Positions 1 to 64,000 of a stretch of 64,000 nt of DNA are shown here, in pieces. This stretch comes from Geminocystis sp. NIES-3709. GTDB lineage: Bacteria; Cyanobacteriota; Cyanobacteriia; Cyanobacteriales; Cyanobacteriaceae. The position numbers were made by a program, and so were the translations under genes. The notes under the pieces were generated by a model. It made no database searches. It had not been told where the DNA came from and saw nothing but the letters and a program-made list of their open reading frames with translations. The stretch spans positions 682,001 through 746,000 of the forward strand of contig NZ_AP014821.1 of the NCBI RefSeq assembly GCF_001548115.1. The letters run 5' to 3'. The stretch's first letter is position 1. Each line of letters starts with the position of its first letter.

Positions 1-1176
1 TTTTGCTAAAATTTTTGTCAATTTATGAACTCTTAAAGCAATATTTTTTATCCCTTCTTCCCCGTGATACACCGCATAAGTAGAAGCAATAACGGCTAAT
101 AAAACTTGAGCAGTACAAATATTACTGGTTGCCTTATCTCTGCGAATATGTTGCTCTCTTGTCTGTAAAGCTAATCTTAAGGCTGGTTGTCCATGTACAT
201 CCTTGGAAACTCCTACGATACGTCCCGGTACTTGACGTTTATATTCGTCTTTAGTTGCAAAATAGGCCGCATGAGGACCACCATAACCTAATGGTACACC
301 AAAACGTTGGGTATTTCCTACTGCGATGTCAGCATTTAATTCACCGGGGGATTTTAAGAGGGCAAGACTTAACAAATCGGCGGCAAGAGTCACAAGACCT
401 TTTTGTTGATGAATTTGCTCAATGACATTTGTATAATCGTAAATTGTGCCATCAGAAGCAGGATATTGAAATAAAGCACCAAAAATAGACGTTTCAAAGT
501 CAAAAGTCTGAGGATTATCAATAATTAGCTCAATTTCGAGATATTTTGCTCTTGTTTTAATAACCTCAATGGTTTGAGGATGACAGTTTCGATCGACAAA
601 AAAAGTATTAGACTTATGTTTAGTAACAGCATAACTCATCGTCATGGCTTCGGCGGCGGCGGTGGCTTCATCTAACAGAGAAGCGTTGGCAATTTCTAAC
701 CCAGTGAAGTCGATAATCATGGTTTGGAAGTTTAATAATGCTTCCAATCTTCCTTGGGCGATTTCGGGTTGGTAGGGAGTATAAGCAGTGTACCAATTGG
801 GATTTTCTAGGATATTACGTTGAATAACCGCAGGAGTGATGCAGTTATAATAACCCATGCCAATATAAGAACGATATACCTTATTTTCTTGGGCGATCGA
901 TTTTAAAGTAGCTAAGGCTTCAATTTCTGTTTGAGGAGAGGGTAATTGTAAAGGATTCCTAAGACGAATAGCTTGAGGTACTGCGGAATCAATTAAGGTA
1001 TCTAAATCACCATAACCTAACTTTTTCAACATCAGTAGTTGTTCTTTTTCACCGATACCGATATGACGATGTTTAAATATATCTTTATCTTTACTAAGAG
1101 CATTATGAGAAGTTGGTGAAGCTATTAAACTATCTTCTGAGGGGGGAGAAGAATTGATGTTGTCTAAATCAAGCAT
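1..1176 (-). CDS. gcvP: Glycine dehydrogenase (decarboxylating), P-protein, N-terminal part
   Basis: Pyridoxal-phosphate P-protein of the glycine cleavage system. It decarboxylates glycine and passes the aminomethyl group to the lipoyl H-protein, which in cyanobacteria serves photorespiration. The minus strand reads 392 codons without a stop from the ATG at 1174-1176 to the window edge. It opens [10 protein letters not shown], followed by a GcvP-type stretch [13 protein letters not shown] and later [12 protein letters not shown] and [13 protein letters not shown], all typical of the N-terminal half of this roughly 980-residue protein. The C-terminal half with the PLP lysine lies outside the window. 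The family call is secure. Confidence 0.95.
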
Positions 1177-1230
1177 GGCTGACGGAAGTTATAAATTTAT
1201 ATATTTCTTAATATATCTTAACTTAATAAA

Positions 1231-1542
1231 CTATTCTTTTTCTTTTTGAATCACGACTTGACGAAATCCCAACACCACAAAAATATTAGATAAAGTTAAG
1301 AAAAATTCTGCACCGCCGTGTAACCAATCGACATTAGCCAAAGAGGTATGAAAATGTGTTTCTGCATAAATTCCTGCTGGAATAGTGATGGCAACAAAAA
1401 GTAATAACAAATAAAATCCCATCAGGGCAAGTTTAGGCATTTTTTGAGATTTCGTGAGAAACCACAAAAACCCTAGATAGGGAAACAAGGAAACGGCAAA
1501 TAATGTTTCCTTACTAACAAAATTAAGAGTAATAGATTCCAT
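1231..1542 (-). CDS. Small membrane protein, DUF3593-like
   Basis: A 103-residue protein with three apparent hydrophobic segments: residues about 10-30 (FAVSLFPYLGFLWFL), 37-58, and 75-92. It ends in a short charged tail, QKEKE. Length and layout resemble the cyanobacterial DUF3593 family, which has no known function. It lies 54 bp upstream of gcvP on the same strand, so co-transcription is possible. The family name is from memory of the pattern and is not secure. Confidence 0.6.
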   Translation of the reverse strand: MESITLNFVSKETLFAVSLFPYLGFLWFLTKSQKMPKLALMGFYLLLLFVAITIPAGIYAETHFHTSLANVDWLHGGAEFFLTLSNIFVVLGFRQVVIQKEKE

Positions 1543-1765
1543 TTTTATTCAAATAAGTGACATGAATTTTACCTGAGTAAACCATAAAATTTTTGATGAA
1601 GGTAGGATATAGAAATTATTACCAATTGATAATTGATCCATTCAGGGGTTTAAAGCCTCCTTTTTTAAGGGGAAAAAGATAAAAGTCTAACCTTTGAAAA
1701 TTCAATCAAGAGTAAATTCTAGCGAGAGGTAATTGTCAATTTTACATTGTTCACTGTTGAAGGTG

Positions 1766-2320
1766 CTAACTATAACTTTGCAACTCTTGTAATTTAGTCA
1801 AAACTTCTTGAGAGTGAATAGCAGGGCGCACTCCTAAAAATTGAGCGATCAAAACTCCATCAGGATTGATAATATAAGTATGACGCATGGAAAAACCAGC
1901 TAACCATGAACCATAAGACTTACTAACTTTACCATCAGTATCGGCTAAAAGAGGATATTTCAAACCTTCTTCATCACAAAATTCTTGGTGAGAGTTAACG
2001 TCGTCAACACTAACTCCGATAATTTCTGCGTTTAGACTGTGATATTTGCTTAAATCTTTTTGAAATCTTTGAGCTTCAAGGGTGCATCCGGGAGTAAAAT
2101 CTTTCGGATAAAAATATAAAACAACCCATTTACCTTGATAATCAGTTAAAGAAATTTCCCCATCCCCTACATTTGTCGGTAACGTAAATTGTGGTGCAGG
2201 TTGATTTAACGGTGGTTGTACCCCTCCTAAAGCCAAGACAGGATTGATAAAACTAAAAGATAAACTCAGAATTATACTGATGATAATTGGAATTTTTGCC
2301 CAATATTTAGATACTTTCAT
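1766..2320 (-). CDS. PrxQ/BCP-type peroxiredoxin with signal peptide
   Basis: Thiol peroxidase of the bacterioferritin-comigratory-protein family, reducing hydroperoxides at the expense of thioredoxin. The first 30 residues are a hydrophobic signal or anchor (IPIIISIILSLSFSFINPV), so the enzyme is probably lumenal or periplasmic. The peroxidatic cysteine sits in DFTPGCTLEAQRF. Many PrxQ proteins have a resolving cysteine five residues later, but here that position is not cysteine. The only other cysteine visible in the domain is in HQEFCDEEG, so the disulfide may form differently or the enzyme may be 1-Cys. 184 residues, normal length with a leader. Confidence 0.85.
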   Translation of the reverse strand: MKVSKYWAKIPIIISIILSLSFSFINPVLALGGVQPPLNQPAPQFTLPTNVGDGEISLTDYQGKWVVLYFYPKDFTPGCTLEAQRFQKDLSKYHSLNAEIIGVSVDDVNSHQEFCDEEGLKYPLLADTDGKVSKSYGSWLAGFSMRHTYIINPDGVLIAQFLGVRPAIHSQEVLTKLQELQSYS

Positions 2321-2391
2321 AATTAAGGGAATGAGGAATATTTGATATTTGAGTGATGAGTAATTATTAATTTCTGATTGTTATTATTAAA

Positions 2392-2841
2392 TTATTCAAA
2401 TAACCAAGGTTTCATGGCATTTTCCCACGAGACAAGTTCATCTTCTTTAAACCATAACGCTATCTCTCTTTGGGCAGTTTCGATCGCATCTGAACCATGA
2501 ATCAAGTTACGACCAATATTAACACCATAATCTCCTCTAATTGTACCGGGTTCGGCAGCTAAAGGATCCGTTGCACCAATAATTTTACGAGCAGAAGCGA
2601 CAACTCCTTCTCCTTGCCACACCATAGCAACAACGGGAGATGAAACAATAAAATCAACTAAACCATTGAAAAATGGTCTTTCTTTATGTACGTCATAATG
2701 TTTTTCTGCCAATTCACGAGAAACACTCATTAATTTTAAACCTACAAGGGTAAAACCTTTATTTTCTAAGCGTTTAATGACTTCACCCACCAAGTTACGT
2801 TGTACACCATCGGGTTTTACCATTAAAAAAGTACGTTCCAT
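2392..2841 (-). CDS. ndk: Nucleoside diphosphate kinase
   Basis: Transfers the gamma-phosphate of ATP to nucleoside diphosphates through a phospho-histidine, balancing NTP and dNTP pools. 149 residues, the usual bacterial size. It starts [16 protein letters not shown] and carries the active-site motif NLIHGSDA with the catalytic histidine. Expressed from its own minus-strand unit between the peroxiredoxin and the YjbQ-family gene. No unusual features. Confidence 0.97.
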
Positions 2842-2969
2842 AATTTTTCTTTTTCTTTTACAAATATTAATTTATTCCCTAAAAAAGATTAACCTAATAT
2901 GTGCCTTTCAACAATTAGTAATTCTTGAAATGAAGAATCAGTAAATATTTATTTTTGCTCGAACCTTTA

Positions 2970-3395
2970 TCAATAATCGACACCTTGAAGATGAATAGCT
3001 ACTTGTCGAAAATGTGATCGAGTTCTATGTTCCCACAAATATATGCCTTGCCATGTACCTAGTAATAATTTGCCTTGACGAATTATGATATTTTCTGAAG
3101 TACTGGTTAAAATCGATCGAATATGACTAGGCATATCATCTGCACCCTCTGAACTATGAAGATAATCATAACCATTCTCAGGTACAAGTTTACTAAAAAA
3201 AATACTTAAATCTGCTAATACATCAGGATCGGCATTTTCTTGAATAATTAAACTAGCGCTAGTATGAAGAATAAAAATTGTTGCTAATCCTGTTATAATC
3301 CCAGAATTATTCAAGACATCTTTGATTTGAGGGGTAATATTATGAAGACATTTACCACTGGTTTTGATGTCAATTATTTGTTGATGAATTTTCAT
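2970..3395 (-). CDS. YjbQ/UPF0047 family protein
   Basis: Member of the secondary thiamine-phosphate synthase/YjbQ family, small single-domain proteins of poorly defined physiological role. The conserved features LHTSASLIIQENADP, HSSEGADDMPSHI and GTWQGIYLWEHR are present, including the histidines and acidic residues of the presumed active site. The frame opens 14 codons further upstream at 3437, but the ATG at 3393-3395 (MKIHQQ) gives the normal family length of about 141 residues, so I prefer it. Confidence 0.85.
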   Translation of the reverse strand: MKIHQQIIDIKTSGKCLHNITPQIKDVLNNSGIITGLATIFILHTSASLIIQENADPDVLADLSIFFSKLVPENGYDYLHSSEGADDMPSHIRSILTSTSENIIIRQGKLLLGTWQGIYLWEHRTRSHFRQVAIHLQGVDY

Positions 3396-3527
3396 ATCTT
3401 GAAAAAAAAATCGGAAATTAAACCTAAAAATTAACAACTTTTAGTCACTGAAATCAGTATTGAGTAATGAGGAGAGTAGGAGAAAATTCGTTCAAATTAA
3501 CATCCTACATCCTATGTTTATTCTTAA

Positions 3528-3974
3528 TTACTCATTATCAGGATATTCACCACCAACACCAATATTTGTTTCAAAAATACTAGCATTTTCAATATTCATA
3601 TTATTCATCGTAGCACCATAAACTTGAGCATCAAAAATAACAGCAAAAGTTAAATCAACACTATTCAGATTCGCATTATTCATGGTTGCGTTAGTTAAGA
3701 AAGCCTTACTTAAATCTGCTCCCTGTAAATTTGCACCATCCAAATCTGCACCTTCCAAGTTAACACCCTCAAGATTAGCATTTCGCAAGTCAGCATTTCT
3801 CAAATCTGCACCGATCAAGTGTTCTCCTTGTAAATCAACGCCTTTGAGATCACATCCCATACATTGATTCGTTTCAAGTAATTGTTGTCGATGATTCGGA
3901 TTTTCACTGTTAGCGGAGTTTACTACCAAAAAAGTACTAATAACTGCGATCGTTGTAGCTAATAATTTATTCAT
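3528..3974 (-). CDS. Exported pentapeptide-repeat protein
   Basis: Has an N-terminal signal peptide (MNKLLATTIAVISTFLVV, cut near ANS-EN), then about 18 tandem pentapeptides of the A(D/N)LXX type from residue 40 onward (for example LIGADLRNADLRNANLEG). Such repeats fold as a right-handed quadrilateral beta-helix. The cysteine pair in NQCMGCDLKG near the repeat start is common in cyanobacterial exported members. The ATG at 3974 is preceded by AGAGGA, favouring it over the ATG six codons upstream. Function unknown; the family does not predict one. Confidence 0.85.
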   Translation of the reverse strand: MNKLLATTIAVISTFLVVNSANSENPNHRQQLLETNQCMGCDLKGVDLQGEHLIGADLRNADLRNANLEGVNLEGADLDGANLQGADLSKAFLTNATMNNANLNSVDLTFAVIFDAQVYGATMNNMNIENASIFETNIGVGGEYPDNE

Positions 3975-4194
3975 AAAAATTTTTCCTCTCACGCTTCACT
4001 TAATATTTTAACCTAATCATTGATTTTGTTTTTAGTAAAAACCGTAAAAGATTTGGATTGTTTCTTTTTTAGTTCTGATTAACCTAAAATCGATCAAGGT
4101 TAAACTAATGTCTGTCAGAGTTTATGAAAAATATTAAGTTTTATTAATACCAAGATAAGTAGAAAAATAATTGTTAATTGTCTATTATTTATTG

Positions 4195-5136
4195 TTAATT
4201 ACTAACTCCTTTACCAAAAAATTTGGCAGGTTTGGTAATAGTATAAACTTCTGTCTCTTTTTCAATACATTGTCTGACATAACCCGGTGTTTGTAACATT
4301 CCTAGCAAACTAATACCATCAAAAGAACGAAAATCCCCAGTAGTTTTTTGTTCTAATAAAATGTCTATTTTTTCAGGATCCGGACGAGTGTCAAATGTTG
4401 ATTCGGAGGCGATCGCAAAGCCCCATGATGAGCCATAAGTACAAGTTGGGGCAAAATAAGAGTGAACGTTCGGAAACACTGCTTTAAGAGTATTCACTAA
4501 ACGTCCATGAATGTGTAAATTTGCTGGTGCGATCGGTCCTGCTTGTATTACAACAATGCCATTTTCTCGCAAAATATTTTTGAGACGAGCAAAATACTCT
4601 TGAGTAAATAGTTGAAAAGATGGGCCTTCTTCAATAGGATCAGATAAATCAGAAATGATAATATCCCATTTAGCCTCACTGGTATCCAAAACATTAAAAG
4701 CATCACCAATAACTAATTCTAAGCGAGGATCATCAAAAGAACCTTGGTGCATTTCTGGTAAATACTCCCGACAGGCTTCTACCACATCCCCATCAATATC
4801 CACCATCATGGCTTTTTTTACTGCATTCCAACGAAAAACTTCTCTTGTGGTTGCACCTTCTCCTCCTCCCAAAATTAAAACGTTTTCAGGGTTAGGATGA
4901 TTAATCATCGCAGGATGAACTAATGCCTCATGATACAAAAATTCATCTCCTGTACAAGACTGCCATTTACCGTCTAAGACTAAAGCCTTACCATAAACAC
5001 CACTTTCCACCACATACATCTCTTGATAAGGGGTTTTTTTGTGAGCAAGAATACTGGTGATGCCATGAACATATATATCGTAGGGGGTTATATATTCACT
5101 AATCCACACATCGGCGTTTAATTGAGATCCGGCCAT
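4195..5136 (-). CDS. speE: Polyamine aminopropyltransferase (spermidine synthase)
   Basis: Transfers aminopropyl from decarboxylated S-adenosylmethionine to a diamine such as putrescine. 313 residues with the fold's signature features: YHEALVHPAM, the nucleotide-binding loop ILGGGEGATTREVFRW, and DIIISDLSDP, which supplies the catalytic aspartate. A short C-terminal extension (TKPAKFFGKGVSN) follows the usual domain end. It stands alone on the minus strand with a long AT-rich upstream region. Whether it makes spermidine or another triamine cannot be read from sequence. Confidence 0.93.
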   Translation of the reverse strand: MAGSQLNADVWISEYITPYDIYVHGITSILAHKKTPYQEMYVVESGVYGKALVLDGKWQSCTGDEFLYHEALVHPAMINHPNPENVLILGGGEGATTREVFRWNAVKKAMMVDIDGDVVEACREYLPEMHQGSFDDPRLELVIGDAFNVLDTSEAKWDIIISDLSDPIEEGPSFQLFTQEYFARLKNILRENGIVVIQAGPIAPANLHIHGRLVNTLKAVFPNVHSYFAPTCTYGSSWGFAIASESTFDTRPDPEKIDILLEQKTTGDFRSFDGISLLGMLQTPGYVRQCIEKETEVYTITKPAKFFGKGVSN

Positions 5137-5434
5137 ATTTTATTATTCTCCTGAATATAAAGCAAACTTCCAATATAACCTACTTTATTAGATAAAATCA
5201 ATTAAAAATACAATAATCATTGTCAAAAATCAAAATTTTAACCTGTTTTGCAACCTCGAACTATCAATTTTGATTTAATCGGAATCTTATAACCTCTGTT
5301 AATTTGCTGTAGGATTTATCGAAAGTTTACTATACATTTAAAATCATTGTATTTCTTAAAAATCTACATAAAATTGCTATAATTATTTCTTAACTGCATT
5401 ATTTATCTAACTCCAAAATAAAATATTGTAATTG

Positions 5435-6124
5435 ATGAATACCTCTAAGCCATTTATTCTCAATCCTCATCTATTCAAAATCTTTTTTTTTCTTAGTGGT
5501 AGTGGTTTTACTTTAGTTATTCTTTTGGGATTATTTGGTATTTGGAAAACAGGTACTGATTTTATTCAAGGTATAACTCATTTATTTCATCACGAAGTTA
5601 CCCTTCCAACTACGAAAAATCCCCATGTTATTCTTCGACAAGTACAAGGAGTTAGTGAATTAACTACCAGTATATTTGTTATGGATACGATCGTACCTAC
5701 TTCTTCCAATCGTAAAATTGGTAATTGGGTAGTAGGAGAAACAAATTTATTATATGTTGCCAGAGGAGAAGTAAAAGCGGGATTAGACTTAAGCAATCTC
5801 ACCGCAGAAGATATTGTTATTCAAGGAGATAACATCAAAATCGAATTACCTCCAGTAAAAATATTAGATGAAAAAATTGACCTTAATCAATCTCAAGTTT
5901 ATAATTACGATCGAGGTTTTCTTAATTTAGGTCCTGATGTCGCCCTAGATTTACAACTAAAAGCACAACAAGAAACCTTAACCAAGATAAAAGAAACAGC
6001 TTGTCAACAAAAAATACTAAACCAAGCTAATGACAAAGCAGTTATATTAATCACTGAATTGATGAAAAATAGTGGTTTTGCGACGGTAGAAGTAACAACA
6101 ACTCCTAGTAATGATTGTAAATAG
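5435..6124 (+). CDS. Membrane-anchored DUF4230 protein
   Basis: One N-terminal transmembrane helix (residues about 15-38, IFFFLSGSGFTLVILLGLFGI) is followed by a soluble domain. That domain carries ELTTSIFVMDTIVP, YVARGEVKAGLDLSNL, and a FLNLGPDVALDLQLKAQQE segment. The arrangement fits DUF4230, a family of membrane-tethered proteins with no assigned biochemistry. The frame could start at TTG 5432, but the next codon is ATG and is preferred. Divergent from speE across about 300 bp. Confidence 0.75.
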   Translation: MNTSKPFILNPHLFKIFFFLSGSGFTLVILLGLFGIWKTGTDFIQGITHLFHHEVTLPTTKNPHVILRQVQGVSELTTSIFVMDTIVPTSSNRKIGNWVVGETNLLYVARGEVKAGLDLSNLTAEDIVIQGDNIKIELPPVKILDEKIDLNQSQVYNYDRGFLNLGPDVALDLQLKAQQETLTKIKETACQQKILNQANDKAVILITELMKNSGFATVEVTTTPSNDCK

Positions 6125-6186
6125 GTATTTCCTAAAGAATATTAAATGTTTTGATAATAAATAATTTTGCGCATTTACTTATATTC

Positions 6187-6465
6187 CTAGTCAGAAAAAT
6201 TGGTGAAAGGGACATTATTTGATTGATGAATCTGGAAAATATTACTGTAACGTAAAGCAAAACCAAACCCTAAACCTCCAAAACTGAAAACAACAGTAGT
6301 AATTATTATTAGCCTTTTAAACACCTTAATAGATTTCTCTTTTGGAAATTGATCACTAACTTTTCTTTTGTGGGAACTGGGGTTATTCTCTAACATAGAG
6401 GCTGATAATTCTAAATTTGGCGACTTAACCGTTGATGTAGATATAACTGTTGATATTTTCCCCAT
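6187..6465 (-). CDS. Small single-pass membrane protein, unknown
   Basis: 92 residues: a hydrophilic Ser/Thr/Lys-rich N-terminal half, one transmembrane segment (residues about 52-70, LIIITTVVFSFGGLGFGFAL), and a short polar tail. I recognise no family. Codon use resembles its neighbours and the frame faces the DUF4230 gene tail to tail. Probably a real lineage-specific gene. Confidence 0.55.
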   Translation of the reverse strand: MGKISTVISTSTVKSPNLELSASMLENNPSSHKRKVSDQFPKEKSIKVFKRLIIITTVVFSFGGLGFGFALRYSNIFQIHQSNNVPFTNFSD

Positions 6466-6699
6466 AGCAGTTCTTGTTCTTATACAATCTAAATAACTTG
6501 ACTAACAATATAGCGCCTCTCCATAAAATATTTACATTTTCCGATAACAACTCGGCTCTTCTTTTTTAAAAAAGAGTAAATTATTAACATTCCTCAAAAA
6601 AAGTAATAGAAATAAAGAGTTTTAAATTCGTAATTACCTGAAATTCTGCTAAACTGGACAATATGACAACAGATTATTTAGAATAAATATTTATTTATT

Positions 6700-6903
6700 A
6701 TGGATGGCTTTTGGGAAAATGTGTTACGTTATCCTCGCTACATGGTGAGTTTAATCTTAGGAATATTCTTTTTTTTGTGGGAACAAATTAAACCTCTATT
6801 CAAAAACCCCGTGACAGCTACTGCTATATTTGGGTTAATGATTGGTGCTTTTTCCTTTCTTTATTTTACCTTAAAAGCTATGTTGGGTCTTGCTCCTGTA
6901 TAA
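6700..6903 (+). CDS. DUF751 (Ycf33-like) small membrane protein
   Basis: 67 residues with two hydrophobic stretches. The WENVLRYPRYMVSLILGIFF start and the IKPLFKNPVTATAIFGLMIG segment fit the DUF751/Ycf33 family found in cyanobacteria and plastids. Function is not known. It precedes rbfA by 55 bp on the same strand, a pairing I recall from other cyanobacteria, so the two are likely co-transcribed. Confidence 0.8.
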   Translation: MDGFWENVLRYPRYMVSLILGIFFFLWEQIKPLFKNPVTATAIFGLMIGAFSFLYFTLKAMLGLAPV

Positions 6904-6958
6904 TTAGAATTTTTCTAGCTGAGAATAAATAACATTTTGGTTTTAGATAATAAAAATA

Positions 6959-7336
6959 ATGGCAAATAGTCGTCGTGTTGAAAAAGTATCATCTTTGATA
7001 AAAAAAGAAATCAGTCAAATGCTAATAAGTGGTATTAAAGACGATCGAGTAGGTGCTGGAATGGTTAGTATTACAGAAGTTGAAATTTCTGGAGATTTAC
7101 AACATGCTAGAGTATTTGTAAGTATTTATGGTACTTCTGAAGCAAAAAAAGAAACAATGGAAGGACTAAAAGCCTGTACTCCTTTTGTAAGAAAAGCATT
7201 AGGGCAAAGAATTAGCTTAAGACATACTCCAGAGATTCGTTTTATCGAAGATTCTTCCCTTGAAAAAGGAGACAATCTTATTAATTTAATTAACCGTATT
7301 ACCCCAAAAGAAGATTCTTTTTTTGAAGAGGAATAA
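6959..7336 (+). CDS. rbfA: Ribosome-binding factor A
   Basis: 30S maturation and cold-adaptation factor that binds free small subunits. 125 residues with the KH-like fold pattern: [18 protein letters not shown] at the start, [20 protein letters not shown] in the middle, and [20 protein letters not shown] towards the end. Second gene of a probable DUF751-rbfA unit, and followed 110 bp later by tRNA-Arg, the site used by the transposon. Confidence 0.96.
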
Positions 7337-7445
7337 ATTATTTTTAGCTTAGGGTTTTTAGATACTTCGCTTTCTTTTAAAAATTAGAAAAACTGGGAGT
7401 TGTAAAAAACAGAAGAATAAGTTATAATTGTTAGACGTATTTGAA

Positions 7446-7519
7446 GGGTGCGTAGCTCAGATGGATAGAGCAACTGCCTTCTAAGCAGTCGGTCACAGGT
7501 TCGAGTCCTGTCGCACCCG
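7446..7519 (+). tRNA. tRNA-Arg (anticodon TCT)
   Basis: A full cloverleaf can be drawn. The acceptor stem is GGGTGCG (7446-7452) with CGCACCC (7512-7518) and discriminator G7519. The D stem is GCTC/GAGC. The anticodon stem ACTGC/GCAGT encloses loop CTTCTAA, giving anticodon TCT. The T arm is ACAGG TTCGAGT CCTGT. CCA is not encoded. The gene stays intact because the adjacent transposon starts 37 bp beyond its 3' end. Confidence 0.97.
7499..7518 (+). other. Homing target: GTT PAM plus 17-nt protospacer in tRNA-Arg
   Basis: G7499-T7500-T7501 matches the GTN PAM reported for Cas12k. The next 17 nt, CGAGTCCTGTCGCACCC (7502-7518), are identical to the spacer of the guide RNA encoded at 7650-7666 on the minus strand. 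The PAM comes from the T-loop GGTTCGA motif shared by nearly all tRNAs. The match ends exactly at the last acceptor-stem base; the next base differs. Confidence 0.9.
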
Positions 7520-7555
7520 TGTATTACTTAGCCGTTGGCTCGTATTTTAAATTGA

Positions 7556-7640
7556 TGTACAGTAACAAATTATTTGTCATCGGTAACAGATTAGTGTCGT
7601 CTTAACAAATTAGATGACGTGATAACAGATTAATGTCGTC
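7556..7640 (+). repeat. CAST right end with four TnsB-site-like repeats
   Basis: Begins with the terminal TGTACA. Four direct copies of a TAACARATT-n-TGTC-like motif follow, starting near 7562, 7583, 7602 and 7622, about 20 bp apart (for example GTAACAAATTATTTGTC and ATAACAGATTAATGTCGTC). This is the arrangement of TnsB binding sites in V-K transposon ends. The guide RNA spacer begins only 10 bp further in. Confidence 0.88.
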
Positions 7641-7649
7641 TAAATGATT

Positions 7650-7892
7650 GGGTGCGACAGGACTCGCTTTCAATTCTCAAAGAGAATTCTTCCTCGATCG
7701 AAAGTGATTTGCTAACCGCTATAGCAGTACACCTGCACCCTTATTGCTGGGAGTGCGCCTAGTTTCTCTATCCTAAGATAGACAGCATCAGGGCAAGTAG
7801 TTAGCAGGAGCCGAAAGCAAACTTCTTGTAAAAAGTAAACTACTCCTCATTTTTCATAGAACAGAGGTTGTTAAAACTTGATCTACGGCACT
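7650..7892 (-). ncRNA. Natural single-guide-like homing RNA: tracrRNA copy fused to a repeat and tRNA spacer
   Basis: Read on the minus strand from about 7892, this is a diverged copy of the V-K tracrRNA at 8523-8748. Shared blocks include GCCGTAGATCAAGTT, GAAAAATGAGG, TTTGCTTTC, CCTGATGCTG and GCACTCCCAGCAATAAG. Where the normal tracrRNA ends in its anti-repeat, this copy continues AATTCTC, loop TTT, GAGAATTGAAAG. That is an anti-repeat/repeat hairpin matching the 3' end of the CRISPR repeat in form. A 17-nt spacer CGAGTCCTGTCGCACCC follows, identical to the tRNA-Arg 3' end. The whole layout matches engineered Cas12k single guides. Stems differ from the other copy in sequence but still pair. 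Transcription was not observed; the 5' end is inferred from a TATAAT at 7899-7904. Confidence 0.87.
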
Positions 7893-7898
7893 ATTGAA

Positions 7899-7904
7899 AT
7901 TATA
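7899..7904 (-). promoter_or_regulatory. Candidate -10 box of the fused guide RNA
   Basis: The minus strand reads TATAAT seven bases before the inferred RNA start at about 7892. No good -35 hexamer is seen 16-18 bp upstream. The corresponding position before the normal tracrRNA lacks a TATAAT, so the two guides may be expressed independently. Confidence 0.5.
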
Positions 7905-7985
7905 ACTTTAAAAAGAAAATATGATCGTTTTGTTTCGTCTCGATGACAGATTCTAATTAGTAGAGTTTTAGTTCAAAATAAAAGC

Positions 7986-8321
7986 CTTTCAATCCCTAGA
8001 GAAGGTATTTTCTTATTTCAACAGATTTAATAGAGCAGATGATGGTGGTACTGAATTTAACTTTCAATCCCTAGAGAAGGTATTTTCTTATTTCAACATA
8101 TTTATAATTAATTTTTTAGTATCTTTCATTTTTCTTTTTCTTTCAATCCCTAGAGAAGGTATTTTCTTATTTCAACTTTGACGTAAGTCGTCAAACCCAC
8201 CGTATCCAGCACCTTTCAATCCCTAGAGAAGGTATTTTCTTATTTCAACATTGTTCTACCAAACCTATCATATCTTAAAGCTGTCTTTCAATCCCTAGAG
8301 AAGGTATTTTCTTATTTCAAC
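7986..8321 (-). CRISPR. Type V-K CRISPR array, 5 repeats and 4 spacers
   Basis: Five identical 37-bp repeats at 7986-8022, 8061-8097, 8140-8176, 8213-8249 and 8285-8321. In guide orientation (minus strand) each begins GTTGAAATAAG and ends CTCTAGGGATTGAAAG, the typical V-K 3' end. Spacers are 38, 42, 36 and 35 bp (8023-8060, 8098-8139, 8177-8212, 8250-8284). No repeat shows degeneration, and there are no cas1 or cas2 genes, as usual for V-K. Spacer 8177-8212 contains the palindrome TTTGACGTAAGTCGTCAAA. None of the spacers obviously matches sequence in this window. Confidence 0.96.
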
Positions 8322-8522
8322 TGCCCCTAGTCAGAAACCTTATAAAACAAGGCTTGTGAAGACAGTTTGCGTAAGCCCCCCTTAAAAATACTAAAATTCT
8401 GATTTTCGATCGAATTTTGCATTTTATTAAAACGCTATATCCCTTAATTGATAAGAGTTTTAGCGATTGCGTAAGGCTAAAATCAGAGTTTGTGTAACTC
8501 GTACATTTTAACTAACGCTTAA
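8322..8522 (-). other. Spacer region between tracrRNA and array (leader side)
   Basis: About 200 bp of AT-rich DNA without an open frame, lying between the 3' part of the tracrRNA and the first repeat on the transcribed strand. It probably contains the array leader or promoter and possibly a 3' extension of the tracrRNA. I see no clear -35/-10 pair or terminator. Confidence 0.4.
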
Positions 8523-8748
8523 ATAGAGATTCCTCCTTGGTCGGAGGTGATTTGATAACAACTACATTGGTAAACCCAAACTCTTATTACTGGGAGTGCC
8601 CCTTGTTTCCGCACTTTATTCAGTGCGCAGCATCAGAGAGAGCAGTTATCAGGGACAGAAAGCAAACCTATTACTAGGCAAACTACCCCTCATTTTTCAC
8701 AGAACAACAGAACAGGGGTTAATTTAACTTGATCTGCGGCACGATTAC
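8523..8748 (-). ncRNA. Cas12k tracrRNA
   Basis: The minus strand downstream of cas12k resembles known V-K tracrRNAs block by block: GCCGCAGATCAAG, GAAAAATGAGGGGTAGTTTG, TTTGCTTTCTG, CTGATGCTGC and GCACTCCCAGTAATAAG, then ATCACCTCCGACCAAGGAGG. The bases AATCTCTA (8531-8524) can pair with TAGGGATT in the repeat over 8 bp with one G-U, identifying the anti-repeat. Short hairpins such as CCTA-GTAA-TAGG and GCAC...GTGC are visible. Ends are approximate. Confidence 0.88.
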
Positions 8749-8779
8749 TTCCAGTTTATCTCAAGAAATTGATTTTGTG

Positions 8780-10630
8780 CTATTTCTTCTTGAGATTTTT
8801 TTCAGTAGCACTCAAAACAAGTTGTAAGGCTTTTTCCGTCAATGTGCCTTGTTTTGGTTGTTTAGCTTCTACCACGACAATACCAACTTTTTCGCAGATT
8901 AACTTCACGTTTTCAATCAATCTGCCATAACTCCATTGATGGACTTGGACTCGATAATCTTGAGCATATTTCTTTTGCCCTTCCTTGTATTCGGGAATTT
9001 TCTTCTCCGCCCTGAGTTGAATTTCTGCTTCAGTAATCGATCGCATATCCCTTAATCGAGGAATAAGAATCGTTGATACTTGATATTCTTGAGCGACAGT
9101 AAGAATAGCTTTAGCAATCAGTCGATCGAGGTATTCTCCCAAATTAGACTCTCCTTTTTGTTGAAAGTTAAATCTTTTTCTGGCTTTGTGGTTTTGATGG
9201 CTCAGTTTTTGTTTTTCTATCCTCCGTCTTCTCAATAGCCGATAATCTTCTCTTAGCAGTTGTTTCGTATTTCGATAAGTGATTACTTTATCTGTCTCTA
9301 TATCAACAATGGCGATGGTGACAGGTTGTTCTAATCCCATAGCTATTCCTAAATGAACATTAGGTTTTCCTTGATAAACAGGTTTACTAGGTCGAGGAAA
9401 AGTATTATTGAGTTTCGCTAGAGTAGAATTTTTACGACGAATAAAAGCCTGTTGAGAATCGCTTAATTCCTCTTTTGCTTTCATCAAATCGATTATCTTG
9501 GTAACTTCTTTTTGCTTTTCTTCTACGATCGTACTCGTACCTTCTGCCGTCAAACAACGAGTTTCAAAAGTACAATGTAAATAGAGTTTATGTCTATCCC
9601 ATAATTCACCTTTTCCCTCATCTTCCTTCCAAAGGATCATAGCTGAACGGAGGGTAAATAAAGCACTCGACAATTGATCTTTACTAGCTTTTTTTAATTC
9701 CTGATCCTCATAAAACCTCTGAAAATAAGGTAATTGACGATGATCGCAGCAGAGTTGAAAAGAATGCTCTCCTAAGCCACTAAAACGAATGGAAAGACGA
9801 TTTTTCTCATTGAGACTCCATTTTAAATCCTCGTTGGTTTCGTAAAGAATCGGATAGGGAATTGATGACTGATTTTGTTTGAGAATGGAAAACCAAGTAT
9901 TTGCTTCCGTTTGATCAATAGGGGCAGTAGTAGAAGCAGTAATGAGAGTATCAAGCCACTTTTTATCTTCTAAATCCCTTCCTAAAGGTATTCGACTTTC
10001 AATTTGTCTGTGTAATTTGGTAATTTTAATCTCAACTTTACGCTTTAAATCTTGATATTTTTCCGTTGTTTCTGGTTTCTTAGGGATAGTACAACCATTC
10101 TTGAGTAGATAAATAATCGCACTTTTTATCTCAGGCTTTTTTGTTTTGCCACACTTCTCAAAAAGAATTGTTGAAATTCGATCGTGACTGACTGTTGAAT
10201 CTATAGAGTCAAGAATCAAAGTAGCTTGTTGTTGTAAGGATTCCAAAGAATTATCAAAATGTTTAATTAATTCCGTGTCAGGCAATAGCATTTCTACCCA
10301 ACGAAGATTACCTTGTAATTTCCAATCTAAGGCTTTTTGAACTTCAAACCATGACTTGTAAATATAGTCGATGACTTTGTTAACAGAGGCATAAAAACGG
10401 GATGGTTGTTCTTCAAAAGGGTAATTATTCTTGAGTTCGGCTATTTGTCGGGCTAAGAAATCTTTAGGTAATCTTTTCTTTGTTCTCCAGTGGGGGAAGT
10501 CAGGATGTTGCTTTATCCTTAACAAAATTTCGTTGATAAGAGGAGTATTCTTTTGTGCCATCAACTGCCAAAGAAATTGACGGGTATCACGAGAAGCGAT
10601 CAAACGACATTGGATAGTGACGTGAGCCAT
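8780..10630 (-). CDS. cas12k: Cas12k, RNA-guided target-binding effector (nuclease-dead)
   Basis: Effector of V-K CASTs. It uses tracrRNA/crRNA or a fused guide to bind a GTN-flanked target and recruits TniQ and TnsC, leaving DNA uncut. The start MAHVTIQCRLIASRDTRQFL and NTPLINEILLRI...HPDF match the Cas12k N terminus. At 616 residues it is close to the family size of about 640. The RuvC-I region (about residue 440, HLGIAMGLEQPVTIAIVD) has no catalytic aspartate at the usual place, as expected. It is divergently transcribed from the MerR gene across 63 bp containing a palindrome. The tracrRNA follows immediately downstream. Intact, no frameshift. Confidence 0.96.
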   Translation of the reverse strand: MAHVTIQCRLIASRDTRQFLWQLMAQKNTPLINEILLRIKQHPDFPHWRTKKRLPKDFLARQIAELKNNYPFEEQPSRFYASVNKVIDYIYKSWFEVQKALDWKLQGNLRWVEMLLPDTELIKHFDNSLESLQQQATLILDSIDSTVSHDRISTILFEKCGKTKKPEIKSAIIYLLKNGCTIPKKPETTEKYQDLKRKVEIKITKLHRQIESRIPLGRDLEDKKWLDTLITASTTAPIDQTEANTWFSILKQNQSSIPYPILYETNEDLKWSLNEKNRLSIRFSGLGEHSFQLCCDHRQLPYFQRFYEDQELKKASKDQLSSALFTLRSAMILWKEDEGKGELWDRHKLYLHCTFETRCLTAEGTSTIVEEKQKEVTKIIDLMKAKEELSDSQQAFIRRKNSTLAKLNNTFPRPSKPVYQGKPNVHLGIAMGLEQPVTIAIVDIETDKVITYRNTKQLLREDYRLLRRRRIEKQKLSHQNHKARKRFNFQQKGESNLGEYLDRLIAKAILTVAQEYQVSTILIPRLRDMRSITEAEIQLRAEKKIPEYKEGQKKYAQDYRVQVHQWSYGRLIENVKLICEKVGIVVVEAKQPKQGTLTEKALQLVLSATEKNLKKK

Positions 10631-10657
10631 AGCTAACAGAACTGTTTAATTAGACAT

Positions 10658-10675
10658 ATTTGTATAATAACAAAT
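10658..10675. promoter_or_regulatory. Candidate CvkR operator in the cas12k/cvkR divergent promoter
   Basis: A perfect palindrome, ATTTGT-ATAATA-ACAAAT, sits in the 63-bp gap between the two genes. It overlaps TATAAT (plus, 10663-10668) and TATTAT (minus), so a bound dimer would cover promoters for both directions. A second TATAAT at 10681-10686 would place a start at about 10693, at the ATG of the regulator. Confidence 0.55.
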
Positions 10676-10693
10676 CATTTTATAATTGTGTTT

Positions 10694-11113
10694 ATGAAAG
10701 AAAGGTTTTTTAGCAGTAAACAAACATCATTAATTACAGGTTGTTCCCTCCGACAATTGCAGTATTGGAGGGATAAGGAGGTTATTGTCCCTTTTATTCA
10801 GGGTACGGGTACGGGCAAAACGATCTATTATTCCCCTGCGGAGTTGGTGGAAATCTCGATCATGGTATATTTGCTCTCAGTAGGGTTGAGTTTTGAAATT
10901 GGGCAAATTATTTTATCTGACTTGAAGGAAAAAGAGCGAAATTTTCGTAATCCAGATTATAAAGGGCGTTTTATGATTATCCCTAGGGATGGCAAAATGT
11001 CTCTTTTATCCTATGAACGGGAAAAGGCGATCGAACTTCTTGATCAGGGGACTTCGATCGTGCCTTTATGGTTAGATAGGATTCATGAACAATTGAAGGA
11101 AACGTTAGGTTAG
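10694..11113 (+). CDS. cvkR: MerR-type transcriptional regulator (CvkR-like)
   Basis: A MerR-like winged helix protein of 139 residues. The DNA-binding part is FFSSKQTSLITGCSLRQLQYWRD (about residues 5-27), with a wing near VPFIQGTGTGKTIYYSPAEL. CvkR is the MerR-type repressor known to control cas12k and guide RNA expression in V-K systems. Position and divergent orientation next to cas12k fit that role. The frame opens at GTG 10688, but I prefer ATG 10694. A TATAAT at 10681-10686 would make the message nearly leaderless, while the one at 10663 gives a leader of about 19 nt. The symbol is by position and family. Confidence 0.8.
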   Translation: MKERFFSSKQTSLITGCSLRQLQYWRDKEVIVPFIQGTGTGKTIYYSPAELVEISIMVYLLSVGLSFEIGQIILSDLKEKERNFRNPDYKGRFMIIPRDGKMSLLSYEREKAIELLDQGTSIVPLWLDRIHEQLKETLG

Positions 11114-11169
11114 ATGGAGAACGATCGTTTATTCGATTAGAGACGTTTGAAGGCTTAGTATATCTGTTT

Positions 11170-11357
11170 TTAACCACCCTGGCACGATGCAGGCAAACAA
11201 TTTGCCCCCAAAGGAAAAATGCCCTCCGTATTTACCATTAAACTGCAAAATGGCTTACGGAAAAGTTTGCCTTTTGATGACAAACGGGATTTTGAAGAAG
11301 CCAAAAAAGGGTTTATCGCCGCTCCTTCCTTTAAACAAATCATGGCCGAGGCGGGTA
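11170..11357 (+). pseudogene. Duplicated 5' fragment of the alkylsulfatase gene
   Basis: About 188 bp aligns with 11641-11830 of the full gene downstream. The shared peptide includes KMPSVFTIKLQNGLRK and then DDKRDFEEAKKGFIAAPSF. The last 80 bp are nearly identical between the copies, ending at GAGGCGGGTA. The fragment has no signal peptide and no catalytic region, so it is a remnant of a partial duplication or of an earlier cargo copy. An unrelated tail follows and closes at 11404. Confidence 0.8.
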
Positions 11358-11547
11358 GGGATTTTGGTACGCAGAAAAACCAAAAGGAGGGCCAGATTGG
11401 ATAATTCGAGCTCAATTATTATTCCCTAAGAACCAATAAAATTAATACTGCGATTATTGCTTTTGCGGTGAACGCACATTGAAAAATAGCTCACCTTTTT
11501 AAATTAACCTCAAATTTTGTCCCTAAATGAGCTACAATAGGAATCAA

Positions 11548-13654
11548 ATGAAAATTAACCAAACAATCTTGTTATCTCTAGCGATCGCGCTCTTTAGTGC
11601 TATTAGCTCTTCTGTCTTGGCTTCTGGTGGTGGCGGGGTTGTAACCGATCCTGGAGCGATCGAAGGTAAACACTTTGCTCCCAAGGGAAAGATGCCCTCG
11701 AAATTTACGATTGAACTTCAAAATGGTTTAAGGAAAACCTTACCTTTTGATGACAAACGGGATTTTGAAGAAGCTAAAAAAGGATTTATCGCCGCTCCTT
11801 CCTTTAAACAAATCATGGCCGAGGCGGGTAATGTAGCCTGGGACATGGGCAGTTACGAATTTCTCTTACAGGGCAAGGATTTTGACAGTGTTCATCCTTC
11901 TTTGCAACGTCAAGCTATTTTAAATATGGCCTACGGACTCTATGAGGTTTTGCCAGGCAAAATTTACCAAGTACGGGGTTTTGATCTCGCTAACATTACT
12001 TTTATTAAAGGTGATACAGGTTGGATTGTTTTTGATCCGCTAACTGCCAAGGAAACAGCCCAAGCGGCTCTGAAGTTCATTAATGAAAAACTCGGTGAAC
12101 GCCCCGTCGTCGCGGTAGTTTATTCCCATTCCCATACAGATCACTTTGGCGGAGTGCGCGGTGTGGTAGATGAAGCCGATGTGCGATCGGGCAAATTACA
12201 GATTCTTGCCCCCGTTGGCTTTATGGAACACGCTATTTCCGAAAATGTCTATGCAGGCAACGCGATGAACCGTCGTTTGTTTTACCAGTACGGTGTCCTT
12301 TTACCTCGAAGTCCCTTTGGTCATGTGGATCAATCCATCGGGAAAAATACGGCGGCGGGAAATAGTGGACTCATTCCTCCCACGAAGTATATCACCAAGG
12401 ATATTGAAGAAGTGACCATTGATGGCGTAAAAATGGTTTTCCAGAATACACCAGGCACGGAAGCTCCCGCAGAAATGAATACTTGGTTTCCTCAGTTCAA
12501 CGCATTTTGGGCCGCCGAGAATATTACAGGGACAGTGCATAATATTTACACTCTGCGCGGTGCATTGATTCGTAATCCGTTGGAGTGGTCAAAACAAATT
12601 AACAATTCTCTTTATCTTTTTGGTCAACAAGCGGAAGTAATGTTTTCGGCTCACAGTTGGCCTCGTTGGGGAAACGATCGCATTCAAGAGGTGATGCGAA
12701 CTCAACGTGATATTTACGCCAATTTGAATAATGAGGTGTTATTTCTTGCCAATAAAGGGGTGACAATTAATGAAGTACAAAATGTTTATCATCCCCCCCA
12801 AAAGTCTGCAAAATCAATGGGCGGCCCACAGTTATCACGGATCTGAAGGTCATAATAGTCGGGCGGTAATTAACCGTTATTTGGGTTATTGGGACGGAAA
12901 TCCTGCGACATTGCTTCCCCTTTCTCCCCGCGATTCGGCTCCGTTGTATGTGGAGATGATGGGCGGTTCTAGTAAAATTCTGGCTAAGGGTAAACAACTC
13001 TATGACCAGGGCAAATACCGTGAAGCAATGGAAATTGTGAATAAACTAGTCTATGCCGAACCTCAAAATCAAGCGGCTAAAGACTTATTGGCCGATGCTT
13101 TTGAACAATTTGGCTATCAGCAGGAAAGTAACAGTGTCCGTAATAGTTACCTCGCGGCGGCCTATGAGTTGCGCTCGGGTATTCCGACGGGAAAATCCGC
13201 TAAATCTTCTGGCCCTGATGTCATTCGTGCCATGCCGACTAACCTCTGGCTAGATTTTCTCGGTATTCGTCTCGACAGTAAAAAAGCCGAGGGACTGAAA
13301 TTTACCGTTAACCTGATTACGCCCGATAATGACGAAAAGTATGTGGTGGAATTGAGCAATTCAACTCTGACCAATATTAAGGGATTCCAAGCTCCTAACC
13401 CTGATTTGACGATTACGATTAATCGCACCGATCTTGAAGCCGTGATGATGGGTGCGGCAACCTTGGATCAACAAATTACTTCTGGTAAAGCTAAGTTGGT
13501 TGGCGATCGCCGTCCCTACGATCAGCTTAAGAATATTTTAGTCCAGTTCACCCCAGACTTTGAAATGATGCCCGGAACTAAACCAGTGAAACTCGCGATA
13601 CCCAATCCAAATCCTTTTGAGCAGGAACCTCTGGGAGATACAACGGGAGGATAA
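11548..13654 (+). pseudogene. Alkyl/aryl-sulfatase (SdsA/BDS1-like), cargo gene with a frameshift
   Basis: Zinc metallo-beta-lactamase-fold sulfatase that would hydrolyse primary alkyl sulfates such as SDS. The first frame (11548-12846) gives a signal peptide MKINQTILLSLAIALFSA and the metal motif SHSHTDHFGG near residue 200. The second frame (12770-13654) continues with SLQNQWAAHSYHGSEGHNSRA and ends with the SCP2-like C-terminal domain (LTITINRTDLEAVMMGAA). The break is at a C7 run, 12793-12799: with six C the protein would read ...NVYHPPKSLQNQWAA. Apart from this it looks complete at about 700 residues. It could be a pseudogene, a slippage-regulated gene or a sequencing error. ATG 11548 is preferred over 11527 for the signal peptide and a nearby AGGA. 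It seems richer in G+C than the flanks. Confidence 0.85.
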
Positions 13655-13885
13655 AAACGAAAAAATCCAACTAAACAGAAATGCTGCCGTTATTGATTTG
13701 ATGAATACATTATCTCTCAATAAAGTAACGTCAGAATCCTTATCTCTGACAGAAAACCTTTCGCACTACATTATGTAATACAAAAAAGTGTTGCTTATAG
13801 AAGTATTTTTTAAGTAATAGAACAATGAAGTTGAGATTAAACAACTATAAATTCAGTACGTGGGATATATAAAATCAATTAATGT

Positions 13886-14368
13886 TTACGATTGTGGCAT
13901 TTGTTCAAAAGGAGTAAAGCATCGATGACAAAAACCCTCAAACCAAAGGTTAGGAAATTTGAATCTTGCCGCACAATTTGGACATTCTGAGAGAATATTT
14001 AGGTTATGGCGATCGCACCGATAAATCTCCTTATACTGCCATGACATCTGATGATAAGGGTTTTCACCATAACAAGCAGAACAAATACGAATAGGAGTCA
14101 TTTTCATGGGTGCAGAAGGAAACATAGTTTGTAAAGTTGCCATTTCTACTTGTACAATCTCACTTAATTTCTCCAACTGTTTAAGGGAAGGCGGAGGATT
14201 AAAACGAAACTTCTCCCAACGGGCGATCGCACTATATAACCCCGTTGCTTGTCCTAAACCACCACAACTTAAACTATTTGCCCTTCTAAATCTACCGAGA
14301 AAATGACTAATGCTTTCACCTTCATAAGGAACAAGAATAAATAACCAGTTTTGAATTTGCAAATCCAT
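13886..14368 (-). CDS. tniQ: TniQ, target-site adaptor of the CAST
   Basis: Small TniQ that bridges Cas12k and TnsC at the target. 160 residues, typical of V-K versions and much shorter than the Tn7 TnsD. The N-terminal part reads VPYEGESISHFLGRFRRAN. A zinc-binding part follows with ICSACYGENPYH, CDRHNLNILSECPNC and FCHRC. Its ATG overlaps the tnsC stop by one base (TAATG), indicating translational coupling in a tnsB-tnsC-tniQ operon. Confidence 0.94.
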   Translation of the reverse strand: MDLQIQNWLFILVPYEGESISHFLGRFRRANSLSCGGLGQATGLYSAIARWEKFRFNPPPSLKQLEKLSEIVQVEMATLQTMFPSAPMKMTPIRICSACYGENPYHQMSWQYKEIYRCDRHNLNILSECPNCAARFKFPNLWFEGFCHRCFTPFEQMPQS

Positions 14369-15195
14369 TATTTGAACTCCTGTGTAACTTCTTTCAGAAT
14401 CTCAAAAGTAATCTTATTAAGTCCTCTTTTTAAAGAGCGAATGGCAGATTCCCTCAAGATTGTATCCATTAAGCCGATATATCCTCCCGTTGCCTCTGCG
14501 ATCAGTTTTAGCATTTTCGTCTGAATCAAATTAGAAGCCACAGGCAGTTTCAAAACTTGCTTTTCCCATATATTGACCGTATTTTGAAAATCAGCACCTG
14601 ATAACTTTCCAAAACGATAGCAACTACGGAAACGGTTATAAACCTGTTCATCTCTCTTAATTACAGTATCAAGGCGATCTGTACCAACTAAAACTATGGG
14701 AATATTGAGACGATCGAATATATCTCTTACTTCCGCAAAAGTTTTAGGCTTAAAACGATCAGCTTCATCGATAATGATCATTTCGACTCCACATCCTTGT
14801 AAAACCTTGATTGCCCGTTGTCGAATTTCTGCTATCGTTCCCTTTGTCATTTGATACTTAAGGTATTCAATAATGCCTTGAAATAGCTCTTTTGTGCCAC
14901 AATCTTGAGGGATTTGGATATAAACAACAGGCACTTGAGGAGGATGTCCTACTTTTTGGATTGGTTTATGTCTTAATCGGTAAGAATCACAAGCCATTGT
15001 TTTTCCTGTGCGAGACTCTCCCACAACTCGACAAGACTGTTTTGATTGACGTTTGCCCTCAAAATATTCATGAAGTTTTGCCACCTGCTCTAAACTAACC
15101 AAAGTTTTGCTATTTAATCGTTCAATTTCCATTTGTAACTTTTCTTCAGGTATTTCGATGTTACCTAACTCTTGTGCGATTGCCTTTGCTTCCAT
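14368..15195 (-). CDS. tnsC: TnsC, AAA+ transposition regulator
   Basis: ATPase that polymerises on target DNA and links the Cas12k-TniQ complex to TnsB. 275 residues, the V-K size. Walker A is GESRTGKT (residues about 63-70) and Walker B is MIIIDEAD. A sensor-like stretch IPIVLVGTDRLD and the arginine-rich YNRFRSCYRF follow. It begins 9 bp after the tnsB stop and overlaps tniQ by one base, so the three genes form one operon. Confidence 0.95.
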   Translation of the reverse strand: MEAKAIAQELGNIEIPEEKLQMEIERLNSKTLVSLEQVAKLHEYFEGKRQSKQSCRVVGESRTGKTMACDSYRLRHKPIQKVGHPPQVPVVYIQIPQDCGTKELFQGIIEYLKYQMTKGTIAEIRQRAIKVLQGCGVEMIIIDEADRFKPKTFAEVRDIFDRLNIPIVLVGTDRLDTVIKRDEQVYNRFRSCYRFGKLSGADFQNTVNIWEKQVLKLPVASNLIQTKMLKLIAEATGGYIGLMDTILRESAIRSLKRGLNKITFEILKEVTQEFK

Positions 15196-15204
15196 AATTA
15201 TCTC

Positions 15205-16872
15205 CTAAAATCCATAATCATCTTGTAACTGTGAATAATCAAATACTTCTACTATTGGTTCTTCTGACATATCAGTATCGGTAGCCTTGTCAGTTTGTTC
15301 TTTGACTTCCTTGAGTACAGGGGAAGGAATATAAGGCTTTACCTGTTCTTGTTCTTGCCGTTGACGTTCTTTTTTGGTTTTTTTGTCAGAGAAAGTATGT
15401 CTTTCTTTCACCTCCGCCAAGATCGATCTATTGCTGAGATTTTTTCCTGACTCTCTTACCTTTTTGGCACTTGCCTTAGCATCTTCCCAAGACATTGATT
15501 CAGTTTCCAAATCTAGCCCATAGGCACGAGTTAAAAAGACTTCCTTATTACCCTCATTACGGTAAACCAGAATAGCAGTAATATCTCTGGGGTCATAACG
15601 TAGAATAACGGTTTCTCCTTCATAACCTGCCAGATATTCCCCTTGATACATCAAGTTTTCAAACTGAAGATAACCACCTTTTTGCACACGTCGGCGAGAC
15701 TGTTTCATAAGGCATATATCTAAGTCTCTTTCCGAGAGAAGATCAGGAATAGAAAGTAGTCCCGAATCCCAACGCTGAAAACGAGTTTGTTCACCCATAC
15801 GAGCATCCATACGCTGATTGTAGTTATCAACGATATAGCGGACAATAATTCGTTCCAATTGTCTGAGAGTAAGACTTGCATCCTTTTCAGCATCTTCAGA
15901 TCTTTCCTGTACGTTTCCTCCTGTATATCCAGGTAAAGTAGAAAATACCTCTGTATTCAAAGTTTTGAAAGGGCGCTCTACTACTCCCCCTTCACTAGGG
16001 CGACTTCGCAAATGACAAGTAAAACCGAGTTGTAATCCAATTTGTTGAAGATGATTAGAACGAAAATCCTTACCCCCGTCAGTGTAAAAATACTCTGGTT
16101 TACCGTAAGTGCCCCATTCCTCGTGTAACCCATAGTCAGAACTATAACTTTTCAGTAACATAGCATGACGTAGAGCCAGAGATACTACTTGGGAGCTAGG
16201 AGCATCAAAACCAAGATTGATACCCATAATACAGCGAGAATAAGTATCTACAACTGTCGTTAGCCAAGGTCTGCCCAATAACTGACCAAATTGATCCACC
16301 AAAAGAATATCAGCACGAGTATGGTCACATTGCCAGGCATGATTACTATACTCCACATTAATTTCATTTCCCGATCTAGTGGATACAGCTAATTTGGTAC
16401 CTCTCCATCCTGGATTTCTCACTCTTTTTTTATTCTCTTTCTCCTCAATAATAGGATTTAAGATTCGATAAACAGTCATGTGAGAAGGTGGATCAATAGA
16501 CCATTCCTTGGCTTGAGCCATGGTTCGCAAATATACCTGTTTCGGACTTATTCTTTTACTACCTTTGTTACCCTCCCGATAAGTTTTAACAATAAAATCC
16601 TGTAAACGCTTTTCAATGCGATAAGTGCCTTGATCTGATCTATTTCCTTTTTTTATTGCTAATAATCCTTTTTCCTCCCATTCTTTGATATATCGTTGCA
16701 CTGTTCTAACGGATTTATTTAGTGTTTCGGCTGCTTTCTTCAATTTTGCTCCATAAGTTTTTCGATCGCATGGCTGAACTAAATCTTCAATAACATCTGC
16801 GATCGCCTGTTCTTCGGGAGAAAGTTGAGAAATCAGTTCCTGAGATTCAGAAATTTGATTTTCAATAGTCAT
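15205..16872 (-). CDS. tnsB: TnsB, DDE transposase
   Basis: Binds the transposon end repeats and joins 3' ends to the target by a DDE mechanism. It has N-terminal helix-turn-helix segments (LNKSVRTVQRYIKEWEE), then an RNase H-like core with catalytic residues in WQCDHTRADILLVDQFG, TVVDTYSRCIMG and SEGGVVERPFKTLN, then a beta-barrel and a charged C terminus. A TTG codon opens the frame at 16902, but ATG 16872 (MTIENQ) fits the family start better, giving 555 residues. An end-type repeat at 16927-16942 lies over the probable promoter, suggesting autoregulation. Without TnsA it should make cointegrates. Confidence 0.95.
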   Translation of the reverse strand: MTIENQISESQELISQLSPEEQAIADVIEDLVQPCDRKTYGAKLKKAAETLNKSVRTVQRYIKEWEEKGLLAIKKGNRSDQGTYRIEKRLQDFIVKTYREGNKGSKRISPKQVYLRTMAQAKEWSIDPPSHMTVYRILNPIIEEKENKKRVRNPGWRGTKLAVSTRSGNEINVEYSNHAWQCDHTRADILLVDQFGQLLGRPWLTTVVDTYSRCIMGINLGFDAPSSQVVSLALRHAMLLKSYSSDYGLHEEWGTYGKPEYFYTDGGKDFRSNHLQQIGLQLGFTCHLRSRPSEGGVVERPFKTLNTEVFSTLPGYTGGNVQERSEDAEKDASLTLRQLERIIVRYIVDNYNQRMDARMGEQTRFQRWDSGLLSIPDLLSERDLDICLMKQSRRRVQKGGYLQFENLMYQGEYLAGYEGETVILRYDPRDITAILVYRNEGNKEVFLTRAYGLDLETESMSWEDAKASAKKVRESGKNLSNRSILAEVKERHTFSDKKTKKERQRQEQEQVKPYIPSPVLKEVKEQTDKATDTDMSEEPIVEVFDYSQLQDDYGF

Positions 16873-16926
16873 AGCTGATATTTTTATGTTTAATAAAATC
16901 AAAGTTGATGTGTACTTATTATTCTA

Positions 16927-17164
16927 TGACATTTAATCTGTGAATTGCCACTCAAAAACAAAAAAAATCGCCTTTTCCGAAGGCGACATCTAATTTGTTA
17001 TTTTTAGGGAAAATGACACTTAATTTGTTAATCTATTTTAAGATACAATCGAGTGTGATTTTAGGGTAAGGATAAGTTATAATTGTTGATATATAAGGAT
17101 TTTAAGAGTCTTATTTTTAGATGACACGAATTTGTTATCACGACAAATAATCTGTTACTGTACA
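16927..17164. repeat. CAST left end with five TnsB-site-like repeats
   Basis: Repeats in inverted orientation to the right end start near 16927 (TGACATTTAATCTGTG), 16984 (CGACATCTAATTTGTTA), 17014 (TGACACTTAATTTGTTA), 17122 (TGACACGAATTTGTTATC) and 17141, with the terminal ...CTGTTACTGTACA ending at 17164. Outer copies are adjacent and inner ones spread out, unlike the even spacing of the right end. Confidence 0.88.
16956..16986 (-). terminator. Rho-independent terminator inside the left end
   Basis: TCGCCTT-TTCCG-AAGGCGA (16968-16986) forms a 7-bp stem. On the minus strand it is followed by a run of eight T. It would stop transcription entering from outside the element towards tnsB, acting as an insulator upstream of the tnsB promoter. 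Confidence 0.7.
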
Positions 17165-17374
17165 AGATTTTTTATCAAAGTTATTCAAAAGCATTTTCAG
17201 ACTGATTTTTAACTTTTCCATCAATTTTATTTTAATAAGTAGTCAAACAATTACTGCCAAAATTAAAACAAGGATAGCAAAATAGAGCTTCTCGTCCACT
17301 TTCTGATAGTGTGTGTTTTTCTCTCAAATTACCTTTAATTGAAATTAGATCAAAAACTAAGTGGCTAAGTGGCA

Positions 17375-17494
17375 TTCTTATTTAACATTAATCATAGACT
17401 CTCATATATTAAAACTCTTCAAGAAGGTATGAATGAGTTACAAAAATTCAAGACGGCTTATCGTCAGTTAGTATTAAACTTAAATGGACTTTAG
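17375..17494 (+). pseudogene. Short protein-coding remnant next to the CAST, unknown
   Basis: A 39-codon open stretch without a start at its 5' side ends LQKFKTAYRQLVLNLNGL and stop. It reads like the C-terminal tail of a larger protein, perhaps a lost transposase, and lies 210 bp outside the left end of the CAST. I do not recognise the family. The rest of 17165-17562 is AT-rich with no gene seen. Confidence 0.3.
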
Positions 17495-17562
17495 CTTATT
17501 TATTGTACCCACACTTTAGTTATAGATATTATAATATAGTATATTTAGCCCCGTTGATTAGG

Positions 17563-18978
17563 ATGAGAAAACCTTTATTTTGTATTTGGAATAATGAGTC
17601 AATTGAATTAAGGGAAAATCAAAGAAATTTAGCCATTCAGAATCTTAATCTCATCTCAGAAAGAATAATTCCTATTTTTGACGAAGCTACTCAAACTGTC
17701 GCCAACTCTTTGAATATTCCTGTTTGTTGTTTGGGTTTTTTATTAGGGGAAGAATATCAATTAAAATCAGTTTATGGCTTATCAAATCTCGGATTAATGA
17801 ATGATTTAGCCAAAACTAGAAAAATTGAACGACAGAATACTTTTGCGACTCATGTCATTGATTCTCATAATTATTTGGTAATTGAAAATACATTATGTGA
17901 TCCTTTTTTTTCTCAAAATATTCTCACTCAACATTATGGGATTGTTTCTTATTTAGGTGTACCTTTAACTATTTTTAATGGGTTGTGTATTGGCTGTTTA
18001 GAAGTTATAGATACAACTGCCCGAAAATTTACTCTTCAAGATATTAATTTTCTTATGATAACAGCCCGTTGGTGTGTAGCAGAATATGAAAGAAATGAAC
18101 TAATTACTCCTCATAACAATTTCATTAAATATTGTAATAATTATCAAAATTTTAGTAGTGATATATTAATCGATAATGTTGAAAATTTTACTTCTTCCCC
18201 TTCTTTAATTTCTTCTAATAATATTAATGATTCAGAAAAATATATCAGACAATTAAGTTTTCAATTATTAAATAAACTTACTCAAAAATTATCTATTCCC
18301 CTGACTTCTGTGATTGGAATGTCTAGTGTATTAAAACAAGAAATTTATGGAAAACTTAACTCAAAACAATTAGAGTATTTACAAATTATCCATGATAGTG
18401 GACAAGAAATGGTTACTTTAGTAGATGAAATTACTAAATTAGCTAATATTAAAACAGAAATTAATCTCGAATTTGTTCCCGTAGATTTAGAAAATTTAGG
18501 CAAACAAGTAATTAAAAGTTTAGAAACCTTTGCCGTCAGTCGTGAGCATAGTTTAAGATTATCGATCGAACCGGGAGAAAAAATTTGGAAATTAGATCGA
18601 GAAAAAGTCAAAAAAACTTTATATTATCTTCTTATTACTATTATCGAAGGTTCAAGAACAGGAGGAGAAATACAAATCCATATTTCCCAAAAAATGCAAA
18701 CTTTAAAAATTAATTGTTGGGTAACTCATCCTTGGTTGGGAGATGGTATTTCCTTTGAAAAAATCAACGCCTATGAATGTGCTTTAAAAAATTATGATAG
18801 TTCATTATTACAAAATAATATAGATAAGAAAACTAGCTCTCAAAATAGTTATGAATACGATTTAATTTGTCTATTATTTAGCACTTATTTAGCTCATCTT
18901 CAAGGAGGTAATATTTCTTTACAAGGTTCTCCAGAATCCGGTTATCGTTTTATTATTTCTATGCCTATATCTAAGTAA
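17563..18978 (+). CDS. GAF-domain protein with degenerate histidine-kinase module
   Basis: The N-terminal GAF domain (residues about 30-180) includes YGIVSYLGVPLTIFNGLCIGCLE. After a linker comes a HisKA-like helix pair (LTQKLSIPLTSVIGMSSVL) and an ATPase-like region (about 340-470, ending LQGGNISLQGSPESGYRFIISMP). The residue aligning with the phospho-accepting histidine is glutamine, and the N-box asparagine is not evident, so phosphotransfer is doubtful. It may act as a sensor or scaffold. The frame opens at 17503, but ATG 17563 (MRKPLFCIW) looks more natural. No partner regulator is adjacent. Confidence 0.7.
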   Translation: MRKPLFCIWNNESIELRENQRNLAIQNLNLISERIIPIFDEATQTVANSLNIPVCCLGFLLGEEYQLKSVYGLSNLGLMNDLAKTRKIERQNTFATHVIDSHNYLVIENTLCDPFFSQNILTQHYGIVSYLGVPLTIFNGLCIGCLEVIDTTARKFTLQDINFLMITARWCVAEYERNELITPHNNFIKYCNNYQNFSSDILIDNVENFTSSPSLISSNNINDSEKYIRQLSFQLLNKLTQKLSIPLTSVIGMSSVLKQEIYGKLNSKQLEYLQIIHDSGQEMVTLVDEITKLANIKTEINLEFVPVDLENLGKQVIKSLETFAVSREHSLRLSIEPGEKIWKLDREKVKKTLYYLLITIIEGSRTGGEIQIHISQKMQTLKINCWVTHPWLGDGISFEKINAYECALKNYDSSLLQNNIDKKTSSQNSYEYDLICLLFSTYLAHLQGGNISLQGSPESGYRFIISMPISK

Positions 18979-19500
18979 TAGTTACTGCAAAAGTGAAGTT
19001 ACATAAAAAATCAAAAGATAAAATCATACACTTTATTATATAAACTCTGTTGTAATCGACTAACAAGGTTCAAAGTTCAAAGTTCAAAGTAGTTGTTAAC
19101 TGAAGTTAAGTCAAAAAAATTTTGGTTCGATTTATTGAAAGTATCCTATAGACTTTTGCAAAAATTAACATACAATCAATTTTTAATTTTTATAGATAGA
19201 TTGTCAATATTTCTCCTTAATCTTCTTCTTTACTCATTTTTTGATGAAGATGTCTATAGCAATTCTCATTTTGGTGAGGTACAAAATTGTCGTTGAAAGG
19301 CAAGAGGCAATAGAAAAAATGTACCTCATAATTTTAAAAAATGCTATATATTGTTTTCAATTCCTAATTGTTAATTGTTCATGGTTAAATTAAAATTAAG
19401 TTAGATATGTAACAAATAAACCAAAATTAATTCCAGAATCTGTGACGGAATCTACAATGAAGATATAGACATCGTTGCAGATCAATAAATAATAAAATCT
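18979..19500. other. Intergenic region upstream of ilvB
   Basis: 522 bp, AT-rich. It contains three head-to-tail TTCAAAG heptamers at 19069-19089. A 67-codon frame at 19093-19296 has no family signature or clear ribosome site, and I do not call it a gene. The ilvB promoter should lie in the last 150 bp, but I see no convincing hexamers. Confidence 0.5.
19069..19089 (+). repeat. Heptameric tandem repeat TTCAAAG x3
   Basis: Three exact copies of TTCAAAG in a row, followed by a T. Same 7-bp periodicity as repeats at 24418, 26843, 58913 and 62150. Confidence 0.75.
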
Positions 19501-21363
19501 ATGGTAGCTTCTAATATCCCTTCTTTTAAATTATCCACTGATGTAGTTCCCATCAAGTGTTCTGGTGCTTTTGCGTTGATTGATAGTCTCTGTCGTCACG
19601 GTGTTAAACATATTTTTGGTTATCCCGGCGGTGCAATTTTACCCATCTACGATGAAGTCTATCGTGCTGAGGCTAGAGGAGACATCCAACATATTCTCGT
19701 GAGACATGAACAAGGTGCTGCTCATGCGGCGGACGGTTATGCTCGTGCTACGGGCAAGGTAGGAGTTTGTTTCGGTACTTCTGGTCCGGGCGCGACCAAT
19801 TTAGTTACTGGAATAGCTACAGCACATATGGATTCTATTCCTATGGTAATTATTACAGGACAAGTGTCTCGTGCGGCGATCGGATCTGATGCTTTTCAGG
19901 AAACAGACATTTTTGGTATCACTTTGCCCATTGTTAAACATTCCTATGTCGCTCGTAACGCTCAAGATATTCCTCGTATTATTGCTGAGGCTTTTCATTT
20001 GGCTAGTACAGGCAGACCTGGTCCTATTTTAGTGGATATTCCAAAAGATGTAGGATTAGAAGAATGTGAGTATATCCCTGTCTATCCGGGAGAGGTAAAA
20101 TTATCAGGTTATCGCCCTACAGTTAAAGGTAATCCTCGTCAAATTAATGGGGCAGTAGAATTGATCTCCGAAGCAAAACAACCTTTACTATATGTCGGTG
20201 GTGGAGCAATTTTATCAAAAGCTCATGCTCAAATTCAAGAGTTAGCTGAACGTTTTCAATTACCTGTTACCACTACTTTAATGGGTTTAGGTGCATTTGA
20301 TGAACACCATACTCTTTCAGTCGGAATGTTAGGAATGCACGGTACAGCCTATGCTAATTTTGCCGTTAGCGAATGTGATTTATTAATTGCTGTAGGAGCA
20401 AGGTTTGACGATCGAGTTACAGGGAAATTAGATGAATTTGCTTCTCGTGCAAAAGTAATTCATATTGATATTGATCCAGCAGAAGTAGGTAAAAATCGTC
20501 GCCCTGAAGTACCAATCGTAGGAGATGTGCGTCAAGTATTAGAACAAATTTTACAACGAGCACGAGAGTTAGATTTACCTGCTCATGATACTTTAACTAA
20601 AGATTGGTTAGCAAGGATCGATCGATGGAAACAAGACTATCCTTTAATCGTACCCCATCCCGAAGATGCCCTTTCACCCCAAGAAGTAATTGTCGAGATT
20701 GGTCGTCAAGCACCTCATGCTTACTACACTACTGATGTAGGACAACATCAAATGTGGGCAGCACAATTTTTGAAAACAGGGCCTAATCGTTGGATTTCCA
20801 GTGCAGGACTTGGTACCATGGGGTTCGGCTTACCTGCAGCCATGGGGGCAAAAGTAGCAGTAGGAGAAGAGGAAGTTATTTGTATCAGTGGGGATGCGAG
20901 TTTCCAAATGAATTTACAGGAATTGGCTACCCTTGCACAATATAACATTAAAGCAAAAACCGTTATTATTAACAATCGTTGGCAAGGAATGGTTCGTCAA
21001 TGGCAGGAAACCTTTTACGGTGAGCGTTATTCTTGTTCTAATATGGAAGCAGGAATGCCAAACTTTGAAATGTTGGCGGAGGCTTTTGGGGTTAAAGGTA
21101 TGACGATTAGTAGTCGAGATGAACTTTCAGGTGCGATCGCTGAAATGTTAGCCCATGATGGCCCTGTACTATTAAATGTTCATGTAAAACGAGACGAAAA
21201 CTGCTATCCCATGATTGCACCGGGTAAAAATAATGCTCAAATGTTAGGATTACCTAAAAAAGCACCAGAAAGTTTAACTAAAGAAATCGTAATTTGTAGT
21301 AACTGCGGTACAAGAAATCCTGTCGATAATAGTTTTTGCCCTGAATGTGGTACGAAACTGTAA
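19501..21363 (+). CDS. ilvB: Acetolactate synthase large subunit with C-terminal zinc ribbon
   Basis: Thiamine-diphosphate and FAD enzyme that joins two pyruvates, or pyruvate and 2-oxobutyrate, as the first common step of branched-chain amino acid synthesis. The N-terminal TPP domain carries [13 protein letters not shown] and [18 protein letters not shown]. The C-terminal TPP motif runs from [17 protein letters not shown] to VIINN. At 620 residues it is longer than typical, because residues about 598-618 add a CSNCGTRN...FCPECGTKL double-CxxC zinc ribbon. The small subunit ilvH lies separately at 28036-28554. Confidence 0.95.
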
Positions 21364-21382
21364 AATAATGGTTTTAGGAAAA

Positions 21383-21447
21383 ATTGAGAATTGAGAATTG
21401 AAAATTAATTCCCGATTTCTCATTCTTAATTCCTAATTCCTAATTAA
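21383..21447. repeat. Short A/T-rich heptameric repeat block
   Basis: Runs of AATTGAG and AATTCCT-type 7-mers (AATTGAGAATTGA, then AATTCCTAATTCCTAATT) fill most of the gap between ilvB and the chelatase gene. They resemble the other heptamer tracts in this window. Confidence 0.55.
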
Positions 21448-21503
21448 TTGTAATCCCCCTATAATGGATATTATTAATCAATGAACATGGAAGGGAAACA
21501 ATT

Positions 21504-22673
21504 GTGGTTGTAACTCCAGAAAGAATTATCGACAACAATTCCGTAGTAAACTCTAACGATCGAGTAGCGGTATTATTAATGGGATATGGTGAGGTGGAAA
21601 GTTATGATGATTTTGCCAATTATAACGAACAAGCCTTAAACCTTTTAACGGCAAAATTTGCACCCGTACCTACATGGATATATCCTCCCATTGCAAAACT
21701 ATTGGCAATGTTTGACTTACATGAATGGAGTCATCAACATGGTAATTTTATCTCTCCCCATAACGCCATTTTTGAGCGTCAACGATCGAACATAGAGCAT
21801 CACTTACAACATACATGGGGCGATCGAGTCAGGGTATTTAAAGCCTTTAACTTTTGTGCACCCCATTTGCCGAATCAAGTATTAGAGCAAATTCAAGCAG
21901 AAGGATTTGATAAAGTTTTGATCTATCCTTTATTAGTAGTTGACTCTATTTTTACTAGTGGTATTGCAGTAGAACAAGTAAACCAAGCCTTAGCTAAACC
22001 CACTAATTCAGAAGAACATTGGATAAAAGGAATGCGGTATCTACCCTCTTTTTATAATGAGCCAAAATACATCAATCTATTAGCGAAAATGGTAGAGAGG
22101 GAAATTAGTCACCGTTTAAGTTCGGCTTATTTACCCTCAGAAATTGGTATTGTTTTAATGAATCATGGATGTCCTCATGAAGCCAAAGGGTTTACATCAG
22201 GCATTGATGAGAGTCAAAAATTATATGATTTGGTGAGAGAAAGACTGATTAATCGCTTCCCCATGATTTCTGTTGGTTGGTTAAACCATCAAACACCTTT
22301 AATTAAATGGACTCAGCCCAATGCCGAATTAGCCGGTAGGAATCTGATCGAATTGGGAGCAAAAGCCTTAGTATTTATGCCTATTGGCTTTGCTACAGAA
22401 AATCATGAAACTTTACTAGATGTAGAGCATATTATCGAATCATTACAAAAAAAATATCCTACTGTTAATTATGTACAGATGGAATGTGTTAATGATAACG
22501 ATGAGTTTTGTGCGATGGCGGCAGAGTGGGCAAATCCTCAGATTGAATCTTTACTCAACGATGAAGCAATGGTAATTAATCCAAGTCTTGCAACGGCTAG
22601 TCATAGTCGAGGACATCATCATGATCACCATCATCATCACCATCATAGCCAAGAACATCATCATCACCATTAA
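21504..22673 (+). CDS. Ferrochelatase-superfamily chelatase with histidine-rich tail
   Basis: Two-domain class II chelatase-like protein, probably inserting or handling a divalent metal. Domain 1 starts RVAVLLMGYGEVESYDDF. Domain 2 carries MNHGCPHEAKGF and PIGFATENHETLLDVEH, positioned like the catalytic His and Glu of ferrochelatase. It lacks the hydrophobic C-terminal CAB extension common in cyanobacterial HemH. Instead it ends in a tail of about 20 residues with 16 or so His (HHHDHHHHHHH and HHHHH). Such tails occur in some CbiX/cobalt chelatases and metal chaperones. The start is GTG 21504 with a good GAAGGGA upstream. The substrate (haem, sirohaem or cobalamin branch) cannot be decided here. 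Confidence 0.75.
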   Translation: MVVTPERIIDNNSVVNSNDRVAVLLMGYGEVESYDDFANYNEQALNLLTAKFAPVPTWIYPPIAKLLAMFDLHEWSHQHGNFISPHNAIFERQRSNIEHHLQHTWGDRVRVFKAFNFCAPHLPNQVLEQIQAEGFDKVLIYPLLVVDSIFTSGIAVEQVNQALAKPTNSEEHWIKGMRYLPSFYNEPKYINLLAKMVEREISHRLSSAYLPSEIGIVLMNHGCPHEAKGFTSGIDESQKLYDLVRERLINRFPMISVGWLNHQTPLIKWTQPNAELAGRNLIELGAKALVFMPIGFATENHETLLDVEHIIESLQKKYPTVNYVQMECVNDNDEFCAMAAEWANPQIESLLNDEAMVINPSLATASHSRGHHHDHHHHHHHSQEHHHHH

Positions 22674-22783
22674 TCAATAGCCCACATCGAAACCGAAAAT
22701 GTTATCAAAGGTGTATTTTTTGTTATAAATTACCTTAAAAATCGCATTTTTCGATCGAGTCAATAAAAATTTCTAAAGTCTAT

Positions 22784-23608
22784 TTATTCTGTGGTAAAAA
22801 TTAAAATTTGATAACTAATTAAGTTTAACTGACTAAATATTTCTAACCCTTTTGCAGTCATTAAATCATTAAAATTATCAATAATTAACTTATTTATTAC
22901 AGGATAAGTAGGCTGAACATTTTTATTTATATCGATAACTTTTTCTAGTTTAAAACCTGTTTTATTGGCTATAGTTTCATAATCTTTTATACCAATAAAT
23001 TCTACTTGATTTGTCGCTTTTGAACCGTAAGTATCAGTAATTAAACGGCTCAAAATTTGACCTTCAAACCATGCCCAAAACTTTCTAATTTGAGGATTAA
23101 TAATAAAGTCCACTATAATTAATTTTCCCGATGATTTTAGGTTTTTTCTTACCTGTTGAAAAAATATTTCTCGACTGGGAAATGCAAAGATACATTCAAG
23201 GGCGATCGAATAGTCAAATAATGTCTTAAAATCAGGTAAATCACAGGCATTAGCATTAATAAATTGAATGTTATTATTATTCTGTGGTTTAATAACTTCT
23301 CTTGCTCTTTCTACTTGGGCATTGTCAATATTAACACCATACAAATTTAAGTTACTGAAACTTTCATTAAGTAGGCTAATTGTTCCACCAAAACCACAAC
23401 CGGCATCAAGAATAGTAACTCCATCACTAATTTCCGCCGTTTTAATAACTAATTTAGAAAGATTATTGGCGGCGATCGCAAAATCCATTAAACTACCTGT
23501 AGCCTTAGTGGGATTTTCCCAATAACCCCAATGAATATGTTTTCCAAAGGCTTCTTCTAATTCTGGATTCTCACCAAATTTGTCGATCAGCGTGTCAAAA
23601 TAACCCAT
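22784..23608 (-). CDS. Class I SAM-dependent methyltransferase
   Basis: 274 residues. Motif I is VTILDAGCGFGGTISLL (about residue 75), followed by NLYGVNIDNAQVERARE and NANACDLPDF, the usual Rossmann methyltransferase pattern for small-molecule substrates. The region FGKHIHWGYWENP upstream resembles methyltransferases of the gamma-tocopherol/sterol type and some polyketide tailoring enzymes. The substrate is unknown. It sits 40 bp upstream of the protease gene on the same strand. Confidence 0.8.
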   Translation of the reverse strand: MGYFDTLIDKFGENPELEEAFGKHIHWGYWENPTKATGSLMDFAIAANNLSKLVIKTAEISDGVTILDAGCGFGGTISLLNESFSNLNLYGVNIDNAQVERAREVIKPQNNNNIQFINANACDLPDFKTLFDYSIALECIFAFPSREIFFQQVRKNLKSSGKLIIVDFIINPQIRKFWAWFEGQILSRLITDTYGSKATNQVEFIGIKDYETIANKTGFKLEKVIDINKNVQPTYPVINKLIIDNFNDLMTAKGLEIFSQLNLISYQILIFTTE

Positions 23609-23647
23609 AATCTTAATTGATAATTATTGATTGTTCATTGTTTATTA

Positions 23648-24379
23648 TCAAATATTCCAACCTAAACGGGTGGGTTGCTGATAAATTTTTTTGAGAGTAT
23701 TTATATCTTGAGGAGAAATAACAGGAATTTCTCTTGTGTGGGAATGATACATAACATCAGTAATATTTAAACTGTGTCCCCAAATACCGATGGCATGACC
23801 TAATTCGTGGGTAAGATTAGTTACTAGGTAGTCAAATGTTTGATGAGGATTGACTTCGATCGACATTTTGTGTCGTAATTGAGGAGGTTTAGTATCCGTT
23901 AAATAGAATTTAACCGTAGTCGTGGCTGCTTTTGCTCTAGGAAGATTGTATAAGCCTGTTTGGGGGTTTATTTCCGCTTTAAATTGAGGATAACGACGAT
24001 AAATAAGAATATCTGCATTTTCTGGATTATCTACTTCTGTTAATGATATATAAATATTCCATGACTCGATCGCAATTCTAACGGCTTTTTGCCATTGATG
24101 AAACTGAGTTAAACCAGATGGAGATAAATCTTGATCAGGAGATTGCAGATACACTTTAACAGGAAAATCAGACCAAATCAAATAACCAGCCAAATGAGGT
24201 TCAATTTCACTAAAATAATCTTCCTTAATTTTAGATGTCCAATTTTGTAAAGATATAGGTAAAGGATGAACTTTTAAAGTAGGTAAATTAGTCTCTTTAG
24301 CTTTGACACTATTATTAATAGTAATGAAAATACCACTGCTTAACAATAAAATGAAAATAAAATTTACAACGGCTTTCAT
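23648..24379 (-). CDS. Exported matrixin-like zinc metalloprotease
   Basis: The N-terminal signal peptide is FIFILLLSSGIFITI (residues 6-20). The catalytic zinc motif LTHELGHAIGIWGHS is an HExxHxxGxxGH type, followed by the Met-turn-like ITDVMYHS, which places it with matrixin/metzincin peptidases. The preceding 150 residues contain ADILIYRRYP, a typical feature of bacterial matrixins. 243 residues. The substrate is unknown, and location should be periplasmic or extracellular. Confidence 0.82.
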   Translation of the reverse strand: MKAVVNFIFILLLSSGIFITINNSVKAKETNLPTLKVHPLPISLQNWTSKIKEDYFSEIEPHLAGYLIWSDFPVKVYLQSPDQDLSPSGLTQFHQWQKAVRIAIESWNIYISLTEVDNPENADILIYRRYPQFKAEINPQTGLYNLPRAKAATTTVKFYLTDTKPPQLRHKMSIEVNPHQTFDYLVTNLTHELGHAIGIWGHSLNITDVMYHSHTREIPVISPQDINTLKKIYQQPTRLGWNI

Positions 24380-24417
24380 AAGAGCTAAAGCATTGATTTC
24401 AATTTGAATAATCTCAA

Positions 24418-24458
24418 ATAATTGCTAATGACTAATTGCTAATTGCTAATGACTAAAT
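24418..24458 (-). repeat. Heptameric repeat tract AATTGCT/AATGACT
   Basis: Five to six consecutive 7-mers alternating AATTGCT and AATGACT lie between the protease gene and secG. A shorter AATTGCT tract recurs at 28013-28033 beside ilvH. Confidence 0.65.
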
Positions 24459-24460
24459 TT

Positions 24461-24694
24461 CTAATTATTCAACCATCCTGCACTCAAAACAACAGTTAAG
24501 CTAATAAAAGTTAGACTTAAAATCCATGTCACACGATTAAGAGTTGCTTCTGCACTTTTTGTGCTGGAAAAAAGTTGTGCTTGTCCTCCAATACCTCCTA
24601 ATCCATCACCTTTAGGAGAATGTAATAACACTAAAACTGTTAATAATCCGGCAGATACTGCCCAAACAATTTGAACTACTTGATAAACACCCAT
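24461..24694 (-). CDS. secG: Protein-export membrane protein SecG
   Basis: Small SecYEG translocon subunit. 77 residues with two membrane helices (VVQIVWAVSAGLLTVLVLL and LSLTFISLTVVLSAGWL) flanking the conserved polar loop HSPKGDGLGGIGGQAQLFSS. It lies 119 bp downstream of gpmI on the same strand, a pairing I know from other cyanobacteria. Confidence 0.95.
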   Translation of the reverse strand: MGVYQVVQIVWAVSAGLLTVLVLLHSPKGDGLGGIGGQAQLFSSTKSAEATLNRVTWILSLTFISLTVVLSAGWLNN

Positions 24695-24813
24695 AATTAT
24701 TTAAGTCTATGATTCTATTCAAACCATTATATATCTGAACATACCCAGATTCTCCGTAAGGTTTGACAGCAGTTTTCATTTCTTTAAACTGACTCTGCAT
24801 TCTCCTTTATTAT

Positions 24814-26412
24814 TTAAACAGCAACACTAATGGGAGTGCGACTTTTTTTGACTTCATATTCTGGTTTTGTAATTAAAGATTCTCCTGTCATTTCTTGGGG
24901 TTTAGGCAGTTGTAAAATATCGAGAATTGTGGGGGCAATATCTGCCAATTTACCGTTTTCTTTGAGTTTAACATTACCACCATGACCAATTATTTTACGT
25001 CCTTCTCCTTCAACTAAAATAAAAGGTACTTGATTAGTGGTATGAGCAGTCCAAGGATTACCGTTTTCATCTTTCATGTATTCTGCATTACCATGATCCG
25101 CCGTTATTAATACAGTACCACCTACTTGATTAATAGCTTTCAACAGTTTACCTAAACAAGTATCAACGGTTTCGATCGCAGTTTGAGCGGCATCTAATTT
25201 GCCTGTATGACCTACCATATCAGGATTTGCATAGTTCATCACCACGAGAGAATAGATACCTTTTGTAATAGCATCACACGCTACGGTGGTTAATTCCATA
25301 GCAGACATGGCCGGAGCTTTATCATAGGTTGCAACCATAGGACTTTGTACCAATTCTCGATCTTCTCCCTCTAAAGGTTGCTCTAATCCACCATTGAAAA
25401 AATAAGTAACGTGGGGATATTTTTCGGTTTCTGAAACACGAAATTGTTTTAATCCTGCATTGGCAATGACTTCTCCAAGAATATTAGTTAAATACTGAGG
25501 TTCAAAAACCACTTTTACGGGTAAATTGGGATCGTATTGAGTAAAGGTAGCGAAATGAAGGTTCTCAATTTTTTGCCGTTCAAAACCGTTAAAATTATCC
25601 ATGGTGAAAGCATAACATATTTGTCGGGCTCGATCGGGACGAAAATTATAGAATATTACAGCATCCCCTTCTGTAATTGCACCTTCAGCAATACGAGTTG
25701 GTTCAATAAATTCATCGTTGATGCCTTCTTTATAAGAATCTTCTATTACCTCTATAGTCGTTCTACCATCTCCTGTACCATCTATAGTGTATAAATCATA
25801 GGCTTTTTGAACTCTATCCCAACGGCGATCGCGATCCATGGCATAATAACGACCACAAATAGTGACAATTTTACCTACACCAATTTTTTTTATATGTTCT
25901 TCGATCGTTCTAACATACTTTACAGCATCATTGGGGTTTGTATCTCTACCATCTGTAATAAAGTGAACGCAAACTTCTGAAACACCCTGTAACTTAGCCA
26001 AATCCAATAAACCAATTAAATGATCTAAATGAGAATGAACACCGCCATCGGAACATAATCCCATTAAATGTAATTTTCCTTGAGATTTAATGACATTCTG
26101 ACAGATTTCTTCTAATACAGGATCTTTGAAAATTGAACCATCTTCCACAGCATCCGAAATTCTCACTAATTCTTGGGGAACAACTCGTCCCGCTCCTAAA
26201 TTCAAATGTCCTACTTCAGAATTACCCATTTGTCCATTCGGTAATCCAACAGCTCTACCCGATGCATTGATGAGAGTATTAGGATAAACTTCTAGCAGAC
26301 TATCCATAACAGGTGTTTTAGCTAAAGCGATCGCATTATCCTGTGAATCTTCCCGATAACCCCAACCATCCAGAATTACTAACACGACGGGAGATATTGG
26401 TGTTTGAGTCAT
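24814..26412 (-). CDS. gpmI: 2,3-bisphosphoglycerate-independent phosphoglycerate mutase
   Basis: Interconverts 3- and 2-phosphoglycerate using two manganese ions and a phosphoserine. 532 residues. N-terminal metal site VVLVILDGWGYRED; active-site serine in NSEVGHLNLGAGR; insert domain with ITDGRDTNPNDA and the arginine motif FYNFRPDRARQ; C-terminal metal ligands in ADHGNAEYM and HGGNVKL. Upstream is a 480-bp gap, so it probably has its own promoter. Confidence 0.97.
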   Translation of the reverse strand: MTQTPISPVVLVILDGWGYREDSQDNAIALAKTPVMDSLLEVYPNTLINASGRAVGLPNGQMGNSEVGHLNLGAGRVVPQELVRISDAVEDGSIFKDPVLEEICQNVIKSQGKLHLMGLCSDGGVHSHLDHLIGLLDLAKLQGVSEVCVHFITDGRDTNPNDAVKYVRTIEEHIKKIGVGKIVTICGRYYAMDRDRRWDRVQKAYDLYTIDGTGDGRTTIEVIEDSYKEGINDEFIEPTRIAEGAITEGDAVIFYNFRPDRARQICYAFTMDNFNGFERQKIENLHFATFTQYDPNLPVKVVFEPQYLTNILGEVIANAGLKQFRVSETEKYPHVTYFFNGGLEQPLEGEDRELVQSPMVATYDKAPAMSAMELTTVACDAITKGIYSLVVMNYANPDMVGHTGKLDAAQTAIETVDTCLGKLLKAINQVGGTVLITADHGNAEYMKDENGNPWTAHTTNQVPFILVEGEGRKIIGHGGNVKLKENGKLADIAPTILDILQLPKPQEMTGESLITKPEYEVKKSRTPISVAV

Positions 26413-26894
26413 AACATTTACCTAGTATAAAATTGTAAAAATAGCTGCAATTAGATAATAACATTGACAATTAATTACGGTGAATCATTTTTCAACTTTA
26501 CTTGACATGAACAAAAACAAAAGAAAAACTCTTATAATCACTGAGTTTTAGTTTTTTAAATTTCTTAATCATTGGTTTTACAACTATAACTGCTATCTTA
26601 CATCAACTTAGAGACGAAAATAGAGGATACAATAAAAGTGGTTAAAAAACTTGTTTATGTCAATTTTCACCGTTAAATTAAGATATTTCGATTAATTGAT
26701 AACAATATCAGAAAGTAGATCTTTAAGACAATATTAAGATTTTTTTTGTCAAGAAAAGCACAAATTTGGAATGTAGAATTTATAAATCTAAAGAAGTGAG
26801 AATATCAAGATATAGCAATTTTGCATCAATCGTCAAAATTTTACCTAAAACCTAACACCTTCCCCCATCAAAATACTTTTTCAGCAACCCCTAA
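26413..26894. other. Intergenic region between the CBS protein and gpmI genes
   Basis: 482 bp, very AT-rich and without a credible frame on either strand. The only structure noticed is an ACCTAAA-ACCTAAC-ACCT heptamer tract at 26843-26860. Confidence 0.5.
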
Positions 26895-27944
26895 TTAATT
26901 GTTCATGTCTCCTACACCTTTAGAGATCAAAAGTCGTTCTCTTTTTTTTCTTGCAATTTCTCTAAGACTAACAATTTTGTCAGTTTCATCAACAATATCT
27001 CCCGTCAAAACTTCTAACACATCTTCTAAAGTAACCACTCCAGAAACGCCTCCATATTCATCAATTACTACCATTAAATGTTGCCTAATTTCTTGGAAAT
27101 GTTTTAATAATCGATTGGCTCTAATAGTTTCGGGTACAAAATTAGCCGTTCGAGTTAAATTAGCGACTTTTTCTTCTTGTTTTCCTTGAATAATTGCGGC
27201 TAATAATTCACTCTTAAAAGCAATACCAATTACATCATCAATAGAGTCTTGTACGACTAAAATACGAGTATGTTCAGATTTAATAACAACGTCTTGACAA
27301 TCTTTTAAAATGAGATCTCCTTTAAGATAGGTAATGATAATTCTAGGAGTCATTATATCAGAAGCAGATAGATCATTAAGATGGAAAACACGATTAATCA
27401 TTTCTGCTTCATTGACTTCAATTACGCCTTCATTACTACCAATATTTGTTAACAATTTTATCTCCATTTCATTCGTTGTGGGCAATACTTTTCCTTGAGT
27501 AAAAGGTTCAGTAATTTTCTCTATTAACCACACTAAAGGACTTAATATTAAGGTTAAAAATTGTGTAGGTAATGCTAATAATAATGCTAAATTATCAGCA
27601 TATCTTTGACCGATAGTTTTGGGTAATATTTCTCCGAAAATAATAATTAAAAAAGTTAATAATGCAGAAAAAAGTCCTAATAATCTATTCCCTAAAACTT
27701 CGGTTGCTAAACTACCAATTATAATACTACCAACGATATTAAAAATATTATTGAGCATAACAATCGTAGCGATCGGTCGGCTCATTTTTTTCTTAATTTT
27801 TAACAAAGCTAAAGCCGGTGTTTTTTTTGATTGAGCCCATTGTTTTACCTTTATATCGGAAACGGATAATATAACTGTTTCTGTTAAAGAACAAATAGCT
27901 GAACCTAATAAAACTACAATTACGATCGAAAAAAGAGTTAACAT
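26895..27944 (-). CDS. CNNM/DUF21-CBS membrane protein
   Basis: Residues about 1-180 form the DUF21 transmembrane domain (ETVILSVSDIKVKQWAQ, FGEILPKTIGQRYADN). A CBS pair follows (DIMTPRIIITYLKGD and MVVIDEYGGVSGVVTLEDVLEVL). The corC/HlyC C-terminal domain usual in longer members is missing: the protein ends at residue 349, a few charged residues after the second CBS. Members are linked to magnesium or cobalt efflux and older annotations call them haemolysins. No partner gene is near. Confidence 0.88.
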   Translation of the reverse strand: MLTLFSIVIVVLLGSAICSLTETVILSVSDIKVKQWAQSKKTPALALLKIKKKMSRPIATIVMLNNIFNIVGSIIIGSLATEVLGNRLLGLFSALLTFLIIIFGEILPKTIGQRYADNLALLLALPTQFLTLILSPLVWLIEKITEPFTQGKVLPTTNEMEIKLLTNIGSNEGVIEVNEAEMINRVFHLNDLSASDIMTPRIIITYLKGDLILKDCQDVVIKSEHTRILVVQDSIDDVIGIAFKSELLAAIIQGKQEEKVANLTRTANFVPETIRANRLLKHFQEIRQHLMVVIDEYGGVSGVVTLEDVLEVLTGDIVDETDKIVSLREIARKKRERLLISKGVGDMNN

Positions 27945-28035
27945 AATAATTGGGTTTAAAAATCCCAGTTGGAAAAGAAATAAGTGAACAAATAAATATG
28001 ATCTAATTTATCAATTGCTAATTGCTAATTGTTGG

Positions 28036-28554
28036 TTATATTTTCGCTTCCAAAGATTTTAAGTATTCAGTATTAACCCCTGATTCTCTTACTAAAGCAA
28101 CTTTTCCAGTTCTTGCTATTTCTTTTATCCCAAATTTATTTAACATAGAAATAATAGCGACCATTTTACCCGGATCTCCAACCACTTCCAAAGTTAAACT
28201 GTCATCAGACATATCTACTACCCTAGCCCGAAAAATTTGGACAATTTGTAGAATTTCTCCCCTAGTATTGGCATTGGTGCTAACTTTTACTAACATTAAC
28301 TCTCTTTCTACACAAGGAATTTTAGTAATATCAGTAACTTTGATTACATTAATTAACTTATGTAACTGTTTTGTTAGCTGTTCGATCGTGTCTTCATCCC
28401 CAGGTACAACCATCGTAATGCGTGAAATATTACCTTGTTCTGTCGGTCCTACAGCTAGACTTTCAATATTAAAACCTCTACGGGCAAATAATCCCGCAAT
28501 TCTTGTCAAAACTCCTGCTTCATCTTCTACTAATACAGAAATAGTATGCTTCAT
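28036..28554 (-). CDS. ilvH: Acetolactate synthase small (regulatory) subunit
   Basis: Regulatory partner of IlvB that binds valine through its ACT domain. 172 residues starting [21 protein letters not shown], with the ACT core [18 protein letters not shown] and a C-terminal domain from about residue 80. Encoded 6.7 kb from ilvB on the opposite strand, so the two subunits are not in one operon here. Confidence 0.96.
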
Positions 28555-28807
28555 TGATATTTAGATTCTTGATAATTAACAATAAAAGTTACATTACAAC
28601 TCTTTTTTTGACTAGATTTTCTCATCAGTCAAATTTGAATTTAACCTTTCATTGTATCAATTAACCATCAAGAATGAATAATAATGTGGTTATTTTAGAA
28701 GCCATCCTTTAACTGTTAAAGGATAATAACATTTGCAAAGAAATGAGACTCTTGTGTTTATAATCAAAGATGAATAAATCAATTTAATTTACTTACTATT
28801 TTTTTCT

Positions 28808-28990
28808 ATGGATTTCTCTATTTATGATGTTATCAATCATACGGTTATTTTAGCTCAGGTGATCGAAGATCCTGATATTATTGGTCAAATGTCCGATGCT
28901 TGGAAAAATTTTGTGGAAACTGGACAGATTTGGGCTTTATTAATCGGTATGTTTTTTGGTTATACTTTTGCAAATTTTACTCGATTTTAA
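28808..28990 (+). CDS. Small membrane protein, unknown
   Basis: 60 residues. A polar N-terminal region (about 1-37) is followed by one membrane helix ALLIGMFFGYTFANF near the C terminus. It starts at ATG in an AT-rich context with coding-like composition. I recognise no family, though small one-helix proteins of this form are often photosystem or NDH-complex accessory subunits in cyanobacteria. That role is not shown by anything here. Confidence 0.55.
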   Translation: MDFSIYDVINHTVILAQVIEDPDIIGQMSDAWKNFVETGQIWALLIGMFFGYTFANFTRF

Positions 28991-29232
28991 ATATTAATGC
29001 TTTGTCGAAGAAAATAATTTAATTTTAATTGGAGATAGACAAAAGACAACTGACAAGAGTTTTTTGTAACAGAAAAATAATGTCTCAACAAGTTTACAAC
29101 ATACTCAATGGTGATTAAAACTCGAATTAATTATTGTCTATTTTTATAAAACAATCTTGAATGTAACCAATAATACTATTTATCAATCACCTTCAACAAA
29201 AAATATCTATAGTAATTAATATATAATTAACC

Positions 29233-30627
29233 GTGACAAAACAACAGACTTGGAGCGATCGCTTTGAAACCTCTTTACATCCAGTTATCGCCGTTTTTAA
29301 TGCCAGTATTGGCTTTGATATTGAATTAATCGAATATGATCTCACTGGATCAACCGCTCATGCTAAAATGCTCGGTCATACGGGTATTATTACCCCAGAA
29401 GAAGCCGAAACTCTCATCAATGGTTTAGCCCAAATTCGTCAGGAATACCGAGACGGCAATTTTAATCCGGGAGTGGATCAAGAAGATGTACACTTTGCCG
29501 TAGAAAGACGCTTAACGGAAATTGTGGGAGATGTGGGTAAAAAGTTACATACTGCTCGTTCTCGTAATGATCAAGTAGGTACTGATACTCGGCTATATTT
29601 ACGGGATCAAATTCAGCAAATACAAGGATTATTGAGAGATTGGCAACAAGCCTTATTAAACCATGCAGAGAAACACATTGAGACCTTAATTCCGGGTTAT
29701 ACTCACCTACAACGGGCGCAACCCATAAGTTTAGCTCATCATCTGATGGCATACTGTCAAATGGCACAGCGAGACTGGGAAAGATTGGAACAAATTTACG
29801 ATCGAACTAATATCTCTCCTTTAGGTTGTGGAGCCCTAGCAGGTACTACATTTCCCATCGATCGTCATTTCAGTGCAAAAGAGTTAGGATTTACCTCTGT
29901 ATATGAGAATAGCCTAGATGGAGTCAGCGATCGAGATTTTGCCATTGAATTTTTATGTGCCTCTAGTTTAATTATGGTACACCTTAGTCGTATCAGTGAA
30001 GAAATGATTTTATGGGCATCTCAAGAATTTAGTTTTATTACCCTAAAAGACAACTGCTCTACGGGTTCAAGCATTATGCCTCAAAAGAAAAACCCTGATA
30101 TTCCCGAATTAGTTAGAGGAAAAACAGGGCGAGTTTTCGGGCATTTACAAGCCTTATTAACCATTATGAAAGGTTTACCCCTTGCTTATAATAAAGACTT
30201 GCAAGAAGACAAAGAGGGCATTTTTGACACGGTTAACACCGTGAAAGGTTGTTTATCTGCCATGACGATTTTACTATCAGAAGGTTTAGAATTTCGCACC
30301 AGTCGTTTAGAAGAGGCGGTTAACGAGGACTTTTCCAATGCTACCGATGTAGCGGATTATTTAGCCTCTAAAGGTGTGCCTTTCCGTGAAGCCTATAATT
30401 TAGTAGGTAAAGTCGTCAAAACCAGTTTAGCAGTAGGAAAACTGCTCAAGGATTTAACCCTAGAAGAATGGCAACAATTACACCCTGCTTTTGAATCTGA
30501 CATCTATGATGCGATCGCACCAAAACAAGTGGTATCAGCTCGTAATAGCTATGGAGGAACAGGTTTTGAACAAATTAAAATTGCGATCTCCAATTTAAAA
30601 AGGAAGATGTTTAATAATGGACAATAA
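29233..30627 (+). CDS. argH: Argininosuccinate lyase
   Basis: Last step of arginine synthesis, splitting argininosuccinate into arginine and fumarate. 464 residues with the fumarase/aspartase superfamily signatures: [23 protein letters not shown]-type [10 protein letters not shown], and the signature loop [19 protein letters not shown]. The start is GTG at 29233 ([11 protein letters not shown]), just before a HIP1 octamer in the coding sequence. Monocistronic as far as seen. Confidence 0.97.
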
Positions 30628-30904
30628 ACAATTTACAGTTGGTAAGCTTAAACCCATCAACATTTACTGATAAAGATTAAGACTAGAAGAGTGGAAGGCT
30701 AAGGAGATTGTGCTTATACTCGAACAAAAAAACTACAAGTAGAGAGATTTTAGGTTAATTTTTCCTTAATTTTTCTACCTATTACTCATCAACTGTTACC
30801 TTACTTCATCAACAATTTGATAGTTCTTCAGGTAAGATCCCAAAAATATGGAGTATAATTTTTATAATTAGAGCCTTTTAAAATTAAATTATTGTAACCT
30901 AGCG

Positions 30905-31882
30905 ATGACAAACAAAACTCGTACCCCATTAAAATCTTGGTGGAATCGTCCTCTTGTCGGTAGTGTTAGTTTAATTGAGAGAATTGTAGGTGCATTAAAC
31001 CCTCAACCAGTGCCAGAATTAGCTTTATCTCTTCATGATACAGAATGGGAAGAGTTGGGAAAAATAGTACCAACTTTGACGATGTTGGACAATGAACAAT
31101 ATACTTCTGAATTTTTGTTTTACATCAGTATTAAAAATAAGTTAGAACAAAATTTAGATGACTATAAAGGGTTACAAAAATTTATCAGAATTTTTAGTTT
31201 TGCCATCAAAAATATTCATCATTTTCGTGTTATTAGAAGAATTGAGTTAGATTTTCAAGGTAGAAGTCAATTAGAATTATATAACTTTGTAGAAGAACAG
31301 TTACACGTAAGTTATGATCCCATTCTTTTTCACCAATTAGTTAGTAATGAAATACAAGAATTATTAGAAAAAATCCTGAATGAACCGACTCAAAAAGCTC
31401 TATTAGCTTATAAAACAGCTTTAGATGCTATTACTCAAGAAGAAGTAGGATTAAATTTATTACTTTTATTTAAAAAATATAACATAGCTGATTATGCGAT
31501 TTTTAGCATTGTGAATGATATTCTTAAACAACTTAAAAAACAAGATTTAGATAACTTAAAAGCCCTAGTACTAATTGTAAAAGTTAATTATGACGAGCTA
31601 GAAAAATTAGGACAATTAATTGGTATTCCTAATCATGAAGATAAAGTTATTACCTATGCAAAAATAATTCAATATATTGCTTTATCTTATAGATATGAAA
31701 ATATTGTTTACCGTTTTCAACAATTATTAGAAAACCTGCAAAAATGGTATAAACATTATGAAACTGTGATAGATGTTAGACATCAATATCCTAATCACAA
31801 ATACAAAATTTCGCCAAAATTTATGGAAAATATTCCTGGAGAGTTGATTTATTTAAAGTATAGAGATTTTATTAAAATTTAA
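30905..31882 (+). CDS. Unknown cyanobacterial family, paralogue 1 of 3
   Basis: 325 residues, no signal peptide or membrane helix, predicted mostly alpha-helical. It shares with the genes at 32031 and 42990 an N-terminal motif W-[WY]-x-[RK]-P-L-x-G (here SWWNRPLVGS), a central GLNLLLLFKKYNIADYAI stretch, a YAKIIQYIALSYRYE stretch, and an IPGxxIYxKY end (IPGELIYLKY). This copy is the most diverged in the middle. I do not recognise the family. It precedes paralogue 2 by 148 bp and the pilT-pilC pair by 1.4 kb on the same strand. Confidence 0.7.
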   Translation: MTNKTRTPLKSWWNRPLVGSVSLIERIVGALNPQPVPELALSLHDTEWEELGKIVPTLTMLDNEQYTSEFLFYISIKNKLEQNLDDYKGLQKFIRIFSFAIKNIHHFRVIRRIELDFQGRSQLELYNFVEEQLHVSYDPILFHQLVSNEIQELLEKILNEPTQKALLAYKTALDAITQEEVGLNLLLLFKKYNIADYAIFSIVNDILKQLKKQDLDNLKALVLIVKVNYDELEKLGQLIGIPNHEDKVITYAKIIQYIALSYRYENIVYRFQQLLENLQKWYKHYETVIDVRHQYPNHKYKISPKFMENIPGELIYLKYRDFIKI

Positions 31883-32030
31883 GTGAATTATTTGTATTTT
31901 TTGTTCTTATACTTACTTTAATCAGTGAATTTAATAGTTGATGGAAGATTTGAGTGATAGTTATATTTTTCTATTGATTTATTGTTAAAATGGTCGTTGA
32001 TTTAACAATATTATTTCAATTATTATAATT

Positions 32031-33020
32031 ATGGATAAACAAATAGAGAATAAAATAGAACCATGGTGGAATAAACCTCTATGGGGGGATAAAAGTATGC
32101 TAGAAAAAATAGAATCTATCATCCATAAACCCCATGATATTGTACCTCAAGAAGTTATTGATCATCATCAGAGAGTATTTGGAGAATTGAAGCTATTAAC
32201 TCCTATAGGTAAAGCCTTAGATAGTGATAAATTTAGTAATTTAGAATTTTTAGAATTTGTTAAAATTAGTAGCTTATTTGCTAATGAGATCGGGGAATAT
32301 AAAGGGTTGAGAAACTATGTCGCCTTATTTCGTGTGGCCGTTGAAGCTAAAAATAGTTTTTTGAAAATAGAACAAATTGAATTATCTTACCGTAGTAGTA
32401 AACAACAGCAATTTTATAACTTTGTTTTCAATCTTCTGGAAAAACAACTATCATCGGAAGAATTTGTTATTTCATTAGAAGAAAAACTTGCACAAATTTT
32501 ATCAGAAATTCAAACAGAAGAAGGAAAAAATGCGCTCAATATTTATGCAGAAACTTTTAAAACTGTAGCACGACAAGATGACTTAGGTTTGAAATTAATT
32601 TTCCTTTTTAAAAAGTATCAATTAGAAGATTTTTCTTTACTGCGAGTGATGTCGGATATGGTGCAGTATCTATTAGACAGAGATTTAGGAGATTTTAATG
32701 ATATTGTTATTCTTGTAAAAGCAAACCAGAAGCGTTTTGAACAATTGGGAAAAATTATTGAGTTACCTTTAGATAAAACTAGAGATGAAGATTATGCGAG
32801 AATGCTTCAATATATTGCTATGAAACAAAAACATCAAGTTTCCTATGGTCAATTTCAAAGACTCCTAGAAATGATGACACAATGGACTCATTTTTATTTA
32901 ATTATTCGAGACATTAGAAGTCATTATTCAGAGTCAGAATTTACTCTTCCTCCTGAGTTTAAACAATCTATTCCGGGATTAGATATTTATCTGAAATATA
33001 AAACTTTTTTAGTTAAATAA
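32031..33020 (+). CDS. Unknown cyanobacterial family, paralogue 2 of 3
   Basis: 329 residues with the same order of motifs: PWWNKPLWGDKSMLEKI at the N terminus, LGLKLIFLFKKYQLEDFSLL in the middle, then YARMLQYIAMKQKHQVSYG, and IPGLDIYLKYKTFL at the end. It is closer to paralogue 3 than to paralogue 1 by eye, especially around SYGQFQRLL. Soluble and helical. The gap to paralogue 1 is 148 bp and probably has its own promoter. No function can be assigned. Confidence 0.7.
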   Translation: MDKQIENKIEPWWNKPLWGDKSMLEKIESIIHKPHDIVPQEVIDHHQRVFGELKLLTPIGKALDSDKFSNLEFLEFVKISSLFANEIGEYKGLRNYVALFRVAVEAKNSFLKIEQIELSYRSSKQQQFYNFVFNLLEKQLSSEEFVISLEEKLAQILSEIQTEEGKNALNIYAETFKTVARQDDLGLKLIFLFKKYQLEDFSLLRVMSDMVQYLLDRDLGDFNDIVILVKANQKRFEQLGKIIELPLDKTRDEDYARMLQYIAMKQKHQVSYGQFQRLLEMMTQWTHFYLIIRDIRSHYSESEFTLPPEFKQSIPGLDIYLKYKTFLVK

Positions 33021-33187
33021 AGGTGTTAACAATTTATTGACAACCCTGCTCAAAGTATCGAAATAATTCCTTTTAATTAAAATTTATTTGTTGAATACGA
33101 AAAGAAAAAATGATTCCTCTCAAAAATGTTATAAAATTTTGAGAAAATGGACATAATTAAAAATATAAAGTTTATAAAATATTGTAA

Positions 33188-33220
33188 CGATCGTTAACAA
33201 TTCTGCTCCATTAACGATCG
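33188..33220. promoter_or_regulatory. Perfect 10-bp inverted repeat upstream of pilT
   Basis: CGATCGTTAA (33188-33197) and TTAACGATCG (33211-33220) are separated by 13 bases, about 100 bp before the pilT start. No T run follows, so a terminator is unlikely; a regulator site or an RNA hairpin in the pilT leader is possible. The rest of 33021-33320 shows nothing else clear. Confidence 0.45.
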
Positions 33221-33320
33221 ATGATTTATTCGGAGTTATTATCTGACGATGTTTAATTTTGTATAAGTCTTAAGGAGCAGTTATATTAAAAATAAGTTTT
33301 AGATCTTGGAGAATGGAATT

Positions 33321-34439
33321 ATGGAATTAATGATCGAAGATTTGATGGAACAGTTGGTAGAATTGGGTGGCTCAGATATGCACATTCAGGCAGGAGCACC
33401 GATTTACTTTCGTATCAGCGGTAAATTGACTCCCATCGGTGAAGAGCCTTTAAATCCTCAAGAGTGTCAAAAATTAATCTTTAGTATGTTGAATAACACT
33501 CAACGGAAAACTCTCGAACAGGAATGGGAGTTGGATTGTTCTTACGGTGTTAAGGGTTTAGCTCGATTTCGGGTTAATGTTTATAAAGAAAGAGGTTGTT
33601 ATGCGGCTTGTTTACGCGCGTTATCTTCTAAAATCCCTAACTTCGATCAATTGGGTTTACCTGATATTGTCAAGGAAATGACCGATCGACCTAGAGGTCT
33701 TATTCTTGTAACTGGTCAAACAGGTTCAGGCAAAACTACGACTTTAGCGGCAATGTTGGATTTAATTAATCGTACTCGTGCTGAACATATCTTAACAGTT
33801 GAAGACCCGATCGAGTATGTATTTCCCAATATTAATAGCTTATTTCATCAGCGACAAAAAGGAGAAGATACCAAAAGTTTTGGTAATGCGTTAAAAGCGG
33901 CACTGCGGGAAGATCCTGACATTATTCTGGTGGGGGAAATGCGAGATTTGGAAACTATTGCTTTGGCGATTAGTGCGGCGGAAACGGGACACCTCGTATT
34001 TGGGACTCTCCATACCAGTTCGGCGGCAGGTACAATTGATCGTATTATTGATGTATTTCCAGCGGCAGAACAAGCACAAATTCGGGCAATGTTATCTAAC
34101 TCTTTATTAGCGGTATTCGCTCAAACCTTGGCGAAAAAGAAAAACCCTAAACCGGGAGAATTTGGACGAGCAATGGCTCAAGAAATCATGATTATTACCC
34201 CTGCGATCGCTAACTTAATACGGGAAGCAAAAGCCGCCCAGATTTACTCAGCTATTCAAACAGGAGGAAAATTAGGAATGCAAACTATGGAACAAGCCTT
34301 AGCAGGGTATGTTAAAACAGGAATTATTAGCATAGAAGAAGGATTAGCCAAGAGTAGTAAACCTGATGAATTAAAACGTTTGTTAGCAGGTAGTGGCATT
34401 GATGCAGATATGGCAATGACAGGTGGTAAAAGACGCTAA
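33321..34439 (+). CDS. pilT: Type IV pilus retraction ATPase PilT
   Basis: Hexameric ATPase that depolymerises type IV pili, needed for twitching motility and DNA uptake. It has the N-terminal PAS-like part (SDMHIQAGAPIYFRISG) and Walker A GQTGSGKTTT. The Asp box VEDPIEYVF, Walker B DIILVGEMRD and His box AAETGHLVFGTLHTSS follow. A TTG opens the frame at 33306, but ATG 33321 (MELMIEDL) has GGAG 9 bp upstream and is preferred. It is followed by pilC; the pilB usually found in front is not in this window. Confidence 0.95.
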   Translation: MELMIEDLMEQLVELGGSDMHIQAGAPIYFRISGKLTPIGEEPLNPQECQKLIFSMLNNTQRKTLEQEWELDCSYGVKGLARFRVNVYKERGCYAACLRALSSKIPNFDQLGLPDIVKEMTDRPRGLILVTGQTGSGKTTTLAAMLDLINRTRAEHILTVEDPIEYVFPNINSLFHQRQKGEDTKSFGNALKAALREDPDIILVGEMRDLETIALAISAAETGHLVFGTLHTSSAAGTIDRIIDVFPAAEQAQIRAMLSNSLLAVFAQTLAKKKNPKPGEFGRAMAQEIMIITPAIANLIREAKAAQIYSAIQTGGKLGMQTMEQALAGYVKTGIISIEEGLAKSSKPDELKRLLAGSGIDADMAMTGGKRR

Positions 34440-34530
34440 GAATGAGAAATTAGGAATGAGGAATTAACAATCAATAAATTCCCCTAGTCTTCTCCTCTCA
34501 CTATTAACTATTAATTATTAACTGAAAATT

Positions 34531-35745
34531 ATGGCTACTTTTATTGTTCAAGTTAAAGATAAAGCAGGTAATGTCCTCAATGAAAGAGTGGTTGCCGACT
34601 CTCAAGATGAAGCAAGAAGAATTTTGAAAAAACGATTTGCCGCCGTTGGTAAAATCAAAAAAGCTGGAATGGAATTTGACATGGCTAGTATTGAAGCAGC
34701 CATGAGTAAAGTTACGGTGAAAGATAAAGCAATTTTTTCTCGTCAATTCGCCGTGTTAGTTAATGCTGGTGTGGCTATTATCCGAACTTTAACAGTACTA
34801 GCGGAACAATCTGGCAACCCAAAATTTAAGAAAGCCTTACAGACTATTAGTAGTGATGTACAACAGGGAACAAACCTCTCTGAAGCAATGGCGAAACATC
34901 CTGATTGTTTTGATCAACTTTATGTATCGATGGTAGAAGCTGGAGAAACTGGGGGGGTTTTAGATGAGGTAATGAACCGTTTAGCAAAACTATTAGAAGA
35001 TGTGGCACGGTTACAAAATCAAATAAAATCTGCTATGGCTTATCCTGTTACGGTGGGAATTTTTGCCGTATTGGCTTTTTTAGGGATGACTATTTTCTTA
35101 ATTCCTGTATTCGCTGGAATTTTTGAGCAATTAGGTGCAGAATTACCTGCTTTAACTCAATTTATGGTGGATTTGAGTGGGTTTTTAAGAAGTCCTAAAG
35201 CTGTTATTCCTGTTTTTGTAATTATTGGTCTTGTGTTTGCTTTTAAGCAGTATTACAAAACTCCAGCAGGTAGAATACAAATTGATACTTTCGCCTTAAA
35301 AGCTCCTATTTTTGGAGACTTAAACGAAAAAAGTGCTGTAGCCCGTTTTTGTCGAGTTTTTGGTACTTTAACTCGTTCAGGTGTACCGATACTTCAATGT
35401 TTAGATATTGTTCAAGAAACGATCTCTAATAAAGTTATTTCCAATGCTGTGGGAGGAGCAAAAGATGCGATTTTAGAAGGAGGAATGCTTAGTGTGGCGA
35501 TCGCTGAGAAAAAAGTATTTCCAACTATGGCAATACAGATGATGATGATTGGTGAGGAAACAGGGGAATTAGACTCTATGATGATGAAAGTAGCAGACTT
35601 TTATGAAGATGAAGTTGAACAAGCCGTAAAAGCCTTAACTAGCGTTATTGAACCTTTAATGATGGTGGGTATTGCGGGAATGGTAGGGACAATTTTATTA
35701 TCTATGTATTTACCAATGTTCGCTATATTCGATCAACTTGGCTAA
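34531..35745 (+). CDS. pilC: Type IV pilus inner-membrane platform protein PilC
   Basis: Integral membrane platform that interacts with PilB and PilT. 404 residues with two T2SF domains (about 70-190 and 270-395). Marks include FSRQFAVLVNAGVAIIRTL and MVEAGETGGVLDEVMNRL in the first copy, and FCRVFGTLTRSGVPILQCL and MIGEETGELDSMMMKVADF in the second. Three membrane helices: GIFAVLAFLGMTIFLIPV, AVIPVFVIIGLVFAF, and one near the C terminus. Same strand as pilT, 91 bp after it. Confidence 0.95.
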   Translation: MATFIVQVKDKAGNVLNERVVADSQDEARRILKKRFAAVGKIKKAGMEFDMASIEAAMSKVTVKDKAIFSRQFAVLVNAGVAIIRTLTVLAEQSGNPKFKKALQTISSDVQQGTNLSEAMAKHPDCFDQLYVSMVEAGETGGVLDEVMNRLAKLLEDVARLQNQIKSAMAYPVTVGIFAVLAFLGMTIFLIPVFAGIFEQLGAELPALTQFMVDLSGFLRSPKAVIPVFVIIGLVFAFKQYYKTPAGRIQIDTFALKAPIFGDLNEKSAVARFCRVFGTLTRSGVPILQCLDIVQETISNKVISNAVGGAKDAILEGGMLSVAIAEKKVFPTMAIQMMMIGEETGELDSMMMKVADFYEDEVEQAVKALTSVIEPLMMVGIAGMVGTILLSMYLPMFAIFDQLG

Positions 35746-35864
35746 AAAATCATGAAGAATAGACATCGATCGAATATATTTGTTCAATGTCTGAAACCTT
35801 TGTAGAGATGTTTTACCAAACCAAAATGTCTCTACTATTATTTATTTTCTATCTAATTAATATC

Positions 35865-36440
35865 ATGAGTGTAAAACAATCAGATTATGAAACGGTATTA
35901 GGTGATTATAGTAGTCGAGATCGTATTGTTTCTTTGTTAAGTCAGTATCGTCAATATTTAGAAATGATCCCTAGTATGAGAAGACCAAGAGATAGCGTTA
36001 TCTCTATACCTTTACCCTTAGCAAAAGTCCGAAACTTAAGAACTGTATCGGGAGATAATTTAAGTGAAGTTTGTTTAAATGAAATAACACCTATTCCTTG
36101 TGATATAGCCGTTTTAATGTGTGATCCTGAGTGGAAAATTAAAATGGGAGTGGAAATATTAATTTTTATTCATCGTCCAGAAGAAGACTTCTCCAATTTA
36201 CTAAGACGTTGGCGACAATCACAAATTTATCTTCATAAGGAATATGAATGGGTTATGCCACAGACGGAAGAACATATGTTTAGTGATTTAGCAGAGGAAA
36301 TTCATCCATTATTTATCGTTTTCCCTCAAACTCCTGATAGAATCAAAAAAGGGTTATCCGGAGCTTCTTTACCTTACATTGAATACTCCTGTGAGACTAT
36401 TACTGATAATAATAATTTACATTCTTTTGTGAATAGTTAA
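35865..36440 (+). CDS. Hypothetical protein downstream of pilC
   Basis: From ATG 35865 (MSVKQSDYETVLGDYSSRD) it gives 191 residues, soluble, with no family I recognise. An earlier start at 35787 would add a hydrophobic leader (LLLFIFYLINIM), which looks like intergenic DNA but could be a membrane anchor. Features include DIAVLMCDPEWKIKMGVEIL and a C-terminal ISTF-like acidic tail. It follows pilC by 119 bp on the same strand. Confidence 0.55.
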   Translation: MSVKQSDYETVLGDYSSRDRIVSLLSQYRQYLEMIPSMRRPRDSVISIPLPLAKVRNLRTVSGDNLSEVCLNEITPIPCDIAVLMCDPEWKIKMGVEILIFIHRPEEDFSNLLRRWRQSQIYLHKEYEWVMPQTEEHMFSDLAEEIHPLFIVFPQTPDRIKKGLSGASLPYIEYSCETITDNNNLHSFVNS

Positions 36441-36542
36441 GATGTAATCTCGAATGTCTGAAAAAAGAAAACTCACTATATGAAAATTTTAATGATTTTA
36501 TAATAATCTTAAAAGATGTAATTTTTATTGATTTTAGCTTAT

Positions 36543-38027
36543 TTAATTTGGACATAAAGGTCCCGGACATAATGGAATCACAGTATTTCTCTTTCCTTTC
36601 CATTTTTGGCTTAAATCAAGGGCTTCTTTTTTTCTAGAACTACTTTGAGGTACTTTATTTAATGTCTCTAATGCTAAGTTTAAATTGTTTTGGTTTTCCT
36701 TTATATCTCTGGCTTTTTCAATGATTTTTCCTGACCAATCATCAATATATTGTAATGATTGATCATATTCTTGAGAATTTTTAGCTATTTTAAGAGCAAT
36801 ATCGATCGCTTCACTATAATTGTTTTTATTTGCTTCTGTTTGGGCTAAACCTAACCTACATTTGTCTAAAAATTGTTCTGTAATCTTGGTTACGATCGAT
36901 AAAGATTGTACTTTATCAGAATCAATTAAAGCGATACAATCATCATATTTTTTTTCACTATAAAAGGTGTGTAAATCTGTGATTATATTATTAACTTTAC
37001 GATAGTATAAATAAGTTTTTAAAAATGCTCCTGCTACTATTAAAAATGTAGTAATAATAATAACTATAGTTTGAGGTGTTTTAATTGTTCTTAAAATATC
37101 AGAACTTAAGTTGTGTCTTAAAAGATTATTTTTTAAAGACGTATTACTATGTTGATAGAGGGGGGTAGGAATAATGATTTCTGTGGGAGAATATTGGTTA
37201 TGATTTTGACCTGAACTTTTCTGTTCAACTGAAGATAAATAATTATTAATATCTATTAAAATTTCTTCTATATTTTGATACCTCTTAGATATTTGAGGAG
37301 CGATCATTTTATTAAGAATATATACTAATTTATTATTAACTTTTATTTCTTGTTCCCAGATAATTTTTCCTTCTTCATCTTCTTTTAATTCATAAATTTT
37401 TTTACCAATAATCATGGTTATAATTACCATACCTAAACTATATATATCACTAGCATAAATTAATTTTCCTCTAATTTTTTCTGGTGATAAATAAAGTCTA
37501 TCTTCTACGGTTACTGTTTCTATTAAATCTCCTCGATCGACAATATTAACATCTAAATTCGTTATTAATAATACAGGATTAGTCATTAATAATTGAATAA
37601 TATTTTCGGGATTAATATTGCCATGAAGAAAATTATTTTGATGAAAAATATTAAGGCTTTCTAAAGTATACTTTAAATTTTCGATCGTGTCAGATTCAGA
37701 CCATAAACGATTATTTTTAATTAACTGTTTTAAGCTAACTCCTTGAATAATATCTTCCACCAACATAATCTGATTATTTAATTTAACAATGTCTATGACA
37801 GGAGGACATCTAAAATAAGAATCATTTTGACAAAAATCGTTAATTTTTTTTCGAGATTCAATAAATTTTGTGATGGCATCATCAGTAAATGAATTTAAAA
37901 AATATTGTTTAACAATACATAGTTGATTATTTTGTTTGATATTTTCAGTTAAATATACTTTTTGATAGTCTAAATCTGTTAAAATATCAATGATTTTGTA
38001 TTGAGAAAGAATAAGATTATTGTTCAT
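36543..38027 (-). CDS. Membrane pseudokinase with TPR-like C-terminal domain
   Basis: The N-terminal 265 residues have a Ser/Thr kinase fold: the ATP lysine may be in QLCIVKQYF, and YLSPEKIRGKLIYASDIYSLGMV matches the activation/APE-helix F region. Key catalytic residues are changed. HRDxxxxN reads HGNINPEN, so the catalytic Asp is Asn, and DFG reads NLD. A transmembrane helix (about 318-340, TIVIIITTFLIVAGAFL) and a C-terminal region of helical repeats (about 350-480) follow. It probably senses or scaffolds and does not phosphorylate. Substrate and partner unknown. Confidence 0.75.
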   Translation of the reverse strand: MNNNLILSQYKIIDILTDLDYQKVYLTENIKQNNQLCIVKQYFLNSFTDDAITKFIESRKKINDFCQNDSYFRCPPVIDIVKLNNQIMLVEDIIQGVSLKQLIKNNRLWSESDTIENLKYTLESLNIFHQNNFLHGNINPENIIQLLMTNPVLLITNLDVNIVDRGDLIETVTVEDRLYLSPEKIRGKLIYASDIYSLGMVIITMIIGKKIYELKEDEEGKIIWEQEIKVNNKLVYILNKMIAPQISKRYQNIEEILIDINNYLSSVEQKSSGQNHNQYSPTEIIIPTPLYQHSNTSLKNNLLRHNLSSDILRTIKTPQTIVIIITTFLIVAGAFLKTYLYYRKVNNIITDLHTFYSEKKYDDCIALIDSDKVQSLSIVTKITEQFLDKCRLGLAQTEANKNNYSEAIDIALKIAKNSQEYDQSLQYIDDWSGKIIEKARDIKENQNNLNLALETLNKVPQSSSRKKEALDLSQKWKGKRNTVIPLCPGPLCPN

Positions 38028-38066
38028 AAAATTACATCCTTTTCTTCTTCTTTCGTGTTAATGTTT

Positions 38067-38354
38067 TTAAACTCTTCGCCATGCCCTCAACTGATTACCA
38101 CAACGGAAAAGAATACAAGTTGCTAGACTAAAACGTTGAACCATAGAAATTAAAACATCTGTATTTTCTTTAATTACTTCCAAAAAATGAGGACAATCTT
38201 CAAAATTAAGACATAAAACCGTAGAGTAATTCCAAGTTTCCCTATAAATTTTACATTCTGGAGGTAAGATCGCCACGAAATAACGAAATCTACTTAACAC
38301 CTCTTGTTCAAAATCATAACTGGTAGATTTTACGAACGATCGTGATTCTGACAT
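38067..38354 (-). CDS. Hypothetical small protein
   Basis: 95 residues with SRFRYFVAILPPECKIYRE, a CLNFEDCPHFLEVI segment and a C-terminal CGNQLRAWRRV. It contains five cysteines, none arranged in an obvious metal motif. No signal peptide. I do not recognise the family. It lies 39 bp upstream of the pseudokinase gene on the same strand, so they may be co-transcribed. Confidence 0.55.
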   Translation of the reverse strand: MSESRSFVKSTSYDFEQEVLSRFRYFVAILPPECKIYRETWNYSTVLCLNFEDCPHFLEVIKENTDVLISMVQRFSLATCILFRCGNQLRAWRRV

Positions 38355-38622
38355 GGAGAATTACCTCTCAACTGCTTATATTTTTAAGCTACCACTGTTT
38401 TTTGTTTTTCGATCAAAAATTTTTCCGTAAATTTTGTATGATGAGATATTTTTATGATTAACAACATTACAGAGCTTTTCCAATGAATAAACTACATTTT
38501 TTTATCTCTCGCAAAGTCGCAAAGTGGTGAGAGAGAATGCAAAGTGTGTTTTAAAGAAATAAAAACGGGTGTAATTCAAAATAGTAACAAAAGTTAAAAT
38601 ATAGAGAAATTGATCACTAATA

Positions 38623-38844
38623 ATGAAAATCAATGTCAAAGTTAAACCAAACTCCAAACAACAAAAAATAGAAGAAAACAACGAAGGTGTCTGGATTATA
38701 AATCTAAAATCTCCTCCTGTCGATGGTAAAGCCAATCAAGAATTAATTTCTCTCATTGCAAAACAATTCAAGGTAAAAAAATCTCAGGTTAATATTAAAT
38801 CAGGATTATCTAGTCAACATAAAGTTATAGAGATAATTCAGTAA
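38623..38844 (+). CDS. YggU/DUF167 family protein
   Basis: 73 residues. [39 protein letters not shown] and [19 protein letters not shown] are the standard pattern of DUF167 (YggU), a small alpha/beta protein of unknown function. It is followed 18 bp later by the phosphohexomutase gene on the same strand, and the two likely form an operon. Confidence 0.9.
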
Positions 38845-38862
38845 CTTACAAATTTATTGATC

Positions 38863-40389
38863 ATGGTAAATATTAATTGGCAAAAATTGCAAAACGGCTC
38901 GGATATTAGGGGGGTTGCGTTAACAGGGGTGGAAGGAGAAGAGGTTAACCTTACTCCTGATGTTGTAGCTATTATTGGTAAGGCTTTTACTGTTTGGTTA
39001 AGTCAACAACAAAATAAGTCTATTTCTGAGTTAACCATCTCCATCGGTAGAGATAGTCGTTTATCTGGAGAAACTTTGATGAATGCTATTATGAACTCGA
39101 TCGAGCAATTAGGAGTAATAGTATATGATTTTGGTATCGCTTCAACTCCTGCTATGTTTATGAGTACCGTTACCGATGGTTTTGAGTGTGATGGTGGCAT
39201 TATGTTAACTGCCAGTCATTTACCTTTTAATCGCAATGGCTTAAAATTTTTTACAAATAAAGGTGGTTTAGAAAAACAAAATATCACCGATATTCTTACT
39301 TTGGCACAAAAAAACGAATTTCCTATTAATCAAGGAAAGGGTTGCATCGAAAAACGAGATTTTATGTCAGTTTATGCTAGTCAATTTGTACAAAAAATTC
39401 GAGAAGGGGTAAATCACCCTCATCATTTTGATACCCCCTTACAAGGCTTAAAAATTATTGTGGATGCGGGGAATGGTGCAGGAGGTTTTTATGCCACGAA
39501 AGTCTTGCAACCTTTAGGCGCGGATATAGAAAACAGTCAATTTTTAGAACCTGATGGCAATTTTCCCAATCATATCCCTAATCCAGAAAATAAGGAAGCC
39601 ATGATGTCTATTTGTCAGGCAGTTATTAATCATCGGGCAGATTTTGGTATTATTTTTGACACAGATGTCGATCGAAGTGCGGCGGTTGACAGTCAAGGAA
39701 AAGAGTTAAATCGTAACAAATTAATTGCTTTAATTAGTGCCATAATTTTAAAAGAACATCCTCACAGTACGATCGTTACTGACTCTATCACTTCTGACGG
39801 TTTAACCAAGTTTATCGAACAAGAATTAAAGGGAAAACATCACCGTTTTAAAAGAGGTTATAAAAATGTAATTAATGAGTCTTTGCGATTGAATCAAGAA
39901 GGTATAGAATCATGGTTAGCGATCGAAACATCAGGACACGCTGCATTAAAAGAAAACTATTTTCTCGATGATGGAGCGTATTTAATCACAAAATTATTGA
40001 TAGAATTAGCTAAATTAAAACTAGATAATAAAGACTTAACTGCATTAATTAATAATTTAGAAGAACCTTTAGAAAGTGAAGAATTTAGGTTAATAATTAA
40101 AGCCGAAAATTTCAAAGATTATGGAACTAAAGTTATTGAAAAATTAACAGAATTTAGTGCTAATCAACCTGATTGGAAAATTATACCAAATAATTATGAA
40201 GGCATTAGAGTTTCCTGTAAATTACCCGAAGAAAAAGGCTGGTTTTTATTACGTTTATCTCTCCATGATCCTGTTTTACCTTTAAATATTGAGACAAATA
40301 TTCAGGGTGGAGTTAATAAAATAGCTAATCGTTTAGTCACTTTTTTTAACACATTTGAAGAACTAAATTTGAAAGATTTACTTGAATAA
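38863..40389 (+). CDS. Phosphoglucomutase/phosphomannomutase family protein
   Basis: Alpha-D-phosphohexomutase that moves phosphate between C1 and C6 of a hexose. 508 residues from ATG 38863 (MVNINWQKLQNG). Phosphoserine loop TASHLPFNRNGLKFF, metal loop IFDTDVDRSAAVD, sugar-binding loop IETSGHAALKENYF, and a phosphate-binding C-terminal domain (YEGIRVSCKLPEEKGWF). Whether glucose, mannose or both are used cannot be told from motifs. The frame could start at TTG 38857. Confidence 0.9.
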   Translation: MVNINWQKLQNGSDIRGVALTGVEGEEVNLTPDVVAIIGKAFTVWLSQQQNKSISELTISIGRDSRLSGETLMNAIMNSIEQLGVIVYDFGIASTPAMFMSTVTDGFECDGGIMLTASHLPFNRNGLKFFTNKGGLEKQNITDILTLAQKNEFPINQGKGCIEKRDFMSVYASQFVQKIREGVNHPHHFDTPLQGLKIIVDAGNGAGGFYATKVLQPLGADIENSQFLEPDGNFPNHIPNPENKEAMMSICQAVINHRADFGIIFDTDVDRSAAVDSQGKELNRNKLIALISAIILKEHPHSTIVTDSITSDGLTKFIEQELKGKHHRFKRGYKNVINESLRLNQEGIESWLAIETSGHAALKENYFLDDGAYLITKLLIELAKLKLDNKDLTALINNLEEPLESEEFRLIIKAENFKDYGTKVIEKLTEFSANQPDWKIIPNNYEGIRVSCKLPEEKGWFLLRLSLHDPVLPLNIETNIQGGVNKIANRLVTFFNTFEELNLKDLLE

Positions 40390-40512
40390 ATAGATAATTT
40401 TTTTATGGGCTAATATACTTATTTATTATAAACAAAAAAAGCCCTAACTAACTGTTGATAAAAACTTTTCTCTATTTATAATTCTTTCTTTATAAATATA
40501 ATAAACGATCGA

Positions 40513-41676
40513 TTAAAGATTTGATAAGGTTTTGACTAATGCATCAATTTCTGATTCTAAGGTTAAGTAATGAACACAGGCACGGATACAATAAGGGTTA
40601 AGTAAAGTGCGCAAATAAAACCCTTTTTCTTCCAGCATTTTGACTATTTTGTTGGCATCTTGTCCATTTCTCAGGTAAAACGACACTAACCCCGATGCTG
40701 GAGGGGTATTTTTTAGGCATTCAATACCATCAATTTTGCTTAATTTTGACCATAAATAACCACTCAATTCACAAATTCTCTGATAACGTTCTTCGATCGT
40801 ACCCCATTGTTGATGAATCTCGATCGATTCTTGTAAAGCAGAAAATAAGGGATAGGCTGAAGTTCCCACCTCGTAACGACTTCCATCATTATTAAAAGGT
40901 AAATCCGGTTGAGTATAATTCAAACCTCGCCATCCGATAAAAGTAGGATGTAAGGAGGAGATTAAATCTTGACGGACATAAAGAAAACCAACTCCACTCG
41001 CACCACATAACCATTTATGTCCTGTACAACCATAAAAGTCCACCTGAGAGTCGACTAAATTCAGAGGTAAACTCCCCGCCGATTGTGCTCCATCTACTAA
41101 AACTTGAATTTTTTGACGACTATGGCAATAGTTATGACACAATGAGACAATCTCTTTTAAGGGTAACACCTGCCCCGTATTCCACAAAATATGACTCATT
41201 ACCAATAGTCTTGTATTGGCAGTTAAATGATTTTCAATGACGTTGATGGGATTACCTTCATTAAGAGTTGTAACGATGGGGCAGACAACAACTTTAACCC
41301 CAAAACGACGACTAATTTCTTTAACACTAGCAATAACTCCCGGATGTTCAGCATCTGTTAATAAAATCTCTTCTCCTTCCTGCCACTCAATACCCCATAA
41401 AGCAATATTACAACTGGCGGTTACATTTTCCGTCAAAGTAATCGTATCAGGATTTACGCTAATTTCAGTGGCGATCGTATTTTTAGTATCTTGAATATTT
41501 TTTTGTATCCAACTATTGATTTTGACACCAAAAGGGCCTACTTGCTCAATGTAATTATAGCAATCAATAATTTTTTTTAAGCTCGATCGAGGTAATACCC
41601 CTTGTCCGCCAAAATTAAAATAATACTTATTTTCTAAACCGGAAAATTGTTGTCTGTGTAATAAAATATCTGACAT
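40513..41676 (-). CDS. Cysteine/cystine C-S lyase-like aminotransferase class V
   Basis: PLP enzyme of the NifS/SufS fold. 387 residues, starting with the FNFGGQGVLPRSSL pattern of the cyanobacterial C-DES cystine lyase, a relative that releases a persulfide for Fe-S cluster assembly. The PLP lysine is in YGCTGHKWLCGASG, and the aspartate/glutamine pair is in VDGAQSAGSLPL. Desulfurases have an active-site Cys loop, whereas C-DES types do not, and I see no clear Cys loop before residue 360. I therefore prefer lyase over desulfurase. Confidence 0.82.
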   Translation of the reverse strand: MSDILLHRQQFSGLENKYYFNFGGQGVLPRSSLKKIIDCYNYIEQVGPFGVKINSWIQKNIQDTKNTIATEISVNPDTITLTENVTASCNIALWGIEWQEGEEILLTDAEHPGVIASVKEISRRFGVKVVVCPIVTTLNEGNPINVIENHLTANTRLLVMSHILWNTGQVLPLKEIVSLCHNYCHSRQKIQVLVDGAQSAGSLPLNLVDSQVDFYGCTGHKWLCGASGVGFLYVRQDLISSLHPTFIGWRGLNYTQPDLPFNNDGSRYEVGTSAYPLFSALQESIEIHQQWGTIEERYQRICELSGYLWSKLSKIDGIECLKNTPPASGLVSFYLRNGQDANKIVKMLEEKGFYLRTLLNPYCIRACVHYLTLESEIDALVKTLSNL

Positions 41677-41817
41677 ATAGCAATTCTATATTAGGGTGTG
41701 ATTAAAAAGTCTTTTGATTAAGCAGTAGGTATTAGGTTAAATAATTAAAAAAATCAAGGTTTCTAGGCTTTTTCTCAATATAAATATAAACAAATTGGTT
41801 TTAAAGAAAATATCGAT

Positions 41818-42147
41818 ATGAGTAATGTTACCCTAGGGGAAAAAGTAACTTCTCTTTCAGCGACAAAAAAACTGCAAGTCTGGATTAAAAGTAATCATTT
41901 AATCTGTGATGGTAATTTCTTTGTTTTGGAAACGGTGGAATATTCTATGGTAGAACGATTTGAACAATATATTACTATTTTAGGTGGAAGTTTAATTTCT
42001 GTAGAATCAAGAAAAAAAATCACCATCGGAAATCGTCGTCAAGTTATTCTCTATCAAGCTAAAGCTAGTTTACATACTCCTTATCATGATTTAAAAGAAT
42101 ATTGGCACAAATACGGCTCTTTATCTACTAAATTCGATCGACGATAA
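41818..42147 (+). CDS. Hypothetical cyanobacterial protein
   Basis: 109 residues, soluble. Features: KKLQVWIKSNHLICDGNFF, a central VERFEQYITILGGSLIS, and RQVILYQAKASLHTPYHDL. I do not recognise the family. The start ATG follows TATCGAT closely and codon use resembles neighbours, so it is probably real. It lies between the cystine lyase gene (opposite strand) and pdxH. Confidence 0.6.
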   Translation: MSNVTLGEKVTSLSATKKLQVWIKSNHLICDGNFFVLETVEYSMVERFEQYITILGGSLISVESRKKITIGNRRQVILYQAKASLHTPYHDLKEYWHKYGSLSTKFDRR

Positions 42148-42248
42148 TCAATACAATTCTTACAAAATAAAAAATATGATTAATTATCATAATCATAACG
42201 ATTGCGTCTTGCCTGACTTTTTGCACAAGTCTAGTTAGTATAAGTTTT

Positions 42249-42890
42249 CTATGGTGCCAAACGCTCTCTAATCCATTCATTATTTTCCAGTCTATAACAT
42301 AGTCGATCGTGCAAACGATTTTCTCTACCTTGCCAAAATTCGATTATGTGAGGAATCACTCTATATCCTCCCCAATGTGGGGGCCTAGTAATACTACTGT
42401 CTTTATACTTTTGCATGACAGCTTTTAAATTACTTTCTAAAACATCTCTATTAGGAATAACTTGACTTTGAGAAGATGCCCAAGCACCAAATTGTGAACC
42501 GATAGGCCGACTACAAAAGTATTGATCTGATTCTTCTGGAGTAACTTTTTCCACTTCTCCTTCTATTCTTACCTGTCTTTCTAACTCTCCCCACCAAAAT
42601 ACTAAAGATGCCCAAGGAGTTGTTTCTAAATTTTTTCCTTTGTGACTTTCATAATTAGTAAAAAAAGTAAAGCCTCGATCATCTAAATTTTTCAATAATA
42701 CTATTCTAGCAGTAGGTTTACCTTTCTGATTGACCGTTGCTAACGTCATCGCATTAGGTTCAATAATTTCTGCCGATAGGGCTTGTTGAAACCAATTTCG
42801 GAATTGCTCAAATGGATTTAGACTAGCTTCTACCTCAAGTAACCCCCCTTGAGTATAGTTTTTTCTTAAATCTGCTAAAGATATATTCAT
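42249..42890 (-). CDS. pdxH: Pyridoxamine/pyridoxine 5'-phosphate oxidase
   Basis: FMN enzyme that oxidises pyridoxamine or pyridoxine phosphate to pyridoxal phosphate. 213 residues. FMN and substrate sites are in ARIVLLKNLDDRGFTFFTNYE, LVFWWGELERQVRIEG, and the C-terminal EFWQGRENRLHDR...WIRERLAP, which is the family signature. Single gene on its strand. Confidence 0.96.
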   Translation of the reverse strand: MNISLADLRKNYTQGGLLEVEASLNPFEQFRNWFQQALSAEIIEPNAMTLATVNQKGKPTARIVLLKNLDDRGFTFFTNYESHKGKNLETTPWASLVFWWGELERQVRIEGEVEKVTPEESDQYFCSRPIGSQFGAWASSQSQVIPNRDVLESNLKAVMQKYKDSSITRPPHWGGYRVIPHIIEFWQGRENRLHDRLCYRLENNEWIRERLAP

Positions 42891-42989
42891 AAAAAAAATT
42901 TAATATAAATTTAATTGTCCTTTTTATGTTGATATGTAATACTATAGTTAATTTTACCATATTAGATTTTGTAGTAAATTTTATTAAAT

Positions 42990-44003
42990 ATGACTAATTC
43001 TACTCAAAATAAAAATAATACAGATAATGAATCTCGATCGTGGTATAGTCGTCCACTTTGGGGAAATCAATCTTTTATGACATGGTTTCAATCTATCTTG
43101 AATGGTATTTTTAGTCGTAAACTGGAAATTCCTGAAAGTACGATCGCAATATATAAAGATTCTTTTAATTCTCTTAAAAATATATCTGCTTTAGCTCGGA
43201 CGGTGGATAATGATAAATTTAATAGTCGAGAATTTATCAGCTTTTTAACCTTAAATCGTCAATTCGAGTCTAACACAGGTACTTATGAGGGCTTAAAATA
43301 TAGTATTGAATTATTAAGAGTCGCCTTAGAAACAAAAGAAAGTTTTTTAAAAATTGAAGCCACAGAAACCCGTTATCGTAGCTACTCTCAACAAGAATTT
43401 TATGAATATGTATATGAGTATTTACAAAGAGATTTAACTGTTTCAGAATTTCAAGAATTAATACAACGCCAATTAACAGATATTATACCCAAAATCAAAA
43501 CTGATGAGGGTAAAGCGGCGATTCAATCCTACGTTAATCAATTGGATATTGTTTGCAAAGATAAACTTGGTTTAAAACTACTTTATCTGTTTAAGCAATA
43601 CGATATGAGTAATTTTGCTCTGTTGCGTAACGTTGCCGAAATTGCAGACACTTTTTATGATAAGGATTTAGATACTCTCAAAGAGTTTATGGTAGTGGTA
43701 CAATTGAATGCCGAATTGTTCTTGAAGTTGGGACAAATTATTCAAGTTCCAGTGGGAAAAAATAAACCAGAAACTTATGCTTCAATGTTGCAGTATATCG
43801 CCTTAAGAAATAGACATCAAAAATCCTATGGACAATTCCAACAATTGTTAGGATTATTAAAAGAATGGCAAAAATATTACAATCCTTTAATTACTATTCG
43901 TCAACAGTATTCTCCAAAAGAATATAAACAACCAGTTATTTTCAGTGATGAAATACCAGGATTAGCTATTTATAATAAATATTGCAGTAATTTAGAAACC
44001 TAG
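42990..44003 (+). CDS. Unknown cyanobacterial family, paralogue 3 of 3
   Basis: 337 residues. Shares SWYSRPLWGNQSFMTWF, LGLKLLYLFKQYDMSNFALL, YASMLQYIALRNRHQKSYG and IPGLAIYNKY with the tandem genes at 30905 and 32031. It has a slightly longer hydrophilic N-terminal lead (MTNSTQNKNNTDNES). Separated from the other two by 10 kb and located between pdxH and ldh, so the family has spread by more than tandem duplication. Function unknown. Confidence 0.7.
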   Translation: MTNSTQNKNNTDNESRSWYSRPLWGNQSFMTWFQSILNGIFSRKLEIPESTIAIYKDSFNSLKNISALARTVDNDKFNSREFISFLTLNRQFESNTGTYEGLKYSIELLRVALETKESFLKIEATETRYRSYSQQEFYEYVYEYLQRDLTVSEFQELIQRQLTDIIPKIKTDEGKAAIQSYVNQLDIVCKDKLGLKLLYLFKQYDMSNFALLRNVAEIADTFYDKDLDTLKEFMVVVQLNAELFLKLGQIIQVPVGKNKPETYASMLQYIALRNRHQKSYGQFQQLLGLLKEWQKYYNPLITIRQQYSPKEYKQPVIFSDEIPGLAIYNKYCSNLET

Positions 44004-44187
44004 ATTTTACTAAACAAAAAGCCACAACTTCATTAAAAATTGTATGTCCTAACAAAAAAATGGGGACTTTTGACAAGTGCAATAATCTATAAAAAGGTTA
44101 GTTTTTAATTTTTAAAAATCATTGCCATATTACATTATTCCCCATAGTTTTTCGATCGAAATTTTTAGCATATTTTTGATCATCTAT

Positions 44188-45183
44188 CTAAAAACTTACT
44201 TGATTAACTATCTCTTTTAAGATTGTAGCCGATCGAACTAATAATTTTTCTTCCTCAACACTTAGATTCAAATTGACAGTTTTTAGGATACCTCTTTCAT
44301 TGATTACCCTAGGAATACTCAAACAAATATCTTCAATACCATATAGTCCATTCATTAAACCACTAACGGTTAAAATACGTTCTTGAGAATATAAAATAGC
44401 TTTTACAATATCAGTTGTAGCTAATCCGATCGCATAAGAAGTATAACCTTTTCGTTGAATAATCTCATAAGCCGCATTTTTCACATGGGAAAAAATACTA
44501 GATAGCTTATTTTGTTCTGTTTCTATCAAGCTATCCCAATCATTAGGTACAATTTTTACCCCAGCAATATTGGCACAACTCCATATCGGCACTTCACTAT
44601 CTCCATGTTCACCAATAATATAAGCATGAACACTACGAGCATCAATACCCATTTCTTGAGCAATTAAAGCACGAAAACGAGCGCTATCTAATACAGTACC
44701 AGAACCAATGACTCTTGAACTAGGAAAACCAGTAATTTTTAAAGTCACATAAGTTAAAATGTCCACGGGATTACTAACCACTAAGATAATTGCATCAGGA
44801 CAATATTTGACCACATCTTTTAAAATATTTTTGTAAATATTAATATTTCGCTCAACCAAACTTAAACGGGTTTCTCCGTCTCTTTGAGCTACTCCTGCGG
44901 TAATAATTACTATATCTGCATTTTGTCCCACATCAGCTACAGTACCAGCTTTTAAATCAGTAGGAGGTAGAAAAGGCATCCCATGAGACAAATCCATTAT
45001 TTCCCCTTCTAATTTTTCCTGTGCTATATCCTGTAAAATTAATTCATCAAAACAATCTTGAATTAACATTGAATAAGCACAAGCCAAGCCAACTTGTCCA
45101 AGTCCAATAATAACACCCTTACGAGGGCGTAAAGACGAAGGTATATTTGCAGAAGGATTAGGAATTAAAATTTGTTCAAACAT
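44188..45183 (-). CDS. ldh: L-lactate/2-hydroxyacid dehydrogenase (LDH-type)
   Basis: NAD-dependent 2-hydroxyacid dehydrogenase. 331 residues. NAD fold VIIGLGQVGLACAYS, substrate loop GVAQRDGETRLSLVERN, and catalytic histidine in YIIGEHGDSEVPIW. The loop has Gln at the position that is Arg in malate dehydrogenases, so lactate dehydrogenase is more likely. The roughly 20-residue N-terminal lead before the Rossmann core is longer than typical. Stands alone on the minus strand. Confidence 0.88.
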   Translation of the reverse strand: MFEQILIPNPSANIPSSLRPRKGVIIGLGQVGLACAYSMLIQDCFDELILQDIAQEKLEGEIMDLSHGMPFLPPTDLKAGTVADVGQNADIVIITAGVAQRDGETRLSLVERNINIYKNILKDVVKYCPDAIILVVSNPVDILTYVTLKITGFPSSRVIGSGTVLDSARFRALIAQEMGIDARSVHAYIIGEHGDSEVPIWSCANIAGVKIVPNDWDSLIETEQNKLSSIFSHVKNAAYEIIQRKGYTSYAIGLATTDIVKAILYSQERILTVSGLMNGLYGIEDICLSIPRVINERGILKTVNLNLSVEEEKLLVRSATILKEIVNQVSF

Positions 45184-45266
45184 TTTTACACAATATTTTT
45201 TTCAAAAGAGTTCATTTTTTATATAACCATAAACAGTTTTATTCTAAGGTTAATATTTGATTAAAA

Positions 45267-45659
45267 TTATAAATTATTTTTGATAATTAAAGGAATTTCT
45301 TGAGTTTTTCTTGTTTGTGGATCAATAGAAATATGACGGGTTAAAGCCTTGGCCACTAAATCATTCTCTTTATAGATTTCATAATTAATTTCAAATACTT
45401 TATTGTTAACCAGTTTTCGATCGAGAAAAATAATAATTATATCGCCACAAAAAAGAGGTTTAAAAAAATCTATTTCAGCATGAATAATAGGAATAGCAGT
45501 TAATTTATTAGCAAAAAAATCTGATAAATTAATAGATAAAGTAGTTAAATATTCTTCATAGGCTTGATGGCAAATAGATAATAAATTAGAAAAATAGACT
45601 ACTCCAGCCCCGTCAGTATCCGCAAAATATATTTTTCTTTGATAAGTAAATTTAGTCAT
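45267..45659 (-). CDS. Hot-dog fold thioesterase, probably DHNA-CoA hydrolase
   Basis: Acyl-CoA thioesterase of the 4-hydroxybenzoyl-CoA type. In cyanobacteria the related enzyme hydrolyses 1,4-dihydroxy-2-naphthoyl-CoA in phylloquinone synthesis. 130 residues with the signature RKIYFADTDGAGVVYFSN, where the Asp is the catalytic residue. Length and family fit. No other men gene is near, so the exact substrate is by homology only. Confidence 0.8.
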   Translation of the reverse strand: MTKFTYQRKIYFADTDGAGVVYFSNLLSICHQAYEEYLTTLSINLSDFFANKLTAIPIIHAEIDFFKPLFCGDIIIIFLDRKLVNNKVFEINYEIYKENDLVAKALTRHISIDPQTRKTQEIPLIIKNNL

Positions 45660-45826
45660 ATATTAATCTTATTTAAGCTAAAAGATTTTGTTGAAATTAT
45701 AATATATAAAAAGATAAAATAACCTTGCAGAAGTTTTCATTTCTTTAAACCAAACTTTGGATTGTCTTTTGTGACTTTACGAGAGATAAAAATGTGGTTT
45801 CTTTATTGGAAAAAGACTATAATTTT

Positions 45827-47080
45827 TTAAATAATTCGATTATTTTCAGCCAAAGATAATCCAGCCAAATATCCTGTTGTCCAAGCATTTTGAAAATTAA
45901 ATCCTCCCGTTACTCCATCTATATCTAAAACTTCTCCAGCAAAATATAAATTAGGGCAAATTTTACTCATCATAGTTTTAAAATCTAGTTCTTTCAATGT
46001 TACTCCACCACAGGTAACAAATTCATCTTTAAAAATTCCTTTTCCTTCAATAAAATATTGTCCTCTAGTTAATTCAATAGCTAAGTTATCTATTTCTTTT
46101 TTATTAATATCAGCCCAAATTTTATCATCATTACTTAAACTATGACTAGCAAGACTTTGCCATAATCTTTTTGGTAAATTAAACTGACTATAATTAATAA
46201 TTTTTTGCTTAGATACAGTATCTTTTATCTTAAATAATTCTTGTTTTATCGATTCTAAATTATATTCAGGAAGCCAATTAATTATTAACGGTAAATTATA
46301 TTTATTATCATATAAAATTCTAGCACCCCAAGCAGATAATTTTAAAACAGCAGGGCCACTAACTCCCCAATGAGTAATTAATAAAGCTCCTTTTTGTTCA
46401 AGTTTTTTCTTCTGTTTAATATCTATGTATAGAAAAGCATTATTAACACTAACACCGGCTAAATCTTTAATTCTTTTATCATTAATTTTAAAAGTAAATA
46501 AAGAAGGAATAGGAGATTGGATAGAGTGACCTAATTTTTTTGCCCATTCATAACCAAGAGGATTACTCCCCGTGGCAATTAAAATTTGCTTTGCTGTCAA
46601 TATATCTTCTGATTTGAGCAGGATATTAAAACCTAATTCTGACTTAATAATATTTTTGACAGGAGTTTTCGTTAATATCTTTATTCCTAAATTTTGTGCA
46701 GTTTTGACTAAACAATCAATAATAGTTTGAGAATCATCAGTGACAGGAAAAATTCTTCCATCTGCTTCAGTTTTTAATTTTATTCCTCTACTTTCAAACC
46801 AATTTATTGTGTCTTGAGGTTGAAACCGAGAAAAAGCACTTCTTAACTCTTTCCCTCCACGAGGATAATTATTGACTAAGTCTGTGGGATTCAAACAATG
46901 ATGAGTAACGTTACATCTACCTCCCCCAGAAATTTTTACTTTCCCTAATAGTTGATTGGTGGCTTCTAAAATAGCGATTTTGAGATTTGTATTATTTATA
47001 GCCGTATTAATTGCTCCAAAAAAACCCGCCGCACCACCACCAATAACAATAACATCTAAATCATAAGTCATCATTGACAT
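45827..47080 (-). CDS. HI0933/YhiN-type flavoprotein oxidoreductase
   Basis: FAD-binding protein of the HI0933 family. 417 residues. Nucleotide loop VIVIGGGAAGFFGAI, KISGGGRCNVTHHCL, and C-terminal FAD-contact stretch YFAGEVLDIDGVTGGFNFQ are the family's landmarks. Two further Met codons follow the first (MSMMTYDLDV), so the start may be three codons later. The reaction is unknown for the family. Confidence 0.85.
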   Translation of the reverse strand: MSMMTYDLDVIVIGGGAAGFFGAINTAINNTNLKIAILEATNQLLGKVKISGGGRCNVTHHCLNPTDLVNNYPRGGKELRSAFSRFQPQDTINWFESRGIKLKTEADGRIFPVTDDSQTIIDCLVKTAQNLGIKILTKTPVKNIIKSELGFNILLKSEDILTAKQILIATGSNPLGYEWAKKLGHSIQSPIPSLFTFKINDKRIKDLAGVSVNNAFLYIDIKQKKKLEQKGALLITHWGVSGPAVLKLSAWGARILYDNKYNLPLIINWLPEYNLESIKQELFKIKDTVSKQKIINYSQFNLPKRLWQSLASHSLSNDDKIWADINKKEIDNLAIELTRGQYFIEGKGIFKDEFVTCGGVTLKELDFKTMMSKICPNLYFAGEVLDIDGVTGGFNFQNAWTTGYLAGLSLAENNRII

Positions 47081-47341
47081 TCCCTATAATCACAAGACTT
47101 TCTCCGTAAACCTTAATTAACCATTATTACTAATCTTCGATCGACTTCAGAAGTACTGCTTGATCGAGTCATAGTAAATGGTCAGAATATGCTAAAATGT
47201 AATGATTAATTGAACTATAACGGTTTAACAGTTAAAAATCACTCATAAGTGATGATATTAACCTTAAATCATTAAAATTAACTACTGTCATCCTCAAACT
47301 CATTATTACAGTAGATAACTAATAATTGCAGAAAAATACTT

Positions 47342-49933
47342 ATGACATCTATCCAAGAACGCATAGTACCCACGAACTTAACCAACGAAATGTCTCGCTC
47401 TTACCTAGAATACGCCATGAGCGTTATTGTTGGGAGGGCGTTACCCGATGCAAGGGATGGATTAAAACCTGTTCATCGTCGCATTCTTTACGCTATGTAT
47501 GAATTAGGATTAATGCCCGATCGACCTTTCCGAAAATGTGCTAGGGTTGTAGGGGAAGTTTTAGGTAAATATCATCCCCACGGTGACACTGCTGTCTATG
47601 ATGCTTTAGTTAGGATGGCGCAAGACTTTTCCATGCGTAACCCCCTCATAAATGGTCATGGAAACTTTGGTAGTATAGATAATGATCCCCCGGCAGCCAT
47701 GCGTTATACGGAGTGTCGCTTACAGTCTTTAGCTACTAACGGCCTATTACGGGATATTGAAGCAGAAACTGTTGATTTTATCGATAACTTTGATGGCTCA
47801 CAACAAGAACCTGTTGTATTACCAGCAAGAGTGCCTCAATTATTATTAAATGGTGCAACGGGTATCGCTGTTGGTATGGCAACTAATATACCCCCTCACA
47901 ACTTAGGGGAGTTGATTGACGGTGCAGTCGCAATGATTCATAATCCAGAGATTACAGATTTAGAGTTAATGCAATACATACCCGGTCCTGATTTGCCCAC
48001 AGGGGCTCAAATTTTGGGCAGACAAGGTATTAAAGATGCTTATACTACTGGCAGAGGTTCAATTACCATGCGCGGTGTAGCTAATATTGAGACGGTATCC
48101 AATAAAGGCAGACAGGATAAAGAAGCGATTATTGTTACGGAGTTACCTTATCAAACCAATAAAGCTGCCCTTATAGAAAAAATTGCCGAGTTAGTTAATG
48201 ATAAAAAAATTGACGGTATTTCTGACATTCGAGATGAGAGCGATCGCAATGGGATGCGCATTGTTATAGAATTGAAACGGGATGCTTACCCCAGAGTTGT
48301 CTTAAATAATTTATACAAACAAACGGCAATTCAGAGCAATTTTGGAGCAAATATGTTGGCTTTAGTGAACAATGAGCCACAGTTGTTAACCATTCGCAAG
48401 TTTTTAGAAGTATTTCTCGAATTTCGTGTCGAAACGATCGTCAGACGTACCCGTTATTTACTCCGTAAAGCGGAAGAAAGAGATCATTTATTACAAGGAT
48501 TGTTAATCGCTTTAGGCAACCTTGACGCAGTTATCAGAATCATTCGGGGGGCAGCAGATACGGCTAACGCAAAACAAGAGTTAGTCACCAATTTTGAACT
48601 GTCAGAAACCCAAGCCGATGCTATCCTACAGATGCAATTACGTCGTTTAACTGCCCTTGAAGCAGAGAAAATCGAAGCGGAACATTTAGATTTAATGGCA
48701 CAAATCACCGATTTAAACGATATTTTAGCCCGTAGAGAGCGAATTTTTACCATTATTGAAGAAGAGTTATCAGAGATCAAAACCCTTCACGCCACCCCAA
48801 GACGTACGGAAATTGTCCAAAATGACGGGGATTTAGGGGATATTGACTTAATCGCTAATGAAAGAGTAGTAATTTTGTTGACGAATCAAGGCTACTTGAA
48901 AAAAATGCTAGTTAACACCTTTGAAGCTCAAAATCGTGCCACCAGAGGCAAATCAGGCGCAAAAATTAAAGATGATGACGTGGTAGAACATTTCTTAACA
49001 GGATGTGATCACGATCGAGTGTTATTCTTTAGTGATAAAGGGGTGGTGTATGGACTTAGTGCTTATCAAATTCCTTCAAGTTCTCGTACGGCAAGGGGTG
49101 TACCCATCGTCCAGTTATTACCTGTTGCTAGTGATGAAAAAATTACCTCTGTCATACCCGTGAGTGAATTTACGGATCATGAATATTTAGTCATGCTTAC
49201 CAAAAAAGGTTTTATCAAAAAAACTGCCCTTTCTGCCTTTGGCAATATTCGCAGTAACGGTTTAATTGCCATTTCTTTGGAAGATAATGACGAATTGCGA
49301 TGGGTAAGATTAGCAACGGAAGATGATAGTGTTTTGATCGGTTCTCGTCGTGGTATGGCAATTCATTTTCATGCCGATAATCAACAATTACGTCCTCTTG
49401 GTCGAACCGCAAAAGGAGTAAAATCAATGAAGTTACGATCAGGTGATCAAATTATTAGTATGGATATTCTACCCTCTCAAATTGTGGCAAATATTGCCGA
49501 AGCAGGAGAAAACGAGGAAGAAGATAATATTTACAGCGATGACAATGAAGAAATACTCGATAATGATACCAGTAAAAATGCTCCTTGGGCTTTAGCGGTG
49601 ACAACTAGCGGTTATGGTAAAAGAGTTCCCGTGTCTCAATTCCGTTTACAAAGACGGGCAGGTATTGGGGTTAAAGCGATTCGTTTCCGTAAACCGAAGG
49701 AAGAATTAGCCGCTTTACACATTGTTAATGGAGATGACGAGTTTATGATTATTACTACTCGTGGTATTATCATTCGTTGTGATGTCAATGCTGTGTCTCT
49801 CCAATCTCGTAATGCTAGTGGGGTACGGGTGCAAAAACTTGATTCCGATGATGCGATCGCTGCTATTGCATTAGTACCACCAGCAGGAGAGGAACAAGAG
49901 CAAGAACAAGAGCAGGAGCAAGAACAAGAATAA
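47342..49933 (+). CDS. gyrA: DNA gyrase subunit A
   Basis: Breakage-reunion subunit of gyrase. 863 residues. The start is [28 protein letters not shown], active-site tyrosine in MRYTECRL, GyrA box [13 protein letters not shown] in the C-terminal beta-pinwheel. The quinolone-region motif [17 protein letters not shown] has Thr where E. coli has Ser83 and keeps the Asp. An acidic insert ([19 protein letters not shown]) and a C-terminal run of about six Glu-Gln pairs are additions of low complexity. About 260 bp of AT-rich leader precedes it. Confidence 0.97.
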
Positions 49934-49961
49934 AGAAGGTTTGAGCAAAATTGATATTCTC

Positions 49962-49993
49962 CCACCGATAAGTTAAAAAAATTGTGTCGGTGG
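49962..49993. repeat. Inverted repeat in the gyrA-lpxC gap
   Basis: CCACCGA (49962-49968) and TCGGTGG (49987-49993) can form a 7-bp stem with an 18-base loop. No T run follows, so it may be a weak terminator or a leader hairpin for lpxC. Confidence 0.35.
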
Positions 49994-50030
49994 ATTCTCA
50001 TTAGTTCTATTTAAAATTTTGGGTAAAACT

Positions 50031-50843
50031 ATGTTTAGTTCCTTTAAATTATCAGGAATTGGTCTTCATTCTGGTGCGAAAACTACGGTTAAAGTATCCC
50101 CCGCAGAAAAAGGAAAGGGGCGTTATTTTGTACGAGTTGATTTACCTGATAAACCTATTATTCCGGCTTCGATCGACTGTATTGCAACTACAACCTTATC
50201 TACCGAATTGAGTAATGGAGAAGCTAAAATTAGAACCGTAGAACATTTATTGGCTAGTTTATTTGCTTGTGGTGTCGAAGATGCAGAAATTGCCATTGAT
50301 GGTTACGAAGTTCCTTTGTTAGATGGTTCAGCACAAATCTGGGTAAATCATATTGACAATAAATCAGAAAATCCTTTTCGAGATATTACCGAAACTATTA
50401 CCGAAGAAATCTGGGTGAGGAAAGGAGATGCTTTTTGTGCCGTTTTGCCTTCTCCAGAAATCAAGTTTAGTTATGGTGTTGATTATCCTTACCCTGTTTT
50501 ACAAAATCAATGGTATAGTTGGTATCCTGAAAGAGAACATTTTGTAACGGCGATCGCCCCCGCCCGTACTTTTGGATTTGCAGATCAAATTAAACAGCTA
50601 CAAACAGCAGGATTAATTAAAGGCGGTACTCTCGAAAATGCCTTAGTATGTGATGATAAAGGTTGGTTAAACCCCCCCTTGCGATTTGAAAACGAGGCCG
50701 TCAGACATAAACTATTAGACTTAATTGGAGACTTAAGTTTATTGGGAAAAATACCTCGTGCCCATTATTTAGCCTATAAAGCTAGTCATCAACTTCATAC
50801 GGAATTAGCAAAAAAAATCAAATTATCACAAATAAGAATATGA
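50031..50843 (+). CDS. lpxC: UDP-3-O-acyl-N-acetylglucosamine deacetylase
   Basis: Zinc deacetylase of the committed step of lipid A synthesis. ATG 50031 gives [18 protein letters not shown], the natural start; a TTG at 50019 is 4 codons earlier. Zinc and catalytic motifs: [27 protein letters not shown], and [14 protein letters not shown]. 270 residues, near the normal length. It follows gyrA by about 100 bp; the fabZ/lpxA genes often seen after lpxC are not here. Confidence 0.94.
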
Positions 50844-50849
50844 TCTTTG

Positions 50850-51419
50850 TTATGCCAAATTACAAGAAATCAGACGAGAAAAGAAAAATGTCACCATCTT
50901 TAAACCATAAGGAGATTTCCACCAGTGAGCAGGAAAACACCCATCAGGTGCAGATAAGCTAAAATTCCAACTATCATATTCCTCAAATCGGGCTTGTTTT
51001 TTCTCATTTAACCATCCTACAGAATCAGCAAATTCTACTAATATTTTAGTATCTTGAGTTCTCAAAGTATCAATATTTCCCCCTACTTGATAATAGGTTT
51101 TCAATTGAATACTAAAACCAAATTTTTCTTCACTATATTTTTTCCATAGTGCATCAATTACGCTCAAAGAGTTACAAGGATATTTAGCAACATCATCAGG
51201 AGTTAAATTATCTCTTTGTTTTCCTGCCACCTCTAAGATAATTTTAGTCGTTTCTTCATCAGCCGATCGAATATCTCCTTCTTGTAATAACTGTTGAAGT
51301 TTGCCATATCTAACTACATCAGGTAATAAAATTATTTGTCCTTGAAGTTGATTAACAAGATTAGTTAATTCTGTGACTTTAGTTTCTAATTCCGTCAGTC
51401 TAGTGTCTGTATCTGTCAT
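50850..51419 (-). CDS. GUN4-domain protein with coiled-coil N terminus
   Basis: 189 residues. Residues 1-30 are a short coiled coil (TRLTELETKVTELTNLVNQL). The GUN4-like core follows: YGKLQQLLQEGDIRSADEET, YPCNSLSVIDALWKKYSEEKFGFS and WNFSLSAPDGCFPAHWW. GUN4 proteins bind porphyrins and boost Mg-chelatase, but many cyanobacterial members only share the fold, so a chlorophyll role is not assumed. It converges with lpxC on the other strand with a 6-bp gap. Confidence 0.82.
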   Translation of the reverse strand: MTDTDTRLTELETKVTELTNLVNQLQGQIILLPDVVRYGKLQQLLQEGDIRSADEETTKIILEVAGKQRDNLTPDDVAKYPCNSLSVIDALWKKYSEEKFGFSIQLKTYYQVGGNIDTLRTQDTKILVEFADSVGWLNEKKQARFEEYDSWNFSLSAPDGCFPAHWWKSPYGLKMVTFFFSRLISCNLA

Positions 51420-51467
51420 AAATAAATGAGTATTTTTACTATTTTTGATATTAACATTCTTTCTTAA

Positions 51468-51995
51468 TTAATCATCTTGATTAAATTCACCAATAAATCT
51501 AATAAGATCTTCATTCCAATTTTGATTATATTCTACTTTTTTACCAGAGAACGATCGAAATAATTTTTGATGATTAGTAAAAGAAAACTCATCTTTTCTT
51601 ATAAAATAATCTTTAATCCATGTTTCTAACATTTTTAGATTAGCATTTTGATCGTCTAAATTTTCATATTTATGACTTTCCCAATCTCTATTTTTAGCAT
51701 TATTTAGACAAGTATTTAGATCAGGGTTTAGGAAAATTAAAAAATTACCATAAGATAAAATTTCTGCGATTAAATCTCCATAACATCCTTCAATAACCCA
51801 ATTTTTATTTAAGTTAATAAAATGATTTATGTCTTCCATACTAGAAGATAAAGAACGTCTCACAGGAGTTTCTTGTTTTTCCCATGCCAAAATATCAAGA
51901 TCAAGATGAGTTAAACTAAATTTTTGCTTTAATTTTAAGGCTAAACTAGATTTTCCTGAGCTAGAATTACCAAGAATAATTATTTTTAATGCCAT
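51468..51995 (-). CDS. P-loop NTPase, adenylate-kinase-like
   Basis: About 175 residues from ATG 51993-51995 (MALKIIILGNSSSGKSSLA). P-loop GNSSSGKSS and the WVIEGCYGDLIAEIL stretch resemble small P-loop kinases of the shikimate or adenylate-kinase type (FlaR-like group). An upstream ATG at 52031 would overlap the neighbouring epimerase gene, so I use the shorter form. Substrate unknown. Confidence 0.7.
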   Translation of the reverse strand: MALKIIILGNSSSGKSSLALKLKQKFSLTHLDLDILAWEKQETPVRRSLSSSMEDINHFINLNKNWVIEGCYGDLIAEILSYGNFLIFLNPDLNTCLNNAKNRDWESHKYENLDDQNANLKMLETWIKDYFIRKDEFSFTNHQKLFRSFSGKKVEYNQNWNEDLIRFIGEFNQDD

Positions 51996-52011
51996 ATCAA
52001 GGTTAATGTTT

Positions 52012-52956
52012 TTAAACTTTAGAAACTGCAAGGAGAGTTGTTAAATTAGGAGCATAAGAATCTAAATTAAATGTTTTAGGATTAACAAATTTCTTATGGA
52101 CAAAATGACGATAATTTAAACAAAAATAATCCCAATCTGCCATTTGTACATTAAAAACTTTAATAAAAAATTTGGCTAGTAAAATTGATAATGGAATTTG
52201 AAAATAAACTTTTTTTCCAAAATAATTACTAATTTCTTTAATGGCTTCATTAACTTTTAAAGATGGATTCGCTAACACAAATTTTTTCTCAAAACTTCTA
52301 TCTAAATTATTTCTATTTTCTATTAAATAAATAATAACTTTGGCAATGTCTTTAGCGTGGATAAAATGAAAACTACCATCAGCCTCAAACCAACGAATTA
52401 AATTGATTAATTTTGGTAAATCTTTTAATCCTGCGGAAAGATGAGAGTAGGGTTTATTTTCGTCGCCGCCAAAAACAAGGGTAGGATACACAGTGATAAT
52501 TTTATCATACAATTTTAATTCAGATAGTTTAGTAAAACATTGATATTTTGTACGAATATAATCTGTTCCAATTTCTCCTGCTTCGGATAAAAGTTGATTA
52601 TTTTGATTTAAAATACTCGCTGTAGAAAAGTAAATTATTTGTTGACAATTATCATCGTTTAAACTGTTAATTAAATTAATATTAGCTTCTACATTTATTT
52701 GATAAGATTCTTCTTCACCTCCCCAACAAGTGGCTGCTAAAATTGCTATATTTATGGTACTTAATAATTCTTGATAATCGAGAATTTTGGCTAAATCTCC
52801 TTGTATAATATGGATTCCTTCTCGATCGTTATAGTTAAATTTTAATTTACTAGGATTTCTGACTAAAAAAAATAATTCATGATCTGTATTTTGAATTAAA
52901 AAATCAGCTATATAATGACCGATACAACCACTAGCACCTGTTATAAAAATACGCAT
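52012..52956 (-). CDS. NAD-dependent epimerase/dehydratase (extended SDR)
   Basis: 314 residues with the nucleotide motif ITGASGCIGHYIADFL (GxxGxxG), the IAILAATCWGGEE stretch and the catalytic tyrosine candidate in YIRTKYQCFTKLSE (YxxxK). Extended SDRs act on nucleotide sugars or flavonoid-type substrates; the substrate is unknown. It lies 16 bp upstream of the P-loop gene on the same strand. Confidence 0.85.
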   Translation of the reverse strand: MRIFITGASGCIGHYIADFLIQNTDHELFFLVRNPSKLKFNYNDREGIHIIQGDLAKILDYQELLSTINIAILAATCWGGEEESYQINVEANINLINSLNDDNCQQIIYFSTASILNQNNQLLSEAGEIGTDYIRTKYQCFTKLSELKLYDKIITVYPTLVFGGDENKPYSHLSAGLKDLPKLINLIRWFEADGSFHFIHAKDIAKVIIYLIENRNNLDRSFEKKFVLANPSLKVNEAIKEISNYFGKKVYFQIPLSILLAKFFIKVFNVQMADWDYFCLNYRHFVHKKFVNPKTFNLDSYAPNLTTLLAVSKV

Positions 52957-53048
52957 ATTTAAAATTTATAAAAACAATAGTTTGATCATTATTCACTATA
53001 AACTGATTAAGTGCAAAAATTTTTTCATTAACAACTTTGAGATATTAA

Positions 53049-54797
53049 TTACATTCTTTCCAATACAGAAATGCCTAATAAATATAAACCTTGTTTAATA
53101 ATTTTTGCCGTCAAATCTGCTAAAACTAAACGAGATAGTTTTACCTTTTCTTCTGCTTGTAAAATCGGACATTGATCATAAAATTGATTAAATTTTTGAC
53201 TTAATTCAAATAAGTATAAACAAAGACGATTTGGTAATAAATCTTTTTCTACTTCTTGGATAATAAAATTGAACTGTAAAAGATGTTTTGCTAATATTAA
53301 TTCACCATCTTCTGTGAGGATAATATTTTTATCAGAAATTAAACTATTTAAGTCAATATTGCCTTTTCGACTGATACCTTGTACTCGCACATAAGCATAT
53401 AAAAGATAAGGGGCAGTGTTTCCTTGTAATGCTAACATTTTATCGTAGCTAAATTTATAATCAGTGGTGCGATTTTGGCTTAAATCTGCGTATTTTACTG
53501 CACTTAAACCGACTATTTTACTTACTAAATTAACAAAATTTTCATCCTCATTTCTTTTCTCAATTTCTAGGCGATTTTCTAAGTCTTTTTTTGCTCGATC
53601 GATAGCTTCATCTAATAAGTCTTTTAAGCGAATAGTCTCACCCGATCGAGTCTTGATTTTTTTGCCATCTTCTGCTAAAACTAGACCAAAAGGTACATGA
53701 ACTAAATCGACATTATCAGGAATAAAATTAGCTTTTTTTGCTACTTGAAAAACTTGAGCAAAATGATTAGATTGTCCTGCATCAGTGACATAGATTATGC
53801 GAGTAGCTTTATCTTCATTAATACGATATTTTAATGCCGCTAAATCAGTAGTAGCGTAATTATAACCCCCATCAGATTTTTGCACAATTAACGGTAAAGG
53901 ATTGCCTTCTTTATTGACAAAACCATCGAGAAAAACACATTTTGCTCCTTGATTTTCTGTTAAGATATTTGCTGTTTCTAAATCCTTGATAACTTTAGGT
54001 AAAAAGGGATTATAAAAAGATTCGCCTCTTTCTGTTAATTTTATATCTAAAAGTTGATAAATAACTTCAAATTCTCTGCGAGATTGTTCACATAGTAATT
54101 GCCATGCTTGGATACTTTCTGGATCTTTACTTTGTAGTTTTACTACTTCTTGACGAGCGGTTTCTTGAAATTCTAAATCTTGATCAAATTTTAATTTTGC
54201 TTGTTTATAAAGAGTAACTAAATCTCCAATTTCAACAGCGTTAGCAGTAGTTAAAACCTCTGGTTTTTCTATGCGTAAATAAGCAATTAACATCCCAAAT
54301 TGAGTACCCCAATCTCCCACATGATTTAGTCTTAAAACTTGATGTCCTCTAAATTCTAATATTCGGGCAATACTATCACCAATAATAGTCGATCGAAGAT
54401 GACCAACGTGCATTTCTTTGGCAATATTTGGGCTAGAAAAATCAACGATAGTAGTGTCAGCTTTATCAGTTTTTATGACTCCTAAACGCTCATCTTGATA
54501 AACTAAATTAATTTGTTGAGTAATATATTGAGGGTTAATTTTGATGTTAATAAATCCGGGGCCAGCAATTTCTAAAGGTTCACAAAAATTATCTATATTA
54601 ATATTATCAATAATTGTTTGAGCGATCGATCTAGGAGGTTTTTGTAAAGTTTTTGCTAAAGATAAAGCAACATTACATTGATAATCTCCAAATTTAGGAT
54701 TACTGGCAGGTACAACTAAAGGTTCAATTAAAGTTATATTCCCGCCAAAAGCCTGATATAAAGCAGTAGTAAAAATATTTCTAAGTTTTTCAATCAT
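53049..54797 (-). CDS. argS: Arginyl-tRNA synthetase
   Basis: Class I aminoacyl-tRNA synthetase for arginine. 582 residues. HIGH-like motif [20 protein letters not shown], later [20 protein letters not shown] near the KMSK position, and the C-terminal DALR anticodon domain ([23 protein letters not shown]). Its cognate tRNA-Arg(TCT) at 7446 is the CAST target, but the two are 46 kb apart. Confidence 0.97.
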
Positions 54798-55159
54798 GAA
54801 AATATTTGATAAATATATAAAAATAAATATAGTAGGAAGGTTTAATAACTCACTTTTTCAAAACTAATAACTTAAGTCTTCTTAAAAGATTTTAAATACC
54901 TATTATTTTCCTAATTATACTATTCGATCGAGCTTAAATATTAGACCTTGATAATTTTAGGGATAAAAGCGCAAAATCTCCCCCTACTTCTAGTATCCTC
55001 GTCTTCCTCTTTTTACCTTCATAAGTAAATTAGATGGATTTGAGATTATATCCTGTCTCTAACTATATATGTATCAATTTTTACGAAAGAGAAAACCAGA
55101 TCTCCTCATAATATTAGGGTTAAATTGCAAATAATACTTATTTAGACGGTAATAAAAAA
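54798..55159. other. Divergent intergenic region argS/urtC
   Basis: 362 bp without a gene. It holds the NtcA-type promoter for urtC (55071-55112). The argS promoter is not evident. Confidence 0.55.
55071..55112 (+). promoter_or_regulatory. NtcA-activated promoter of urtC
   Basis: GTA-TCAATTTT-TAC (55071-55084) fits the NtcA consensus GTAN8TAC exactly. CATAAT follows at 55107-55112, 22 bp downstream, the standard spacing of class II NtcA promoters. A start near 55119 would leave a leader of about 40 nt. A urea transport gene is a natural member of the nitrogen regulon. Confidence 0.75.
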
Positions 55160-56296
55160 ATGGTAAGTAGTACCTTATCTCAAATCAAACAAAACAAAAA
55201 ACAAAAATTATGGATAGAAATAGGAGTAATCGTTGGTGTTATCATTCTCTTGTCAATAATTTTACCCATTACTTTAAGTCAATTCCGATTACAGTTATTG
55301 GGGAGAATTTTAGCTTTAGCCATCGTTGGTTTAGGTATTGATTTGATTTGGGGTTACACAGGATTACTTAGTCTCGGCCACGGAATTTTCTTTGCTTTGG
55401 GGGGGTACGCCTTCGCTATGCACCTAAAATTACAACTACCTGACGGACAATTACCAGAGTTTTTCAACCTTTACGGTGTAACGGAATTACCTTTATTTTG
55501 GAAACCTTTTTATTCTTTTCCATTTACTATTATCGCTGTTGTTGTCGTTCCTGCGATCGTAGCTGGATTATTGGGTTACTTAGTTTTTCGTAATCGCATC
55601 AAGGGAGTATATTTTTCGATTCTGACTCAAGCGGCGTTGATTGTATTTTTTAACTTTTTTAATGGACAACAAAAATTAATCAATGGTACTAATGGACTAA
55701 AAACTGACACTGAGGAGATATTTGGAGTGTTAGCTAGTTCAGATACTGCTCAATTTGCTTTTTATCAATTTACCATACTTTTTCTTTTGCTGTGCTATCT
55801 TCTTTGTCGTTGGCTTACTAGCGGTAGATTTGGACGTTTATTAATTGCCATTCGAGATGATGAAAATAGAGTTAGATTCTCTGGTTATGATCCTACATGG
55901 TTTAAAGTTGTAGTTTTTGCTGTTTCGGGAGCTATTGCTGGAATTGCGGGTGCATTATACACTGTGCAAACTGCTATTATCACTCCTAGTATAATGGAAG
56001 TAGCGTTTTCGATCGAAATGGTTATTTGGGTAGCGGTAGGAGGTAGAGGCACACTGGTAGGTGCAATTATCGGCACTGTATTAGTAAGATTAGGACAAAG
56101 TTTCCTTAGTGAGAAATTCCCCGATATATGGTTATTCTTCCAAGGTGCATTATTTTTAATCGTAGTTACAATTTTACCTAACGGTATTGTCGGTTGGTGG
56201 CAAAACTGGGCATGGCTTAAACTAAAATCTCTGTTGGGGTTACAATCATCCTTAATTACTTATCCTTCTCTTGAAGAAGTAGAAGAGGAAACCTAA
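55160..56296 (+). CDS. urtC: Urea ABC transporter permease UrtC
   Basis: One of the two permeases of the high-affinity urea importer UrtABCDE. 378 residues, branched-chain amino-acid permease family, with about ten membrane segments. It includes GIDLIWGYTGLLSLGHGIFFALGGY, the YFSILTQAALIVFFNFFNG insert, and AVGGRGTLVGAIIGTVLV. The other urt genes are not in this window, so urtC is alone. Expression probably depends on NtcA. Confidence 0.92.
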   Translation: MVSSTLSQIKQNKKQKLWIEIGVIVGVIILLSIILPITLSQFRLQLLGRILALAIVGLGIDLIWGYTGLLSLGHGIFFALGGYAFAMHLKLQLPDGQLPEFFNLYGVTELPLFWKPFYSFPFTIIAVVVVPAIVAGLLGYLVFRNRIKGVYFSILTQAALIVFFNFFNGQQKLINGTNGLKTDTEEIFGVLASSDTAQFAFYQFTILFLLLCYLLCRWLTSGRFGRLLIAIRDDENRVRFSGYDPTWFKVVVFAVSGAIAGIAGALYTVQTAIITPSIMEVAFSIEMVIWVAVGGRGTLVGAIIGTVLVRLGQSFLSEKFPDIWLFFQGALFLIVVTILPNGIVGWWQNWAWLKLKSLLGLQSSLITYPSLEEVEEET

Positions 56297-56328
56297 CACA
56301 TGACAATTGACAGTTGACTCTTAATTAC

Positions 56329-56700
56329 CTATCCATTGTGTTTCAGTAGATATTTAATGGTTTTAAGTAATTCCATTGTTTTAAAAGGTTTAATGATATA
56401 GGCATCAGCCCCTTGTCTTGTAGCCCAGTGAATGTCAAAGTCTTCTCCTTTTGTGGAACAAATGATTACGGGAACTTTCTCTGTGGTAGGATTTGTTTTT
56501 ATCCAACGACATAATTCATAACCATTCATTTCTGGCATAACTACATCTGTAATTACTAAGCTAAATTGCTCTTGTTCCATAATTTTGGTCGCTTCTACCC
56601 CATTCACAGCCTCTTTTACCTGAATATTAAACTGCTTTAGTGCTTCGCAGATCACTTCTCTGGGAGTATGATTATCATCAACAACTAAAATTTTAATCAT
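56329..56700 (-). CDS. Single-domain response regulator (CheY-like)
   Basis: 123 residues, receiver only. Acidic pocket in ILVVDDNHTPRE, phospho-Asp in LVITDVVMPEMNG, Thr/Ser switch in VIICSTKGEDFD and the invariant Lys in AYIIKPFKTMELL. No output domain. It may pair with a pilus or chemosensory histidine kinase, but none is adjacent. Confidence 0.93.
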   Translation of the reverse strand: MIKILVVDDNHTPREVICEALKQFNIQVKEAVNGVEATKIMEQEQFSLVITDVVMPEMNGYELCRWIKTNPTTEKVPVIICSTKGEDFDIHWATRQGADAYIIKPFKTMELLKTIKYLLKHNG

Positions 56701-56908
56701 GATTTGATTAACACTTGAAAGATTATAGGGAGTAGATGGACTAAATAATTATAGAGAATGATTAGAAATGGATTAGATTTGAACGATTTTTAGTCGCTAT
56801 AATCCCCATGACAAACCGATTCAATTATAACATAAAACCCGTCTCGTGCTGATTTGTAGCTTTCTTGTTTGAAGAAAAATTTAGCAAGAGGATTTTTTGT
56901 ACAAAAAG

Positions 56909-57904
56909 CTAAAAATGCTGATATGTATTCTTTTGGTTTAATAAAAGTTTTGAATAAACATTTTGCTCATCTACTAATTGTATCTCACATGGGGTTGTTA
57001 TTTCTCCTATAATCTGACATTCTTGAGACAATTGTTGTTTTAACTTATAAGCTATGTCTGAATCAACACATAAAATTAACTCAAAATCTTCTCCCCCATA
57101 TAATGTCCAATGTAAAGCAGTGTCAAAGTCAGTCATCGCTAGAATTCCTGAGTCTATCGGTATTTTTCTTAAGTTGACGATGGCACCCATCTTACTTTTG
57201 TTACATATTTGAATAATAGCATCGGCTAAACCATCACTACTATCCATCCCTGTAATTTTTCCATAAGGTTTACAATTAGCTAAGGTTTTAATGACATCTA
57301 AACGGGGTTGAGGGTATTGGTGTGCCAAAATTACCTTTTCTTTCGTTTTACTGCTCACATGACTATATTTTTCGGGATAGAGTAACATTTCTAGTCCTGC
57401 TCTTGCTAATCCATGACTACCTGTTATTACAATTAAGTCTCCCGCTTGGGCTGTATGACGATAGATAGCTTCACTCTCATGGACTTCTCCTAAAGCAGTG
57501 ATGGCAATGGTATTGACGACAGAACTTGTTATATCTCCACCTACAATTGTACAGTTAAAATGTGTTAAACATTGTTTCATACCCTGATAAACTGCTTCTA
57601 TCCAAGATATTTCTGTGTCTTTTTTTAGAGATAAGCCAACGGTAATGGCTTTGGGAGTCCCCCCCATAGCGGCTATATCTGAAAGGTTTGCGGCGACTGC
57701 ACGATAACCAATGGAATGAGGAGGAGTTGTTCGATCACTAAAATGAACATTTTCCACTAAAATATCTGTAGTAACTACTAATTTTTTATGGGTACTAATA
57801 TCAAGAATTGCTCCATCATCTCCATTTTTAGCTTGATCACAATATTGATTTATGATAGCTAATAATTGATGTTCTCCTATATCTTTTACCTTTAACATAA
57901 TCAA
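56909..57904 (-). CDS. thiL: Thiamine-monophosphate kinase
   Basis: Phosphorylates thiamine monophosphate to the active diphosphate. 331 residues (start may be ATG two codons later, MLKVKDIG). Metal and nucleotide motifs: CDQAKNGDDGAILDIS, VTTDILVENVHF, NLSDIAAMGGTPKAI, IVGGDITSS, and MDSSDGLADAI. Normal length; single gene. Confidence 0.95.
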   Translation of the reverse strand: MIMLKVKDIGEHQLLAIINQYCDQAKNGDDGAILDISTHKKLVVTTDILVENVHFSDRTTPPHSIGYRAVAANLSDIAAMGGTPKAITVGLSLKKDTEISWIEAVYQGMKQCLTHFNCTIVGGDITSSVVNTIAITALGEVHESEAIYRHTAQAGDLIVITGSHGLARAGLEMLLYPEKYSHVSSKTKEKVILAHQYPQPRLDVIKTLANCKPYGKITGMDSSDGLADAIIQICNKSKMGAIVNLRKIPIDSGILAMTDFDTALHWTLYGGEDFELILCVDSDIAYKLKQQLSQECQIIGEITTPCEIQLVDEQNVYSKLLLNQKNTYQHF

Positions 57905-57953
57905 CCAATAATTTTTTTAGAAAAGATTATTTTATATAGTTTTATTTAATCTT

Positions 57954-58622
57954 ATGTGGGAAAACCCGCCTCAAAAATTAATCTTAAATAATAATGATGT
58001 TCATATTTGGTTATTAGATATTAATGAATTTTTATCAGAAAATATTGTTAGTTATTTTGATATTTTGTCATCTGATGAACAAGAGAAATTTAATACTTTT
58101 AGTCGTAAATTACAAGGACATCGATTTTTAATTAATAGAGCATATTTAAGGATAATTTTAGCTCAATATTTACAAATAAGTCCTCAAGAAATATTGTTTA
58201 ACTATAGTCAAAAAGGAAAACCAAGTCTCAATATAAAAACTAATCCTGAGAAAATTTATTTTAATGTTTCTCATAAATATAATTATACCATATATGCGAT
58301 CGCTAGGAAAAATTTAGGAATTGACTTAGAAAAAATTGATCCTCAAGTCAATATACAAAAAATAGCTCAAAGGTTTTTTTGTCTTGAAGAATATGAATGT
58401 TTAAAACAATTAAATAGTCAGGATAAAGCTAAATATTTTTTTACATTATGGACTATTAAAGAAGCCTATTTAAAATCGATCGGAGAAGGTTTATCAGGAG
58501 GATTAAACAGCATATATATAAACTTATTACAACAAAAATTAAATTATCAATTAATTAATTATCAAGAAAAAAAAAAATTAATTGCTATACTAAAACATGG
58601 AATTTATTTGAAGACTATATAA
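57954..58622 (+). CDS. Sfp-type 4'-phosphopantetheinyl transferase
   Basis: Attaches phosphopantetheine to carrier proteins. 222 residues. Magnesium motifs NLGIDLEKIDPQVN and LWTIKEAYLKSIGEGLS (WxxKEAxxK) are conserved, and FNVSHKYNYTIYAIA is the substrate region. It should serve the fatty-acid carrier and any PKS/NRPS carriers. Divergent from thiL with a 49-bp gap. Confidence 0.92.
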   Translation: MWENPPQKLILNNNDVHIWLLDINEFLSENIVSYFDILSSDEQEKFNTFSRKLQGHRFLINRAYLRIILAQYLQISPQEILFNYSQKGKPSLNIKTNPEKIYFNVSHKYNYTIYAIARKNLGIDLEKIDPQVNIQKIAQRFFCLEEYECLKQLNSQDKAKYFFTLWTIKEAYLKSIGEGLSGGLNSIYINLLQQKLNYQLINYQEKKKLIAILKHGIYLKTI

Positions 58623-59052
58623 TGAGTATTGTTATTAACTCTAATTATTATAATTGGAATATTCAAACTTATATAGCAATATTATCTAAGTTGTAAAAAA
58701 AACGTAATTAAAAAGGCAAGATAATCAGTATCTTTGATATTCTTTTCTAATAATTGATTGTTCACAAATGATTTAGGAATTATATATTAGAAATTATGGC
58801 TCTCCTACAGTAGTTATGACAAATTAATAGAAAATAATTAATATAAACTTTGATAGCTATAGCTTTGACTCTTTTAAAAATGCAATTATTATAAATTAAC
58901 AGTTTGAATTTAACCTAATACCTGCTACCTGATACCTGACACCTTTTTTTAGACATAATTTATCATATTCAAAGTAGAAGAGCCGAAATTATTTATAGTA
59001 AAAAATATGAATAAGTTTTATAATTATCAAGGAATGAGAAAAATTAAATAAA
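58623..59052. other. Intergenic region with heptamer tract
   Basis: 430 bp, AT-rich, no frame with a good start on either strand. It contains the heptamer tract 58913-58944. Confidence 0.5.
58913..58944 (+). repeat. Heptameric tandem repeat ACCTNNN x4
   Basis: ACCTAAT, ACCTGCT, ACCTGAT and ACCTGAC stand in a row, followed by ACCT. The first four bases are constant and the last three vary. Related tracts occur at 26843 and 62150, and reversed near 41722. Confidence 0.8.
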
Positions 59053-59397
59053 ATGATTAAAAATAAAATTGATACTTTTTTATGGATAACAATAATTTTT
59101 TTAGGTAGTTGTTCTCAGAATAAAGTATTTAGTCAAGAAAATGATATTTTGACTATAGCAACAGTTCAAGATTTAGTTAACGGTGATTTAATCTGTTATG
59201 CAACTTTAATTGATGATAATGGACAAGAAAGTACTATGGGTGCTAGTTTTGAAATTTGTGAAAAACCAGATCAATACTTGAATAAAAAAGTAAAATTAAC
59301 TTATGAATTAGCTAATATTAATGATTGTGAAAGTAATGAGCCTTGTGGGAAAACTCGTCAAGAATTGATTATTATAGAAATGGAAACGATCGAATAA
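59053..59397 (+). CDS. Small lipoprotein-like hypothetical protein
   Basis: 114 residues. The leader MIKNKIDTFLWITIIFLGSC ends in a lipobox-like LGSC, so a lipid-anchored envelope protein is likely. The body has SQEND, DLICYATLIDDNGQES and two cysteines in NDCESNEPCGKTR that could form a disulfide. I recognise no family. Confidence 0.6.
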   Translation: MIKNKIDTFLWITIIFLGSCSQNKVFSQENDILTIATVQDLVNGDLICYATLIDDNGQESTMGASFEICEKPDQYLNKKVKLTYELANINDCESNEPCGKTRQELIIIEMETIE

Positions 59398-59409
59398 AGA
59401 TGATTAATA

Positions 59410-60474
59410 TTAACGAAATTGAGGTTCACAATAAGGAGAATTTTCGCAGGGAAAAGTATTAATTAAATTAATCATTTGATATAAACGACTAAATTTTCTG
59501 GATTGAAGATAAAAACCAATACGAGGTAAATAAGGGATGTCTTGTTTTTCTTTTGGAAGTATTGATATTTGCTCAATTTTACCCTTAATTAATATATCTT
59601 TAAATTCTTCATTTAATAGTTCAATTTGCTCACTGGTTAAGTCATAATTCAGTCTTACCACAAATAAATCTTTTACATAGCGACAAGAATGATATACTCG
59701 GTAAAATTGCAAAATAGTATCACAAGCAGTTTGAATATTATCGGTTATAGTGTAAATTTTAGTATCTTCTGGTTCAACATAGCCCCCTTCTAAGAGATGA
59801 TCACAAACATAATTATGCCAGCTATGCCAATATTTCCCATTTGGTTTATCCATTAACACTAAAGGAATGGGAGGTTGTCTCCCTGTTTGACATAATGTAA
59901 TAGTTTCAAATGCCTCGTCTTGAGTGCCAAATCCTCCGGGAAATAGTACGATCGCATCACTCTCTTTTAAGAAGAACAATTTACGGGTAAAAAAATACTT
60001 AAATCTAATTAATTTGGGATCATTATTAATAAAAGAATTAGGAGTTTGTTCAAAAGGTAACTTTACATTTAAACCAAAAGAATTATCAGAGGTTGCGCCT
60101 TCATTTCCCGCCGCCATAATTCCTCCTCCGGCCCCAGTTAAAACCATAAAACCTAAAGTAGTAACTTGTTGAGCAAACTCTTTAGCTAACTGATATTCAG
60201 GCTCATTGATAGGAGTTCTAGCTGAACCAAAAATAGTAATTTTTCGATGTTGACGATAATCAGAAAAAACTCTAAATCCTTTTTCTAAATCTTTTAAAGT
60301 TGCACTCAAAATTTTCCATTCTAAAGAGTCAATTTTATCTTTTTTAGCAATTTTAGCTAAGGTTTTTAAAGATCTTTTTAACCACTTACTTCCATTATAA
60401 TCAGGTAATTTTCTTAATAGATCTTCACAATTTGCTGATTGATTAATAATACTTTTATTGTTTAATAAAGACAT
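59410..60474 (-). CDS. LOG-family (TIGR00730-like) protein
   Basis: 354 residues, longer than the usual 190-residue cytokinin riboside phosphoribohydrolase. It has the family motifs: TIFGSARTPINEPEY, LTGAGGGIMAAGNEGA and LFPGGFGTQDEAFE (PGGxGTxxE). The N-terminal 90 residues and C-terminal 90 residues are extra, matching the longer LOG-related cyanobacterial proteins. Activity on nucleotides is likely, but the substrate is unknown. Confidence 0.82.
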   Translation of the reverse strand: MSLLNNKSIINQSANCEDLLRKLPDYNGSKWLKRSLKTLAKIAKKDKIDSLEWKILSATLKDLEKGFRVFSDYRQHRKITIFGSARTPINEPEYQLAKEFAQQVTTLGFMVLTGAGGGIMAAGNEGATSDNSFGLNVKLPFEQTPNSFINNDPKLIRFKYFFTRKLFFLKESDAIVLFPGGFGTQDEAFETITLCQTGRQPPIPLVLMDKPNGKYWHSWHNYVCDHLLEGGYVEPEDTKIYTITDNIQTACDTILQFYRVYHSCRYVKDLFVVRLNYDLTSEQIELLNEEFKDILIKGKIEQISILPKEKQDIPYLPRIGFYLQSRKFSRLYQMINLINTFPCENSPYCEPQFR

Positions 60475-60489
60475 TTTTTTTGCTCAATA

Positions 60490-60525
60490 CAAAAATTCCC
60501 ACGTCATCACAATCGTTAACGTGGG
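60490..60525 (-). terminator. Terminator downstream of trxA
   Basis: CCCACGT (60498-60504) and ACGTGGG (60519-60525) form a 7-bp stem with a 14-base loop. On the minus strand the stem is followed by AATTTTTG, consistent with a Rho-independent terminator for trxA. Confidence 0.6.
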
Positions 60526-60557
60526 GTGGGATGAAATAAGTTTTTTTTTAAAACTCC

Positions 60558-60881
60558 TTAAAGGTGCTTTTCCAATGTATTAGATAGAGTAGTTTTAGGT
60601 ACTGCACCCACCACCATTTCTAATTTTTGGCCACCTTTAAAAACCATCAGAGTAGGAATACTACGAATCCCATACTGACTAGCAATTTGAGGATTTTCGT
60701 CGGTGTTTAGTTTGACTACTTTAACCTTACCTTCGTATTGTTGCGCGATTTCTTCGACTACGGGAGCTACCATACGACAAGGGCCACACCAAGGAGCCCA
60801 AAAATCTACCAATACAGGTAATTCACTATCTAAAACTACTTCTTTAAAATCCGCTTCTTTGACTTCTGTCACTTCCGACAT
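60558..60881 (-). CDS. trxA: Thioredoxin
   Basis: m-type thioredoxin, 107 residues, with active site [13 protein letters not shown] and the cis-Pro loop [14 protein letters not shown]. The AAGGAAT ribosome site is 9 bp before ATG 60881. In cyanobacteria this gene is commonly next to the Yfr1 RNA, which lies 144 bp upstream here. Confidence 0.97.
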
Positions 60882-61639
60882 TTTGCTTTATTCCTTAACT
60901 AGATTATTTGCATTTTAAATACTATCAGATTTTACCATAGCAAATAATAGACCTCTTGCTGTCAATTATTTCTATAAGTTTACAATTCCAGTTAATACTT
61001 GATGGTTAATTTTTACTATTCACAAATAGAAATCCGCCTCCACTTTATCAGCAAAGACGGTTTATGGTGTGAGGAGTGAACGGAAACTTTGTCTCCGTCA
61101 TCTTTATTTTAACGCACTTTTGGGTGTCAATGTTGTTAAATCTGTGTGCTGACGATAAAAATTATAGGTAAACAGAGGGAAAAGGGAATAGCAAACAGAA
61201 AAAAGTAATAAGAATTAATTTATTTCAATTATTTATTTTATCGATAATTCTCAGGGAGACAAAGCAAAAATATCGGAAGAAAAATAGTTAAAAATCATCC
61301 CTTATAGCAAAATTTAGAAGTAGTCAAAAATAATCAAATTTATCAGGTAAATGATACATATTGGACAAGTTCAAGTGGTATTTCCTCGATCATAAAATAG
61401 TAGATGATTTAGAGAATTTTATGAAAAAAAAGATTAGTTGTGAAAAAAGTTATTCTGAGTCATAGCGAAGAAATCTCAAAGTATTAATTTTGAGAAAAAT
61501 GTATAATTTATAATTAGATAAAATGTCTGAAATAAAAAATGATCGGACTTTCAACTGTCAACCAGGCTAATTATTGGCAACAAGAATCAGAATCTTTTGT
61601 GACTTCATCAGGAGAAAAAGAATTAATTTAGCGTGAAAA
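60882..61639. other. Gene-free region holding Yfr1
   Basis: About 760 bp. Besides Yfr1 (61025-61099) no credible frame is seen. From about 61540 the sequence starts to resemble a worn AraC regulator gene, covered below. Confidence 0.5.
61025..61099 (-). ncRNA. yfr1: Yfr1 small regulatory RNA
   Basis: The minus strand contains the ultraconserved single-stranded motif ACTCCTCACAC (complement of 61066-61076). It is flanked by a 5' hairpin CGGAGAC-AAA-GTTTCCG and a 3' hairpin of eleven pairs (CCGTCTTTGCT with AGTGGAGGCGG), then an ATTTCTATTT tail. This is the standard Yfr1 layout. TTGACA at 61125-61130 gives a -35; the -10 is weak. Yfr1 base-pairs with porin-type mRNAs in cyanobacteria, and its location beside trxA is the usual one. 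Confidence 0.92.
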
Positions 61640-62104
61640 AAGTTTATTAGGATATTCTATTGAAAAATATATCCCTTTACGCTGTGATTTATATTTAGAA
61701 AGTAAAGTCTTATAATTATTAGCTTTGTGGCTAGGAGAAAATAATAATCAACAAGAATTTATCAGCAATCTTCTCTCAGTAAAAAAGATATTATTATTCT
61801 ACAATAAGTAAAAAATATTATGGAGAAAAATTTACAGAATCTACCTAGTTTAAAAGACTTATCTCGACAATTATTTATCAATGAATGTAAATTAAAATCA
61901 GGTTTTAAGCAATTATTTAAAACAACAATTTATGGTTATTTACACCATAAAAGAATGGTCTATGCTCACAGTTTATTAACACAAAAAAAGATGAAAGTAA
62001 CAGATGTTGCTCATATGTGCGGTTATGCTAGTTTACCTTCTTTTTCTAAGGCTTTTAAAAAATATTTTGGGGTTAATCCTAAGTTCGATCGAATCAAAAA
62101 ATAG
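61640..62104 (+). pseudogene. Decayed AraC/PchR-type regulator
   Basis: The last 94 codons (61820-62104) give an intact double-HTH AraC domain: LPSLKDLSRQLFINECKLKSG and MKVTDVAHMCGYASLPSFSKAF. Upstream, the matching N-terminal part is visible but broken: a stretch reading YIPLRCDLYLESKVL then stops, and further pieces (LLALWLGENNN, ISNLLSVKKI) are interrupted by stops and a frame change. The pattern matches PchR-type regulators of siderophore uptake. Only the DNA-binding half might still be made. Confidence 0.75.
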
Positions 62105-62149
62105 AATGCGATCGGACACCAAAAATCTAACTTAAATAGTTTAAATTTA

Positions 62150-62170
62150 ACCTCATACCTAACACCTGAG
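62150..62170 (+). repeat. Heptameric tandem repeat ACCTNNN x3
   Basis: ACCTCAT, ACCTAAC and ACCTGAG in a row, of the same kind as at 58913. Confidence 0.7.
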
Positions 62171-62182
62171 ATAACACTTTTT

Positions 62183-62875
62183 TTAATCAAGATTTATACC
62201 TTGTTGACGCAATTGTTCTTTTAATTCTTGTAATTCTTTTTCGGCTTTTTGTGCCGATTCATCACCTGTCAAAAGTAAATTACCATTTTCATCACACCAA
62301 CGCAACCATACACCATTAAAATTTTCAAATTCTCCCTCCCATAAAGTTAACCCTAAATTAACTCCTTCTAACCAAGTTTCAGATATTTCTTGATAATTTA
62401 TTCCTGTGAGTTTAAATATCCTTAAAACTTTTTCACCTAAATATTTTTGAGGATCATAAACAACATAATAAATCACTCTCATATTTTGATAAATTTTCAG
62501 CTTTTCATCTAATTCTCCCCCTACTTTATTCGAGACAATTTCGATCGCAACTTCGGGAGTTTTGCCAAATTCCCAAACAAGATAACAACGATGATTTTTT
62601 TCCCACAAATTAGGAGGAGTGGTGACATCTAAACTCAAGAAAAAATCTGGTACGATGGGCGGTTGACCAATATTATAATAAATACCAACATTGGCATCTG
62701 CTAAAAAAACTTGTTCTTTTCTGGCATTGTAAAGAATATTCGTTAAAAATCTTTGTTGTTTTGGTGAACCAAAATTATCCACTGGTGTATCATCCTCTGT
62801 GATTAAATTACTAACGTCAGGTTTGGGGATAAATTCTACTTCGTTGTTAGTGGGAATTTGTATTTGTGCTACCAT
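62183..62875 (-). CDS. Uma2-family (DUF820) putative endonuclease
   Basis: 230 residues of the PD-(D/E)XK superfamily family Uma2, expanded in cyanobacteria. The catalytic Asp may be in IVPDFFLSLDV and Glu-x-Lys-like residues in VAIEIVSNKVGGEL. The protein ends in a coiled coil (QKAEKELQELKEQLRQQ). Function is unsettled. The ATG at 62875 follows the GNAT gene by 27 bp, so the two may be co-transcribed. Confidence 0.85.
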   Translation of the reverse strand: MVAQIQIPTNNEVEFIPKPDVSNLITEDDTPVDNFGSPKQQRFLTNILYNARKEQVFLADANVGIYYNIGQPPIVPDFFLSLDVTTPPNLWEKNHRCYLVWEFGKTPEVAIEIVSNKVGGELDEKLKIYQNMRVIYYVVYDPQKYLGEKVLRIFKLTGINYQEISETWLEGVNLGLTLWEGEFENFNGVWLRWCDENGNLLLTGDESAQKAEKELQELKEQLRQQGINLD

Positions 62876-62902
62876 TGTTATCTACTTCCTTAAACCTTTT
62901 TT

Positions 62903-63385
62903 TCATTGTAACTTTTTCTGCCAAAATAACGCTCTACCCATATCAGGATTTAACTGATAACCTTCAAAACCAAAAGTCCGATAAGCCGATTTTGCGATCG
63001 AATTTCCCTCTAATACTTCTAAAGTGAGTTTACAACATCCCAACTCAAGGGCAATATCTTCAACTGTTTGTAATAATAATTTAGAGATACCCCGACGACG
63101 ATAATTAGGGGAGACGATTAAATCATGAATATTTAATAAAGGTTTACAGGCAAAAGTTGAGAAGCCTTCGATCGCAATTATTAACCCTGCTGGTTTATGA
63201 TCTATAAAGGCTAAAATTGTATGAATAGATTTTCTTTTCGCCAATTCGATGGTTAAATTGCTTTTAACATAATGTGATAATTCTTCCCCACCTCCCATAG
63301 AATCAAGGGCATAGGTATTCATTAAATCGACAACTGCCTCGCTATGGGCTGGTATATTAAAATCTGCTTTTATAACTTCTATCAT
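62903..63385 (-). CDS. GNAT acetyltransferase
   Basis: 160 residues. The acetyl-CoA loop is in NYRRRGISKLLLQTVED (RRxGxxLL), followed by GCCKLTLEVLEGNSIAKSAYR, typical of GNAT enzymes. Substrate unknown. Transcribed ahead of the Uma2 gene. Confidence 0.9.
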   Translation of the reverse strand: MIEVIKADFNIPAHSEAVVDLMNTYALDSMGGGEELSHYVKSNLTIELAKRKSIHTILAFIDHKPAGLIIAIEGFSTFACKPLLNIHDLIVSPNYRRRGISKLLLQTVEDIALELGCCKLTLEVLEGNSIAKSAYRTFGFEGYQLNPDMGRALFWQKKLQ

Positions 63386-63469
63386 TGTTTTTTTCCATTT
63401 GTTCTGTTCTATATTCGTGTAATTCGATCATTTTATCGGCTTTCCATAAATTTTCACGGGAAGATTTTT

Positions 63470-63745
63470 CCCGAATCTCTTAGTAATCAATTGCAAGAAT
63501 ATTTTAGCGATAATCAAATAGAAGAAATGGTTTATCGTTTAGGAAATATGACTCTTTTAGAACCTAATTTAAACCGTCAAATAGGTAATAAAAACTATAC
63601 TTTAAAAAAAGAAATTTATCAACAAAGTAATTATCAATTAACTAAAAATATTCAAGCTGAAGAATGGAATCCTGAGAGTTTACATAGAAGACAAATACAG
63701 TTAACAAAAAAAGCAATACAGATACGGCGATCGAGTTTTTTGTAG
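63470..63745 (+). pseudogene. C-terminal remnant of a DUF262/DUF1524 (GmrSD-like) protein
   Basis: Residues LGNMTLLEPNLNRQIGNKNY, KKEIYQQSNYQLTKNI and EWNPESLHRRQIQLTKKAI match the C-terminal part of the DUF1524 HNH domain of GmrSD-type restriction proteins. The rest of the gene is missing upstream and the frame before it is unrelated. A leftover of a lost type IV defence gene. Confidence 0.7.
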
Positions 63746-63771
63746 ATAAAAAATATTGTATTTTTGAAAAA

Positions 63772-64000
63772 TTAAAATAAAGGCTTTCTATCATTATTAA
63801 TCTTAAATTGGTTTTGAAGGTCATTTATTTTTTTCATATTTTCCTGATATTGTGATACTATATCTGATATTTGTCTATTACTATTAATTATTTTTTCGAT
63901 TGGAATAGGAGGAATAATTGGAATATCCACTGGTTTTATTATTTGTGCTATTGGAATAGGAGGAATAATTGAAATATTCATTGGTTTTATTATTTGTGCT
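63772..64000 (-). CDS. Repeat protein, truncated by the window edge
   Basis: The minus strand is open across the window edge, so the N terminus is not seen. Two copies of a 17-residue unit (IIPPIPIAQIIKP, in 51-bp tandem repeats at 63930 and 63981) are followed by a coiled-coil-like tail KINDLQNQFKINNDRKPLF. A Met occurs at 63981, but upstream codons (AQIIKP) continue the repeat, so I do not take it as the start. Function unknown. Confidence 0.5.
   Translation of the reverse strand, partial: AQIIKPMNISIIPPIPIAQIIKPVDIPIIPPIPIEKIINSNRQISDIVSQYQENMKKINDLQNQFKINNDRKPLF
63880..64000. repeat. 51-bp tandem repeat in a coding region
   Basis: Units of 51 bp, including ATTGGAATAGGAGGAATAAT and GGTTTTATTATTTGTGCT on the plus strand, occur at least twice and continue off the window end. 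The unit length keeps the reading frame (17 codons). Confidence 0.8.

Follow-up and report, generated by a model that had tools for sequence, protein, structure and literature searches.

Laboratory single guides for Cas12k are built in the order tracrRNA, anti-repeat, short loop, repeat end and spacer, and the guide described here, found in a 64,000-nucleotide stretch of Geminocystis sp. NIES-3709 DNA (the window), has the same order. In nature, delocalised crRNAs of V-K CASTs with 17-nt spacers against tRNA genes are established in the available portions of five papers (PMC9938897, PMC11406308, PMC11656645, PMC8649781, PMC12719977). These delocalised, or anchor, crRNAs resemble the guide of the window in target class, spacer length, PAM, position at the transposon end and presumed homing role (available sections of PMC9938897 and PMC11406308). 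The L-tracrRNA of Streptococcus Cas9 is, like it, a tracrRNA that carries its own guide: this long tracrRNA form has a 9-bp match to the cas promoter, which it represses, and it is named a natural single-guide RNA in the title of reference 21 of the same source (PMC8730458, in part). A further likeness is with the TnpB omega-RNA, where one long RNA guides the effector of a mobile element (excerpt of PMC10097598).

Apart from its fused guide, the element in the window is an ordinary V-K CAST with a five-repeat array and its own tracrRNA. Cas12k (616 aa, minus strand, 8780-10630) matches NF038191 with 832 bits (cut-off 150) and PDB Cas12k chains with E ~1e-185, and its best segment is 94% identical to Cas12k of Geminocystis sp. 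GBBB08. The array tracrRNA, recognized by tracrRNA comparison, adjoins cas12k at 8525-8742 and is followed at 7986-8321 by the CRISPR array, with five 37-nt repeats (repeat length by eye); both lie downstream of cas12k on the same strand, as in V-K CASTs. A MerR-type regulator (PF13411, plus strand, 10688-11113) occupies the CvkR position described for V-K CASTs in the accessible part of PMC9938897. TniQ (13886-14368, PF06527), TnsC of the TniB family (14368-15195, PF05621) and the TnsB transposase (15205-16902, PF09299, with rve under its cut-off) are all encoded on the minus strand, and no Pfam or NCBIfam TnsA-family match was obtained among the seven ORFs of at least 100 aa between 8780 and 16902; Cas12k together with TnsB, TnsC and TniQ, and without TnsA, is the composition of a type V-K CAST. 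The cargo at 11527-13654 includes an alkyl sulfatase-like gene split across two overlapping reading frames. The same genome carries a second V-K CAST (L060, G000:C1:1553911-1555716), which has one tracrRNA, no array that we could see, and a homing guide of the usual separate kind, directed to tRNA-Thr.

A second tracrRNA copy sits between the array and the transposon end. On the minus strand, from 7891 to 7650, the tracrRNA body (7689-7891) runs unbroken into an anti-repeat, AATTCTC (7688-7682), a TTT loop (7681-7679), a truncated repeat, GAGAATT (7678-7672), the motif GAAAG (7671-7667) and a 17-nt homing spacer (7666-7650). This copy is 75-93% identical to the array tracrRNA (8742-8525) in ungapped blocks. 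The truncated repeat begins 9 nt beyond the end of the tracrRNA profile match, that is, it is not separate from the tracrRNA, and tracrRNA and guide form one contiguous unit in the DNA. The original prediction, that a second tracrRNA copy runs into an anti-repeat/repeat hairpin followed by GAAAG and a 17-nt spacer, is therefore confirmed by the sequence and by the alignment with the array tracrRNA.

The spacer is a 100% inverted repeat, over its 17 nt, of positions 7502-7518, the 3' end of tRNA-Arg(tct) (plus strand, 7446-7519), the attachment-site gene that lies just outside the element. The PAM, GTT, is directly 5' of this protospacer, the four 5' bases being GGTT; the window thus has the short spacer matching the insertion-site tRNA and the GTN PAM that characterize a delocalised homing crRNA. 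A match by chance is excluded because all 17 of 17 positions agree at the right PAM and because the arrangement recurs with other spacers at other tRNAs. The transposon end beside the tRNA (7556-7649, defined by sequence and direct repeats) consists of the TGTACAGT terminus and repeated motifs, which we take to be TnsB-type motifs. The far end, read by eye, is at 17159-17164 (...ACTGTACA), which gives the element a length of about 9.6 kb from the TGTACAGT terminus at 7556 to the ACTGTACA terminus at 17164. The segment directly outside this far end (17179-17322) is itself a repeat, present elsewhere in relatives (G391, G119). From the start of the protospacer to the element end there are 54 bp, and PAM-to-end distances of V-K delocalised guides are 46-82 nt, with one exception of 147 (PMC9938897, in the portion available). 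By eye, no 5-bp target duplication is recognizable flanking the element (attga / agatt), nor flanking its relative L197 in genome G056. Comparison of the matches to the rbfA flank and the histidine-kinase flank in relatives shows no clean empty site, because both sit far from tRNA-Arg there; L195 and L196 have a tRNA-Arg(tct) without a transposon end within the 260 nt printed beyond the tRNA.

These features suggest, with a probability of about 0.8, that the product of this locus is a single-guide RNA of natural origin, used by Cas12k for homing to a tRNA gene. A duplicated tracrRNA would have been joined in cis to a 17-nt anti-tRNA spacer through a short anti-repeat/truncated-repeat hairpin; the unit would have a promoter of its own and yield a single transcript of about 240 nt, and this RNA would load Cas12k and direct TniQ, TnsC and TnsB to insert beside the target tRNA, while the array and the first tracrRNA would serve other targets. 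We infer the promoter, the one-piece transcription, the Cas12k loading and the homing activity of the fused guide from this arrangement. Homing without an array or a separate tracrRNA would likewise be expected, mainly from the relatives L046, L057 and L072, in which the fused guide is the only one seen (Cas12k being broken in L072). Such a guide differs from the V-K delocalised crRNA, whose truncated repeat lies apart from the tracrRNA, in being joined to a dedicated tracrRNA copy, and from the L-tracrRNA in being a second tracrRNA gene whose repeat and 17-nt spacer serve the homing of a transposon. It differs from the laboratory Cas12k single guides in being encoded by the element and in having a natural loop of 3 nt and a repeat variant of its own. 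We know of no tracrRNA or repeat origin for the TnpB omega-RNA, unlike which the one-piece state would here be secondary, derived from a two-piece CRISPR guide. A fused tracrRNA is not mentioned in the available portions of PMC9938897, PMC11406308, PMC11656645, PMC8649781 and PMC12719977, and no report of a fused V-K guide appeared among the titles and abstract openings found by a word search whose reach did not include the primary V-K homing papers.

The frequency of the fused form was estimated in overlapping sets of genomes searched for Cas12k: 386 of the phylum (44 matching at E<=0.001, 36 above the cut-off), 388 of the order (129 matching, 100 above) and 15 of the family (8 matching, all 8 above). 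From these matches a subset of 120 stretches was fetched and, with the window and L001 added and L134 removed (its contig is that of L001), this made 121 loci for examination, some of them short or with only a piece of Cas12k; a contig scan with a single protein yielded two loci, one a short fragment. A long tracrRNA profile match was found in 106 of the 121, and the fused form in 12 of the 121. Seven belong to the family of the window (the window, L001, L057, L058, L068, L072 and L121), two to one other family (L039 and L046), and three to two further families (L096, L104 and L113). Two long tracrRNA copies are present in nine loci of the 121, and in all nine the second copy is fused. Among the 72 loci in which the gap could be measured, having both a tRNA-matching guide and an upstream tracrRNA match, nine have 9-46 nt between the end of the tracrRNA match and the guide, and the other 63 have 202-3279 nt; three further loci have a guide without a tracrRNA match, and L001, L058 and L072, although fused, do not count among these nine, since none of them has a tRNA match that satisfied the filter. 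A search of other V-K CASTs for tracrRNA copies ending in a spacer, which the original prediction had named as a check, was thus positive, by profile searches and blastn rather than with a covariance model (in the mixed alignment A1, repeats are out of place where the fused guides are distant). With blastn, 6 of the 15 family genomes gave matches, which added two fused guides (L190 and L191), two relics (L192 and L193) and one piece, L194, in which decay has gone further; L137 is a relic without a tracrRNA body. There was no match to the fused guide in the plasmid collection and none to Cas12k in viral contigs. The L191 guide (L191:8007-8231) lies with a transposon end at tRNA-Leu(tag), and no Cas12k or Tns gene was detected in 18 kb; its element is possibly non-autonomous or very large. 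We did not count as fused L100 and L102, in which tracrRNA and truncated repeat are about 80 nt apart with no array seen, an arrangement that might be an intermediate on the way to fusion, nor L110/L111, in which a repeat is near the tracrRNA but the homing guide candidate is elsewhere.

Fused spacers are directed against a range of tRNA genes, namely Arg(tct), Leu(gag), Arg(acg), Thr, Phe, Ser, Val, Asn, Asp and Leu(tag). Over 17 positions there is no mismatch in the window (Arg(tct)), L039 (Thr), L046 (Phe) and L104 (Val), and one in L057 and L068 (both Leu(gag)), L121 (Arg(acg)), L096 (Ser) and L113 (Asn); judged by eye, L190 at tRNA-Asp, L191 at tRNA-Leu(tag) and the relic L193 match at 16 of 17. 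The relic L192 matches its own tRNA-Arg at 17 of 17, the base that distinguishes its spacer from that of the window being the same as in the local tRNA-Arg gene. Less clear are L001, with a 45-nt tRNA-Arg fragment about 190 nt past the guide, L058, where no tRNA adjoins the spacer, and L072, whose spacer does not fit the neighbouring tRNA-Arg(acg) within three mismatches. In L057, L096, L113 and L121 the single mismatch has C in the tRNA and T in the spacer, so that a wobble pair is retained, and the same change is seen by eye in L190, L191 and L193; L137 has two mismatches of other kinds, and C-to-T is also the commonest change in separate guides (9 of 30).

A TATAAT box (minus strand, 7899-7904, by eye) lies 7 nt before the conserved GTGCC start of the fused copy in the window. 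By eye, TATAAT is upstream of the fused start in all five two-copy loci of the clade (the window, L001, L068, L121 and L058) and in L191, and L190 has TATAGT. A -35/-10 scan of the window placed no site over the box and found as many sites as in shuffles. In L068, L121 and L190 the TATAAT or TATAGT stretch resembles a degenerate CRISPR repeat by eye, as if the last repeat had turned promoter. Of the array, L058 has one repeat at most, and no array was seen in L046, L057 or L072. L046 and L057, in which only the fused guide is seen, have an open Cas12k frame beside it. L057 and L072 are chimeric when compared with their sister loci L058 and L068: their promoter and 5' tracrRNA are of the array tracrRNA type, and their 3' part is of the fused type. 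L057 and L058, which share a genome, are 99.0% identical over 2445 bp up to the chimera switch point and 97.7% identical over 3049 bp in their TnsB-TnsC-TniQ regions. The chimeric structure and this identity are best explained by recombination between tracrRNA copies, which would have removed the array from L057 and L072 and left the one-piece guide alone.

The fused copies do not group as a single lineage. A tree of 110 tracrRNA rows places them in three clades, each of them separated from the array copies that accompany the fused ones; in the family of the window, the seven fused rows (support 100/99) are distinct from the five array partners (99/95). Three changes remain when the last 22 nt (the anti-repeats) are trimmed and nine long-branched rows left out, and a single clade of all fused rows is then rejected (AU p=0.0015). 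A Cas12k protein tree of 112 rows, made by a quick method without bootstrap, also needs three changes, and it places the clade of the window and L096, L104 and L113 in one starred group, with the separate, long-branched L055, so that two origins could also account for the data. L123, labelled separate within the clade of the window in the Cas12k tree, has lost nearly all of its tracrRNA: its Cas12k frame is open, the tracrRNA is cut after about 40 nt and followed by the transposon end beside tRNA-Asp, and no guide was seen. We consider it somewhat probable that two-piece homing guides became one-piece two or three times independently, by tracrRNA duplication and fusion with a delocalised crRNA, and that recombination then produced array-free, home-only 'single-guide CASTs'.

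Compensatory changes were sought in an alignment of seven fused and five array copies of the clade of the window, the chimeras L057 and L072 being left out. Of 58 consensus pairs, 18 have both bases replaced in one or more copies and still pair, a count to be read with the reservation that this alignment also served to predict the structure and that some changes fall within one kind of copy. The share of cells that pair in two helices chosen by eye from the alignment is 96.2%, a value that none of 500 shuffles attains; shuffles give 83.4% and slid partners 40-55%. The first helix has two-sided change in five of its six pairs. In the same test, neither the six pairs with two-sided change (reached by 29 of 500 shuffles) nor the 11 further pair types (reached by 500 of 500) are outstanding. 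The RNA as a whole does not fold with unusual stability (z=-1.61; matched by 13 of 200 shuffles). With hand-chosen segments, the fused repeat forms a better duplex with its own anti-repeat than with the anti-repeat of the array tracrRNA in eight of nine loci, the exception being L104 (cis -3.0, cross -3.7 kcal/mol) and the margin being small in L113 (-4.1 and -3.7 kcal/mol). The anti-repeat and truncated repeat of fused copies have thus moved together, away from the array repeat.

Free folding gives a more mixed picture of the hairpin. For 7 of the 11 fused guides that were folded (L121, L058, L057, L072, L039, L046 and L096), the proposed pairs reach a probability of about 0.5-1.0, and for L001, whose minimum-energy fold contains the hairpin, about 0.2. 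In the window, AATTCTC/GAGAATT pairs at 0.04-0.05 (0.05-0.07 with the spacer), the hairpin being a minority structure because CTTTC can pair with GAAAG instead, and L068 is similar (0.1 or less). L113 folds at full length into an inner stem with its repeat end unpaired, its isolated segment does pair, and in L104, of which the isolated segment alone was folded, the stem is absent. With so weak a hairpin in the window, L068 and L001, the guide halves need not be held together, and the fused unit might be transcribed but cut between anti-repeat and repeat, yielding an ordinary two-piece guide whose halves are merely adjacent. The long imperfect stem of L113 could serve as a processing substrate for such a cut, and dual-RNA guides are the rule where a tracrRNA is used (accessible text of PMC8730458). 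However, the loops of 3 nt in four of the five folded hairpins of the clade offer little to a double-strand nuclease, and the joint divergence of repeat and anti-repeat from the array repeat also speaks for a unit that stays together, so that we regard cleavage as improbable.

That the spacer-bearing RNA is a regulator, with guided Cas12k repressing transcription at the tRNA or at the element end, has a Cas9 precedent in the L-tracrRNA (PMC8730458, as far as available), but the position, the 17-nt length, the GTN PAM and the insertion spacing are those of known homing guides (PMC9938897, same limit), and the spacer varies with the tRNA that adjoins the element; we give regulation very little credence. 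Hardly more plausible, and if anything less so, is that the second copy is a decaying, functionless duplicate whose spacer is a fossil of a past insertion: L137, L192, L193 and L194 hold mere pieces of the unit and L072 adjoins a broken Cas12k, yet 18 of the 58 pairs kept pairing through two-sided change, fused copies persist as a clade in six genomes of the family, and most spacers still match the adjoining tRNA. Cleavage, regulation and decay are therefore less likely than a natural single homing guide, which best accounts for both the anatomy and the comparative data; the one-piece homing function originally proposed for this locus is in this sense supported.

Such a guide would trace how, in nature, a CRISPR guide made of two RNAs can become a single one, and through it the origin of delocalised guides can be put to the test. 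As compact natural scaffolds, fused guides might also be of use for RNA-guided insertion, together with the Cas12k to which they belong. For the transposons themselves, the fusion may represent a split, at the level of RNA, between homing to the chromosome and array-guided targeting. Nature offers, in the array-free elements, a test of whether one-piece guidance is sufficient and, if the proposed course of events is true, single-guide CASTs without an array can only home.
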